A DNA stretch of 46,042 nt from Paracoccaceae bacterium (GTDB taxonomy: Bacteria; Pseudomonadota; Alphaproteobacteria; Rhodobacterales; Rhodobacteraceae): NCBI GenBank assembly GCA_021741245.1, contig JAIOYF010000022.1, positions 1 through 46,042 of the forward strand, in the 5' to 3' direction. Numbering within the stretch: the stretch's first letter is position 1; each line of letters starts with the position of its first letter. The notes beneath the pieces are model-generated. The model searched no databases. It was not told where the DNA came from and saw only the letters and a program-made list of their open reading frames with translations. This document shows positions 1 to 46,042 of the stretch, one piece after another. A program made the translations under genes and the position numbers.

Positions 1-175
1 GCGCATCGACCTCTTGGATCACCTTTGCGGGCCGCGAAAACTGCTTCTGCCATGTGTAGATCGACTTGGTGCTGACCCCCAATCGCTCGGCCACCTCGCG
101 CACCGGGTAGCCCCGATCCTCGACCTGTGCGACCGCATCCCGCTTGAACTCATCTGTGAATTTGTTCGTGGACAT
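1..175 (-). CDS. IS3-family transposase OrfA, N-terminal part
   Basis: Reading the minus strand from ATG at 175 gives 58 residues beginning MSTNKFTDEFKRDAVAQVED, followed by GYPVREVAERLGVSTKSIYTW. This is the N-terminal helix-turn-helix of an IS3 OrfA (HTH_Tnp_1 family), which binds the element's terminal repeats and is fused to OrfB by programmed frameshifting in this family. A purine-rich AAGGAGGA sits just upstream (about 180-187) as a ribosome binding site. The frame runs off the window at position 1. It differs from the OrfA at the right edge, so two distinct elements flank this region. Confidence 0.85.
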   Translation of the reverse strand, partial: MSTNKFTDEFKRDAVAQVEDRGYPVREVAERLGVSTKSIYTWQKQFSRPAKVIQEVDA

Positions 176-218
176 ATCGTCCTCCTTGCTTCCAAAATTA
201 CCAAGCAAGGCGTCTACA
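1..218 (-). mobile_element. IS3-family insertion sequence, one end only
   Basis: The left edge of the window is the 5' part of an insertion sequence read on the minus strand. It contains the start of an IS3-type orfA (start codon at 175). The likely terminus is at about 218, where the minus strand begins TGTAGACGCC, a TG...CA end as expected for this family. Beyond it the sequence switches to an unrelated interrupted reading frame. The rest of the element, including orfB (DDE transposase), lies outside the window. The exact terminus and the 3-bp target duplication are inferred, because the other end is not visible. Confidence 0.7.
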
Positions 219-776
219 AATCTAGGGGCTATTCAGTACGCGACGACCGAAACCTTGGAATCCTTTTCGAAACGTTTTCGCAACATGACCCAAGACGAAG
301 AGTGGCCTATTTGTCTGATCCTTTCTGGAACCCTTGAGGGGAGGGACTTCATCAATCACGACGGCACCTTAACGCGGCGACTGCGGCCGATCGAAATTCG
401 TCCCATGACTTTGGCTTCGGAGGGGCGATTCCTTCGTGATTCCATTGCGGCCCTCCTCGAAAAGGCTGACTTTTCGGATGAAGTCGGTTTGATGGGGCTC
501 GATGAATTCGTTCAAGTCTTGATGCACGCCGCAGCCTATCGCTTCGGCCTTGCCATCGAAATGACTATCGAGGCTATCGGTGAGGCCGTCGAAGACAGGT
601 CGACTTCCTTGGCACTGGATTATTTTGCTGGAGCCTATTTTGTCCGGACCAACTGCGACGACGATATGAATCCGTTTATGACCCCACACTGGAGGAGGAT
701 TGATACGACAAAGGCGCTGGCCCGAAAGGACCGGGAAGATCCGCCCCCCTCCAGGAAGCGCGGGCGGAAAACCTGA
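219..776 (+). pseudogene. TniB/TnsC-like transposition ATPase, 3' fragment interrupted by IS3
   Basis: An open frame of about 186 codons continues from the IS end to a stop at 776. It resembles the C-terminal half of a TniB/TnsC-type AAA+ ATPase, the target-selection regulator of Tn5053/Tn7-like transposons. Features seen are the strand SGTLEGRDFINHDGTLTRR with an arginine-rich sensor region near 310-400, a helical lid, and a C-terminal block ending in NPFMTPHWRRID, a pattern I associate with this family. The Walker A and B part is absent because the insertion sequence replaces everything upstream. The ORF could in principle start inside the IS, but the family match begins only after 218. Family assignment is from memory of the family pattern, not a search. 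Confidence 0.65.
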
Positions 777-800
777 TCTGATCGCCACTTTCGAGTTCTT

Positions 801-825
801 GGCCGCCCACCGGGCGGCCTTTTTT
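801..825 (+). terminator. Intrinsic terminator after the transposon ATPase
   Basis: A perfect 8-bp stem, GGCCGCCC (801-808) with GGGCGGCC (812-819) and a three-base loop, is followed by six T (820-825). It lies 24 bases after the stop of the TniB-like fragment and reads on the plus strand. It would end transcription of the transposon genes before the transposon end and rpoH. Confidence 0.85.
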
Positions 826-853
826 AATCCTGGAAGGACATGGAGGCGGAGCG

Positions 854-987
854 AGGTTGGATTTCCGCACCATAGGTTGGCTTTCAGGCGCCGAAGGTTG
901 GAAATCAGCGTGCCGACGGATTTTGCAACATATTGATAGTTAATGGTTTAATATTCCGTCAGGTCGGCGTTTCCGCACCGAACGACA
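854..987. repeat. Putative transposon end with four TnsB-type binding repeats
   Basis: Four related ~20-bp units begin at 854, 874, 895 and 961. The first three start AGGTTGG and the fourth AGGTCGG. Units one and four also share TTTCCGCACC. The first three are head to tail with 20-21 bp spacing; the fourth is 45 bp further on. The sequence after the last unit ends in AACGACA (981-987), so the opposite strand starts TGTCGTT, like the TGT-type termini of Tn7/Tn5053/Mu-like elements. Multiple spaced repeats at an end are the normal binding array for a TnsB/TniA-type DDE transposase. Together with the ATPase fragment just upstream this reads as one end of a larger element. The end position and a TTGGG target duplication (988-992) are inference. 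Confidence 0.5.
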
Positions 988-1229
988 TTGGGTCGCGGGC
1001 ATGCCATCAGCGCGGTGGGTGGGGACGAAGCTGTTTTGTCGATCGTCGTCGTCGCCTGTCTGACGATCACGTGATCTGACCGACACATCCCTTTCAAAGG
1101 GCGTCGGAAATACCTTCATTCAACGTTAAGAGTTTGTTGATAGGGCAAAGCCTTGAACTGGCGGCCCATAATCCTTAGGTTTGTTGGCCCCGGGGGCTGA
1201 TGGCACTGGGGCAAAACAGGGGGCGTGAC
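988..1229. other. Gene-free region upstream of rpoH
   Basis: No coding sequence is convincing here. A small palindrome CCCTTTCAAAGGG lies at about 1089-1101. CTTGAA (1152) and CCCATAAT (1165) resemble the two halves of a heat-shock promoter, but they are only seven bases apart, too close for a normal promoter. I therefore do not call a promoter, although the rpoH promoter is presumably in this interval. Confidence 0.4.
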
Positions 1230-2123
1230 ATGAGCACCTATACCAATCTACCCGCACCAAGCCCGGAACAGGGTTTGAACCGTTATCTGCAAGAAATCCG
1301 TAAGTTCCCGCTGCTGGAACCCGAAGAAGAGTATATTCTGGCAAAGGCTTGGGTGGACCGGCAAGACAGCACCTCGGCGCACAGGTTGGTTACAAGCCAC
1401 CTTCGTCTGGCCGCAAAGATCGCCATGGGGTATCGCGGCTATGGTCTGCCACAAGCTGAAGTGATTTCGGAGGCCAATGTCGGCCTGATGCAGGCGGTCA
1501 AGCGGTTTGATCCGGAAAAAGGCTTCCGTTTGGCAACCTATGCCATGTGGTGGATCCGGGCCAGCATTCAAGAATACATCCTGCGGTCATGGAGCCTTGT
1601 GAAACTGGGCACCACCTCGGCGCAAAAGAAGCTGTTCTTCAACCTCCGCAAGGCCAAAGCCAAACTTGGCGCGCTGGAAGAGGGGGATATGCGGCCCGAG
1701 AATGTGGCCCAGATCGCCAAGGACCTGTCGGTTTCCGAAGACGAAGTCATCGCCATGAACCGTCGGCTTTCAGGCTCTGACGCCTCGCTCAACGCGACGG
1801 TCGGGTCCGAGGATGGCGGTTCGCAATGGCAAGACTGGCTGGAGGATGAAGACAGCGATCAGGCCGAGGCTTACGCCGAACAAGACGAGCTTCATGCCCG
1901 CCGCAGCCTGCTGGTCAAGGCGATGTCGATCCTCAATGAGCGGGAACGCGATATCTTGATGCAGCGTCGTTTGGCGGAAACGCCCGTGACGTTGGAAGAG
2001 CTGTCGGAAAGCTATGGCGTGTCTCGCGAGCGCATTCGCCAGATCGAGGTGCGCGCTTTTGAAAAGCTGCAAGATCGGATGCGCGAATTGGCAAAAGGCA
2101 AGGGGATGGTCATCCCCGGCTGA
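1230..2123 (+). CDS. rpoH: RNA polymerase sigma factor RpoH (sigma-32)
   Basis: A 297-aa sigma-70-family protein of normal RpoH length. Region 2 is clear (LAAKIAMGYRGYGL, then LATYAMWWIRASIQEYI for -10 recognition). The RpoH box QKKLFFNLR, diagnostic for heat-shock sigma factors, follows. Region 4 with a helix-turn-helix (TLEELSESYGVSRERIRQIE) is near the C-terminus. It directs RNA polymerase to chaperone and protease promoters. Rhodobacterales often carry two rpoH paralogs, and I cannot tell which this is. I chose ATG 1230 rather than the in-frame ATG at 1200 because AGGGGG lies just upstream and the family starts MSTY. It has its own transcript, apart from the transposon debris upstream. 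Confidence 0.95.
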   Translation: MSTYTNLPAPSPEQGLNRYLQEIRKFPLLEPEEEYILAKAWVDRQDSTSAHRLVTSHLRLAAKIAMGYRGYGLPQAEVISEANVGLMQAVKRFDPEKGFRLATYAMWWIRASIQEYILRSWSLVKLGTTSAQKKLFFNLRKAKAKLGALEEGDMRPENVAQIAKDLSVSEDEVIAMNRRLSGSDASLNATVGSEDGGSQWQDWLEDEDSDQAEAYAEQDELHARRSLLVKAMSILNERERDILMQRRLAETPVTLEELSESYGVSRERIRQIEVRAFEKLQDRMRELAKGKGMVIPG

Positions 2124-2178
2124 TGCGCGGGCGACGGAGGGCTTGGCCTTCGCCCCTCACATGGTTAGGACTGGTTGA

Positions 2179-2207
2179 CAGGCGCCGGGCATCCGCCTTG
2201 GCGCCTG
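2179..2207. terminator. Hairpin between rpoH and psd
   Basis: A perfect 8-bp inverted repeat, CAGGCGCC (2179-2186) with GGCGCCTG (2200-2207), lies 56 bases after the rpoH stop and 92 before psd. There is no T-run, so it is at best a factor-assisted terminator or a structural element separating rpoH from the phospholipid operon. Confidence 0.4.
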
Positions 2208-2298
2208 CTGTATTTGCGGGTCGACGCGTCGTTTCCGTTTGCCCTGAAAGGGGCAGGCCGCTACGACCGCGACCAAAGGTTAAAGGGACTGACCGACC

Positions 2299-2991
2299 AT
2301 GACGATGCTGGGGACTTTTCTGAAACCGATGCACCCCGAAGGGTACAAGTTTGTCGGCATCTTTGCCGCGATCACCCTTGTGCTGTTCCTGATCTTTGAA
2401 CCCTTGGGGTGGATCGGTGTTGGCCTGACGGTGTGGTGCTACTACTTCTTCCGCGACCCAAAACGTGCGGTGCCACAAGGCGCGGGATTGATCGTTTCCC
2501 CGGCGGACGGTGTCATTTCCTTGATCGAACGTGCTGTGCCACCCGAAGAATTGGGTATGGGGCCTGAGGCGTTGTTGCGTGTGTCGGTGTTCATGTCGGT
2601 GTTCAACTGCCATGTGAACCGCGCCCCCGTGGCGGGCACGATCGGGGCCATGGCCTATCGTCCGGGAAAGTTCCTGAACGCCTCGCTCGACAAGGCATCC
2701 TCGGACAATGAGCGCAACGCCCTGCGCATTGATTTGCCCGATGGTCGCCAGATTGCGGTCGTTCAGATTGCAGGGTTGGTGGCCCGGCGGATCATGTGGT
2801 GGGTGTCCGAAGGGCAGGGCATGCGCACGGGCGAGCGGTTCGGGCTGATCCGCTTTGGCTCCCGGCTGGATGTCTACCTTCCCGAAGGCGTTGCACCGCA
2901 GGTGGCCTTGGGCCAGACCATGGTGGCGGGGGAAACCGTGATGGCCGTCTTGGGCCGCGATAATCCTGCGACGGTTGGACGGATCGAATGA
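2299..2991 (+). CDS. psd: Phosphatidylserine decarboxylase proenzyme
   Basis: 230 aa, matching the short archaeal/bacterial Psd type. It decarboxylates phosphatidylserine to phosphatidylethanolamine at the cytoplasmic membrane. The N-terminus has one hydrophobic segment (about 18-48). The family block [11 protein letters not shown] is at 67-77, and [10 protein letters not shown] carries the conserved His105. The self-cleavage site is Gly187-Ser188 in the sequence FGSR, where the serine becomes the pyruvoyl group of the alpha chain. Cleavage there would leave a large beta chain and a ~43-residue alpha chain. The start at 2299 follows AAAGGG. The last four bases overlap the pssA start (ATGA), so the two genes are translationally coupled. 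Confidence 0.95.
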
Positions 2992-3743
2992 CAGAGACCG
3001 AGCCTTTGCCCCCACGGCGCAAGCTGCATATCTTTCAACTCCTGCCAAATCTGATCTCGATCTTGGCATTGTGTTCGGGTCTTACGGCCATTCGATTTGC
3101 GGTCGAGGGCAAGTTTGGCCTTGCGGTGGCGCTGATCGGTCTTGCGGCGGCGCTGGATGGGATCGACGGTCGTTTGGCGCGTATGCTGAAATCGGAAAGC
3201 GCGATTGGGGCCGAACTCGACAGCCTGTGTGATTTGGTGAACTTTGGGGTCACGCCGGCCTTGGTGCTGTATTACTGGGGGCTGCGGGCCGATACCTCGC
3301 TTGGGTGGATTGCAGTCTTGATCTATACGGTGTGCTGCATGTTGCGTCTGGCGCGGTTCAACGTGGGGAACCGTGTGGCGGAGGGCGAGGAAAAGCCCAA
3401 GGGCTTTGTCGGTGTGCCATCGCCTGCCGGGGCCATGCTGGCACTTGGTCCGATCTATCTTGTCTATGCTTTTCATCCGGTTCTTGCCCCCCCACCATGG
3501 GCGACGGCGTTCTGGATGGTTTTCGTCGGCGGCTTGATGATCTCACGCATGCCCACGCCATCGTTCAAGGGGGTGCGGGTCTATGCCGAGAATGCAAGGT
3601 TCGTCCTTGTCGGGTCAGTTGCGGTGATTTCGGCGCTGCTCACCTATCCGTGGGTCACGCTGTTGTTGCTGGACGTGGTCTATCTGGCTGCCATTCTGGT
3701 GTTGTGGCGCAAAAGTGCCCGATCCTTAAGGAGTGTTGTCTGA
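2988..3743 (+). CDS. pssA: CDP-diacylglycerol-serine O-phosphatidyltransferase
   Basis: A 251-aa integral membrane enzyme making phosphatidylserine from CDP-diacylglycerol and L-serine. It carries the full CDP-alcohol phosphatidyltransferase signature: Asp60-Gly61, Ala64-Arg65, eight residues, Gly74, Asp78 and Asp82, which bind the metal and CDP. Several hydrophobic segments follow. It overlaps psd by four bases and ends one base before pmtA, so it is the middle gene of a three-gene phospholipid operon. Confidence 0.95.
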
Positions 3744-3744
3744 C

Positions 3745-4368
3745 ATGGATATTCAAGCTGTTCGCAAGTCCTATGCCCGCTGGGCCCCGATTTATGATCT
3801 GACATTCGGGGTTTTGACGGGGGTGGGACGGCGGAAAGCGGTATCCGTTCTGAATTCCTTGGGCGGCCGGGTGTTGGAGGTCGGGGTCGGCACCGGCCTT
3901 TCGCTGCCGAGCTACCGCGCGGATGTTTCCGTCACGGGCATCGATGCCAGTGCCGAGATGTTGGACAAGGCGCGTCAGCGGGTGAGTGAACTTGGGCTGC
4001 GTAATGTAGAGGCGCTGCGCCTGATGGACGCCCGCGCATTGGACTTCCCTGACAACAGCTTTGACCACATCAGTGCGATGCACATCATGTCCGTCGTGCC
4101 CGAGCCTGAGCGTGTGATGGCCGAAATGGCGCGCGTCTTGCGCCCCGGTGGCACGGTGATCTTGACGAACCATTTCGCCCGCGAAGATACGGATCGCAAG
4201 GCGTTGAACTGGCTGGAACGGGTGGCCGCACCCTTTGCCGACAAGTTGGGGTGGCATTCTGATTTCGCGCGCGCCCAAGTGATGGGGGTCAGGGGCCTTT
4301 CGCTGATCGAAGAGTCCAAGTTGCCTCCACTGGGCCTGATGACCTTGCTGCGTTTTCGCAAGGACTGA
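3745..4368 (+). CDS. pmtA: Phosphatidylethanolamine N-methyltransferase (PmtA type)
   Basis: A 207-aa class I SAM methyltransferase. Motif I, VLEVGVGTGLSLPSY, is at about residues 43-57; an acidic ribose-binding region VTGIDASAEML follows, then a motif near ALDFPDNSFDHISAMHIM. The N-terminal KSYARWAPIYD is the pattern of the Rhodobacter-type soluble PmtA, which methylates phosphatidylethanolamine three times to phosphatidylcholine. Direct linkage to psd and pssA supports this over the UbiE-type alternative. I placed the start at ATG 3745: TAAGGAG (3727-3733) is correctly spaced for it, while the upstream GTG at 3733 overlaps that ribosome binding site. Confidence 0.85.
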   Translation: MDIQAVRKSYARWAPIYDLTFGVLTGVGRRKAVSVLNSLGGRVLEVGVGTGLSLPSYRADVSVTGIDASAEMLDKARQRVSELGLRNVEALRLMDARALDFPDNSFDHISAMHIMSVVPEPERVMAEMARVLRPGGTVILTNHFAREDTDRKALNWLERVAAPFADKLGWHSDFARAQVMGVRGLSLIEESKLPPLGLMTLLRFRKD

Positions 4369-4486
4369 GTGCCGGGCGGGACCCGATCGCGTTTCGCAAG
4401 ACCGATTATCTGGGAACTTTTGTTGAGTGACCTTTCCCACGGCGCGCTTGCGCGGTAGCCTTCCCGCAAATTCAGGGAGGATATCT

Positions 4487-5476
4487 ATGAAACCCGTACG
4501 TTGGGGCATCTTGGGCGCAGCAAACTTTGCCCGCCACCACATGGCACCCGCCATTCATGCGGCAAGGGGGGCGGAACTGGCGGCCCTTGCCACATCGGAC
4601 CCGGCCAAGGCTGATCCGTTCAAAGCATTTTGCCCGTCGCTTTATGTGCACAGCAGCTATGACGATTTGCTGGCAGACCCGACGATCGATGCGGTTTATA
4701 TCCCACTGCCCAACCATCTGCATGTCGAATGGACGCTCAAGGCGATTGCGGCGGGAAAGCATGTCTTGACCGAAAAGCCAATGGCCTTGTCTGCGCCGGA
4801 GTTTGACAAGATCATCGCGGCCCGTGATGCCAGCGGCCTTTTGGTGGCCGAGGCCTATATGATCGTTCACCATCCGCAATGGCAGCGCGTTAAGGATTGG
4901 ATCGCAGCGGGAGAGATCGGCACGCTGCGCCATGTCGATGTGGCCTTCAGCTTCAACAACACCGATCAGGGCAACATCCGCAACCGCCCGGAAACAGGTG
5001 GCGGCTCGTTGCGGGATATCGGGGTTTACACCTTTGGCTCGTGCCGCTTTGCGACGGGCGCAGAACCCACCGATATGTCGGCCCGGGTGATCATGGAGAA
5101 CGGGGTCGAGGTCTTTGCCCAAGTCGCCGCCGTGATGGAGGGGCCTTTGGGCCGCTTTACCTATGGCTCCATGACCTCGATGCGGCTCTACAATCGGCAG
5201 GTTGCAACGTTTCAGGGTGACAAAGGCATGATCCGTCTGGATGGCGGGCCGTTCAACGCCAATGTCAACGACATCGCAACCGTGGAATTGCACCAGAACG
5301 CCACGCATGTGCTGACTGAGCGTTACCCCGGCATCAATCAATACGTGCTGCAGGTAGAGAATTTCGGAAACAGCATTCGCACCGGCGCGCCCTATCCTTG
5401 CCCGTTGGAATTCGTGCGGGGCACGCAGGCGATGATGGATATGGCCTATCAGGTCGGCACCGAGATCTACCTTTGA
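4487..5476 (+). CDS. Gfo/Idh/MocA-family oxidoreductase
   Basis: 329 aa. The N-terminal Rossmann fold starts RWGILGAANFARHHMAPAI and binds NAD(P). The conserved EKPMAL motif, whose lysine acts in catalysis in this family, falls near residue 98. The C-terminal half is the family's alpha/beta substrate domain, with the GGGSLRDIGVYTF segment typical of sugar or cyclitol dehydrogenases. The substrate cannot be read from sequence. AGGGAGG at 4474-4480 fixes the ATG at 4487. The stop overlaps the TTG start of the next gene, a capsule-type glycosyltransferase, so a role in sugar modification for a surface polysaccharide is plausible but inferred. Confidence 0.85.
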   Translation: MKPVRWGILGAANFARHHMAPAIHAARGAELAALATSDPAKADPFKAFCPSLYVHSSYDDLLADPTIDAVYIPLPNHLHVEWTLKAIAAGKHVLTEKPMALSAPEFDKIIAARDASGLLVAEAYMIVHHPQWQRVKDWIAAGEIGTLRHVDVAFSFNNTDQGNIRNRPETGGGSLRDIGVYTFGSCRFATGAEPTDMSARVIMENGVEVFAQVAAVMEGPLGRFTYGSMTSMRLYNRQVATFQGDKGMIRLDGGPFNANVNDIATVELHQNATHVLTERYPGINQYVLQVENFGNSIRTGAPYPCPLEFVRGTQAMMDMAYQVGTEIYL

Positions 5477-6447
5477 TCAAGGGGCGCGTCCGTCTGCATG
5501 TGCCCGCGCATATGCTGCCCGACGGGCCAGAAGACGTGCCGCCATTCTACCAAAACCTTCTTCATGGGTTGGAGGGGATGGGGGCGCGGACCGAGGTCGT
5601 GCATCGGGACTACGCCGCGCTGCTGCGTGGTCCCAACGGGGGGGATTTCGACTTTGTGCACAACGGGGGCGTTGACCGCACACGGGCATTGAACCTTGCC
5701 CCTGCCTATCTAAGCCGGTTCTATTATGTCGATCCCAAGGGAATTTTCTTTGAAAGCTCGATCTCTGAGATGACCTTTCGCCCCCATGCCATCCCTGCAA
5801 AGCGGGCGGCCGAGTTTACAGCCGTTCTGCGCGGCCTGTTCGTGAAAGACCGCAAAAGCCGCCACACCCAGCCCGAAGAGGTCGAGGTTTTCGGCACCGG
5901 CCATATCGCGGTCTTTTTGCAAAACGACTCCGATCCGGTGCTCCGCGCACGCCATATGACCACCGAAGCCATGGTCAAAACTGTGGTAGAGGGGGCCAGT
6001 GGCCATCCGGTCGTGGTCAAACCCCATCCGCGCAATATGGCCCCCGAAACGGTTGACCTGCTGGAGTGGCTTGCACGGACACACCCGCAGGTCCGCATCA
6101 GCACCGGCAATGTGCATGATATTCTGGCGGGGGCGGCGGTCTCAGTCTCAATCTCTTCATCTGTTGCGCTTGAGGGGATGTTGCATGCTGTGCCGACAAT
6201 CCTGTTTGGTCGCTCTGACCTGCACCACTGCGCCATGACCGTCCGGCAGGCCGCAGATTGGCCAGCGGCCCTGCAGGGTGCCCTTACGCGCGACTGGCCG
6301 TTCGAGGCTTTCTTGCTGTGGTTCTTGCGCCGTCAGAACGTCTGGGCCACGCGCCCGTTCTTGCCCCGTGTGCTGGAACGGATGGCCGCACGGGGCGCAG
6401 ATTTCTCGGCCCTCGGGATAGATCAGGCAAAGGCCGCGGCCCCCTGA
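5473..6447 (+). CDS. Capsule-polysaccharide-synthesis-like glycosyltransferase (GT-B type)
   Basis: 324 aa if started at TTG 5473, which overlaps the previous stop as TTGA; ATG 5512 is the alternative. The C-terminal half has the GT-B/capsule-synthesis hallmarks VVVKPHPRN and SISSSVALEGMLHAVPTILFGRSDLHH, which bind the activated sugar in KpsC/KpsS-like and related transferases. The N-terminal half is less conserved and contains FDFVHNGGVDRT. There is no signal peptide or membrane segment, so it should act in the cytoplasm. No other capsule genes are nearby, so the acceptor is unknown. It converges on pepF with a 33-base gap. Confidence 0.65.
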   Translation: MIKGRVRLHVPAHMLPDGPEDVPPFYQNLLHGLEGMGARTEVVHRDYAALLRGPNGGDFDFVHNGGVDRTRALNLAPAYLSRFYYVDPKGIFFESSISEMTFRPHAIPAKRAAEFTAVLRGLFVKDRKSRHTQPEEVEVFGTGHIAVFLQNDSDPVLRARHMTTEAMVKTVVEGASGHPVVVKPHPRNMAPETVDLLEWLARTHPQVRISTGNVHDILAGAAVSVSISSSVALEGMLHAVPTILFGRSDLHHCAMTVRQAADWPAALQGALTRDWPFEAFLLWFLRRQNVWATRPFLPRVLERMAARGADFSALGIDQAKAAAP

Positions 6448-6480
6448 CAGTTCGGGGCCACGGCGCTGGTGTGGTGGCGA

Positions 6481-8307
6481 TTAATCCTCCATCGCCTCCA
6501 ACTCATCGATAAATCCTGCGATCATTGACAGGCCCTTGTCCCAGAACTTGGGGTCAGATGCATCCAGACCAAAGGGGGCCAGCAATTCCTTGTGGTGCTT
6601 TGACCCGCCCGCCTTGAGCATCTCGAAATACTTGGCCTCAAAATCCGGCAGGCCCCCCTCATAGGCTGCATAAAGCGCGTTCACCAAGCCGTCGCCAAAG
6701 GCATAGGCATAGACATAGAACGGTGAGTGCACGAAATGTGGGATATAGGCCCAGAAGGTCTCATACCCATCCATGAACTCGAACGCATCGCCCAAAGATT
6801 GCGCCTGCACACTCATCCACAGGGCGTTGATGTCATCGGGCGTCAATTCGCCTTCGGCCCGCGCGGCGTGCAGCTTGCACTCAAAGTCATAGAATGCGAT
6901 CTGGCGCACGACCGTGTTGATCATATCCTCGACCTTGCCCGCCAGCAGGGTCTTTTTCTCGGCCTTGGTCTTGGCCCCGTCCAAGAGCTTGCGAAAGGTC
7001 AGCATCTCGCCAAAGACGGACGCGGTTTCCGCCAGCGTCAGCGGGGTAGAGGATAACAACTCGCCCTGTCCCGCCGCCAGAACCTGATGCACGCCGTGGC
7101 CAAGTTCATGCGCCAGCGTCATCACATCGCGCGGCTTGCCCAGATAGTTCAACATCACATAGGGGTGCACAGTCGTCACTGTCGGATGCGCAAAGGCTCC
7201 CGGTGCCTTGCCCGGCTTGACCCCGGCATCGATCCAACCCTTGTCAAAAAATGGCTTGGCCAGATCGGCCATCGCGGGGGCGAAATCGCCATAGGCCTCC
7301 AACACGGTCTTGGTGGCCTGATCCCAGTCCACCACCTTTGGCGCGTCGATGGGAAGCGGCGCGTTGCGGTCCCAGATCTGCAGCGTCTCCAACCCCATCC
7401 ACTTGGCCTTCAGGCGGTAATAGCGGTGGCTCAGCTTTGGGTATGCCGCGACAACGGCATTGCGCAGGGCCTCGACCACCTCGGGCTCCACATGGTTGGA
7501 CAGATGCCGCCCATGCTGCGGGCTTGGCATCTTGCGCCAGCGGTCATGGATTTCCTTCTCTTTGGCCAAGGTGTTGTGGACACGGGCAAAAAGCTTGATA
7601 TGGCGGTCAAACACCACCGCAAGCGCGCGGGCGGCCGCCTCCCGCTTTGCGCGGTCGGTATCGGTAAGCAGGTTCAGCGTCGCCTCAAGGCTCAGCTCGT
7701 CCTCTTCTCCCGCAACCTCGAACATCAGCCCCGCCATCGTCTCGTCAAAAAGCTTGTTCCAGGCACTCGCCCCCACAACGCTTTCATCGTGCAAGAACTT
7801 TTCCAGCTCATCCGACAACTGATGCGGGCGCATCGCGCGCATGCGGTCAAACACCGGCTTGTACCGCGCAAGATCCGCATTCCCGGCCAGAACCGATTCC
7901 AGATGCGCATCCTCAAGACGATTGAATTCAAGGCTGAAAAACACCAGCGGCGTAGTGAAATGGGTTATCTTGTCCTGCGCATCGGCCATGAATTTGGCGC
8001 GCTCGCTGTCCATGGTGTTTTGGTAATAGCGCAACCCGGCATAAGACATGATCCGCCCGGCAATCACATCGATTTTTTCGTAGGCCAGCACACAGTCCAG
8101 CATCGCACCCGCATCCAGACTGGCAAGCTTGCCCTCATAGCTCGCGGCAAAATCGGCGCAGGCTTTCTCCAGCCACGCCATATCTGATGTCAATTCCTTG
8201 GACTCGGGTGCCGGATAAAGATCGGTCAAATCCCAATCGGGCAAACGGCCCAAACCCCCTGCAGAGGCATTGGCATCAAAAACGGGGCGGGGAAGCGGAA
8301 GCGTCAT
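6481..8307 (-). CDS. pepF: Oligoendopeptidase F, M3 family
   Basis: A 608-aa zinc metallopeptidase of the M3B (PepF) family, cytoplasmic, cleaving short peptides. The zinc-binding HELGH is in MTLAHELGHGVHQVL (near residue 390), with the downstream glutamate ligand in LAETASVFGEML. The C-terminal HSPFYVYAYAFGDGLV block is typical of the family. Length is normal. The ATG at 8307 is preceded by AAAGGA on the minus strand; 22 further upstream codons in the open frame lack family similarity. It follows the DNA ligase gene by 83 bases on the same strand, with a repeat element between. Confidence 0.93.
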   Translation of the reverse strand: MTLPLPRPVFDANASAGGLGRLPDWDLTDLYPAPESKELTSDMAWLEKACADFAASYEGKLASLDAGAMLDCVLAYEKIDVIAGRIMSYAGLRYYQNTMDSERAKFMADAQDKITHFTTPLVFFSLEFNRLEDAHLESVLAGNADLARYKPVFDRMRAMRPHQLSDELEKFLHDESVVGASAWNKLFDETMAGLMFEVAGEEDELSLEATLNLLTDTDRAKREAAARALAVVFDRHIKLFARVHNTLAKEKEIHDRWRKMPSPQHGRHLSNHVEPEVVEALRNAVVAAYPKLSHRYYRLKAKWMGLETLQIWDRNAPLPIDAPKVVDWDQATKTVLEAYGDFAPAMADLAKPFFDKGWIDAGVKPGKAPGAFAHPTVTTVHPYVMLNYLGKPRDVMTLAHELGHGVHQVLAAGQGELLSSTPLTLAETASVFGEMLTFRKLLDGAKTKAEKKTLLAGKVEDMINTVVRQIAFYDFECKLHAARAEGELTPDDINALWMSVQAQSLGDAFEFMDGYETFWAYIPHFVHSPFYVYAYAFGDGLVNALYAAYEGGLPDFEAKYFEMLKAGGSKHHKELLAPFGLDASDPKFWDKGLSMIAGFIDELEAMED

Positions 8308-8380
8308 GGACCTATCCTTTGGAAATCCGGTTGCCATACATTTAGGGTGTGCAGGGGGCCAACCGCAACCCACCTGCTTT

Positions 8381-8426
8381 TCATCTGTTCTTAAATATCC
8401 TGGGGGTCCGGGGGCAAAGCCCCCGG
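8381..8426 (-). repeat. Hairpin plus GGATATTT repeat, copy A
   Basis: Read on the minus strand: a perfect 8-bp stem CCGGGGGC/GCCCCCGG (8426-8408), then CCCCCAGGATATTT, two A, and GAACAGATGA (ending 8381). It overlaps the last codons and the stop of the ligase gene, encoding its PPGALPPDPQDI tail. An inverted copy lies at 10038-10104. I recall similar GC-hairpin plus GGATATTT stretches as recurrent intergenic sequence in Rhodobacterales. Confidence 0.7.
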
Positions 8427-10010
8427 CGGTTGCCGCAAAAGCGCCCGTAGGGTGTCTATCGTGTCGATCTCATCTGCACTTTTATCCTGACGCCAGCGCA
8501 GCATCCGGGGAAAGCGCAGGGCGATGCCCGATTTGTGGCGCGGGCTTTCCTGAATGCCCTCAAAGGCAAGCTCAAACACCAATGTGGGCGGCACACGCCG
8601 CACCGGGCCAAACCGTTCCAGCGTGTTTTTCTGCACCCAAGCCGTGATCTGCGCAAATTCCGCATCGGTCAGGCCGGAATAGGCCTTGGCAAAGGGCACA
8701 AGGTCGTTGCCATCGCGTACGGCAAAGGTGAAATCGGTGAACAGGTTGGCCCGCCGCCCGTGGCCTGCCTGCGCATAGATCATCACGGCATCCACGCTGT
8801 AGGGGTCCAGCTTCCACTTCCACCAATCACCGCGCCTGCGCCCGATGTGATAGGGCGAGGACAGGCGCTTGAGCATCAGCCCCTCTGCCTGCCGGGCGCG
8901 CGCCTCTTGCCGCAGGGCCGCAAGGCCCGACCAATCCATGGCCTCAGCCCGGGGGGACAGGCGCAGCGCAAGGCCATCGGGCAGGGCATTCACCAGACGC
9001 TCCAGACGGGCGCGCCGTTCGGATAAGGGCTGCGCCCGCAGATCGGTGCCGTCTGATTCCAAAAGATCATAGGCAAGGATCAAGGCGGGGGCTTCGGCCA
9101 AAAGCTTCTTCGGCACCGTTTTGCGGCCAATGCGTTTTTGCAGATGGGCAAAAGGCAAAGGGTCCGCGCCGCCCCATGCCACGATCTCTCCATCAATCAC
9201 GGTGCCGGGGGGCAGGAAATCCGCAAGCGGGGCGAATTCGGGAAAGCGGTCGGTGATCAATTCCTCCCCTCGGCTCCATAGGGCAAATGCGCCGGGGCGC
9301 GCGATCAATTGGCCCCGGATCCCATCCCATTTCCACTCTGCCAGCCATTCCTGAACCGGGCCAAGCGTTTGCGGGTCTTCGTCCATGGGGCTGGCAAGGG
9401 CAAAGGGATAGGGCCGTGCACCGACATCGCCGCCGCCCTCTTGCGTCAACTGCTCAAACGAGGTCGTGGCTGGATCCCATTCCCCCATCAGCCGATGGGC
9501 CAAAGTCGTTTCCTCCACCCCGGTCGCCTGTGCCAAGGCCCGTGTCATCAGGCCTTGGCTGACCCCCATCCGAAAGCCGCCGGTGATCAGTTTGTTGAAC
9601 AAAAAGCGTGCATCCGGGCCAAGGCTGGCCCAAGCGTCAAGGACATAGGCGCGCCGCTCGGTCTCGGGGCGTCCGGTCAGGGCGATCAACTGGCGCAGGG
9701 TCGTGTCCATGCTTTGCCCCGCCCCCGTCGCACCAAAGGGCAAAAGCCGCGCAATGGTTTCGGCCAGATCACCCGCCACGGCATAGCTTTCCTCAAACAA
9801 CCACAGCGGAATTCCCGCCGCCTCTGCCGCCCAAAGCCGCAGTTCGGTGGAAGTCACCGCCCGCTTGGGGCGACGGCCGGACAAAAGGGCGATGGTCCAG
9901 ACCCGGTCCGCCTTGGGTGCCGTGCGAAAATAGTCCGCAAGGGCCAAGGTCTTTTCCCCGGTCTTGGTGGTGGCGTCGAGCGCGTTGAAGAGGGTAGCGA
10001 AATCTTTCAT
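8391..10010 (-). CDS. ATP-dependent DNA ligase, DNA-damage-response (LigC-type cluster) form
   Basis: 539 aa. The N-terminal ~200 residues form the ligase DNA-binding domain. The nucleotidyltransferase domain follows, with the AMP-accepting lysine Lys227 in EWKWDGIRG (motif I KxDG), motif VIDGEIVAW, EGLMLKR (motif IV) and WWKWK (motif V). The C-terminal OB domain has VFELAFEGIQESPRHKSGIALRFPR. It seals nicks using ATP. Its partner gene at 10111 is the matching exonuclease, together two of the four genes usually found in this bacterial ligase-associated damage-response cluster. The C-terminal tail PPGALPPDPQDI is encoded by a repeat element, so the native end may have been extended or replaced. 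Confidence 0.9.
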   Translation of the reverse strand: MKDFATLFNALDATTKTGEKTLALADYFRTAPKADRVWTIALLSGRRPKRAVTSTELRLWAAEAAGIPLWLFEESYAVAGDLAETIARLLPFGATGAGQSMDTTLRQLIALTGRPETERRAYVLDAWASLGPDARFLFNKLITGGFRMGVSQGLMTRALAQATGVEETTLAHRLMGEWDPATTSFEQLTQEGGGDVGARPYPFALASPMDEDPQTLGPVQEWLAEWKWDGIRGQLIARPGAFALWSRGEELITDRFPEFAPLADFLPPGTVIDGEIVAWGGADPLPFAHLQKRIGRKTVPKKLLAEAPALILAYDLLESDGTDLRAQPLSERRARLERLVNALPDGLALRLSPRAEAMDWSGLAALRQEARARQAEGLMLKRLSSPYHIGRRRGDWWKWKLDPYSVDAVMIYAQAGHGRRANLFTDFTFAVRDGNDLVPFAKAYSGLTDAEFAQITAWVQKNTLERFGPVRRVPPTLVFELAFEGIQESPRHKSGIALRFPRMLRWRQDKSADEIDTIDTLRALLRQPPGALPPDPQDI

Positions 10011-10037
10011 CCGCTGCGGCCTTGGCTGGGCCGGGGC

Positions 10038-10104
10038 AGGGGGGCTGTCTGCCCCCCTCGGCGCATGCGCGCCTCACCCCCCGAGGATATTTTTGAACAG
10101 ATGA
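10038..10104 (+). repeat. Hairpin plus GGATATTT repeat, copy B
   Basis: Read on the plus strand: stem AGGGGGGC/GCCCCCCT (10038-10045 with 10051-10058), a second small stem in GGCGCATGCGCGCC (10060-10073), then CCCCCCGAGGATATTTTTGA and ACAGATGA to 10104. It fills the gap between the ligase start and the exonuclease stop. The GAACAGATGA end (10095-10104) is a perfect inverted match to TCATCTGTTC at 8381-8390. Confidence 0.7.
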
Positions 10105-10110
10105 TGCCGG

Positions 10111-11142
10111 TCATGGGGAGCTATGGTCTTCTTCTAGGACCGGAGTGGGTGTTTCGACCTCATCCCCGCCATAGTCGGTGCTGACGATCCCGGCCTCATA
10201 GCCCTGTTCTTCCAGCCAGCGGCGAAAGGGGGTGGTGTAGCCGTGGGTGGCGAAGATGCGGGTGGCGCCAGTTTCCTTGATGGCGGCATTCAGGCCCGGC
10301 CAATCGGCGTGGTCTGAAATGGTGAAGCCTTGGCCCAACCCGCGACGGCGACGGATGCCGCGCAGGGCCATCCAGCCACTGGCAAAGGCCTCGACCGTCG
10401 GGCCAAAGCGTGCGGCCCAGGGGCTGCCCAAGGCCGAGGGTGGGGCGATCACAAGGGCGCCGGGGTGGGTTTTGGCGGTGATCTGGGCGGTCACGCGGGT
10501 GGTGGTGGGGATGGGATAACCTTGGTCACGCAAGATGCGGGTGGTTTCCTCAACCGCGCCATGGGTCAGGATCGGGCCGAGCGGTGGCAGCATCGAGATC
10601 AGCCGTTGTGCCTTGCCCAAGCCATAGGCGGCAAGGATCGGGGTGCACCCTTGAGTCTGCGCCTCGGCCCACCACGAGGCGATCTGGGCCGCGATGCTGG
10701 GCTGAGGTTCCCATTGGAACAAGGGCAGGCCAAAGGTGCATTCGGTGATGAAGCTATGGCAGCGCTGGGGGGCGAAGGCCTCGGACAGGCCGTCATCCTC
10801 GACCTTGTAGTCGCCAGAGACGACCCAGACCTCACCCCGCCGCTCGACCCTTATCTGGGCTGATCCCGGCACATGTCCTGCGGGGTGAAAGCTGACCATG
10901 ACGTCGCCGATGCGGCGCGCCTCGCCATAGGCGATGCCGTGGATGTCGATGGTCCCAAGGCGGTGGCGGATGACTGGCAGGGCCTGATGGGTGGCAAGAT
11001 AGGTGCCATGTCCGGGGCGGGCGTGATCGGAATGGCCATGCGTGATCAAGGCCCGCGCAACCGGCCGCCAAGGATCAATGTAAAATCCGCCATCGGGGCA
11101 GTAGATGCCCCTGTCGGTAAAGGTCAGGACAGCTGTGCTCAT
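10111..11142 (-). CDS. Ligase-associated DNA-damage-response exonuclease (metallo-beta-lactamase fold)
   Basis: A 343-aa metallo-beta-lactamase/beta-CASP-type nuclease. The metal-binding motif THGHSDHA is at residues 34-41 (His35, His37, Asp39, His40), with HPAGHVPGSAQI and SGDYK as following motifs and FTISDHADWPGL near the end. This matches the SNM1-like exonuclease that travels with ATP-dependent ligases in many proteobacteria and is thought to process DNA ends. The start at 11142 (MSTAVLTF) was chosen over the longer frame because the extra 50 residues look non-coding and the protein then begins at the usual place. The ligase lies 100 bases downstream. Confidence 0.9.
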   Translation of the reverse strand: MSTAVLTFTDRGIYCPDGGFYIDPWRPVARALITHGHSDHARPGHGTYLATHQALPVIRHRLGTIDIHGIAYGEARRIGDVMVSFHPAGHVPGSAQIRVERRGEVWVVSGDYKVEDDGLSEAFAPQRCHSFITECTFGLPLFQWEPQPSIAAQIASWWAEAQTQGCTPILAAYGLGKAQRLISMLPPLGPILTHGAVEETTRILRDQGYPIPTTTRVTAQITAKTHPGALVIAPPSALGSPWAARFGPTVEAFASGWMALRGIRRRRGLGQGFTISDHADWPGLNAAIKETGATRIFATHGYTTPFRRWLEEQGYEAGIVSTDYGGDEVETPTPVLEEDHSSP

Positions 11143-11403
11143 TGTATAAAGAATAGCACGACACCAGTGCCAAGAAAGGCGCAAGCGTCTGCGTCTTTCA
11201 ATGTCCCAGTCTGCTGGCTGTTTGCGCAATGGATTTGGTAGGCCGGACCCGTCCAACGTCAAAGATCGGGGCAGGGCGATGTGAACCCCCAACTATGCCC
11301 GAAAAATAGGCGGTCGCATCGAGATTGGGCGCGGGCTTTGTGCAAGAGGCTTTTCTTCCTGCGGGCCGCCTGATTAACTGGCCCCAAGAACCGGGCAACG
11401 GGG

Positions 11404-12822
11404 GTGGCGGTGACAAGCTATTTCAACGAGATGTATCACGATCAGGCGGTGCGGCCCCCTTATGCGAGGTTGCAAAACTGGGTCCAGTCGATGCCAGCAG
11501 AATTGCGCCAGATGAAGCAAGCGGAGGCGGAAGCCCTGTTTCGGCGCATCGGAATCACCTTTGCGGTCTATGGCGAGGGTGGCGATCCTGACCGGCTTAT
11601 CCCCTTTGACATGTTTCCCCGCGTGTTCAGCGGTGCGGAATGGTCGCGTCTTGAACGCGGGATCAAGCAAAGGGCACGGGCGTTGAATGCCTTTCTGGTC
11701 GATGTCTATGGTCGAGGAGAGATTGTTCGGGCAGGCCGGATCCCCGGCAGGCTGGTCTATCAAAACGAGGCTTATGAAAAGGCCGTGGTCGGTATCGTGC
11801 CGCCCAAAGGCGTCTACAGCCATATCGTGGGCATTGATCTGGTGCGCACGGGGCCAGATGATTTCTTTGTCTTGGAAGACAATTGCCGCACGCCAAGCGG
11901 TGTCAGCTATATGCTGGAAAACCGCGAAATCATGATGCGGATGTTTCCTGACATTTTCCGCGAGAACCGGATCGAGCCGGTTGAACAGTATCCGGCGGCC
12001 CTGCGCAGGACCTTGGCCTCGGTCGCGCCGCAGAAATGTGATCGGGAGCCGACGGTTGTCATCCTGACGCCGGGCCATTTCAATAGCGCCTATTACGAAC
12101 ACTCCTTCCTTGCGGACCTGATGGGGGTGGAACTGGTCGAAGGGCAGGATTTGTTCGTGGAAGGCGAGTTTGTCTTTATGCGCACGACCGAAGGCCCAAA
12201 GCGGGTTGATGTGATCTATCGCCGCATCGATGATGCCTTTATCGACCCGTTGTGTTTCCGGCCCGACAGCATGTTGGGTATTCCGGGGCTGATGGATGTC
12301 TACCGCTCGGGTGGGGTGGCGATTTGCTCGGCCCCGGGGGCTGGGGTTGCCGACGACAAGGCGGTCTATACCTATGTGCCCGAAATGATACGATTCTATC
12401 TGGGGGAAGAGCCGTTGTTGCAAAACGTGCCAACATGGCAATGTGGCAAGGCGGATGATCTGAAATATGTGCTGGAGCATCTGGCCGAACTGGTGGTGAA
12501 AGAGGTTCACGGCTCTGGCGGCTATGGCATGCTGGTAGGGCCGAAATCGACCAAGGATCAGGTCGAGAATTTCCGTGCCCGCATTCTGGCAGACCCGGGA
12601 AACTATATCGCCCAGCCAACCCTTGCGCTGTCCACAACGCCGACCTTTGTGGAAGAGGGCGTGGCACCGCGCCATGTCGACTTGCGCCCCTATTGCCTTG
12701 TGGGCGAGCGGATCGAATTGGTGCCGGGGGGCTTGACCCGCGTGGCACTGACCGAAGGGTCGTTGGTCGTGAACTCGTCACAGGGCGGGGGCGTCAAGGA
12801 CACTTGGGTTCTGGCGGAGTGA
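11404..12822 (+). CDS. Circularly permuted ATP-grasp protein of the Anbu cluster
   Basis: 472 aa of the CP_ATPgrasp family (former DUF404/DUF407). Recognisable blocks include NEAYEKAVVG, FVLEDNCRTPSGVSYMLENR, LTPGHFNSAYYEHSFLA and KEVHGSGGYGMLVGP, the last a nucleotide-binding glycine-rich strand, then GSLVVNSSQGGGVKDTWVL at the end. Such proteins are predicted to join a carboxylate to an amine using ATP, perhaps making a peptide tag, but the substrate is unknown. The start is GTG at 11404 or GTG at 11410. It is the first gene of a tightly packed group with the alpha-E, transglutaminase and Anbu peptidase genes, and is divergent from the exonuclease with 261 bases between. Confidence 0.88.
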   Translation: MAVTSYFNEMYHDQAVRPPYARLQNWVQSMPAELRQMKQAEAEALFRRIGITFAVYGEGGDPDRLIPFDMFPRVFSGAEWSRLERGIKQRARALNAFLVDVYGRGEIVRAGRIPGRLVYQNEAYEKAVVGIVPPKGVYSHIVGIDLVRTGPDDFFVLEDNCRTPSGVSYMLENREIMMRMFPDIFRENRIEPVEQYPAALRRTLASVAPQKCDREPTVVILTPGHFNSAYYEHSFLADLMGVELVEGQDLFVEGEFVFMRTTEGPKRVDVIYRRIDDAFIDPLCFRPDSMLGIPGLMDVYRSGGVAICSAPGAGVADDKAVYTYVPEMIRFYLGEEPLLQNVPTWQCGKADDLKYVLEHLAELVVKEVHGSGGYGMLVGPKSTKDQVENFRARILADPGNYIAQPTLALSTTPTFVEEGVAPRHVDLRPYCLVGERIELVPGGLTRVALTEGSLVVNSSQGGGVKDTWVLAE

Positions 12823-12826
12823 TGGA

Positions 12827-13777
12827 ATGCTAAGCAGGACTGCAGATAACCTTTACTGGATCGCCCGAAATATCGAGCGGGCAGAGACGACGGCGCGCTT
12901 TTTGGAAGTGGGTGCGCGGATCGCGCTTTTGCCCTCGGCTGCCGGGTATCGCAACGAATGGGACAGCTTGTTGCGTGCCAGTGGCACGGCAGACGGATTT
13001 GCCAAGAAATATGGCGATCCGGTCCAGCGCAACATCGAAAGCTATTTGTTCTTTGACTATGATAATCCGTCGTCAGTGGCCAATTGCATCACCCGCGCGC
13101 GCGAAAATGGCCGCATTGTGCGCACGGCCCTGACCACGCAGGTTTGGGACGCGCTGAACACCGCGTTTCAGGAATTGCGCCAACTGGAACGCACGCCGCG
13201 CAGCCAGTTGGATTTGTCGCGCCTGACGGAATGGACAATGCGCCATGCCGCGATGGTGCGGGGGGCGATTGATGCCACGCTTTTGCGCAATGATGGCTGG
13301 GACTTTCTGAACCTTGGCTACTATCTGGAGCGGGCCGACAACACGGCGCGCTTGATGGATGTGAAGTACTATGTGCTTTTGCCACGGGTGGAGTATGTGG
13401 GCTCTGGCCTCGACAACTACCAATGGACTACGCTTTTGCGGGCGATGTCGTCACACCGGGCCTTTCATTGGGCCTATGGCGGTGAAGTGACGGCTGGCAA
13501 GATCGCCCATTTCCTTATCCTGAACCCGCAATGCCCCAGAAGCCTGATCACCAGCATCCAAGGGATGAATACCCATCTTGACCGACTTGGGCGTGGTTAC
13601 CATCGCAGTTCGACCGCGCAGGGCAATGCACGAAGCTTGCTTGCCCAACTTGCCGAAATGCGGGTCGAGGATGTGTTTGAAGAGGGGCTGCATGAGTTCT
13701 TGTCGCGGTTCATCGGCGAGGTGGCACAGTTGGGCGTGGTGATTCACAATAGCTATCTGAATGGGGATGTGCGCTGA
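12827..13777 (+). CDS. Alpha-E domain protein of the Anbu cluster
   Basis: A 316-aa helical protein of the alpha-E family (former DUF403). It begins MLSRTADNLYWIARNIERAE, the family hallmark, and repeats a similar helix later as NLGYYLERADNTARLMDVKYYVLL. It has no known catalytic motif. The family nearly always sits between a permuted ATP-grasp and a transglutaminase, as here, suggesting a structural or substrate-holding role in the same pathway. It starts four bases after the ATP-grasp stop, and its own stop overlaps the next start (TGATG). Confidence 0.9.
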   Translation: MLSRTADNLYWIARNIERAETTARFLEVGARIALLPSAAGYRNEWDSLLRASGTADGFAKKYGDPVQRNIESYLFFDYDNPSSVANCITRARENGRIVRTALTTQVWDALNTAFQELRQLERTPRSQLDLSRLTEWTMRHAAMVRGAIDATLLRNDGWDFLNLGYYLERADNTARLMDVKYYVLLPRVEYVGSGLDNYQWTTLLRAMSSHRAFHWAYGGEVTAGKIAHFLILNPQCPRSLITSIQGMNTHLDRLGRGYHRSSTAQGNARSLLAQLAEMRVEDVFEEGLHEFLSRFIGEVAQLGVVIHNSYLNGDVR

Positions 13778-14583
13778 TGCGGTTGATCGTCGATCATGTG
13801 ACCCACTATCGTTATGACCTGCCCGTTCGTGCGGTCGTGCAAAGCCACCGTCTGACGCCGTCTTTGTTCGATGGCCAGCGGGTCATCCGTTGGAAGATTT
13901 CCGTGAGTGATGGCCAAATGGGCGGTGGCTTTCGGGATGGGGCGGGGGATTGGGTTCAGGGCTGGACAGTGCTTGGCCCCGTCTCTGGCATCAAGGTCCA
14001 TGTCGAAGGTGAGGTGGAGACGACCGATCTGACCGGCATGTTGCGGGGACACCGGGAAACAGTTCCGCCGCTGACCTACTTGCACCACACCCTTCCGACA
14101 CGGGCGGATATGGCGCTGGCCAAGCTGGGAGAAGGTCTGGAAGACACCACCGATTCCCTTGGGGTCGCCCATGAGCTTTCGCGACGTGTGGCAGATGCGA
14201 TCCATTATCGGCCGGGCGTGACCCACAACAACACAACCGCAGCCGAGGCGCTCGCCCTTGGCGAAGGGGTCTGTCAGGATCATGCCCATGCCTTGATTGC
14301 AGTTGCGCGTCACGTTGGGATTCCGGCGCGCTATGTCTCTGGATATCTGCACACAGACGGGGATGGAACAATGCAGGAGGCTGCCCATGCCTGGGCTGAA
14401 CTGCATGTCGACGGCTTTGGCTGGGTTGGATTCGATCCGGCAAACAGATGCTGCCCGGATGATCGGTATATCCGGCTTGGTTCGGGCCTTGATGCGCAAG
14501 ACGCGGCACCGATTCGGGGATCAGCCCGCGGTCTGGGTGAGGAAAGTTTGGACGTGACCGTATCGGTGCAAACGCAGCAATAG
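13777..14583 (+). CDS. Transglutaminase-like cysteine protease of the Anbu cluster
   Basis: 268 aa. The N-terminal beta domain starts MRLIVDHVTHYRYDLPV, as in bacterial transglutaminase-like proteins. The core has a Cys-His-Asp triad: Cys166 in LGEGVCQDHAH, His204 in AAHAWAELH and Asp220 in GWVGFDPAN. Members can cleave or crosslink amides. With the ATP-grasp and alpha-E proteins it probably forms a peptide ligation/hydrolysis pathway that ends at the Anbu peptidase; this is inference from conserved clustering. No signal peptide is visible, so it is likely cytoplasmic. Confidence 0.9.
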   Translation: MRLIVDHVTHYRYDLPVRAVVQSHRLTPSLFDGQRVIRWKISVSDGQMGGGFRDGAGDWVQGWTVLGPVSGIKVHVEGEVETTDLTGMLRGHRETVPPLTYLHHTLPTRADMALAKLGEGLEDTTDSLGVAHELSRRVADAIHYRPGVTHNNTTAAEALALGEGVCQDHAHALIAVARHVGIPARYVSGYLHTDGDGTMQEAAHAWAELHVDGFGWVGFDPANRCCPDDRYIRLGSGLDAQDAAPIRGSARGLGEESLDVTVSVQTQQ

Positions 14584-14701
14584 ATCAGCGTTTCTCGGAA
14601 GGATTGTTTCCAATGCGGCGTGAATTTCTTTTTTCCGCCCATATTCTGACAAACAGGGCATGCAATTTGCACCTCAGAGTAAAGTTCGCCGGAGGTATGG
14701 T

Positions 14702-15424
14702 ATGTCCTTGACCTATGATTTTGATATTTTTGATGTGATCCCGACCGAGGGCGAGGATGATCCGACGCTTGGCCGTTTCATGTCCGAAATAGGCTTTGGC
14801 CCGGATCAACAGTCAAAGAAAGTAGCTTTGTTTCGCTACCAGGGTACGGCGGACGCCCTGCGCGTTGCGCCCGATGTTTTGCGCGACTTCTTTGTTGCGT
14901 CAGGGTTTGGTCTGAACACCTATCACTCTGGTGCCCCTGATGGGTATTACCCTGCAAAGGATGAAGATGCCCGCCTCGATATCATCCGGCAACTGACCGA
15001 AAATGCAGAAGTCTATGACTTGCCAAGAATCGCAGAGCACGGCGAAGACGGGCAGGGGTTCGTGCTTGGCGATTTTCTGACCGCCTTGGCGCATGCACAG
15101 CCTATTGAAATGCCCAAAGAGGAGCGGCCACTTGAGCCGTCCTTTGTGTCATCGACCCCCATGGTGCAGGGGGCGGCACCTGAGGTCGATTTGGCTCTGA
15201 TTGCCGACATGGTTGAAGCGTCGAACGCGGCCACCCCACATGATTTGCGCCATCCGCACGAGGTGCGGCCCAAATCCATGCCGCCGATGTTTGACACCGC
15301 CCCGGCAGCGGCCACACCGGCCCGCAAGAAATTCTGGCAAGGCAAGTTTTTCTTTCGATCCCTTTCGTTTGGGGCGATGCTGGCCGCTGTTCAGATCACG
15401 ACCGGGTTCGGCCATTTGGTCTGA
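14702..15424 (+). CDS. Unrecognised 240-aa protein in the Anbu cluster
   Basis: I do not recognise this protein. It starts at ATG 14702 after GGAGG (14691-14695), giving 240 aa. Residues 1-130 look like a folded acidic domain (starts MSLTYDFDIFDVIPTEGEDD, later FVASGFGLNTYHSGAP). Residues 135-215 are a low-complexity, proline- and acid-rich linker. The end (KKFWQGKFFFRSLSFGAMLA and on) is basic then hydrophobic, perhaps a membrane-associating tail. It lies between the transglutaminase (118-base gap) and the Anbu peptidase (94-base gap), same strand. It is not one of the standard cluster members I know, so it may be a lineage-specific addition or an unrelated insertion. Confidence 0.7.
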   Translation: MSLTYDFDIFDVIPTEGEDDPTLGRFMSEIGFGPDQQSKKVALFRYQGTADALRVAPDVLRDFFVASGFGLNTYHSGAPDGYYPAKDEDARLDIIRQLTENAEVYDLPRIAEHGEDGQGFVLGDFLTALAHAQPIEMPKEERPLEPSFVSSTPMVQGAAPEVDLALIADMVEASNAATPHDLRHPHEVRPKSMPPMFDTAPAAATPARKKFWQGKFFFRSLSFGAMLAAVQITTGFGHLV

Positions 15425-15518
15425 ACGTCCATAGTAGCTAATGAATGATCCGAAATCGCGCTTTCCAACGGCATGATGGGGCGCTAGCACTGAGGCTCAC
15501 AAGACTTGGGGGCTTTGG

Positions 15519-16241
15519 ATGACCTATTGCGTGGGCCTGTTGCTAAACGAAGGTATGGTCATGCTTTCGGATACCCGCACGAATGCGGGGCTGGATAACA
15601 TCGCCACCTATCGCAAAATGTTCCAGTTTGAAGAACCGGGTGAACGGGTGATCACAATCGTGACCGCCGGAAGCCTTTCCGTCACCCAGACCACCATCGC
15701 GCGGCTGCGTGAGGCGGCGGACCTGCCGGATGCAACGCCAGAGACCTCGATCTTGCTTGCGCCGACGATGCTCAAAGTCGCGGAAATTGTCGGGGCCACC
15801 TTGGCGGATGTTCGGCGCGAGATTGACCAAAAGCTGTCCATGGCCCAAGGCGCGAGCGCCACAATGATCGTTGCTGGTCAGCGCAAGGGCGGCACCATGC
15901 GGATGTTCTTGATCTATCCCGAGGGCAACTTTATCGAAGCGACCGAAGACACGCCGTATCTCCAGATCGGCGAGCACAAATACGGCAAGCCGATTCTGGA
16001 CCGGGTTGTCAAGCCCAACACAACCTTGGCCGACGCGCAAAAGGCGGTCCTGCTGTCGATGGACTCCACCTTGCGGTCAAACCTGTCGGTCGGGATGCCC
16101 TTGGATATGTGCGTGATCTACCGTGACGATTGCCGTGTTGGAATTCAGCGGCGGATTGAGGCGGGGGACGAATCTTTCCGCAACATGAGCGACGCTTGGT
16201 CAAAGGCGCTGCGGGACGGATTCACACAAATCACCATCTGA
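15519..16241 (+). CDS. Anbu peptidase (ancestral proteasome beta-subunit homologue)
   Basis: 240 aa, the usual size. It begins MTYCVGLLLNEGMVMLSDTR: after removal of Met, Thr is the N-terminal residue in the position of the catalytic nucleophile of Ntn-type peptidases, and MVMLSDTRTN is the proteasome-type strand with a conserved Asp. VTAGSLSVTQ and a later SVGMPLDMCVIYRDD fit the family. Anbu proteins form ring or helical assemblies and are predicted to degrade a product of the neighbouring ATP-grasp/transglutaminase pathway. Here the peptidase is preceded by an unrecognised gene rather than directly by the transglutaminase. A 10-bp hairpin follows the stop. Confidence 0.92.
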   Translation: MTYCVGLLLNEGMVMLSDTRTNAGLDNIATYRKMFQFEEPGERVITIVTAGSLSVTQTTIARLREAADLPDATPETSILLAPTMLKVAEIVGATLADVRREIDQKLSMAQGASATMIVAGQRKGGTMRMFLIYPEGNFIEATEDTPYLQIGEHKYGKPILDRVVKPNTTLADAQKAVLLSMDSTLRSNLSVGMPLDMCVIYRDDCRVGIQRRIEAGDESFRNMSDAWSKALRDGFTQITI

Positions 16242-16243
16242 TC

Positions 16244-16275
16244 TTTGCCGCCCAAGCCTATCGATGGGCGGCAAA
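16244..16275. terminator. Bidirectional hairpin between Anbu and hydrolase genes
   Basis: A perfect 10-bp inverted repeat, TTTGCCGCCC (16244-16253) with GGGCGGCAAA (16266-16275) and a 12-base loop, lies between two convergent genes. It begins two bases after the Anbu stop and overlaps the last codons of the hydrolase on the other strand. Three A/T on each flank give only short U-runs, but the strength and position suit a shared terminator. Confidence 0.6.
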
Positions 16276-17208
16276 CAACGCGGCTGCGGCATCGAAAAAC
16301 CGTGTCCGGCTTGATGGAGTTTCCATCATGATCTCGTGCTCGGCCCCTTGATACAGGTCCAACGATCCTTTGCGCCAATTTGCCATCCTAAGATGCACAA
16401 TCGCCGGATCGACCACCTTTTCGGCAGTTCCCAAGACGGTCAGCGTCGGGCAATCCGGTGCGGGAGCCATGGAGAGCGCCTGACATTCCGCCATGGCGGC
16501 ATCCAGCCAGCCAAGACTGGGCCCAGCAAGGGCCAGCTCTGGCCGCAGCGCCACCTGTTTGCGCATGTATTCCCACATCGCCGGATCGGTCGTCAGGACG
16601 TTGCCACCAAACTGGGCCTCAGCCACATAGGTCTTGTCCGAGGTGCCGGGGGCAAAGCGATGCGCCTGTCCAACCCAACCAGAAAGCTGGCTGATGACTT
16701 GGGCGATTGGGCGCATCCATGCCGCCATGGAAATCCCCCACATCGGTGAAGAAAAGACCGCCGCCTTGACTGGCAACCCACGCATCAGGGCGCGCAGGCC
16801 AATGCACCCGCCCATGGAGTGCCCAACCAAGTAAAACGGCCCCGGCAAACCCAAGTGACCCACAAGGGAAAGGACGGCCTGAATATCCGTTTGATACTCC
16901 TCGAAATCCCCAACATGCCCGGTCATTCTGTTTGCCAGTGCCCGGTCTGCAAGCCCCTGACCGCGCCAATCAATTGCAACAGTCCCATAGCCGCGTGCGG
17001 CGAAATCCACGGCAGCCTGGCCATATTTCTCGGCATATTCGGTGCGGCCGGGAAACAGCAGAACCGTGCCTTTGGAACCCTCGCTCGGCCAGACAGCCGC
17101 ACGGACACGAACCCCGTCCTTTGCTGTCAGCCAATAGGCAGATCCGCCTTGCGGACCCAGTGCGATGTCATTGTGGAGCGGTGCGGAGATCAGGTCGCGT
17201 TGCGTCAC
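16258..17208 (-). CDS. Alpha/beta hydrolase, lysophospholipase-like
   Basis: 316 aa with the alpha/beta hydrolase fold. The nucleophile elbow GHSMGG places Ser131 as nucleophile; the catalytic acid is likely in the LTVLGTAEKVVDPAIV region and the His in GAEHEIMMETPS. The strand order and the DWRGQGLADR segment match the PldB/monoacylglycerol-lipase-like group acting on lysophospholipids or monoglycerides; the real substrate is unknown. It starts at GTG 17208, which overlaps the SCP2 gene stop by four bases (GTGA), so the two are translationally coupled. Confidence 0.85.
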   Translation of the reverse strand: MTQRDLISAPLHNDIALGPQGGSAYWLTAKDGVRVRAAVWPSEGSKGTVLLFPGRTEYAEKYGQAAVDFAARGYGTVAIDWRGQGLADRALANRMTGHVGDFEEYQTDIQAVLSLVGHLGLPGPFYLVGHSMGGCIGLRALMRGLPVKAAVFSSPMWGISMAAWMRPIAQVISQLSGWVGQAHRFAPGTSDKTYVAEAQFGGNVLTTDPAMWEYMRKQVALRPELALAGPSLGWLDAAMAECQALSMAPAPDCPTLTVLGTAEKVVDPAIVHLRMANWRKGSLDLYQGAEHEIMMETPSSRTRFFDAAAALFAAHR

Positions 17209-17492
17209 CCCAGAACTGCCCCAAGTTTCATAGCCATCCCCATATCACCGTCTACCGTAAGCTTACCCTGCATGAAGGCGGAGGTCGGGTTGAGATCGCC
17301 TTCGAGAATCGATTTGAACACATCTGCCGACGCCGTCAACGTTACATCGGCAGGCGCATCTTCAGCGCGAACACCATCGGCATCAAGCATAATCGCGCCT
17401 TCGCCTTCGATGACAAATTTCGCCACGCCATCGAAGCTGCCGCCGAGTTTCTCGGACAAAACGCTGACGGCTTCGTTTACTATGTCGTTCAT
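17205..17492 (-). CDS. SCP2 sterol-binding-domain protein
   Basis: A 95-aa protein that is almost entirely one SCP2 domain, a small lipid-carrying fold. Seen: KFVIEGEGAIMLDADGVRAE, then ADVTLTASADVFKSILEGDL and the closing FMQGKLTVDGDMGMAMKLG, the family's characteristic end. It may carry acyl or isoprenoid lipids for the coupled hydrolase. The start at 17492 (MNDIVNEA) follows AGGA; a longer frame upstream adds 14 residues without family support. Confidence 0.9.
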   Translation of the reverse strand: MNDIVNEAVSVLSEKLGGSFDGVAKFVIEGEGAIMLDADGVRAEDAPADVTLTASADVFKSILEGDLNPTSAFMQGKLTVDGDMGMAMKLGAVLG

Positions 17493-17575
17493 CTGGGCAT
17501 TCCTATTTGTGTCGATCTCAAGGATGTGACGCATCTGATATGGTTTTCCATCAAAGATGCGCTAAGATTCGACTT

Positions 17576-18136
17576 ATGAAAGCACTTCTGTCGTTTCACA
17601 ATCGTATCGTTGCGGCACTTCTGGCAGTTTTTTTGCTGGGAACCGGTGCCTTTGGGCAAACGACTGCCTTGGACGATCTGTTCGTGCGTCTGAAAGACTC
17701 GGATGAGGTCGCCGCGCGCAGGATTGAGCGTGAGATCTGGAACGAATGGTCCAAAAGTGGGTCACCTGCGATGGATCTTTTGCTGCAGCGCGGGCGTGAC
17801 GCTATGGCCGCGGGCCGAACAGATGAGGCGATTGAGCATCTCACGGCGCTTACCGACCATGCGCCTGACTTCGCCGAGGGGTGGAATGCGCGGGCAACCG
17901 CCTATTACAACGCGCGCCAATTTGGTCCGTCGATATCAGATATCGCACATACCTTGTCGCTGAACCCACGTCATTTCGGGGCTCTTTCAGGATTGGGCGC
18001 GATATTTGAGGAACTTGGTCGTGAGGCCAAAGCACTTGAGGTTTACAAAGCGGCCTTGGCTATACATCCCCATCTTGCCGGGGTAACAGAGGCCGTGAAA
18101 CGGCTGGAAAAAGAGATCGGTGGGACCGATCTTTGA
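17576..18136 (+). CDS. Exported TPR-repeat protein
   Basis: 186 aa. The N-terminus MKALLSFHNRIVAALLAVFL with following GTGAFGQ is a signal peptide, probably cut near residue 27 (AFG-Q). After a charged helix come about three tetratricopeptide repeats (AGRTDEAIEHLTALTDHAPD; ARQFGPSISDIAHTLSLNPR; LGREAKALEVYKAALAIHPH), so it is likely a periplasmic protein-protein scaffold. Function is not otherwise readable. It is divergent from the SCP2 gene and 27 bases ahead of the helicase. Confidence 0.85.
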   Translation: MKALLSFHNRIVAALLAVFLLGTGAFGQTTALDDLFVRLKDSDEVAARRIEREIWNEWSKSGSPAMDLLLQRGRDAMAAGRTDEAIEHLTALTDHAPDFAEGWNARATAYYNARQFGPSISDIAHTLSLNPRHFGALSGLGAIFEELGREAKALEVYKAALAIHPHLAGVTEAVKRLEKEIGGTDL

Positions 18137-18163
18137 ATTAAAGTAGGCCGCAAGGGCAAGGCA

Positions 18164-21073
18164 ATGGGCGCGACCACCGGGCAGGTTACGGCGGTTCTTG
18201 GGCCGACGAACACTGGAAAAACTCATTACGCGATCTCGCGGATGCTGGGGCATAGGACAGGCGTGATTGGCCTGCCGCTGCGGCTTCTTGCGCGCGAGGT
18301 CTATGATCGGATCGTGGCGCAGCGCGGACCCTCCGTTGTCGCCTTGGTGACTGGTGAGGAGCGAATCGTTCCCGACCGCACGCAATATTGGGTCTGCACG
18401 GTTGAGGCGATGCCGTTGGAGATCGGGGCCGATTTCGTTGCGATTGACGAAATCCAGCTCTGCGCTGACCCAGAGCGTGGCCATGTGTTCACAGATCGGC
18501 TCTTGCGGGCGCGTGGCTTGCACGAAACCTTGTTTCTGGGGGCCGAAACGATGCGCCCGGTGATCGCAGGTCTGGTCAAGGGTGTGCAGTTCCTAAAGCG
18601 CGAGCGATTCAGTGAACTGACTTACACGGGTTCGAAAAAGATAAGCAGGATGCCCCCTCGCAGTGCGATTGTGGGGTTTTCGGTTGAAAACGTCTATGCG
18701 ATTGCCGAACTGATCCGCCGGCAAAAGGGGGGATGCGCGGTTGTGATGGGGGCGCTTAGTCCCCGGACACGCAACGCGCAGGTGGAACTCTATCAAAATG
18801 GGGATGTGGATTATCTGGTGGCAACAGATGCCATCGGCATGGGCCTGAACCTTGATATCAAGCACATCGCCTTTTCCGCGACAGCCAAGTTCGATGGCCG
18901 TCGGATGCGCGGTCTTTATCCGCAAGAACTGGCCCAGATTGCTGGTCGTGCGGGCCGGCACACGGAAAACGGCACTTTTGGCGTCACAGGCGAGGCAAGG
19001 CCTTTCGATGACGAGGTGATTGAGGCCATCGAGGGCCACCGCTTCACCCCCGTACGCAAGTTGCAATGGCGCAATTCCGACCTTGATTTTGGCACGGTCG
19101 AGCGTCTTGTGCGCAGCCTTGAGGCGCCGACATCTGACGAATGGTTGACACGGGCCCGCGACGCCGATGATGTGGTATCGCTAAAGGCCTTGATGGACAT
19201 GCCCGATATCCGTGACAAGTTGACGGGGCCAAAACGGGTGCAATTGCTGTGGGATGTCTGCCGAATCCCGGATTTTCGCAGCACCTCAACCAGCGACCAC
19301 ACCAGCCTCTTGGCCCGGATTTTCGAGTTTCTGGTCGGTCGGGGAATCGGGGGCGGGCGGGTCCCCAGCGACTTTCTCGCCAAAGCCATCGCGCGGATCG
19401 ACAAGACTGACGGCGATATTGACGCAATTTCGAAACGGTTGGCGTATATTCGCACATGGACCTATGTTGCGCAGCGCAAAGGCTGGGTAGATGATGAATC
19501 CCATTGGCGTGACGAGACGCGCGCTGTAGAAGACCGCCTATCGGATGCGCTTCATGCGCGTCTTACACAAAGATTTGTTGACCGGCGGACGAGTGTCCTC
19601 CTTCGCCGGTTGAAGCAGAAGGAGACCCTCGTGGCCGAGGTGAATGACAAGGGCGAAGTGACGGTTGAAGGCGAATTCGTCGGTAAACTGGAAGGATTCC
19701 GGTTCCGGCAAGACGCCACCGGATCAACGGATGAGGCAAAAACGCTGCGGCAAGCTGCCGTTCAGGCGCTGCGCCCTGAATTCCATTTGAGGGCGGACCG
19801 TTTTTACAACGCGCCCGATACCGAGATGGATTTCACCGAGCAGGGGGGCCTCATGTGGGGCACCACCGCCGTCGGCAAGCTGGTCAAAGGGGCTGAGGCC
19901 CTGCGCCCTGCCGTTGAGGCATTCGTCGATGACGAAGCAGGCGAAGAGGCTGCTGAAAAAGTGCGCCGTCGTCTGCAACACTTCATTGATCGCAAAGTCG
20001 CGGCCTTGTTCGAGCCTTTGGCGGCCATGAGCCGGGATGAGGCCCTGACGGGGCTTGCCCGTGGCTTTGCCTTTCGTCTGGTCGAAGGTCTTGGCGTTTT
20101 GCCCCGCGATGTCATTGCAAATGACGTTAAAGAGCTGGACCAAGATGCCCGTGGCGCGTTGCGCAAGCATGGTGTTCGCTTTGGTCAGTTCACGATCTTT
20201 CTGCCCTCCTTGCTGAAACCCGCGCCAACGCGTCTGCGACTGGTGTTGTGGTCGCTGTGGAATGGGCTGGACGAGTTCCCGGAAAGCCCGCCACCCGGTC
20301 TGGTGACGATCCCAAACATGGCCGAGGTGCCAAAGCAGCACTATACGCTTGCCGGATACCACCCAGCGAACGCGCGGGCGATCCGCATCGACATGTTGGA
20401 GCGTCTGGCCGATCTTTTGCGCCAGAAGGACAGCCGTGCAGGGTTTGAGGCGACGCCTGACATGCTGTCGATCACCGGCATGACGCTGGAGCAGTTTTCG
20501 GATCTGATGGGCGGATTGGGATATAAGGGTGAAAAGGCCGAACGCCCCAAGGTGAAGGCCGCCGAGCCTGTGCCCGTGGCCCTGATTGATCCAGCCGCAT
20601 CCAACAACCCGATCCCAGAAGAGGTCTCGATTCTAGCGCCACCGCCGTCGGTGGAGGAGACCAGTGTCGAAGACGCACCTGCCGAGATGGAGGTTTACTA
20701 TACCTTTACCTGGGCGCCGAAACCCCGCAACCCCCGGCCCGAGCGCGCACCGCGCCCGCAGCAGGGAGAGCGTCGGGAACGCCCAACTGGTGATCGTCCA
20801 CAAGGTGAGCGCCCCCAGGCAGAGCGTCCGCAGGGGGATCGGCCCAAGGGTGACCGGCCCCAAGGGGAACGCCGTGACCGTCCGCAAGGGGACCAAAAGG
20901 GTGACCAACGCACGGGTAAGCCGCAGGGCAAAGGCAAATATGGCAAGCCGGATCGTGACGACAAGCGTAACGACAAGCCACGGCAATTTGAGGCCCGGCC
21001 TCAGCGGCCAGAAAAGCCGATTGATCCAGACAACCCATTTGCCGTTCTGGCTGCGTTGAAGACCAAAGGCTGA
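18164..21073 (+). CDS. SUV3-like DEAD/DEAH RNA helicase with long charged tail
   Basis: A 969-aa superfamily 2 helicase. Walker A is GPTNTGKT (13-20), the DExx box is DEIQ (95-98), and the second RecA domain has DAIGMGLNLDIKHIAFS and QIAGRAGR, typical of the mitochondrial SUV3/bacterial MgpS-like group that unwinds RNA. After a long helical middle region, residues from about 855 form an Arg/Gly/Pro/Gln-rich tail built on GDRPQGERPQ-like repeats (genome 20755-20920), then a conserved-looking C-terminal DNPFAVLAALK. Such tails usually bind RNA without fixed structure. It is followed one base later by an S4 RNA-binding gene, supporting an RNA role. Confidence 0.88.
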   Translation: MGATTGQVTAVLGPTNTGKTHYAISRMLGHRTGVIGLPLRLLAREVYDRIVAQRGPSVVALVTGEERIVPDRTQYWVCTVEAMPLEIGADFVAIDEIQLCADPERGHVFTDRLLRARGLHETLFLGAETMRPVIAGLVKGVQFLKRERFSELTYTGSKKISRMPPRSAIVGFSVENVYAIAELIRRQKGGCAVVMGALSPRTRNAQVELYQNGDVDYLVATDAIGMGLNLDIKHIAFSATAKFDGRRMRGLYPQELAQIAGRAGRHTENGTFGVTGEARPFDDEVIEAIEGHRFTPVRKLQWRNSDLDFGTVERLVRSLEAPTSDEWLTRARDADDVVSLKALMDMPDIRDKLTGPKRVQLLWDVCRIPDFRSTSTSDHTSLLARIFEFLVGRGIGGGRVPSDFLAKAIARIDKTDGDIDAISKRLAYIRTWTYVAQRKGWVDDESHWRDETRAVEDRLSDALHARLTQRFVDRRTSVLLRRLKQKETLVAEVNDKGEVTVEGEFVGKLEGFRFRQDATGSTDEAKTLRQAAVQALRPEFHLRADRFYNAPDTEMDFTEQGGLMWGTTAVGKLVKGAEALRPAVEAFVDDEAGEEAAEKVRRRLQHFIDRKVAALFEPLAAMSRDEALTGLARGFAFRLVEGLGVLPRDVIANDVKELDQDARGALRKHGVRFGQFTIFLPSLLKPAPTRLRLVLWSLWNGLDEFPESPPPGLVTIPNMAEVPKQHYTLAGYHPANARAIRIDMLERLADLLRQKDSRAGFEATPDMLSITGMTLEQFSDLMGGLGYKGEKAERPKVKAAEPVPVALIDPAASNNPIPEEVSILAPPPSVEETSVEDAPAEMEVYYTFTWAPKPRNPRPERAPRPQQGERRERPTGDRPQGERPQAERPQGDRPKGDRPQGERRDRPQGDQKGDQRTGKPQGKGKYGKPDRDDKRNDKPRQFEARPQRPEKPIDPDNPFAVLAALKTKG

Positions 21074-21074
21074 C

Positions 21075-21398
21075 TTGGCGGGCAAGGGGGCAAAACCGAA
21101 CCCCGACGTCGGGCCGAAACTTCGGCTCGACAAATGGCTATGGCAGGCGCGGTTTTTCAAATCGCGCGGCCTGTCTGCCGAGATGGTGGAAAGCGGACAT
21201 TGCCGGGTGAATGGCAACCGTGTGCGCAAATCTGGACATGGGATCGGCGAGGGCGACGTTCTGACCTTTGTCCAGGCTGAGCGGGTGCGTGTCGTCCGCG
21301 TGACTGCCCTTGGGGAACGTCGCGGACCCGCAACTGAGGCTCTGTTGCTTTATATTGACCTTGATCCCCCATCTGAAGGTGCAAGCCCGCTTGAATGA
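21075..21398 (+). CDS. S4-domain RNA-binding protein, Hsp15-like
   Basis: 107 aa starting at TTG 21075, one base after the helicase stop. The S4 domain is clear: KLRLDKWLWQARFFKSRGLS, then VESGHCRVNGNRVRKSGHGI and GDVLTF. In Escherichia coli the related Hsp15 (HslR) binds stalled 50S subunits. Co-transcription with the helicase suggests a shared role with rRNA or RNA handling; that is inference. The C-terminus is short and acidic. Confidence 0.85.
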   Translation: MAGKGAKPNPDVGPKLRLDKWLWQARFFKSRGLSAEMVESGHCRVNGNRVRKSGHGIGEGDVLTFVQAERVRVVRVTALGERRGPATEALLLYIDLDPPSEGASPLE

Positions 21399-21449
21399 TC
21401 CGTTGGCTTGCACTAGCTAGATGCCCGATGAATGTAAGGGCCTGATCCT

Positions 21450-21788
21450 ATGACCTATGTCGTGACCGACAACTGCATCGCGTGCAAATACACCGATTGT
21501 GTGGAAGTATGCCCCGTAGACTGTTTTTACGAAGGTGAGAACATGTTGGTCATTCATCCAGATGAATGCATCGACTGTGGCGTGTGCGAACCGGAATGCC
21601 CTGCGGATGCAATCCGTCCGGATACGGAACCGAACATGGATGAATGGGTCACGTTCAACCGCAAATACTCTGAAATGTGGCCTGTAATCACTGTCAAGAA
21701 AGACCCCCTTCCTGATGCGGAGGCGCTTGACGGCCAAAAAGACAAGCTGAAGACACACTTTTCAGAAGTCGCTGGCGAAGGCAACTAA
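21450..21788 (+). CDS. fdxA: Seven-iron ferredoxin FdxA
   Basis: 112 aa. The first cysteine set, [20 protein letters not shown], and the second, [14 protein letters not shown], match the [3Fe-4S][4Fe-4S] ferredoxin of Azotobacter FdI type common in alphaproteobacteria. It is a soluble electron carrier. The C-terminal ~45 residues, including a [13 protein letters not shown] segment, form the usual extension. It starts 51 bases after the S4 gene on the same strand. Confidence 0.95.
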
Positions 21789-21802
21789 CGCCACATTAAC
21801 GT

Positions 21803-21833
21803 CCGATTCGGAATATCTGCCATGCCGATTCGG
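21803..21833. repeat. Paired CCGATTCGG 9-mers
   Basis: The near-palindromic 9-mer CCGATTCGG occurs at 21803-21811 and again at 21825-21833, start to start 22 bases, about two helical turns, just after fdxA. Each has symmetric arms CCGA/TCGG. They could be a paired protein-binding site or parts of a weak hairpin; nothing identifies a binding protein. Confidence 0.4.
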
Positions 21834-21875
21834 CTAGTTAGTAGAAAAAGACAATGATATCAAAGAATGACTGTC

Positions 21876-21900
21876 CAATTGCCCGATAAGGGGGCAGTTG
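21876..21900. terminator. Hairpin upstream of the carD promoter
   Basis: CAATTGCCC (21876-21884) pairs with GGGCAGTTG (21892-21900) with one G-U pair and a short loop. A T-run (21911-21916) follows ten bases later. It may end fdxA transcription. It overlaps the -35 box of the carD promoter, so a regulatory role is also possible. Confidence 0.4.
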
Positions 21901-21926
21901 GAATCAGGCATTTTTTGTGCTATACA
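21898..21926 (+). promoter_or_regulatory. Sigma-70-type promoter for carD
   Basis: TTGGAA (21898-21903) and TATACA (21921-21926) are separated by exactly 17 bases and lie 154 bases before the carD start. The match to -35/-10 consensus is good for an alphaproteobacterium. The resulting leader of about 150 bases has no ORF that I can support. Confidence 0.6.
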
Positions 21927-22080
21927 GTTGTTACAAACAAATATGGAAGCCTGATACCTGCTTGGCGCTGCTCGCTTTGGTGGGTTTATCCCTAGACATG
22001 AAATCCGCACTGCCGGGGGTTTGGGCCCGCGGACGGTGATTTGTCGACGGTTCAGGCCCGCATGGTAGGAAGCGAACTGA

Positions 22081-22590
22081 ATGACAAAATCCAAAAAACC
22101 AGATTTCCGGCCGAACGAGTTCGTTGTGTATCCTGCGCATGGCGTGGGAAAGATCATGTCGATCGAAGAACAGGAAATCGCTGGTTTCAAGCTGGAACTC
22201 TTCGTCATCACCTTTGAAAAGGACAAGATGACGCTGCGTGTTCCAACCCATAAGGCCACCGAAATTGGCATGCGCGCCCTTTCGGCTCCCGATGTTGTGA
22301 CAAAGGCTCTTGATACCCTGAAGGGCAAGGCAAAGGTCAAGCGCGCCATGTGGTCGCGCCGTGCGCAAGAGTATGAGCAAAAGATCAACTCGGGTGATCT
22401 GATGGCGATTGCCGAGGTTGTGCGCGATCTGCACCGCAGTGATGACCAGCGTGAGCAGTCCTATTCCGAGCGTCAGCTTTATGAAGCGGCGCTGGAGCGG
22501 TTGACCCGTGAAGTTGCCGCCGTGTCCGGTGTGGACGCGGGCGCCGCTGCCAAGAAAGTTGATGACGTTCTGGTGGGCCGCGCGGCCTGA
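22081..22590 (+). CDS. carD: CarD/CdnL-family transcription regulator
   Basis: 169 aa. The N-terminal RNA-polymerase-interacting domain begins FRPNEFVVYPAHGVGKIMSI, as in CarD/CdnL, and the C-terminal domain is helical and basic (KAKVKRAMWSRRAQEYEQKI and on), binding promoter DNA. These proteins stabilise open complexes at many promoters, including rRNA promoters, and in alphaproteobacteria are broadly required for transcription. It is a single-gene transcript: its own promoter upstream and a strong terminator 20 bases after the stop. Confidence 0.93.
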   Translation: MTKSKKPDFRPNEFVVYPAHGVGKIMSIEEQEIAGFKLELFVITFEKDKMTLRVPTHKATEIGMRALSAPDVVTKALDTLKGKAKVKRAMWSRRAQEYEQKINSGDLMAIAEVVRDLHRSDDQREQSYSERQLYEAALERLTREVAAVSGVDAGAAAKKVDDVLVGRAA

Positions 22591-22611
22591 TCACGAACGA
22601 TCCGAATGACA

Positions 22612-22638
22612 GGGCGGTCCCCCGGGGCCGCCCTTTTT
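22612..22638 (+). terminator. Intrinsic terminator after carD
   Basis: GGGCGG (22612-22617) pairs with CCGCCC (22628-22633), the inner CCC/GGG extending the stem, followed by five T (22634-22638). It ends right at the stop codon of the convergent cobS gene. Confidence 0.85.
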
Positions 22639-23420
22639 CATGCCAGATAGGCAATTGCGACGCAAACTGCGGCGAGTTCTGCCAACTGTTGCGCGGCCCC
22701 CAAGACATCACCTGTCTGACCACCGATCCGCACTCGCGCGATCAGGGCCACCAATACGGCTGCAAGCCCGCCTGCGATAATCATCAGGATCGTCATCGAT
22801 CCAAACGGAAGACACAAGGCAACCGCCAGCAGAACCGCACCAAGGGCGGCCCGCATTGACGGGCGCCCCACGCTTTGTGAAAGCCCCTCTCCACGTACGT
22901 TTGGCAGCATTGCCATGATCACAGCCATCGGTGCACGGCTCATAACCGCAGCGGCGATCAGCGCCCCATAACTGCCCGTCGCCAAAAGGCCTGAAATCGC
23001 CGACCATTTCGCAAGCCCGGTCAGCAACAGGGCAAGGGTTCCATAGGTGCCGATGTGGCTGTCTTTCATGATCTCCAACCGACGGTCTTTCGTCCACCCG
23101 CCGAACAACCCATCCGCGCTGTCGGCCAGACCGTCTTCGTGCAGGGCCCCTGTGCAGAGGGCGGATGCAACAAGAACCGAGGCTGCGGCAACGCCCTGCG
23201 GAAGCCCAATTGATTGCGCAACCCATCCTGTGAACGCTGCAATGGCCCCTGTAACCAACCCAACCAAGGGCCAGCACCAAGCGGCATCTGGCCGGTGCAC
23301 ACTGGCCTGCGGGGCGGGCAGTCGGGTCAGCAAGCCAAAGGCCGAGCAGATGTCATTGAACAAAAAACCAAACCAACCTTGCGTGCCTTGCCCCTTTGTC
23401 GCCGTGTCGCGTTCGGGCAT
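22638..23420 (-). CDS. cobS: Adenosylcobinamide-GDP ribazoletransferase
   Basis: A 260-aa integral membrane enzyme joining adenosylcobinamide-GDP and alpha-ribazole in the last steps of cobalamin synthesis. The signature HEDGLADSADGLFGG is present, along with KDSHIGTYG and many hydrophobic segments. I set the start at ATG 23420 (MPERDTATK), since the longer open frame reads through the divergent cobT gene. Eighty-one bases separate it from cobT, so the two probably share a promoter region. I see no cobalamin riboswitch there. Confidence 0.92.
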   Translation of the reverse strand: MPERDTATKGQGTQGWFGFLFNDICSAFGLLTRLPAPQASVHRPDAAWCWPLVGLVTGAIAAFTGWVAQSIGLPQGVAAASVLVASALCTGALHEDGLADSADGLFGGWTKDRRLEIMKDSHIGTYGTLALLLTGLAKWSAISGLLATGSYGALIAAAVMSRAPMAVIMAMLPNVRGEGLSQSVGRPSMRAALGAVLLAVALCLPFGSMTILMIIAGGLAAVLVALIARVRIGGQTGDVLGAAQQLAELAAVCVAIAYLA

Positions 23421-23501
23421 GAAGCGGTCCTTTCCGGTCTGGCTTTGGCGTAAAACTGTCTGTAGCCAAGGGGGCGTAGCCTTGCAATCGAAGGATATGC
23501 G

Positions 23502-24518
23502 ATGTCCGCCCCGTTTCAAACACTTGCGCAGTTTCGTGACCTGTTGACGCAGATGCCAGACGCAGATGTGGCGGCCCGCGTGGCGGCAGGCGGGCGCAAC
23601 AGCCAGTTGACCAAACCCCCCGGTGCCTTGGGGCGGCTGGAGGAAGTTTCGATCTGGATGGCGGGTTGGCAGGGCCGCGAAAAGCCACAGGCAGACAAAC
23701 CGCAGATCGTGATCTTTGCCGGAAACCATGGCATCGCTGCCCGTGGCGTTTCGGCTTTTCCCGCCGAAGTCACCGTGCAGATGGTTGCCAATTTTCAAGC
23801 AGGGGGGGCGGCGATCAACCAGCTTGCCCGCACATATGGTGCCGATCTGGTCATAAAATCGCTGGAGCTGGATCGTCCAACCGCCGATTTCACCCAAGGG
23901 TCTGCCATGACAGAGGCTGATCTGGTCCGTGCCTTGGCAACGGGGTGGGAGGCCGTGGACACCGGGGCCGATCTTTTGGTCGTGGGCGAGATGGGGATTG
24001 GCAATACCACTGCCGCAGCGGCGCTATCTGCTGCCTTGCTGGGCGGGATGGTGTCCGAATGGGTGGGGCGAGGCACCGGGGTCGATGACGCGGGACTTCA
24101 CCGGAAAGCCGCAGTTGTCGCTGAGGGTCTTGCCCGGCATGGGGTTGCCCTTTCCGATCCGATGGAGGCCTTGCGTTGCCTTGGTGGGCGGGAAATGGCG
24201 GCAATGGCCGGTGCGATCGCCTGCGCCCGCCATGCGCGGGTTCCGGTCATTCTGGATGGCTTTATCTGCTGTGCATCGGCCCTTGTTCTGGCCCGCTGTG
24301 TCGAGGGGGCTTTGGATCACTGCCTTGCGGGCCATGTCAGCGCTGAGGGGGCCCACCCCCGACTTCTGGCCGCCCTCAACAAAGAGCCGCTCTTGAACCT
24401 TGGCCTGCGGCTTGGCGAAGGCTCGGGCGCGGCCTTGGCGATCGGCGTGGTTCAGGGGGCCGTCGCTTGCCACAACGGGATGGCAACCTTTGCCGAGGCG
24501 GGGGTCAGCGATGGGTGA
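23502..24518 (+). CDS. cobT: Nicotinate-nucleotide-dimethylbenzimidazole phosphoribosyltransferase
   Basis: 338 aa, normal length. It makes alpha-ribazole phosphate from dimethylbenzimidazole and nicotinate mononucleotide, the lower-ligand branch feeding CobS. Diagnostic stretches are [44 protein letters not shown] and, at the end, [20 protein letters not shown] containing the region of the catalytic glutamate. AAGGA (23491-23495) supports ATG 23502. It converges on the antiporter gene with a 13-base gap. Confidence 0.95.
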
Positions 24519-24531
24519 TCCGTTTTAGCCC

Positions 24532-26427
24532 CTATTCTGCGGCTTTGTCATTCGCGCGTGCGCCATCGAGTTCCGCCACAAGTGCAAGTTCCAGATCCGC
24601 ATCCAATTGGCGGGCACGGGCGATATAGGCATCGTTCAGGTGAACCGGTTGGCCAGGGTTCCAAAGCGAGGCCAGATCCCGCATGGCGCCGCGATCCACC
24701 TTGAAATAGGTCTGACTCATCCGTGCGGCCTCGTAATCCGTAAAGCCCATGTTTTCCAGCACATAGCGACCCGCCCGAACGGAACTGTCAAAGGTTTCGC
24801 GTACGATGTCATTGGCGCCAGCTTGATAAAGCTCATAGACATGCACCCGGTCGCGGGCGCGTGCCACGATATGGATATCGGGCCGCGCGGACCGGGCATG
24901 GGCGACGATGCGCAATGCACTTTCGGGGCTGTCTACGGCGACCACCAACACCGAGGCCTCTGCCAACCCTGCCGCTTCAAGCAACTCGGGGCGGGTTGGA
25001 TCGCCGAAAAAGCCCTTTACGCCAAAGCGGCGCATCGTCTCAATCGTCTTCATATCCGCGTCCAGAACGACCGTTGAAAGGCCAGACATGCGCACCAACC
25101 GATGAACCACCTGCCCGAAACGCCCGATCCCCGCGATGATGACACGGCCCTTTTCGTTGATCTCATCTGCAGGCAAGTCATCGCCCTTGATCCGGGTGGC
25201 GAGTTTCTCAACCAAGATGAACAAAAGCGGTGTCAGCAACATGGAAAGCGAGATGACCAAAAGGGTCAGGCGCCCCTGTGGCAGGGACAAGATACCCTGT
25301 TGCCGGGCAAAGCTGACCAACAAAAAGCCAAATTCGCCAGCTTGCGCCAAGCCGAGGGTGAACAGGAACCGATCATGACCGCGCAATTTGAAAGGGATCG
25401 TCAGCACCAGCAAGATCACCGCCTTGATGGCGATCAGCCCCAGCGTCAGGGCAACAACGGTAAAGGGTTGCACAGTCAGAATACGGGTGTCGATGCCGAC
25501 GCCCACGGTCATGAAGAAAAGGCCCAGAAGCAGGCCCTTGAAGGGCTTGATATCCGCCTCCAACTGGTGCCGGAACTCAGAGTTGGCCAGAACAACGCCC
25601 GCGACAAAGGTTCCAAGCGCGGGCGACAGACCGACCAGCATCATCAAAAAGGCGATGCCCAACACCACAAGCAAGGAAATGAACGTCGACATCTCGGGCA
25701 GGCGCGAGGCATGCACGAAGCGAAAGATAGGGCGGGTCAGAAAATGTCCGCCCAGAACGATGGCGGCGACAATTGCCAAGGTCAGCGCCGTGGTGGCCCA
25801 GCCGGGCAGGCTTTCGACCAAGGTCATCAGCGGCTCTGCCGCCCCTGCCTTATCCGCCGCTGTCACACCGGGGTTTGATATCCCGAACGTATCCGATGTC
25901 AGCCCTTCGGCCCCCGGCAGCATCAACAGGGGGATCAGGGCCAGCATCGGGACGACCGCGATATCTTGGGTCAGCAAGACCGCAAAGGTTCCCCGCCCGC
26001 CCGGTGTGCGCATCAGATTCTTTTCGGTCAGGGTCTGCAGGACGATAGCGGTGGAGGATAGGGACAGGATCAACCCCAGCGTGACGGCAACTTGCCACGT
26101 CAGACCAAGGCCCCAAAGCGCAAAGGCAATCGCAATCGTTGTCAGCACCACCTGCGAACCACCCAAGCCCAAAAGCCTTTGGCGCATATCCCAAAGCGTG
26201 CGTGGCTCCAGTTCCAAACCGATCAGAAACAGCATCAAGACAACGCCGAATTCCGCAAAATGCTGAAGGTCAGAGGTTTCCGCCCCTGCAAGGCCAAGAA
26301 CCGGACCGACCAATATTCCGGCCGCAAGATAACCCAGCACAGATCCCAGCCCGATACGCACGCTGAGGGGAACCACCAAAACGGCGGCGCCAAGGTAAAT
26401 GCTGGCCTGAAGAAGTATGCTTTCCAT
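24532..26427 (-). CDS. CPA2-family monovalent cation:proton antiporter with RCK domain, KefB-like
   Basis: 631 aa. Residues 1 to about 405 are a Na+/H+-exchanger-type membrane domain of roughly 12 segments (LGYLAAGILVGPVLGLAG; FLIGLELEPRTLWDMR; SSTAIVLQTL). A cytoplasmic RCK/TrkA-N domain follows, with the NAD-binding GIGRFGQVVH and an acidic VVLDAD strand. This is the architecture of KefB/KefC/YbaL potassium efflux proteins. No separate KefF/KefG partner is adjacent. It lies 77 bases after the large GspL/GspC-like gene on the same strand. Confidence 0.9.
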   Translation of the reverse strand: MESILLQASIYLGAAVLVVPLSVRIGLGSVLGYLAAGILVGPVLGLAGAETSDLQHFAEFGVVLMLFLIGLELEPRTLWDMRQRLLGLGGSQVVLTTIAIAFALWGLGLTWQVAVTLGLILSLSSTAIVLQTLTEKNLMRTPGGRGTFAVLLTQDIAVVPMLALIPLLMLPGAEGLTSDTFGISNPGVTAADKAGAAEPLMTLVESLPGWATTALTLAIVAAIVLGGHFLTRPIFRFVHASRLPEMSTFISLLVVLGIAFLMMLVGLSPALGTFVAGVVLANSEFRHQLEADIKPFKGLLLGLFFMTVGVGIDTRILTVQPFTVVALTLGLIAIKAVILLVLTIPFKLRGHDRFLFTLGLAQAGEFGFLLVSFARQQGILSLPQGRLTLLVISLSMLLTPLLFILVEKLATRIKGDDLPADEINEKGRVIIAGIGRFGQVVHRLVRMSGLSTVVLDADMKTIETMRRFGVKGFFGDPTRPELLEAAGLAEASVLVVAVDSPESALRIVAHARSARPDIHIVARARDRVHVYELYQAGANDIVRETFDSSVRAGRYVLENMGFTDYEAARMSQTYFKVDRGAMRDLASLWNPGQPVHLNDAYIARARQLDADLELALVAELDGARANDKAAE

Positions 26428-26503
26428 GCATCCAATCCCGATGCTTCACAGCAATCCTATGGCCCGCCCAAGCAGGTGTCCACTGCAAGACTGTTGAGAG
26501 GGG

Positions 26504-29500
26504 TCAGGTTTTCGGCATCGTCAGACTAAGCAGGCGGCCGCCCTTTTGATAGCGAACCTCATTGCTTGTGATGGCCTGAACCTTGCCGCCATCCACGGTG
26601 TCGCCGACCTTTACTTTCTTGTAGCGACCGTTGGATTGCCGAACCAAGGCATAGCGCTTTGACTGAGAGCCATAGACGCCGATCAAGTTGGTTTTGGAAA
26701 GGTTTATGGCGTTCACGAATGTCGCCTGTTTTGCCACATTGGCACGGGTCGGGATGCGCGGCGCGGCGGAGGCGACCACTTCTGGTTCACTGTCTGCCTC
26801 TTCATGGGCCGGTTCCGCGTTCGCCTGTTCCGTCTGGCGTGGCGCGCTTTGCTGGGTTGCCGCAGCCACGGCGACAGCAACAGCTTTGCTCATGTCCCTT
26901 GGCCGGGGGGCTGGCACGCGTGAGACTGTAACCGCCGTGGGGCTGAGGCTGGCCAATTGCGCCTGATCCGCGACAACGGCTTGGGCTGCGGCAGTGGCTG
27001 CCGCCTGAAGGGCCAGGGACGCGGCTTCTGATTCCCGTCGTGCCGATTCACCAGCGGCAAGAATTGCCTGTGGGCGAAGACGTGGCCGCAGGCTGGCAAA
27101 TCGGCTGCCCTCGGCGGGGGCGAGCGAGGCATCATCCTCGCCCCCAGCGGGGGCACCCGGTGCAAGACCCGCCGGGCGGACACGTGGCCGCGCCGTGCTC
27201 AGGGCTGGGTCGGCCGCAAATGTTTGCTCTGGCGTCAATGCTGTCTCGGCTGCGGGTGTCGTCGCCACAGCTGCCGCCACTGCCGCCTCGGGTTCTACGG
27301 CATTTGCCGCCGCTGAAACCGATGCCGGGCGCGGTGGTGGAACCAGTGGCGGCTTGCCCGCGATCAACAAAACGCCTTCTGGGGTCGTGATCCCTTCGGC
27401 TGTTGGCAAGATCATCCCGTTTTCGTCAAACTGATAGACTGTGCCAAACGGCGGCGGCGGCATCTGCGGGCCGGGCAATACATCCCCCACCGCGGCAGGC
27501 GCTGTCAGCACCAACGGATCACTGAACGAGGGCGGGGCATCCATTCCGGCCAAGAAAATCTCGTCCTGCCCGTCGACATTGGGTTGGGCGGCCTCAGCCA
27601 CCTGAGGCTCAACCCCGGTTTGCGGTGCGGGGCCCGGGGCCGGTTCGGGCGTGGGTTCTGGCGCGACAGCGTCAACAACCTCGACTGCGGGCTCCTCTGC
27701 CACTGTAGGCTCTGCCGCGGGCTCCTCGGCGGCAACCGCTTCTGCCTGGGGCAATGCCGGTTGCACGGCCTCGGGGGCTGCGATCAGGGCCGTATCCACC
27801 GCCTCGGGGGCAACGACGTCGGGTCCCAGATCGCCTTGATCTTCAAGATCCGCCAACATCTCATCATTGGGGGCCGGAATATCATCCGTTGCCGATGTTG
27901 CATCCAACGTGGCAGAGGCGACCGTTGTGTCGTCCAACACTTGCGGGTCGTTTTGCGTCAGAAAGAACGAGGACCACGCGGCCACGATGGCCAGCATCAG
28001 AAGCAAGATCCCTGTCATGATCAGGCCAAGAAAACGTGGTTTTCCGCGTTGTTGCACACCCCGCGCCCCAAGGCCCCGTGCCAAAGCGTCTGGTTCGACA
28101 AGCTTAGGTTTCGCCTTGCCGGCAGGCCGTTCCACATCCGCAAGCCGCGTCACTTTCGGGTTTGTCGCGGTCAGAGTGGCGGCCGTTGCGGCGGGCGAAA
28201 CTGCCGCCGCCTGAGCCGGGGTTGGCGGAGGATTCTTTTTGCGCACACCAGACATATCGGGCGCGCTGACAAGCGTGCTGAGGCTACGCAGCCCCTTGCC
28301 AGCTTTGCCCATCACCCCGACGGATGCCGCCGGTGGGTCCCCCGGTAGACGTGGTGGTGGCGGGACGGGATCGTCATAGCTGAACTTTGGGGTGGGCCGA
28401 GCAACGGGCGTCGGGCGTTCTGTAATCGGTTTTGCCATGGCTGGTCTTGGCACCGTCGTCGACGAAGTGGCACCACCCAAGGACGGCAGCGGCACAACCC
28501 TTGACACGGGATCGCCCTTTTTGCCCGATTGTTCCGCTTCGGCCGCGCGGCGGCTGGCAAAGGCCATCATGGTCGCTGCGGCCGGGGCGGGCGGAATATC
28601 ATCCAGCTCGGCCGTCAACACCGAAGGTTTGCGCGCTGGCGGTGGCTCTTCAACGGGGACGTCCACCGCCATAGGGGCTTCGTCCGTGTCGGGCGCAATC
28701 ACGCTGTCAGGCTGTTTGACCTGCGCCTCGCTTGGGGCCGGGTCAGGAACCGCGACAGCCGGCGCAGGCAGCGGGTCTGGTTCTGAAAATGCAGGCTCTT
28801 CGGCGCGGGCAGGCGGGGCAAAGCCACTTTGCGCGACGAAATCGGGGGCAGGTGGCTTGGCAGCCTCTGGTGCATCTTGCGCTGCGCTACTGGCTGTCTC
28901 GGGAAGGGGATCGGCCACCGGCAGTTCTGGCGCTTCACTCTTTGGCGGCACCAACGAAGGCACAGCTTCTGGAGCCGCTTCCGTTTCGACAACAGGCTCC
29001 GAAGGCTTTGCCACATCTGCCGCGTTGGTGGGCGGAACTACAGGTTCGGAGAGGTCTTGCGAAGTTTCCGGTGTCACTTCGGCAACCGTGGCCGCAGGCG
29101 GGTCCGGTTGCGCAACCTCATCGACGACGTCCGCAGGCGCAGGGCGCTCCATGGTGGTGTCCGCCTTCGGCATCTCTCGCGTGATGATCACGATCGGATC
29201 AGAATCGGGTTCAACCTTTTTGCCTTTGGACAGCAGGGTTGCCGAAACTTTCGACGTTCCGAAGAATGGCTCCCGCGCAAATCCGTCGGGCGGGATTGCG
29301 CAAAAGGACAGCGGATTGAACCTGTGCTCTGTCGCAAAAGCCTCAGCCTCGGCCAAAGTATCCTTTGCCACCACGGCCACCATGACCGCAGATCCCTCGC
29401 CAGACCAATCATAGGCCAAGTCGCTCACGGCATAGGGCGTTCGCCCCTCTAGTGCCGCCGCGATCTGGGCCTCTTTGCTGGGCTTGTCCGGTCCGGGGGC

Positions 29501-29719
29501 AGTCACCTCCAGATACAGGATTTGGGAGTTGGGGATCACCAGCTTTGTCGTGATGTCCTTGGGCGATAGCCCAAGAGCCGTCGAGCGGAGGTAATCCAGG
29601 GCGGCGGGCAAATCGGCATCATCAAACGCGACTTGGCCCACGTCGAGCCAACCCCGCGCCGTACGGTGCAGAAGTGTTACGCCTTCTTCGGTCAGGTTAA
29701 GGGCAAAACTCGGTTTCAT
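26504..29719 (-). CDS. 1071-aa single-span protein with GspL/PilM-like and GspC/PilP-like ends
   Basis: An unusually long alanine/proline-rich protein. Residues 1 to about 150 (starts MKPSFALNLTEEGVTLLHRT, later KLVIPNSQILYLEV) look like the actin-like cytoplasmic domain of GspL/PilM. Residues about 165-550 are a disordered Pro/Ala/Glu linker. One membrane segment is at about 561-586 (LIMTGILLLMLAIVAAWSSF). A second disordered region follows to about 990. The final ~75 residues (NLIGVYGSQSKRYALVRQSN, then GRYKKVKVGDTVDGGKVQAI) resemble the GspC/PilP homology domain. No other secretion or pilus genes are in the window. The topology would place the N-terminus in the cytoplasm and the C-terminus in the periplasm. 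Domain calls are by eye and moderate. Confidence 0.6.
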   Translation of the reverse strand: MKPSFALNLTEEGVTLLHRTARGWLDVGQVAFDDADLPAALDYLRSTALGLSPKDITTKLVIPNSQILYLEVTAPGPDKPSKEAQIAAALEGRTPYAVSDLAYDWSGEGSAVMVAVVAKDTLAEAEAFATEHRFNPLSFCAIPPDGFAREPFFGTSKVSATLLSKGKKVEPDSDPIVIITREMPKADTTMERPAPADVVDEVAQPDPPAATVAEVTPETSQDLSEPVVPPTNAADVAKPSEPVVETEAAPEAVPSLVPPKSEAPELPVADPLPETASSAAQDAPEAAKPPAPDFVAQSGFAPPARAEEPAFSEPDPLPAPAVAVPDPAPSEAQVKQPDSVIAPDTDEAPMAVDVPVEEPPPARKPSVLTAELDDIPPAPAAATMMAFASRRAAEAEQSGKKGDPVSRVVPLPSLGGATSSTTVPRPAMAKPITERPTPVARPTPKFSYDDPVPPPPRLPGDPPAASVGVMGKAGKGLRSLSTLVSAPDMSGVRKKNPPPTPAQAAAVSPAATAATLTATNPKVTRLADVERPAGKAKPKLVEPDALARGLGARGVQQRGKPRFLGLIMTGILLLMLAIVAAWSSFFLTQNDPQVLDDTTVASATLDATSATDDIPAPNDEMLADLEDQGDLGPDVVAPEAVDTALIAAPEAVQPALPQAEAVAAEEPAAEPTVAEEPAVEVVDAVAPEPTPEPAPGPAPQTGVEPQVAEAAQPNVDGQDEIFLAGMDAPPSFSDPLVLTAPAAVGDVLPGPQMPPPPFGTVYQFDENGMILPTAEGITTPEGVLLIAGKPPLVPPPRPASVSAAANAVEPEAAVAAAVATTPAAETALTPEQTFAADPALSTARPRVRPAGLAPGAPAGGEDDASLAPAEGSRFASLRPRLRPQAILAAGESARRESEAASLALQAAATAAAQAVVADQAQLASLSPTAVTVSRVPAPRPRDMSKAVAVAVAAATQQSAPRQTEQANAEPAHEEADSEPEVVASAAPRIPTRANVAKQATFVNAINLSKTNLIGVYGSQSKRYALVRQSNGRYKKVKVGDTVDGGKVQAITSNEVRYQKGGRLLSLTMPKT

Positions 29720-29893
29720 ATCCGGCGTCTAGCATGAGGACACTACACGCGGAAACCGCCCCGCGCAGGCTTTCCCTAACTACAGCAGCTTTTTGCCGAA
29801 TGAAAGAAAAAGCCCGCCTATCGCCAAGGAACCGCTTGTCGGCCGCGTCAGAACACCAGAACTTTGCCCATACAACCCTCAGGAGGTTATGAG

Positions 29894-30622
29894 ATGCGCG
29901 TTTTAAAAGCTTTGTTGATCTGTTCGGCCTGTGCCTTTGCCACCACGGTTCCAAGTCTGGCACAAACCGCCCCAACGGTTGGTGGCCCCGTTCAGTCGGC
30001 CATGATCACCGTCACAGGCGAAGGGGTGGTGCACGGCGCACCCGACATGGCCATCTTGTCAATTGGCGTCACCACCGAGGCCAAGACAGCCAAGGACGCC
30101 ATGGCGCAAAATTCGGCAAGTCTTGCATCGGTGCTGGAGCGTCTCAAGGCCGCCGGTATCGACGCGCGCGATCTGCAGACGTCGAACCTGTCGCTGAACC
30201 CGAATTGGGCGGGGTATGACAGCAGCACTGGTGGGCAGCCCAGAATTGCGGGCTACACCGCCACCAACCAGCTGACGGTGCGCATCCGCGCGCTGGAAAC
30301 CCTTGGCGCCGTTTTGGATGCGGCCATCTCGGATGGGGCCAACTCTTTGAACGGATTGACATTTGCGATGTCGGACCCACGCCCCTCCACCGATGCGGCC
30401 CGTGTTTTGGCGGTGCAAGATGCACGGGCCAAAGCTACACTTTTGGTCGAAGCCGCAGGCGTCCAGCTTGGGCGGATCGTGTCAATTTCTGAAGCGGGCG
30501 GCTTTGTTCAGCCAGCAGGGCCAATGTTCCGGGCCGTGGCAGATTCCGCGCCCGTGCCGGTAGAAGGCGGCGAAGTTGCCGCCAACGCCAACGTCACCAT
30601 CGTCTTCGAAATCGTGCAATAG
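29894..30622 (+). CDS. Exported SIMPL-domain protein
   Basis: 242 aa. The signal peptide MRVLKALLICSACAFATTVP ends near LAQT. The rest is a SIMPL domain (former DUF541): ITVTGEGVVHGAPDMAILSI, then VLERLKAAGIDARDLQTSNL and LNPNW, ending with a DARAKATLLVEAAGVQLGRI helix. Members are periplasmic or outer-membrane-associated, of uncertain function, linked in some bacteria to oxidative stress. AGGAGG at 29881-29886 fixes the ATG at 29894. It is divergent from the large gene upstream. Confidence 0.88.
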   Translation: MRVLKALLICSACAFATTVPSLAQTAPTVGGPVQSAMITVTGEGVVHGAPDMAILSIGVTTEAKTAKDAMAQNSASLASVLERLKAAGIDARDLQTSNLSLNPNWAGYDSSTGGQPRIAGYTATNQLTVRIRALETLGAVLDAAISDGANSLNGLTFAMSDPRPSTDAARVLAVQDARAKATLLVEAAGVQLGRIVSISEAGGFVQPAGPMFRAVADSAPVPVEGGEVAANANVTIVFEIVQ

Positions 30623-30650
30623 GCCCCAGCAACCCTGGCCTTGCCAGAGA

Positions 30651-30680
30651 GAAAAACGGGGGCGGATGCCCGCCCCCGTT
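30651..30680 (-). terminator. Terminator downstream of metY
   Basis: A perfect 11-bp stem, AACGGGGGCGG (30655-30665) with CCGCCCCCGTT (30670-30680) and a four-base loop. On the minus strand it is followed by a run of T (complement of 30652-30656), making it an intrinsic terminator for the sulfhydrylase gene. It may also stop the convergent SIMPL gene. Confidence 0.85.
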
Positions 30681-30700
30681 CGTCAGATTCGGTGGACGCC

Positions 30701-31993
30701 TCAGGCGTGGGCGAGTGCCAGCCCCTGATCCAGATCTGCGATGATGTCGGCGACATCTTCGATGCCGATCGAAACCCGCACAACATTGGGCGCGGCCCCT
30801 GCCTTGATCTGCTGGTCTTCGGTCAACTGCCGATGGGTTGTTGAGGCCGAGTGAATGATCAACGAGCGGGTGTCGCCAAGGTTCGCCACGTGGCTGAAAA
30901 GCTTCAGGTTGTCGATCAATTTGACGCAAGACTCATAGCCGCCTTTCACGCCAAAGGTAAACAAGGCCCCCGCGCCCTTGGGGCAAATCCGGCTGATGCG
31001 GTCATAATAGGGGCTTGATTCGAGGCCGGCATAGGTCACGAAATCAACGCGCGGATCGGCCTCCAGCCATTTGGCGACGGCTTTGGCATTCTCGACATGG
31101 CGCTGCATGCGCAGGCTCAACGTCTCGATCCCCATCAAGGTGTAATGGGCGCCCTGTGGGTTCATCGTCATACCCAGATCGCGTAGGCCAATCGCGATGG
31201 AGTGGAAGGTAAAGGCCATCGCACCCAAGGCCGGATGGAAGGCAAGGCCGTGATAGGCTGGTTCAGGTTCCGAGAGGGAAGGAAATTTTCCGCTGGCGGA
31301 CCAGTCGAACTTGCCCGAGTCAACCACAACGCCCCCCGTCACGGTGCCATTGCCCGTCAGGTATTTGGTGGCCGAGTGAACAACCAAGGTCGCGCCGTGT
31401 TCTATCGGGCGGCACAGATAAGGGCTGGCCGACGTGTTATCCACGATCAACGGCAGGCCGACCTTGTTGGCGACCACTGACACGGCGTCCAGATCGGTGA
31501 TGTAGCCGCCCGGATTGGCGATGGATTCGCAGAAAATCGCGCGGGTGTCTTCATCGACGGCGGCTTCCAGGGCTGCCAGATCATCGAAATCGACGAATCT
31601 GGCCGACCAGCCAAAGCGTTTGATGGTTTGGCTGAACTGGGTCATCGTTCCGCCGTAAAGCCGCGTGCTGGCGATGATGTTCTTGCCCGGTCCCATCAGT
31701 GGGAACAGCGCCATGATCTGGGCGGCATGGCCGGATGAGCAGCAAACGGCACCGGCACCGCCCTCCAACGCGCAAACCCGGTTTGCAAGCGCCGAAACGG
31801 TGGGGTTGGTCAGGCGGGAATAGATGTATCCAACCTCTTGCAGGTTGAACAGTTTGGCCGCGTGATCTGCATCGCGGAACACATAGGCGGTGGTTTGGTA
31901 AATCGGGATCTGGCGTGCGCCCGTGGCCGGGTCTGGCTCGGCCCCGGCGTGAATGGCAAGCGTGTCAAAGCCGTAGCTGGATGTATCGGTCAT
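30701..31993 (-). CDS. metY: O-acetylhomoserine sulfhydrylase / aminocarboxypropyltransferase
   Basis: A 430-aa PLP enzyme of the Cys/Met metabolism family. Lys210 in HSATKYLTGNG binds PLP; YIYSRLTNPTVSALA and VDNTSASPYLCRP are also characteristic. The length and the insert after ASGKFPSLSEPEPAYHG indicate the O-acetylhomoserine type rather than cystathionine gamma-synthase. It makes homocysteine directly from O-acetylhomoserine and sulfide in methionine synthesis. GGAGG upstream on the minus strand supports ATG 31993; the open frame extends 46 codons further without family similarity. I see no SAM riboswitch in the 255 bases upstream. Confidence 0.92.
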   Translation of the reverse strand: MTDTSSYGFDTLAIHAGAEPDPATGARQIPIYQTTAYVFRDADHAAKLFNLQEVGYIYSRLTNPTVSALANRVCALEGGAGAVCCSSGHAAQIMALFPLMGPGKNIIASTRLYGGTMTQFSQTIKRFGWSARFVDFDDLAALEAAVDEDTRAIFCESIANPGGYITDLDAVSVVANKVGLPLIVDNTSASPYLCRPIEHGATLVVHSATKYLTGNGTVTGGVVVDSGKFDWSASGKFPSLSEPEPAYHGLAFHPALGAMAFTFHSIAIGLRDLGMTMNPQGAHYTLMGIETLSLRMQRHVENAKAVAKWLEADPRVDFVTYAGLESSPYYDRISRICPKGAGALFTFGVKGGYESCVKLIDNLKLFSHVANLGDTRSLIIHSASTTHRQLTEDQQIKAGAAPNVVRVSIGIEDVADIIADLDQGLALAHA

Positions 31994-32248
31994 GTGGTCC
32001 TCCCTCGGAAATGTCGCGCAGACCCTATGTGGAATTCCATCGCGCGGCAACAGGATTGGCCTGAAAACGGGGTGATGGTGGAGTCGTCTTGAAGCGATGG
32101 TCACAATTTTGACCTGCGGGTCAGAATACATACTGTTTGGACAATATTTTGGATTTCAAGAAACTGACCTATGAGTCAATCATCCGACCGTATGGGTTGG
32201 ATGTTGACTGTTTATATGGCACTACTCGTTCCTAGTGATGAGGTGCCA

Positions 32249-32830
32249 ATGCCCCTGCGACCCATTTCAGATGTTCGCCGCGAAGAACTTGCCCTTGCCG
32301 CACTGGAGGTGTTTTTGACCTCGGGCGCAGATCGGATGACGTTGGAGCGGGTGGCAAAAACGGCTGGAACCTCAAAGGGCACCGTGCTGCATTACTACCT
32401 TTCCAAAGAGGCCCTGCTGGACCGGGTGTTGCGCGATGTCTTGCGGGTTTTAGGGCGTGAGGCGCAGGCCTCCATAGTGGCGCAGACAACAGCGCGGGAA
32501 AAGGTCAATGCGCAGATTGCCTTGTGTTTTCGGCCGGAACTGTTCACCCCGGAATATGCGCGGGCTTGGCTTTCCGTGATTGCAAAATGCGCGGCGGGCA
32601 ATGGTGTGGACCGCTACCGCAGACTGATCGCAAGGCGGCTTCGCAGCAATCTTCAGGCCTATCTTCGCCCCTTGGTTGGCGCGACAGAGGCGCGGCCTGT
32701 GGCAGAAAGCCTTGCTGCCTTGATTGACGGGCTTTGGCTGCGCCGTGCGGTTGATCCTGTGGGGCTGACGCCAGATCGGGCGAAAGCCTTGGCACTGACG
32801 CATCTGGAAGAAAGCCTTGCCTTTCTATGA
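32249..32830 (+). CDS. TetR-family regulator, BetI-like
   Basis: 193 aa. The TetR DNA-binding domain is at 10-57 (ALAALEVFLTSGADRMTLER, then VAKTAGTSKGTVLHYYLSKE). The C-terminal part, ending ESLAALIDGLWLRRAVDPVG, follows the BetI/TetR_C_6 pattern of the choline-responsive repressor. No choline-oxidation genes are adjacent, so the ligand is unknown and a bet role is not claimed. I chose ATG 32249 (MPLRPISD) to give the normal length; the open frame begins 26 codons earlier. It ends three bases before the convergent Lrp gene. Confidence 0.8.
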   Translation: MPLRPISDVRREELALAALEVFLTSGADRMTLERVAKTAGTSKGTVLHYYLSKEALLDRVLRDVLRVLGREAQASIVAQTTAREKVNAQIALCFRPELFTPEYARAWLSVIAKCAAGNGVDRYRRLIARRLRSNLQAYLRPLVGATEARPVAESLAALIDGLWLRRAVDPVGLTPDRAKALALTHLEESLAFL

Positions 32831-32833
32831 CCC

Positions 32834-33283
32834 TCAGGCGCGCAGATCTTTCGGGCTGTCCATGACGACAAAGGTCGTAATGGATTGCACCTGTGGCAAA
32901 ACGCCAAGCACATCTGTGTGCCAATGTTTGTAGGAAACAAGGTCCGCCACCTCGACCCGCAACAGATATTCAACAGTTCCGGTGATGTTGTGACACTCCG
33001 TCACTTGGCTCGCCCGCGAAATGGCCCGCTCGAATGCTTCTTGCGAGGGCTTGGTGTGGGAGTTCAGTCCGACAGTCACATAGGCGATAAATCCAATGCC
33101 CAGCAGGGCCGGATCAAGAACGGCACGGTAGCCCTTTATCACCCCCGAACGCTCCAGTTCCTGCACCCGGCGCAGGCAGGCGGAGGGGGACAAACCAACC
33201 TTTTCCGCCAGATCAAGGTTCGACTGGCGGCCATCACGCGAAAGCTCGCGCAATATTCGGTGGTTTATGTCGTCAATCTTCAT
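32834..33283 (-). CDS. Lrp/AsnC-family regulator
   Basis: 149 aa. The N-terminal winged helix (DDINHRILRELSRDGRQSNL, then DLAEKVGLSPSACLRRVQEL) is followed by the RAM ligand-binding domain (GFIAYVTVGL; TGTVEYLLRVEVADL; VQSITTFVVMD). It is divergently paired with a LysE-type exporter, the usual arrangement for amino-acid-sensing control of export. Start ATG 33283 is preferred; an ATG immediately upstream at 33286 is possible. Symmetric sites between the two genes are probable operators. Confidence 0.93.
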   Translation of the reverse strand: MKIDDINHRILRELSRDGRQSNLDLAEKVGLSPSACLRRVQELERSGVIKGYRAVLDPALLGIGFIAYVTVGLNSHTKPSQEAFERAISRASQVTECHNITGTVEYLLRVEVADLVSYKHWHTDVLGVLPQVQSITTFVVMDSPKDLRA

Positions 33284-33284
33284 C

Positions 33285-33354
33285 ATTAATTGCGAAAAAT
33301 GAAGCAAACGGGATCAGTATGCAATTAATATCACAAAATTTTGGCAATAATTGC
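33285..33354. promoter_or_regulatory. Probable Lrp operators between the Lrp and LysE genes
   Basis: ATTAATTGC (33285-33293) is mirrored by GCAATTAAT (33321-33329), a perfect 9-bp inverted pair. A third symmetric site, GCAATAATTGC (33344-33354), lies right before the exporter start. All share the GCAAT/ATTGC core in A/T-rich DNA, as Lrp-family octamers often bind spaced sites. They cover both start regions, suggesting autoregulation and exporter control. The binding protein is inferred from position. Confidence 0.6.
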
Positions 33355-33356
33355 GC

Positions 33357-33950
33357 ATGACATATGACATTCTAAGCGCCCTGATCGTGTTTGCCCTCTC
33401 GACATCGATCACGCCGGGCCCAAACAACATGATGCTGCTTGCCTCGGGCGCTAACTTTGGGGTTCGCCGCACGATCCCGCATATGCTTGGCATCAGTCTT
33501 GGTCACGCCTTCATGGTGTTTCTTGTGGGGGTGGGGCTCGCTCAGGTATTCCATACCTATCCTCAGGCGGACCTGCTGCTGAAAGTGGCGGCGACTTTGT
33601 ACATGCTTTGGTTGGCGTGGAAGATTGCCAATGCTGCCCCGCCCGTGGAAGGGGCACCTTCGGGGGCCCCGTTTAGTTTCGCCCAAGCGGCGGCATTTCA
33701 ATGGGTCAATCCAAAGGCTTGGGCAATGGCGTTGACGGCGGTGACCGTCTATGCGCCGGAAGACACCTCTCTTGCCATGGCACAGATCGCTTTGGTGTTT
33801 GCGGCGGTCAATCTGCCTTCAGTCTCGGTCTGGGCGGTCGCAGGGCAAGCCGTGCGCCGCTGGCTGACCACCCGTCGCAGATTGAGGATGTTCAATGTGG
33901 GAATGGCGATCCTTCTGGTCGCCTCGCTTTGGCCGGTCTTGCGCGGCTAG
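33357..33950 (+). CDS. LysE-family amino-acid exporter
   Basis: A 197-aa membrane protein of the LysE/RhtB family. The N-terminal STSITPGPNNMMLLASGANF is the family signature, and five to six hydrophobic segments follow, with a conserved FQWVNPKAWAMAL. It exports an amino acid whose identity is not readable; the partner Lrp regulator presumably senses it. Start at ATG 33357 rather than TTG 33351. The stop shares a CTAG (33947-33950) with the convergent gene, so both stop codons overlap. Confidence 0.92.
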   Translation: MTYDILSALIVFALSTSITPGPNNMMLLASGANFGVRRTIPHMLGISLGHAFMVFLVGVGLAQVFHTYPQADLLLKVAATLYMLWLAWKIANAAPPVEGAPSGAPFSFAQAAAFQWVNPKAWAMALTAVTVYAPEDTSLAMAQIALVFAAVNLPSVSVWAVAGQAVRRWLTTRRRLRMFNVGMAILLVASLWPVLRG

Positions 33951-34945
33951 CGCAGCCAAAGCCCCTCGCGCTTGAGCGTATTGCGGATCACCTGCTCACG
34001 TCGGGGGAGATCATCACGATCAAACAGACCGCGCGCGCGACGACCCTGATTTTGATAGATCAGCGTCTTGATCGGCTGGTAGTCACGCAACACCTTCCTT
34101 TGCGGCTGCGCCGTGGCGGCCGCTTCCAAAACCTCAACCACACGGTCACTTTCACGCGCATAAAGCAGGGGCAGCGTGCGCCAATGGCAAGTGACCGTGC
34201 CGTCAAGGCCCGCCAGATCAGGCCCCGGTCGCCCCCCGCCAAAGGAATGAATGACCAAGGGCAGGGCGACCTGATCAAGCCAGGGGTTAAGTTCTTGCAG
34301 CGCCAGTTCCGGTGGCCGGTCTGTCGCAATGGACCGCGCATAGCTGAGGAACCGCGTGCCAAATCGGAGGGGGCTTTCGAAAAAGAACCATCCCGCGTTG
34401 AAATAAAGGTAGCGCTGCCAATATTCGTCAGGCTGGCCAAGGTCGAGGCTGCTTTCGAAATCAAGACCGAAACGGTCATACAATGATTTCCAGATCTCGG
34501 CGTAGCCGGGGCCGTAAAGTTCGATCTGCGGCCAGGTTCCTTCACGCCGCATGCTGGCCGAGGGGCAACCGAAGTCGAACCCGACGCTGGCAAAATCGTC
34601 AAGGATCAGCGTGTCTGTATCCAGAAACAAGAACGGCTCATCGGGCAGCGCAGTCAGCGCCTCGATCTTGTTGCCATAGGGGTACTCAACGCCGAAAACC
34701 TTGTTGTCAAAGGGGATAACCTCGGCCCCCAATTCGCCCAGAAGATCCCGCGCGGCGCTGTCCATCTGCGGGTTTCCGCGCCAAAGGGGGCCGGGTTGGG
34801 GTTCTGCGATCAGCAATCTGCCCGCGAAATCGGGGTTGGTTGCGCGCAAGGAGGCTGCCAGCAAAATCGCCTCGTACTGAAGCCGCCCCTTTTGGCCAAT
34901 GGCAACGATATTGAAGACTTGCCGTTGGGGCGTTTGCTCGGGCAT
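33947..34945 (-). CDS. Glycosyltransferase-like protein (nucleotide-diphosphosugar fold)
   Basis: 332 aa. The N-terminal half is Rossmann-like (FNIVAIGQKGRLQYEAILLA), with a DxD-type metal motif in FLFLDTDTLILDDF at about residue 108. YLYFNAGWFFFESP and a conserved His in LPLVIHSFGGGRPG follow. This resembles GT-A glycosyltransferases, but I cannot name a family or substrate. No signal peptide or membrane segment is seen. Confidence 0.6.
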   Translation of the reverse strand: MPEQTPQRQVFNIVAIGQKGRLQYEAILLAASLRATNPDFAGRLLIAEPQPGPLWRGNPQMDSAARDLLGELGAEVIPFDNKVFGVEYPYGNKIEALTALPDEPFLFLDTDTLILDDFASVGFDFGCPSASMRREGTWPQIELYGPGYAEIWKSLYDRFGLDFESSLDLGQPDEYWQRYLYFNAGWFFFESPLRFGTRFLSYARSIATDRPPELALQELNPWLDQVALPLVIHSFGGGRPGPDLAGLDGTVTCHWRTLPLLYARESDRVVEVLEAAATAQPQRKVLRDYQPIKTLIYQNQGRRARGLFDRDDLPRREQVIRNTLKREGLWLR

Positions 34946-35016
34946 GCTGGGGCTGCTTTTTCTTTGGTCTTCAGAATTCTTAACGCGTTTTTTTCTTCAT
35001 TCAAAGGACGTCGCGC

Positions 35017-35427
35017 ATGAAAATCAAACTTGCGGCCATTGTGTTCCCGCTTGCGAGTGCCGCGCTCGCCCAAGGATTCACCACGGCGGCTGAGGTGAAG
35101 CCGATTTTGCAAGCCACCAAGACAAACTGGGTTGCCCTGCGGGATTATGACGGCAATGACCTGTTGTACTTCACGCATCTGGAAAGCTGGAGGTGCGGAT
35201 TGGCGCAGGTGCGGTTTTCCGTAAATTCTACTGCCGCCACGCGGGTGTGGGAGATGGAACCTTGTTATGAGGGGACCGCCCAGCCCAATGTCCTAAAGCT
35301 GGAGGATCACTTGCCCTATATCGTGATCCCGCAAGGTATGACCAACACGGTCAGCGTGGTTGTGGTTTATGATGATGGCACCGAGGATCGTGCTGACTTT
35401 GAACGCAAAGCCATTCTGATGCCATGA
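35017..35427 (+). CDS. Small exported protein, unrecognised
   Basis: 136 aa. The signal peptide MKIKLAAIVFPLASAALAQG is short and probably cut after ALA. The mature part (~118 aa) has two cysteines (in WRCGLAQV and MEPCYEG), which could form a periplasmic disulfide, and ends in a beta-rich stretch. I do not recognise a family. It stands alone between a convergent-region glycosyltransferase gene (divergent, 71 bases away) and the metal importer operon, 130 bases downstream. Confidence 0.7.
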   Translation: MKIKLAAIVFPLASAALAQGFTTAAEVKPILQATKTNWVALRDYDGNDLLYFTHLESWRCGLAQVRFSVNSTAATRVWEMEPCYEGTAQPNVLKLEDHLPYIVIPQGMTNTVSVVVVYDDGTEDRADFERKAILMP

Positions 35428-35470
35428 TCGCAGGGCCGCTCTTTGGGCCTCTGCGCGCGCATCAATTAAT

Positions 35471-35520
35471 TGCGAATGGTTCTCAGTATCATTGACATTG
35501 AGAACCAATCGCATACTTAA
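35471..35520 (+). promoter_or_regulatory. Fur-family-like operator overlapping the sit promoter
   Basis: TGCGAATGGTTCTCA (35471-35485) is mirrored by TGAGAACCAATCGCA (35499-35513), with one mismatch in 15, making a large palindrome. A consensus -35 TTGACA (35492-35497) lies inside it, with a -10-like TACTTA or ACTTAA at 35514-35520. A Fur-family repressor bound here would block RNA polymerase. In Rhodobacterales the manganese regulator Mur controls sit genes, so Mur is the best guess; the regulator gene is not in this window. Confidence 0.7.
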
Positions 35521-35557
35521 GAAAGGACACAGGACGTGATCACAGGTGGCAACCGCA

Positions 35558-36505
35558 ATGCTGACGCGACGATCCTTGCTTGGGCTGATGGGCGCCTCAA
35601 CGCTGCCCTTTGCGATGGTGGGACGGGGTGTCGCCGCCAATACGCCAAAGCTGGTCGCCACGACCGGGATGATCGCTGATGCAGCACGGCGCATCTCTGG
35701 CCTGCCAGTAACAGCACTGATGGGGCCGGGGCTTGACCCTCATGGTCACCGCGCGACACGCAACGATATCCTTGCCCTGTCGCGCGCGGATTTGGTGCTG
35801 TGGCATGGCCTTAATCTTGAGGCGCAGATGGAACGACTGATGACCGATCTGGCCAAACGAAAGCCGGTTGTCGCTGTCGCCGAATCTCTGGACGGGACGC
35901 TCTTGCTGGCCAATCCCGCTTACCCGGATCGGCCAGACCCCCATGTGTGGTTCGATCCCGCGCTATGGTCCGAGGTGACCAAGGCTGTTGAGGCGGCAGT
36001 TGCCCCCTTTGCTGAACTAGCCCCGGCGCAAGGAACGGTGTTTCGCCAAGAGATTGCCGTTCTGGGCGATTACGCCGCCACGATCCTTGCAACGATACCG
36101 GCTGAAAAGCGTGTTTTGGTAACGGCCCATGACGCGTTTTCGTATTTTGGCCGGGCCTATGACATTGAGGTGCAGGGCATTCAGGGCATATCAACCGACT
36201 CCGAGGCTGGTGTGTCGCGCATTTCAGATTTGGTGAACCTGTTGGTTGATCGAAAGATCCCGGCGGTTTTTGTCGAAAGCTCTGTCTCGGACCGTTCCAT
36301 CCGCGCGCTGATCGAGGGGGCTGCGGCGCAGGGCCATAGCGTTCAGATCGGGGGGGAGTTGTTTTCCGATGCGATGGGTCCCGATGGCAGCTATGAAGGC
36401 AGCTATCTTGGGATGTTCGACCATAATGTCACAACCATAGCCCGCGCCCTTGGTGGGCGAGCACCCGAGCGTGGTGCGGTTGGCAAACTTGGTTTGGCGG
36501 GCTGA
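35558..36505 (+). CDS. sitA: Metal ABC transporter, substrate-binding protein (Mn/Fe type)
   Basis: 315 aa from ATG 35558 (AGGTGG at 35543-35548); GTG 35546 is possible. The N-terminus MLTRRSLLGLMGASTLPFAM has twin arginines, suggesting Tat export. Metal ligands of cluster 9 proteins are visible: His in LDPHGHRAT, His in DPHVWFDP, Glu in FVESSVSDRS and Asp in LFSDAMG. Glu in the third position, and no His-rich loop, favour Mn(II)/Fe(II) over zinc. First gene of a four-gene importer operon behind a Fur-type operator. Confidence 0.9.
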   Translation: MLTRRSLLGLMGASTLPFAMVGRGVAANTPKLVATTGMIADAARRISGLPVTALMGPGLDPHGHRATRNDILALSRADLVLWHGLNLEAQMERLMTDLAKRKPVVAVAESLDGTLLLANPAYPDRPDPHVWFDPALWSEVTKAVEAAVAPFAELAPAQGTVFRQEIAVLGDYAATILATIPAEKRVLVTAHDAFSYFGRAYDIEVQGIQGISTDSEAGVSRISDLVNLLVDRKIPAVFVESSVSDRSIRALIEGAAAQGHSVQIGGELFSDAMGPDGSYEGSYLGMFDHNVTTIARALGGRAPERGAVGKLGLAG

Positions 36506-37254
36506 TGTCCCCAATCTCACCGCCATCAGACGGGGCCGTTTTCATTTCGGATCTGAGCGTCCGCTATGATGGGTCAACGGCACTCGATGGCGTGACGGCC
36601 AGAATTCCGCGCGGGTCAATGACGGCGATCATAGGTCCCAATGGTGCGGGCAAATCAACGCTTTTGAAGGCGGTCTTGGGGTTGGAGCCTTCGTCGGGCA
36701 CGGCCCTTGTTTTTGGCAGGCCTGTGGCCGAGGGGATGCACCGAATAGCTTACGTTCCGCAACGCGCGGCGGTGGACTGGGGCTTTCCGGTGCGGGTTAT
36801 CGATGTTGTCTTGATGGGGGCCTACCGCCAAACCGGGCTGCTTGGCCGCGTGACGCCCGAATTGCGCCAGCATGCGCAGACGTGTCTTGAGCGCGTCGGG
36901 ATGGAGGCCTTCGCCGCCCGCCAGATCGGCGCGCTGTCGGGCGGGCAACAACAACGCGTGTTTCTGGCCCGCGCCTTGGCCCAGAAGGCCGAGCTTTATG
37001 TGCTGGATGAACCCTTTGCTGGTGTCGATGTGGCAACCGAGGCGGCGCTGATTTCCGTCTTGAAATCCTTGCGGGATGAGGGCGCGACCATCATTGCCGT
37101 GCATCACGACCTGTCGACCGTTGCCGCCTATTTTGACCATGTCTTGATGCTGAACCGCCGCACCGTCGCCGAAGGGCCAGTTGCCACAACCTTTACGCCC
37201 CAAATCATTGGGCAAACCTATGGCGGCACGATGATGATGGCGGCATCTGCCTGA
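36505..37254 (+). CDS. sitB: Metal ABC transporter, ATP-binding protein
   Basis: 249 aa. Walker A is GPNGAGKST (44-52), the ABC signature LSGGQ is at 144-148, and Walker B ends LDEP (167-170), with the switch His in AVHHDLS. It hydrolyses ATP to drive metal uptake through the two permeases encoded next. Its ATG overlaps the sitA stop by one base, and its stop overlaps the next start. Confidence 0.95.
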   Translation: MSPISPPSDGAVFISDLSVRYDGSTALDGVTARIPRGSMTAIIGPNGAGKSTLLKAVLGLEPSSGTALVFGRPVAEGMHRIAYVPQRAAVDWGFPVRVIDVVLMGAYRQTGLLGRVTPELRQHAQTCLERVGMEAFAARQIGALSGGQQQRVFLARALAQKAELYVLDEPFAGVDVATEAALISVLKSLRDEGATIIAVHHDLSTVAAYFDHVLMLNRRTVAEGPVATTFTPQIIGQTYGGTMMMAASA

Positions 37255-38105
37255 TGCTGGCCGCTCTTTTGTTGCAGGCGGGCTATAATGCCGCCCTTGT
37301 CAGCATCGGTGCAGCCCTTTTGGGGGCGGCTGCAGGGGGGGCTGGGACATTCCTGATCCTGCGCCGACGGGCGTTGATGTCAGACGCGATGGCCCATGCG
37401 ACGTTGCCGGGAATTGGACTGGCTTTCCTGATTGCGGTGGCCCTTGGCGGGGATGGGCGCTTTTTGCCCGGCCTGATGCTGGGGGCGGCGGTGACGGCAG
37501 GTCTTGGCCTTTGGTCTGTGCAGCGACTGAGCAAAAGATTGCCCGAGGACGCGGCGACGGGTGCGGTCTTATCCTCGTTCTACGGTTTTGGGATCGTGCT
37601 GCTGACGGTTATTCAGGGCCTCGGCGTGGGCCGCCCGGCGGGGCTGGAGACGGTCTTGCTTGGTTCCACCGCTGGGATGTTGCGGGCCGATGCCGTAGTG
37701 ATCGCATCGGGCGGGGCGCTGATCGTGGCTGCGCTTTGGGTGCTGCGCCGCCCCTTGGCGATGGTGGCCTTTGATCCGATGCATGCGCGCTTGTCTGGGC
37801 TGAACCCACAGCGCCTTGACCTGATCCTTCTGGCCCTTGTGCTGGGGGTAGTGCTTGTGGGGCTGAATGTGACGGGGTTGATCCTGATCGTCGCCTTGAT
37901 CGTGACGCCAGCGGTCACGGCCCGGTTGTGGACGCATACGGTGACGGGGATGGCCACAGTGGCCGCCGGGATCGGGGCGGGCTGTGGGTATGTGGGGGCG
38001 GCAATCTCCGCTGCGGTGCCGGATTTGCCGACAGGGCCGGTGATCGTCTTGCTGGCAACGGCGATTTTTGCGGCCTCCCTTTTGCTCAGGCCACGTCATG
38101 GCTGA
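37254..38105 (+). CDS. sitC: Metal ABC transporter, permease 1
   Basis: A 283-aa ABC-3 family permease with about eight hydrophobic segments. The RRRALMSDAMAHATLPGIGL stretch is the conserved region contacting the ATPase, and VGLNVTGLILIVALIVTPA is the typical core. It overlaps both neighbours (sitB by one base, sitD by eight). Confidence 0.93.
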   Translation: MLAALLLQAGYNAALVSIGAALLGAAAGGAGTFLILRRRALMSDAMAHATLPGIGLAFLIAVALGGDGRFLPGLMLGAAVTAGLGLWSVQRLSKRLPEDAATGAVLSSFYGFGIVLLTVIQGLGVGRPAGLETVLLGSTAGMLRADAVVIASGGALIVAALWVLRRPLAMVAFDPMHARLSGLNPQRLDLILLALVLGVVLVGLNVTGLILIVALIVTPAVTARLWTHTVTGMATVAAGIGAGCGYVGAAISAAVPDLPTGPVIVLLATAIFAASLLLRPRHG

Positions 38106-39009
38106 GTTTCTTGCCCTTTCGCTGCCGCCGATCTTGATTGCCTGTCTTGCGGCCCTTGCCTGTGCCTTGCCCGGAAACTTCTTGCTGTTGTCGCGCCGGT
38201 CCATGTTGGGCGACGCGATAAGCCATGTTGTTCTGCCCGGCATCGTCTGTGCCTTTCTGATCACTGGATCGGCGTCAGGCTGGGTGATGGGGGCGGGGGC
38301 CTTGGCGACAGCCGGACTATCCGCGCTGCTGATCGAGGGTGTTAGTCGCCGTGCCCGGATGGATACGGGGGCGGCAATGGCTGTGGTTTTTACCGCCATG
38401 TTTGCGCTTGGCGTGGTCTTGCTGGAGGTGAGCGGCACATCTGGTATCCACCTTGATGTCGAACACGCGCTTTACGGAAATCTGGAAAGTTTGATCTGGC
38501 TATCGGCCACGGGACTGGAAAGCCTGTCAGACCCGACCGCGCTGGCGGATCTGCCGCCCGAATTACCACGGCTTGCCCTGATCGCCTTTTCCATCGCGAC
38601 TGCCCTTTGGGTAGGCTGGCGGCCTTTGGTGGTCACCAGCTTTGATCCCGTATTTGCGCGCACCCAAGGCGTTCCCACCCATCTGGTCACGGCGGGCCTG
38701 ACTGCCGCAACCGCGCTTGCCGCCGTGGCGGCATTTCAAGCGGTCGGGTCAATCCTGACCATCGCCATGCTGATCTGCCCTCCGGCCACGGCACGCGTGT
38801 TGACCCGTCGGCTGACGACCCAGGTCGCCGCCTCCTGCGGCTTTGCGCTGAGTGCGGCTATTCTTGGTTATGTTTTGGCAGGCTATGTGCCGCTTTGGCT
38901 GGGGCTGCCCTTTACCGTCTCGGCCGCGGGCATGATCGCCACGGTTGCGGGTTTGCAATTGGCGCTTGCCGCGACAATCCCTTTCCAAGCGGGCGCCTCG
39001 CGCCTATAA
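38098..39009 (+). CDS. sitD: Metal ABC transporter, permease 2
   Basis: 303 aa, also ABC-3 family. It has the equivalent SRRSMLGDAISHVVLPGI coupling region and ~8 membrane segments, ending in a SAAGMIATVAGLQLALA helix. ATG 38098 overlaps the sitC stop. Two different permeases, as in SitABCD/MntABCD, probably form a heterodimer. hisB follows after only 33 bases with no visible terminator. Confidence 0.93.
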   Translation: MAEFLALSLPPILIACLAALACALPGNFLLLSRRSMLGDAISHVVLPGIVCAFLITGSASGWVMGAGALATAGLSALLIEGVSRRARMDTGAAMAVVFTAMFALGVVLLEVSGTSGIHLDVEHALYGNLESLIWLSATGLESLSDPTALADLPPELPRLALIAFSIATALWVGWRPLVVTSFDPVFARTQGVPTHLVTAGLTAATALAAVAAFQAVGSILTIAMLICPPATARVLTRRLTTQVAASCGFALSAAILGYVLAGYVPLWLGLPFTVSAAGMIATVAGLQLALAATIPFQAGASRL

Positions 39010-39042
39010 CGCCGCACAAACCCACAAAAAGGGGCCACTACG

Positions 39043-39630
39043 ATGCGCCAAGCCGAGATCACCCGCCAAACGGCCGAGACGGAGATTTCCGTTGCCATCA
39101 ATCTGGATGGCACGGGCCGCTATGATGTGAAAACCGGTGTCGGCTTTTTCGACCATATGGTGGACCAACTGGCACGCCATTCGCTGATTGATATCACGTT
39201 GACGGCAAAGGGTGATTTGCACATCGACGATCATCACACGGTTGAAGATTGCGGCATCGCCTTGGGGCAAGCCCTGTCGCGGGCTTTGGGTGATAAGACC
39301 GGAATCCGCCGCTATGGCCATTTCAACCTTGCGATGGATGATACGCAGGTGGCCTGCGCCCTTGATCTGTCGGCGCGCCCCATCCTTGTGTGGAACCTGC
39401 CCTTTCCGACGGCCAAGATCGGCGCGTTCGATACGGAACTGGTGCGAGAGTTTTTTCAGGCACTGGCCACGCACGGCGGCATAACGCTGCATGTCGATCT
39501 GGTGCATGGGATCAACAGCCACCACATCGCCGAGGCGGCGTTCAAGTCGGTGGCGCGGGCTTTGCGCATGGCGGTCGAGCATGACCCGCGCATGGCGGGT
39601 GTTTTGCCCTCAACCAAGGGCGCGCTATGA
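39043..39630 (+). CDS. hisB: Imidazoleglycerol-phosphate dehydratase
   Basis: 195 aa, the single-function form. It removes water from imidazoleglycerol phosphate in histidine synthesis. Metal-binding motifs are [17 protein letters not shown] and [16 protein letters not shown]; the N-terminal [16 protein letters not shown] is also typical. AAAGGGGCC precedes ATG 39043. It overlaps hisH by four bases. Confidence 0.96.
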
Positions 39631-40268
39631 CGCTGACAGTCCTTGTCGATTACGACAGCGGCAACCTGCATTCCGCGGAAAAGGCCTTTCAACGCATGGC
39701 GCTTGAATGTGGCGCGGGTGAAATCCTTGTCTCGTCGCGCCCCGAGGATGTGTCCCGCGCCGACCGGATCGTTTTGCCAGGCGACGGGGCCTTTCCAGCC
39801 TGCCGCCGTGCCTTGGGCGAATATGGCGGGCTGTTCGAGGCGATTGAAGAGGCGGTCACACTAAGGGCACGACCCTTTCTGGGCATCTGTGTTGGCATGC
39901 AGATGATGGCGACATGGGGCCGCGAGTATGAAGATACCCGTGGTTTTGGTTGGGTCGCGGGTGAGGTCGTCAAGATCACGCCAGCAGACCCCAAGCTGAA
40001 GGTGCCGCATATGGGGTGGAATGATCTGGTCATCGATCATGCACACCCGGTGCTGGCGGGGGTGCAAACGGGTGAGCACGCCTATTTCGTACACTCCTAC
40101 CACTTTCAAGTGGATGACGCGGCCGAGCGTCTGGCCCATTGTGATTATGCGGGCGATATCACGGCGATCATTGGCCGCGATACCATGGTCGGAACTCAGT
40201 TCCACCCCGAAAAATCGCAGGCGACCGGTTTGCGCATTATTGCCAATTTCTTGCAATGGAAGCCGTGA
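39627..40268 (+). CDS. hisH: Imidazole glycerol phosphate synthase, glutaminase subunit
   Basis: 213 aa class I glutamine amidotransferase. The nucleophile Cys is in [12 protein letters not shown], and the His-Glu pair is in [10 protein letters not shown]. It supplies ammonia to HisF, encoded 2.3 kb downstream. ATGA overlap with hisB. Confidence 0.96.
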
Positions 40269-40297
40269 CCGGGGCCAGATTCGGCTAGAGTCTTTTT
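40261..40297 (+). terminator. Weak terminator after hisH
   Basis: AGCCG (40261-40265) pairs with CGGCT (40282-40286) across a GC-rich loop, with TTTTT at 40293-40297. The stem is short and the T-run is six bases away, so this is a weak candidate between convergent hisH and the EamA transporter. Confidence 0.35.
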
Positions 40298-41190
40298 ATA
40301 TTCGAACCTTTGACCCGTTGTTTGAACAGCCGACCGTCAATCGCGGCCAGACCAAGGGCAATCAGGGCAAAACCAGCAATATGGTGGGGCAAAAGCCGCT
40401 CGCCCAAGAAAACCGCCCCAAGGGCGACAGCACTGACCGGGATCAGAAAGGTTACGATTGACAGATTTGTCGCGCCCGCGCTGGCCAGCACCTTGAAGTA
40501 GATCAGATAGGCAAGGGCGGTTGAAAGGCTGGCAATACCCACGACCGCCGCCGCAACGGGAAACCCCGGCCAGCCCAGGGTCCAGGGGCGATCAAACCAG
40601 ATCATCACAGGCAACAAAATGACAGCCGAGGCTGTAACCTGCCCGAAGGCCGTGGTCAGCGGCGCGATTCCCATCCGCTTGAACCGACGCCCCCAAACCC
40701 CTGCCAGACCATAGGACAGCGCCGCCGCAAGGCACATCAATTTTGCCAAAACCTCGCCTTGCATGTCGGCCCCGGCCATCATGACGATGACCCCGCCAAA
40801 CCCAAGCGCCAGCCCTGCCGCCTTGGCCGGTGTGATCCGTTCATCCTTGGTCGCCAGATGCGCCACGATGACCGTAAACAGGGGCGTGGTCGCATTCAGG
40901 ATCGAGGCAAGCCCACCGGTGATCTGGCCCTGAGCGATGACGAAAAGGGAATAGGGCAGCACATTGTTGAAAAGCCCCATCACAGCGAAAACACGCCAAT
41001 CGGCGACCTTTGGAAAGGGCGTGCGCAACAGCGTCATGGCCGCCGCCAAGAAAACCGCCGCCAGTGCCACGCGCAACCAGACAATGGCCAAAGCAGGCAA
41101 GCCCTGTACTGCGATTTCAACACAAAAAAAGGATCCCCCCCAAAGCAAGGAGAGGACCCCGATCAAACCCCAATCGCGTGCTGTCATCAT
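40285..41190 (-). CDS. EamA/DMT-family transporter
   Basis: A 301-aa membrane protein with ten predicted segments arranged as two EamA repeats (WGLIGVLSLLWGGSFFCVEI opens the first; LAAALSYGLAGVWGRRFKRM the second). Such transporters export metabolites or amino acids; the substrate is not readable. AAAGGGGG on the minus strand supports the ATG at 41190. It lies on the opposite strand inside the histidine block. Confidence 0.9.
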   Translation of the reverse strand: MMTARDWGLIGVLSLLWGGSFFCVEIAVQGLPALAIVWLRVALAAVFLAAAMTLLRTPFPKVADWRVFAVMGLFNNVLPYSLFVIAQGQITGGLASILNATTPLFTVIVAHLATKDERITPAKAAGLALGFGGVIVMMAGADMQGEVLAKLMCLAAALSYGLAGVWGRRFKRMGIAPLTTAFGQVTASAVILLPVMIWFDRPWTLGWPGFPVAAAVVGIASLSTALAYLIYFKVLASAGATNLSIVTFLIPVSAVALGAVFLGERLLPHHIAGFALIALGLAAIDGRLFKQRVKGSNIKRL

Positions 41191-41247
41191 ACGCCCCCTT
41201 TTGGCTCTCATAGCCTGAGGCTGCGTGACCTGCGACCCGAAGTTTGC

Positions 41248-41649
41248 TTAATTCACGCGGAACCAAGTGCCGCCATCGCGGCAAAACCCCAAGACACAGC
41301 CCGAGATTGCAAGGCCATTCCCCTGAAGCACCATTTTGGAATTATAGGTTTTGTCACGGTCCGGCGACCAGACTTTGCCCTCGCCATAGGCACCGTCGCC
41401 TTGGGCAACCATATCCCAGACGATCTTCTTGCCCACATTGTCAGACTTGATCTCTTTGCCTGTGCCGTCAAAGGCCTTGATCAATGTGCCACAAATCTTG
41501 GGCCCGCAGGCCTTTACATCGACATGGCCAAAGTTGCCATTGTCGTCGGGCTTTGTCTTCCAAACCCCATAAACCGGATCAGCCAAGGCTGATCCCGCAA
41601 CCAGCACGATTGCCAAGCCAAGTGCTGCACGATGTAGAAACCGTTCCAT
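41248..41649 (-). CDS. DUF2147-family exported protein
   Basis: 133 aa. The signal peptide [20 protein letters not shown] ends near ALADP. The DUF2147 body follows ([34 protein letters not shown]; ending [16 protein letters not shown]). Four cysteines could form periplasmic disulfides. GGAGGAGG upstream fixes ATG 41649. It is divergent from hisA. Confidence 0.9.
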
Positions 41650-41792
41650 CGGGTCCTCCTCCAAAAAACCTGTTCATATTGTCTGCCAGCCCGGTTTCCG
41701 CCGCAACAGTGACGTTGGGTATCAGGGCTGTGGCAAAGGTCTTGGCATCACGCCCCGTCCGTGCCAAAGGGGGCCAAAATCGGAGAATGCGC

Positions 41793-42512
41793 ATGATCTT
41801 GTACCCCGCCATTGACCTCAAAGACGGAAAATGTGTGCGCCTTCTGCGCGGTGAGATGTCGGCAGCGACCGTTTTTGGCGATGATCCAGCAGCGCAGGCC
41901 GCGAAATTCGAGGCAGCAGGCTGTGAATGGCTGCATCTCGTCGACCTGAACGGGGCATTCGCCGGCCAGCCTGTGAACGCCGCGGCGGTTGAGGCGATCT
42001 TGGCCCGGATCAAGGTGCCAGCGCAGCTGGGCGGTGGCATCCGCGACATGGCGACGATTGAGATGTGGTTGGAAAAAGGCTTGGCGCGGGTGATTCTGGG
42101 CACGGTTGCGGTGGAAGACCCCGATCTGGTGCGCGCCGCCGCCCGCGCCTTTCCGGGCAAGGTGGCCGTGGGGATTGATGCGCGCAAAGGCTTTGTCGCC
42201 ACAAAAGGCTGGGCCGAGGAAACAGCGGTTCAGGCCACCGATCTTGCCCGCAGCTTTGAAGATGCGGGTGTGGCCGCGATCATCTACACCGACATCGACC
42301 GGGATGGTGCGATGCAAGGACCGAATATCGAGGCTACGCACGCACTTGCGCAGGCGGTGTCTATCCCCGTGATCGCGAGCGGTGGGGTGAGCCGGATGGA
42401 GGATCTGATTGCACTGCGCGATACCGGGATCATCGCGGGTGCAATCTCGGGTCGGGCGCTTTATGATGGTGCGATCGACTTGGCGGCAGCCCTGCGCAGC
42501 TTGCACGCCTGA
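41793..42512 (+). CDS. hisA: ProFAR isomerase
   Basis: A 239-aa (beta/alpha)8-barrel enzyme converting ProFAR to PRFAR in histidine synthesis. Asp8 in [13 protein letters not shown] and the paired Asp in [10 protein letters not shown] are the catalytic acids. QLGGGIRD and VIASGGVSR are phosphate-binding loops. GGAG (41782-41785) is best spaced for ATG 41793, not the ATG at 41787. Confidence 0.96.
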
Positions 42513-42593
42513 GCAAAACGGGTCGGGCAAGGGGTGACTGCCCCCTTTCCTCTGTCCGTCGCAGGCGCTAGGGAATGGGCAGAGGAGAAATCC

Positions 42594-43355
42594 ATGCTCA
42601 AAACCCGCATCATCCCCTGTCTTGATGTCGCCGATGGCCGAGTGGTCAAGGGCGTAAACTTTGTTGATCTGCGTGATGCCGGCGACCCTGTGCAGGCCGC
42701 CCGCGCCTATGATGCGGCAGGTGCGGATGAGCTGTGTTTTCTGGATATCCATGCCACGCATGAAAACCGCGGGACCATGTTTGATCTGGTCACGCGCACG
42801 GCGGAACAATGCTTTATGCCGCTGACCGTGGGCGGTGGGGTGCGCAGCCACGAGGATGTGCGCGCCCTTTTGCTTGCGGGCGCGGATAAGGTCAGTTTCA
42901 ACTCGGCCGCCGTGGCCAACCCCGATGTGGTGGCCGAGGCGGCGGATCGGTTCGGCAGCCAATGCATCGTTGTCGCCATTGATGCCAAGACCGTTTCGCC
43001 GGGCAAATGGGAAATTTTCACCCATGGCGGGCGCAAAGCAACCGGGATCGATGCGGTCGACTTTGCCCGATGCGTCGCGGCCAAGGGGGCAGGCGAGATC
43101 TTGCTGACCAGCATGGACCGTGACGGAACAAAGGGCGGCTATAACCTGCCCTTGACCCGCGCCATTGCCGATGCGGTCAGCATTCCGGTGATCGCAAGTG
43201 GCGGGGTCGGCACACTTGACCACCTTGTCGAAGGCGTCACCTTGGGGGGGGCAAGTGCTGTTCTTGCCGCCTCGATCTTTCATTTTGGCGAATTTACGAT
43301 CGCGCAAGCAAAGGCCCATATGGCCGCTGCCGGAATTCCTGTGAGGCTGACATGA
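42594..43355 (+). CDS. hisF: Imidazole glycerol phosphate synthase, cyclase subunit
   Basis: A 253-aa barrel paralogous to HisA. Catalytic acids are Asp11 in [17 protein letters not shown] and the Asp in [10 protein letters not shown]. It uses ammonia from HisH to make imidazoleglycerol phosphate and AICAR. GAGGAGA (42582-42588) precedes ATG 42594. It overlaps hisE by four bases. Confidence 0.97.
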
Positions 43356-43663
43356 CTGCACTTGATAGGCTTGCCGCCACGATAGAGGCCCGCAAAGGCG
43401 CGGACCCGGACTCCAGCTGGACCGCCAAGCTGTTGTCCAAAGGCCCCGAAAAATGCGCCGAGAAATTTGGCGAAGAGGCGGTCGAGGCGATTATCGAGGC
43501 CGTCAAGGGCGACCGCGCCAAATTGACGTCCGAGGCCGCAGATGTGCTCTACCACCTTTTGGTGATGCTGGCTGCACGTGACGTAACCTTGGAAGATGTG
43601 ATGGCAGAATTGGACAGACGCGCTGGCACGTCAGGTCTGGATGAAAAAGCCAACCGTGGGTAA
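43352..43663 (+). CDS. hisE: Phosphoribosyl-ATP diphosphatase
   Basis: 103 aa, all-alpha NTP-pyrophosphohydrolase-like fold. Metal-binding acidic motifs are [13 protein letters not shown] and [14 protein letters not shown]. It is the last gene of hisAFE; a pair of perfect palindromes follows. Confidence 0.96.
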
Positions 43664-43670
43664 GGGCTGC

Positions 43671-43715
43671 GCAATTCTTTTCGAAAAGAATTGCAAATTT
43701 CTTGCAAGAAATTTG
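43671..43715. repeat. Two abutting perfect palindromes after hisE
   Basis: A 24-bp perfect palindrome occupies 43671-43694 (arms GCAATTCTTTTC/GAAAAGAATTGC) and a 22-bp perfect palindrome 43694-43715 (arms CAAATTTCTTG/CAAGAAATTTG). They share one base. They fill the 56-base gap between the convergent hisE and CoA-binding genes. Either could form a hairpin without a proper loop, and there is no distinct U-run beyond the stems. A bidirectional terminator is one reading; a protein-binding or repeat-family element is another. Confidence 0.7.
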
Positions 43716-43719
43716 GCGC

Positions 43720-44136
43720 TCAAAGGCCCAGCCGTGGAATTTCAATCGCCGGACAGCGGTTCATAACCACGCTCACGCCCCGCATCGTGGCACGCTGCGC
43801 AGCCATTTGGTCCTCAACACCCAATTGCATCCAGATCGCCTTGAGATGAGGAAACCGCGCCATGGCCTCATCCACAACGGGGCCGACCTCCTCTGATCTG
43901 CGAAAGATGTCGATCATGTCGACAGGGCCTTCGATATCCGAAAGCTTTGCCAGCACCACTTCGCCCAAGGCGGTCTGGCCCGCCTGGCCGGGGTTTACCG
44001 GGATCACGCGGTAACCCTTGCTGACCAAATAGGCCGCGACGCGGTGGCTAGGGCGATCAGGCTTGGGTGACCAGCCGACAAGGGCAATGGTTTTGCAGGT
44101 TTGCAGAATCTCTGAAATTTGAGCGTCTTGATCCAT
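43720..44136 (-). CDS. CoA-binding-domain protein
   Basis: 138 aa, YccU-like. It is a single CoA-binding Rossmann domain: TIALVGWSPKPDRPSHRVAA, then YLVSKGYRVIPVNPGQ and DMIDIFRRSEEVGPVVDEAM, LKAIWMQLGV and an NRCPAIEIPRL ending. Binds CoA or a related nucleotide; no reaction is established for the group. Confidence 0.92.
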   Translation of the reverse strand: MDQDAQISEILQTCKTIALVGWSPKPDRPSHRVAAYLVSKGYRVIPVNPGQAGQTALGEVVLAKLSDIEGPVDMIDIFRRSEEVGPVVDEAMARFPHLKAIWMQLGVEDQMAAQRATMRGVSVVMNRCPAIEIPRLGL

Positions 44137-44156
44137 CTTTTACCACCACGTCAAAG

Positions 44157-44187
44157 AAAAAGGCGCCCAAGGCAAAAGCCGGGCGCC
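44157..44187 (-). terminator. Terminator downstream of rlmB
   Basis: GGCGCCC (44162-44168) and GGGCGCC (44181-44187) pair; on the minus strand the stem is followed by five T (44161-44157). It lies 96 bases past the rlmB stop and before the CoA-binding gene, separating the two minus-strand genes. Confidence 0.8.
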
Positions 44188-44282
44188 CAGTTGTGGAACG
44201 AGGGACAGTGAATAAAGGCAGCGGGAGTTCCGAGCCCGCGCCCTATGCCTAAGATTTAGGTATCCACGTCCAGATGTTAAGA

Positions 44283-45092
44283 TCATGTCGCGGGATCGTG
44301 ATGCAAACGTTGGCTTGCAGCGTAAAGCGAAACCGCGGCGGCGTTGGAAACGTTCAGGCTGCCAAATCCGCCGGCAAAAGGAATTCGGGCGATCATGTCA
44401 CAGGTCTCGCGGGTTTTTTCGCGCAGTCCCGGCCCTTCGGCCCCCATCACAAGACCGACGGCCCGTTTGCCGACCTGTGCAAGGGCCTCATCCATCGTCA
44501 TCTCGGCCTCACCGTCCAGCCCGATCAGCACATAGCCCATGGCGCGCAGCTCCTCCATCGTGTCGGCAAGATTGGTGACCCGCAAGTAAGGCTGGCGCTC
44601 CAGCGCGCCGCTTGCCGTTTTGGCAAGGGCCCCGGTTTCCGGAGCGGAATGGTGGCGCGGCGCAATCACCGCACGTGCCCCGAACACCTCGGCCGAGCGC
44701 AAGACAGCCCCCACGTTATGGGGGTCTGTGACGCGGTCCAGCAGCACGACAAGCGGCGCCCCCGTGCCAGAGATTGCCACATCCTCCAAGCTGCCCCAAT
44801 TCAGCGGCTTCGCCTCCAGAGCGGCCCCTTGATGCACCGACCCTTCGTCAATGGGCACCTTAAAGCTGCGCGGATCTGTGATCTCCGGCTCGATCCCGGA
44901 CAGGGTGACGGCATCCTCCAGTTTGTCATAGGCATTCTTTGTCAAAACGAGGCGCAGCTTTTCCCGCGCCGGATTGACCAGAGCATCGCGCACGGCATGC
45001 AGCCCGAACAGCCATACGGTTTCCTTGGCCTCCGCCCGGCGTGTGCGCTCTTTGTCGATCACCCAGGTCGGTTTCTTGGTTCCGCTTGTCAT
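44283..45092 (-). CDS. rlmB: 23S rRNA (guanosine-2'-O)-methyltransferase RlmB
   Basis: A 269-aa SPOUT methyltransferase of the TrmH/RlmB family. An N-terminal substrate-binding domain (VWLFGLHAVRDALVNPAREK) precedes the knotted SAM domain with motif 1 LDRVTDPHNVGAVLRSAEVF, motif 2 GLVMGAEGPGLRE and motif 3 FGSLNVSNAAAVSLY. By homology it methylates the 2'-O of G2251 in 23S rRNA. The start at 45092 (MTSGTKKP) gives normal length; the open frame extends 42 codons further with no similarity. It is divergent from tRNA-Tyr, 130 bases away. Confidence 0.92.
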   Translation of the reverse strand: MTSGTKKPTWVIDKERTRRAEAKETVWLFGLHAVRDALVNPAREKLRLVLTKNAYDKLEDAVTLSGIEPEITDPRSFKVPIDEGSVHQGAALEAKPLNWGSLEDVAISGTGAPLVVLLDRVTDPHNVGAVLRSAEVFGARAVIAPRHHSAPETGALAKTASGALERQPYLRVTNLADTMEELRAMGYVLIGLDGEAEMTMDEALAQVGKRAVGLVMGAEGPGLREKTRETCDMIARIPFAGGFGSLNVSNAAAVSLYAASQRLHHDPAT

Positions 45093-45222
45093 GGCCGCTT
45101 CCCTTGTCGTTGGCACAAGACAATGCGGCGGAGCGGGGGGGAGACGCAAGCCGAAACTCTTTCTCTCTTCGACACGATCGGCCCTTGACGCCCCCATGAC
45201 CCTTGGGTATTCGCACACCGTC

Positions 45223-45306
45223 GGGTGACGAGCTGCAAGGTGCGGCAGCGGACTGTAACTCCGCCGGGGAGACCCACGCCTGGTTCGATTCCAGGGTCAC
45301 CCACCA
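45223..45306 (+). tRNA. tRNA-Tyr (anticodon GTA)
   Basis: An 84-base class II tRNA folds fully: acceptor GGGTGAC (45223-45229) with GTCACCC (45296-45302), D stem GCTG/CGGC, anticodon stem GCGGA/TCCGC with loop CTGTAAC (anticodon GTA at 45255-45257), a long variable arm with GGG/CCC, and T stem CCTGG/CCAGG with loop TTCGATT. The 3' ACCA (45303-45306) is encoded. Confidence 0.95.
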
Positions 45307-45325
45307 TCTTTTCAAAACGATGGCA

Positions 45326-45358
45326 AATCCCAGTTCCTGCGCGTCAGGGGCTGGGATT
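45326..45358 (+). terminator. Hairpin downstream of tRNA-Tyr
   Basis: AATCCCAG (45326-45333) pairs with CTGGGATT (45351-45358), and an inner CCTG (45336) with CAGG (45345) extends the stem across a two-base mismatch. It begins 19 bases after the tRNA and lacks a strong T-run, so termination or a processing signal is likely but not certain. Confidence 0.5.
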
Positions 45359-45906
45359 GTTCGTTGCAGAGGCAAAAAGATTTGGCAGAGCAATCTGGAT
45401 CTGGACTCTTTTGCCCAAGCCTTCATTGGCCCCGCACCTCTTTAAGGTGATCTTGCAGGATGTGAGACCATTAGACCTTTTGTTGGCAGACTGGCAAATT
45501 GTTGGCAGACTGGCAAAGCGGTCGACTTGGCACAGTATCATTGGGTCGACGTCAGAGATCAGGGCAACACCGTCACCAAGTTCTTCAAGGCTGCTTGGCC
45601 GTGAACCCGGTTAACTGTCCCCAAGGCAAATTGCCGACATATCGCAATCATGGGTGCAAGGGTTTGCAACGTCTCCAAGCCCCTTTTCGAATTACGATCA
45701 ATGAGGTCTTCGGTTCGGAAGATACTGAATGATGATGCAAATATCTTCGCTCACCAAAGGACCCCAAGCTTGCCTAAGCGCGAAGATGTTATGGCGTGGA
45801 AATGCAGAATACGCGCCGAAGGACCCTTTGGGGGCTGTCTTTGAGAGGAGTCAGTTCTGTGCGGCACTTTGAGGTAGGCGTTCCAGTGGCGCGTCTGCGG
45901 CGAAAG
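45359..45906. other. Gene-poor relic region between tRNA-Tyr and an IS
   Basis: I find no complete gene. An open stretch ending in a TGA at 45602-45604 reads VDLAQYHWVDVRDQGNTVTK, then FFKAAWP, which looks protein-like (a C-terminal remnant) but has no start and no family I can name. An 8-bp inverted pair, ATCTTCGC (45743) and GCGAAGAT (45780), lies later. The interval is probably debris from insertions next to a tRNA gene, ending at the IS3-type end at 45907. Confidence 0.4.
45480..45517 (+). repeat. 19-bp perfect tandem duplication
   Basis: TTGTTGGCAGACTGGCAAA occurs at 45480-45498 and again immediately at 45499-45517. It lies upstream of the relic open stretch and shifts its frame, consistent with a slippage duplication or paired binding sites. 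Confidence 0.85.
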
Positions 45907-46042
45907 TGAACCGCCCCGGGTTTGCCGGAGACCTTCAACCTGACTAAGGATGAGGGCTATGGAAAAGAGTAAGACATCAAATCGTTATTCACCTGAGATG
46001 CGGGCACGCGCCGTTCGGATGGTGCTGGAGCATCAAGGCTCC
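45907..46042 (+). mobile_element. IS3-family insertion sequence, left end
   Basis: A likely terminal inverted repeat starts at 45907 with TGAACCGCCCCGGGTTTGCC (then GGAGA), 52 bases before an OrfA start. The TG start and the GC-rich then GGAG end are typical of IS3-family ends. The rest of the element lies beyond the window. Confidence 0.65.
45959..46042 (+). CDS. IS3-family transposase OrfA, N-terminal part
   Basis: 28 codons from ATG 45959 to the window end, starting MEKSKTSNRYSPEMRARAVR and then MVLEHQGS. This is the start of an IS3-family OrfA of a subgroup different from that at the left edge. GGATGAGG just upstream may serve as the ribosome binding site. The downstream HTH, orfB and frameshift site are outside the window. 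Confidence 0.85.
   Translation, partial: MEKSKTSNRYSPEMRARAVRMVLEHQGS

Follow-up and report, generated by a model that had tools for sequence, protein, structure and literature searches.

Results

The window, a stretch of 46,042 nucleotides from a Paracoccaceae bacterium (contig JAIOYF010000022.1), contains a cluster of five reading frames at positions 11404–16241, all of which lie on the + strand at the place given in the original prediction. The features of the locus are as follows.

11404..12822, + strand: circularly permuted type 2 (CP) ATP-grasp protein, 472 aa (PF14403 CP_ATPgrasp_2, E 2e-166)
12827..13777, + strand: Alpha-E protein, 316 aa (PF04168, E 2e-89)
13777..14583, + strand: transglutaminase-like protein (TG), 268 aa (PF01841 Transglut_core, E 2e-23; PF08379 Bact_transglu_N, E 2.5e-15)
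14569..14580, + strand: codons of the TG tail, ...QTQQ, directly 5' of the stop codon (reading frame; conservation across relatives)
14702..15424, + strand: protein of 240 aa encoded between TG and Anbu, without a family or a solved relative
15519..16241, + strand: Anbu, a proteasome-type Ntn hydrolase, 240 aa (Pfam Proteasome, E 2e-8; Thr1, Asp17, Lys32)

The names given beforehand to the CP ATP-grasp, Alpha-E, transglutaminase and Anbu genes are right, as the Pfam matches and the solved Anbu chains show. Anbu matches the solved chains 5loy, 5nyj, 5nyf, 5nyw and 5lox over nearly the whole protein (E 1e-73 to 2e-54); the depositors named these chains either Anbu or "Peptidase", and 5lox is Anbu in PMC8665760. 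The catalytic Thr1, Asp17 and Lys32(33), numbered as in PMC6376114, are all present, and across relatives Thr1 is found in 115/116 proteins (one has Ser) and both Asp17 and Lys32 in 116/116. TG carries the expected Cys-His-Asp set as Cys166, His204 and Asp220, which among relatives is retained in 111/114, 113/114 and 114/114 proteins, respectively. The solved chain closest to the ATP-grasp protein is 3n6x, labeled "putative glutathionylspermidine synthase" (E 2e-204), and the sequence search returned no solved relative of Alpha-E at E ≤ 1.

The order ATP-grasp, Alpha-E, transglutaminase, Anbu on a single strand, as read from Pfam matches and reading frames, is the arrangement of the Anbu operon, and the first three genes either overlap or are separated by 4 nt. 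Judged by its sequence, the cluster is the known Anbu operon, to which a single lineage-specific gene has been added. The system itself is not new, since the four-gene operon is already in print and Anbu structures have been solved. The expectation of a poorly described system nevertheless holds in part, in that in PMC6376114 Anbu cleaved none of three proteasome substrates and the operon proteins showed no specific interaction, and neither that paper nor PMC5666114 names a substrate. Among the 45 genomes of the family covered by both our Anbu and our Alpha-E surveys, 34 encode Anbu and all of these also encode Alpha-E, nine encode neither and two encode Alpha-E alone. Of the 34 Anbu-bearing genomes, 33 have an Alpha-E gene no more than 2.5 kb from Anbu. 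This co-occurrence and closeness therefore point to clustering beyond chance.

The gene between TG and Anbu most likely starts at the ATG at 14702 rather than at 14660, because a GGAGG precedes this ATG and the starts of relatives align there; the resulting 240 aa protein matched no Pfam family and no solved relative in the Pfam and structure-sequence searches. In other genera, TG and Anbu are spaced by 29–136 nt (n = 27 loci) without this gene, and relatives of its product are encoded elsewhere, with 5/16 adjoining pncA/pncB. In the loci examined, the gene is a genus-level insertion that lies outside the conserved operon set; it is a late addition and no core part, and its product is perhaps a membrane tether. 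The conserved set that had been proposed thus stands for the four known genes, while the fifth, restricted at this position to the genus among the loci examined, is removed from the parts list of the Anbu operon.

TG carries a Gln-rich tail at its C-terminus. In a sample drawn from genomes of its own phylum, a C-terminal Gln is found in 121/140 TGs encoded directly upstream of Anbu and in 1/33 TGs that do not adjoin Anbu, counts that are not independent because many of these genomes share genera or families. The first set of Anbu-adjacent TGs gave 114/124, after sequences that share their last 150 residues had been collapsed to one and trimmed frames of <180 or >420 aa had been dropped; 20 further regions, picked largely from lineages near exceptions and not de-duplicated, such that duplicates are possible, contributed 16 more TGs. 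At paralogous Anbu-less loci of other genomes, in which ATP-grasp and Alpha-E are fused, the corresponding control count is 0/20. Three TGs at contig ends, where the Anbu neighbor is undefined (L012, L015 and L141, all ending in Gln), were excluded from the not-adjacent class and from the pair test described below. One distant TG (L210, E 7e-25) was kept in the adjacent counts and the pair-test tree, and was excluded from the trees of 123 and 139 TGs.

The tail is retained by proteins that have otherwise diverged considerably, as the core identity among 123 adjacent TGs has a median of 42% and a lowest value of 30% (2000 sampled pairs). Across the tree of 139 adjacent TGs, 14 changes account for the last residue and 28 for the residue at −2, versus 51–72 for each of positions −3 to −10; in the same tree, 64 of the 237 well-filled columns change as rarely as the last residue. 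It is unlikely that the tail is a DNA signal for starting Anbu, because both Gln codons are used in the last two positions (81 CAG, 54 CAA), the tail is kept in 28/28 loci of the genus, and it persists where the intervening gene opens a TG–Anbu gap of 854–935 nt (L017, L036 and L037).

A terminal Gln is not obligatory, as five loci (L199, L266–L269) have Anbu adjoining a TG that does not end in Gln, and in other Anbu-adjacent TGs the Gln lies one residue in from the end (...QSQSQS, ...QG, ...QV). Conversely, Gln-rich tails (...QAQN, ...QVQC) occur in Sinorhizobium on TGs for which no Anbu lies within 2.6 kb, and one TG with no Anbu in the 4.6 kb examined (L146) ends in seven Gln residues. Adjacency to Anbu changes only about five times on the TG tree, and a phylogenetic pair test on four pairs is weak, with Gln following adjacency in the same direction in 2.7 and in the opposite direction in 0.1 (p 0.25). 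We found no mention of the tail in the passages of Anbu literature consulted, among them those of PMC5666114 and PMC6376114, though Iyer et al. 2009 or Valas and Bourne 2008 may describe it.

Discussion

The conserved Gln tail of TG may be the site of the operon's chemistry, and its best reading is as the operon's own substrate or as a docking handle. The original prediction assigned TG a trimming role, for which we found no support; the tail suggests that TG is rather a substrate or a docking partner. Tentatively, we propose that the Gln-rich tail could be the operon's own substrate and undergo a reversible C-terminal modification. In the cycle that we infer from analysis of the sequences, the ATP-grasp protein, presumably helped by Alpha-E, would activate a carboxylate at the TG tail, and the activated carboxylate would be joined to an amine, which could be an amino acid, a polyamine or a protein lysine. 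Thr1 of Anbu would then remove or trim the joined group. Such a cycle would have analogues in RimK/RimB and in the Gln/Glu end of Pup. The expression data in other bacteria suggest that the operon is used under ammonium scarcity. In P. putida grown on nitrate versus ammonium, PP_2685 (Anbu) rises by 4.4 log2 and PP_2688 (ATP-grasp) by 4.0 log2 (PMC8050072), and in marine metagenomes the operon domains associate with urea-metabolism domains (PMC3597751). A modified TG tail is not known to have been observed, and several Anbu genes that have no adjoining TG count against this proposal.

Published experiments leave the Anbu substrate open (PMC5666114, PMC6376114), and the conserved TG chain end offers a concrete and cheaply testable candidate, one that also suggests a way in which activity may have escaped earlier tests. 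In the work described in PMC6376114, Anbu left three proteasome substrates uncleaved and the operon proteins did not interact specifically with one another, but the TG used in the pull-down carried a C-terminal FLAG tag and the other tests were carried out without TG. Phosphate release from ATP was seen with the Yersinia ATP-grasp protein, but the proteins offered to it did not include TG (PMC6376114). Co-expression of Anbu with operon proteins yielded no other form of Anbu (PMC5666114). A more specific version of our proposal, which we regard as quite doubtful, would make TG a Pup-like carrier whose C-terminal Gln is activated and conjugated by the ATP-grasp/Alpha-E pair, with Anbu as the matching hydrolase. 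If so, Anbu would have appeared inactive because TG was missing or its C-terminus was blocked, and many Proteobacteria would possess a separate proteasome-linked conjugation chemistry that is induced by ammonium scarcity.

The same tail conservation would be seen if the tail were a docking and activating peptide that TG inserts into the groove between Anbu subunits, much as HslU does with its C-terminal tail in HslV, and that switches on the peptidase with no covalent change, which we consider somewhat unlikely. In PMC6376114, the HslU tail was superposed into the Anbu groove and the inactivity of Anbu was likened to that of HslV without HslU, and the tag would have blocked the TG C-terminus in the pull-down. 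However, no Anbu–TG interaction is reported, albeit with the tagged TG, the positions preceding the last two tail residues vary freely, and Anbu is kept in lineages without a Gln end.

It is unlikely that Anbu simply degrades proteins or peptides under nitrogen scarcity, with the tail uninvolved and inherited for another role or none, for example in keeping TG soluble or in contacts within a TG dimer. The induction in P. putida (PMC8050072) would fit such degradation. Proteasome inhibitors bind Anbu, and Fuchs et al. held degradation to be likelier than a peptide-synthesis system (PMC5666114); the loss of the tail in some Anbu-bearing lineages and the nonsignificant pair test are also consistent with degradation. 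Yet an inert tail should not fix its last residue while the preceding ones drift, and the three uncleaved proteasome substrates argue against degradation as well.

PMC5666114 and PMC6376114 credit Iyer et al. 2009 with the suggestion, echoed in the original prediction, that ATP-grasp and Alpha-E make a tag or peptide that Anbu processes. A version in which the product of the pair is a small peptide, or a metabolite resembling one, that TG and Anbu process fits the enzyme families, including the glutathionylspermidine synthase label of the solved ATP-grasp relative, and the existence of a paralogous cluster that works without Anbu. It strikes us as distinctly improbable, as it leaves the TG chain end unexplained, was rated below degradation by Fuchs et al. 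(PMC5666114), and sits poorly with the report that neither glutamine nor glutamate stimulated the Yersinia ATP-grasp protein (PMC6376114). It is very improbable indeed that Anbu is a ligase (transpeptidase) linking the TG tail with the terminus of a second protein, as connectase, a specific protein ligase of the same family, might suggest (PMC8665760) along with the failure of Anbu to hydrolyze standard substrates (PMC6376114), since connectase is monomeric and Anbu multimeric (PMC8665760).

Compared with the published Anbu operon, the locus has the same four families, order and Anbu active-site residues, and differs in that its genus has an additional gene inserted between TG and Anbu. The Anbu-less paralogous cluster in the same genome (contig C18, L087) also brings together the ATP-grasp, Alpha-E and TG families, but there a single fusion protein of 798 aa combines ATP-grasp with Alpha-E, a further, large TG of 1117 aa is present, and the small TG ends in ...VIPLN. 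HslV of HslUV shares the proteasome-type hydrolase family with Anbu, and the genome contains a further gene of this family (C12:32650-33165, E 6e-26), which we infer to be hslV; unlike HslUV, the cluster has no AAA+ ATPase among its five genes by Pfam.

In the RimK/RimB and RloABC systems, a peptidase likewise accompanies an ATP-grasp enzyme. RimK extends the C-terminus of RpsF with Glu, RimB takes this Glu off again, and RloB is an inactive transglutaminase and a membrane protein (PMC12239564). The peptidase there is retropepsin-like (aspartic), whereas that of the Anbu operon is proteasome-type, and the Anbu operon includes Alpha-E, which the portion of PMC12239564 consulted does not mention. 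The Pup-proteasome system (Pup, Dop, PafA) relies on a small Gln/Glu-ended modifier with a ligase and a deamidase of the glutamine-synthetase fold, in place of which the Anbu operon has a 268-aa transglutaminase-like protein, a CP ATP-grasp protein and Anbu as the hydrolase. The two systems nonetheless share a protein synthesized with Gln as its last residue, an ATP-dependent ligase and a relative of the proteasome (Pup facts from PMC7947786).

Gene Content and Published Context of the Anbu Operon

The cluster in the window is a real and known operon that here carries one extra gene, specific to the genus, and whose transglutaminase-like protein (TG) has a conserved chain end. The five reading frames named in the original prediction are present and lie on one strand, as listed here with their divergent neighbors.

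8391–11292, − strand: ligase-associated exonuclease (TIGR04122) and bacterial ATP-dependent DNA ligase (TIGR04120), divergent from the cluster
11404–12822, + strand: ATP-grasp protein (Pfam CP_ATPgrasp_2)
12827–13777, + strand: Alpha-E protein (Pfam Alpha-E)
13777–14583, + strand: TG, 268 aa (Pfam Transglut_core and Bact_transglu_N)
14702–15424, + strand: protein of 240 aa, no Pfam family
15519–16241, + strand: Anbu (Pfam Proteasome)

The ATP-grasp and Alpha-E genes are spaced by 4 nt, and the Alpha-E and TG genes overlap by one base. The name Anbu is borne out by direct matches of the fifth product to five solved chains, labelled Anbu or "Peptidase", and Thr1, Asp17, and Lys32 are all present in the window copy. 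Of 12 named loci of the genus, 11 retain the exonuclease/ligase pair beside the cluster; L028 is too short for a call. The same genome carries one further proteasome-family gene, on contig C12, which we take for hslV, and a second ATP-grasp/Alpha-E locus on contig C18, where no Anbu was seen in the 12 kb read. The latter (L087, 1249–7884) is a paralogous Anbu-less cluster with overlapping gene ends, encoding a large TG (1117 aa), a fused ATP-grasp-Alpha-E protein (798 aa), and a small TG (302 aa).

The operon of ATP-grasp, Alpha-E, TG, and Anbu has already been published, as have Anbu structures; these papers state that proteasome inhibitors bind Anbu, that none of three proteasome substrates offered to it was cleaved, and that specific interaction among the operon proteins was not detected (PMC5666114, PMC6376114). 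The pull-down was done with a TG tagged at its C-terminus with FLAG, and TG is not listed for the ATP-grasp assay as described (PMC6376114). In P. putida, Anbu is up about 22-fold (4.44 log2) and the ATP-grasp gene about 16-fold (3.99 log2) on nitrate versus ammonium (PMC8050072, Table 2). Another report gives expression as unchanged in other conditions (PMC5666114). A Burkholderia cenocepacia cluster of DUF404/407, DUF403, TG, and large TG genes is described as NtrC-dependent (PMC5491218). B. stagnalis has the same gene order, with no Anbu in the 7 kb read and a TG after Alpha-E that ends in ...TPELV. A nitrogen signal was looked for in the window, and none was found.

Anbu occurs in 139 of 198 genomes examined of the window's family and in 120 of 349 genomes of the phylum sample. 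Among 45 family genomes examined for both proteins, all 34 with Anbu also have Alpha-E, which lies within 2.5 kb of Anbu in 33. At four family loci (L099–L102) Alpha-E adjoins Anbu with no TG between, and Alpha-E has Gln near its chain end in three of the four, terminally in two. In genomes G544 and G580, Anbu matches (L237, L251, L252) fall within open frames that are 841, 1025, and 659 aa long, and about 12 kb there held no match to ATP-grasp or Alpha-E; other classes may hold further Anbu contexts.

A Lineage-Specific Gene between TG and Anbu

Of the 15 other genomes of the genus, 14 contain the fourth gene, and the one that lacks it is an 82% complete assembly. The gene follows TG in 16 genus loci (L001 is the window itself; L008 and L016 are one place), and Anbu comes next in all except L015, whose sequence piece stops earlier. 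In 27 loci of other genera (L039–L065) the TG–Anbu gap is 29–136 nt. A 28th such locus, L038, has alpha/beta-hydrolase-like frames (3–1389, named by sequence reading) immediately before Anbu, and the 1.5 kb read there holds no TG. A profile of the N-terminal part of the protein, run at E ≤ 0.01 against 293 family genomes that are not of the genus, finds relatives in 16, the weakest four matches having E of 6e-6 to 0.009; when the genus is counted in, the figure is 18 of 295. Five of these 16 (G082, G178, G125, G257, G255) adjoin pncA and/or pncB, again named by sequence reading, with no Anbu in the ~3 kb pieces; at L033/L074, L034/L078, L035, L073, and L081, in five family genera, relatives lie between or beside pncA (nicotinamidase) and pncB (nicotinate phosphoribosyltransferase). 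This gene is thus a lineage-specific addition to the operon. Of the five genes originally predicted as a set, it is the one that is not a core member.

In the added protein a variable linker joins a conserved N-terminal domain to a hydrophobic segment at the C-terminus; this segment is clear in three relatives measured (19-residue hydropathy 1.75–2.56) and marginal in the window copy (1.23). Searches for a family, a solved relative, or a fold recognized none. At L085 (1474–3234) an open frame of great length, 7937 aa, has an N-terminus that weakly resembles the domain of the added protein (E 2.5e-4).

The TG Chain Ends in Glutamine

The window TG ends in ...QTQQ, and most relatives whose chain ends were read are also Gln-terminal.

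Chain ends of TGs from other organisms
Limimaricola variabilis WP_322337575.1: ...RQQQ
Klebsiella pneumoniae WXI98071.1: ...QAQQQ
Paracoccus versutus pTAV4: ...EMEQ
Aeromonas caviae KAM479: ...GQQQ
Methylobacterium bullatum (exception): ...AVQV

Anbu or Alpha-E neighborhoods were surveyed over family, class, and phylum, scoring each TG that immediately precedes Anbu on its strand. Such adjacent TGs were Gln-terminal in 72 of 75 cases in the first set and in 28 of 34 in the phylum set (34 of 60 regions having one); adding the named loci and those of the genus, and counting identical ends once, gives 114 of 124. Another 20 regions, picked largely from lineages close to exceptions, came last and gave 7 of 16, for a total of 121 of 140, with Gln within the last two residues in 134. 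By comparison, Gln makes up 3.1% of the TG body, ends 1 of 61 ATP-grasp and 4 of 88 Alpha-E proteins, and is outside the eight commonest last residues of 79 Anbu sequences. At 20 loci of the Anbu-less paralogous cluster, in which ATP-grasp and Alpha-E are fused, 0 of 20 TGs are Gln-terminal. Among all TGs that are not adjacent to Anbu, 1 of 33 is; this count excludes those of L141 and of the genus loci L012 and L015, all three of them Gln-terminal and at a contig end.

A tree of 139 adjacent TGs, built with the final 20 residues cut off, requires 14 changes at the last residue, 28 at the penultimate one, and 51–72 at positions −3 to −10. Since 64 of 237 well-filled columns vary no more than the last residue, conservation of the chain end roughly equals that of the better-conserved quarter of the core, while the preceding tail drifts. 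Against a strong claim, however, count the small number of changes in Anbu adjacency on the TG tree (about five), a pair test of tail against adjacency with four pairs (p 0.25), the loci L199 and L266–L269, which keep Anbu with a TG lacking terminal Gln, and Sinorhizobium TGs that have a Gln-rich tail with no Anbu beside them. Other Anbu-adjacent exceptions have Gln one residue inside the end. As a feature, then, the conserved Gln end is well supported, and its meaning is not; no description of it was found in the literature that could be searched.

Proposed Role of the Chain End

The operon keeps together an ATP-grasp-family protein, a conserved helical partner, a TG that has its Cys-His-Asp set as well as a conserved chain end bearing an amide, and an Ntn hydrolase whose catalytic residues are present. 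The nearest solved relative of the window ATP-grasp is labelled glutathionylspermidine synthase, an enzyme that takes the C-terminus of a short peptide as its substrate. On this ground, and because ATP-grasp enzymes act on carboxylates, activating them and then passing them to an amine (PMC6376114), the TG chain end may be the natural substrate of the operon's ATP-grasp, and Anbu would be the natural remover of what is joined to it. A docking role, in which the TG tail would bind Anbu much as the HslU tail does in HslV (PMC6376114), would account for these data almost equally well. For the proposed modification of the TG tail and removal of what is joined to it, precedents are RimK/RimB, which act on RpsF (PMC12239564), and Pup, which is synthesized with Gln at its C-terminus and undergoes deamidation before it is conjugated (PMC7947786).
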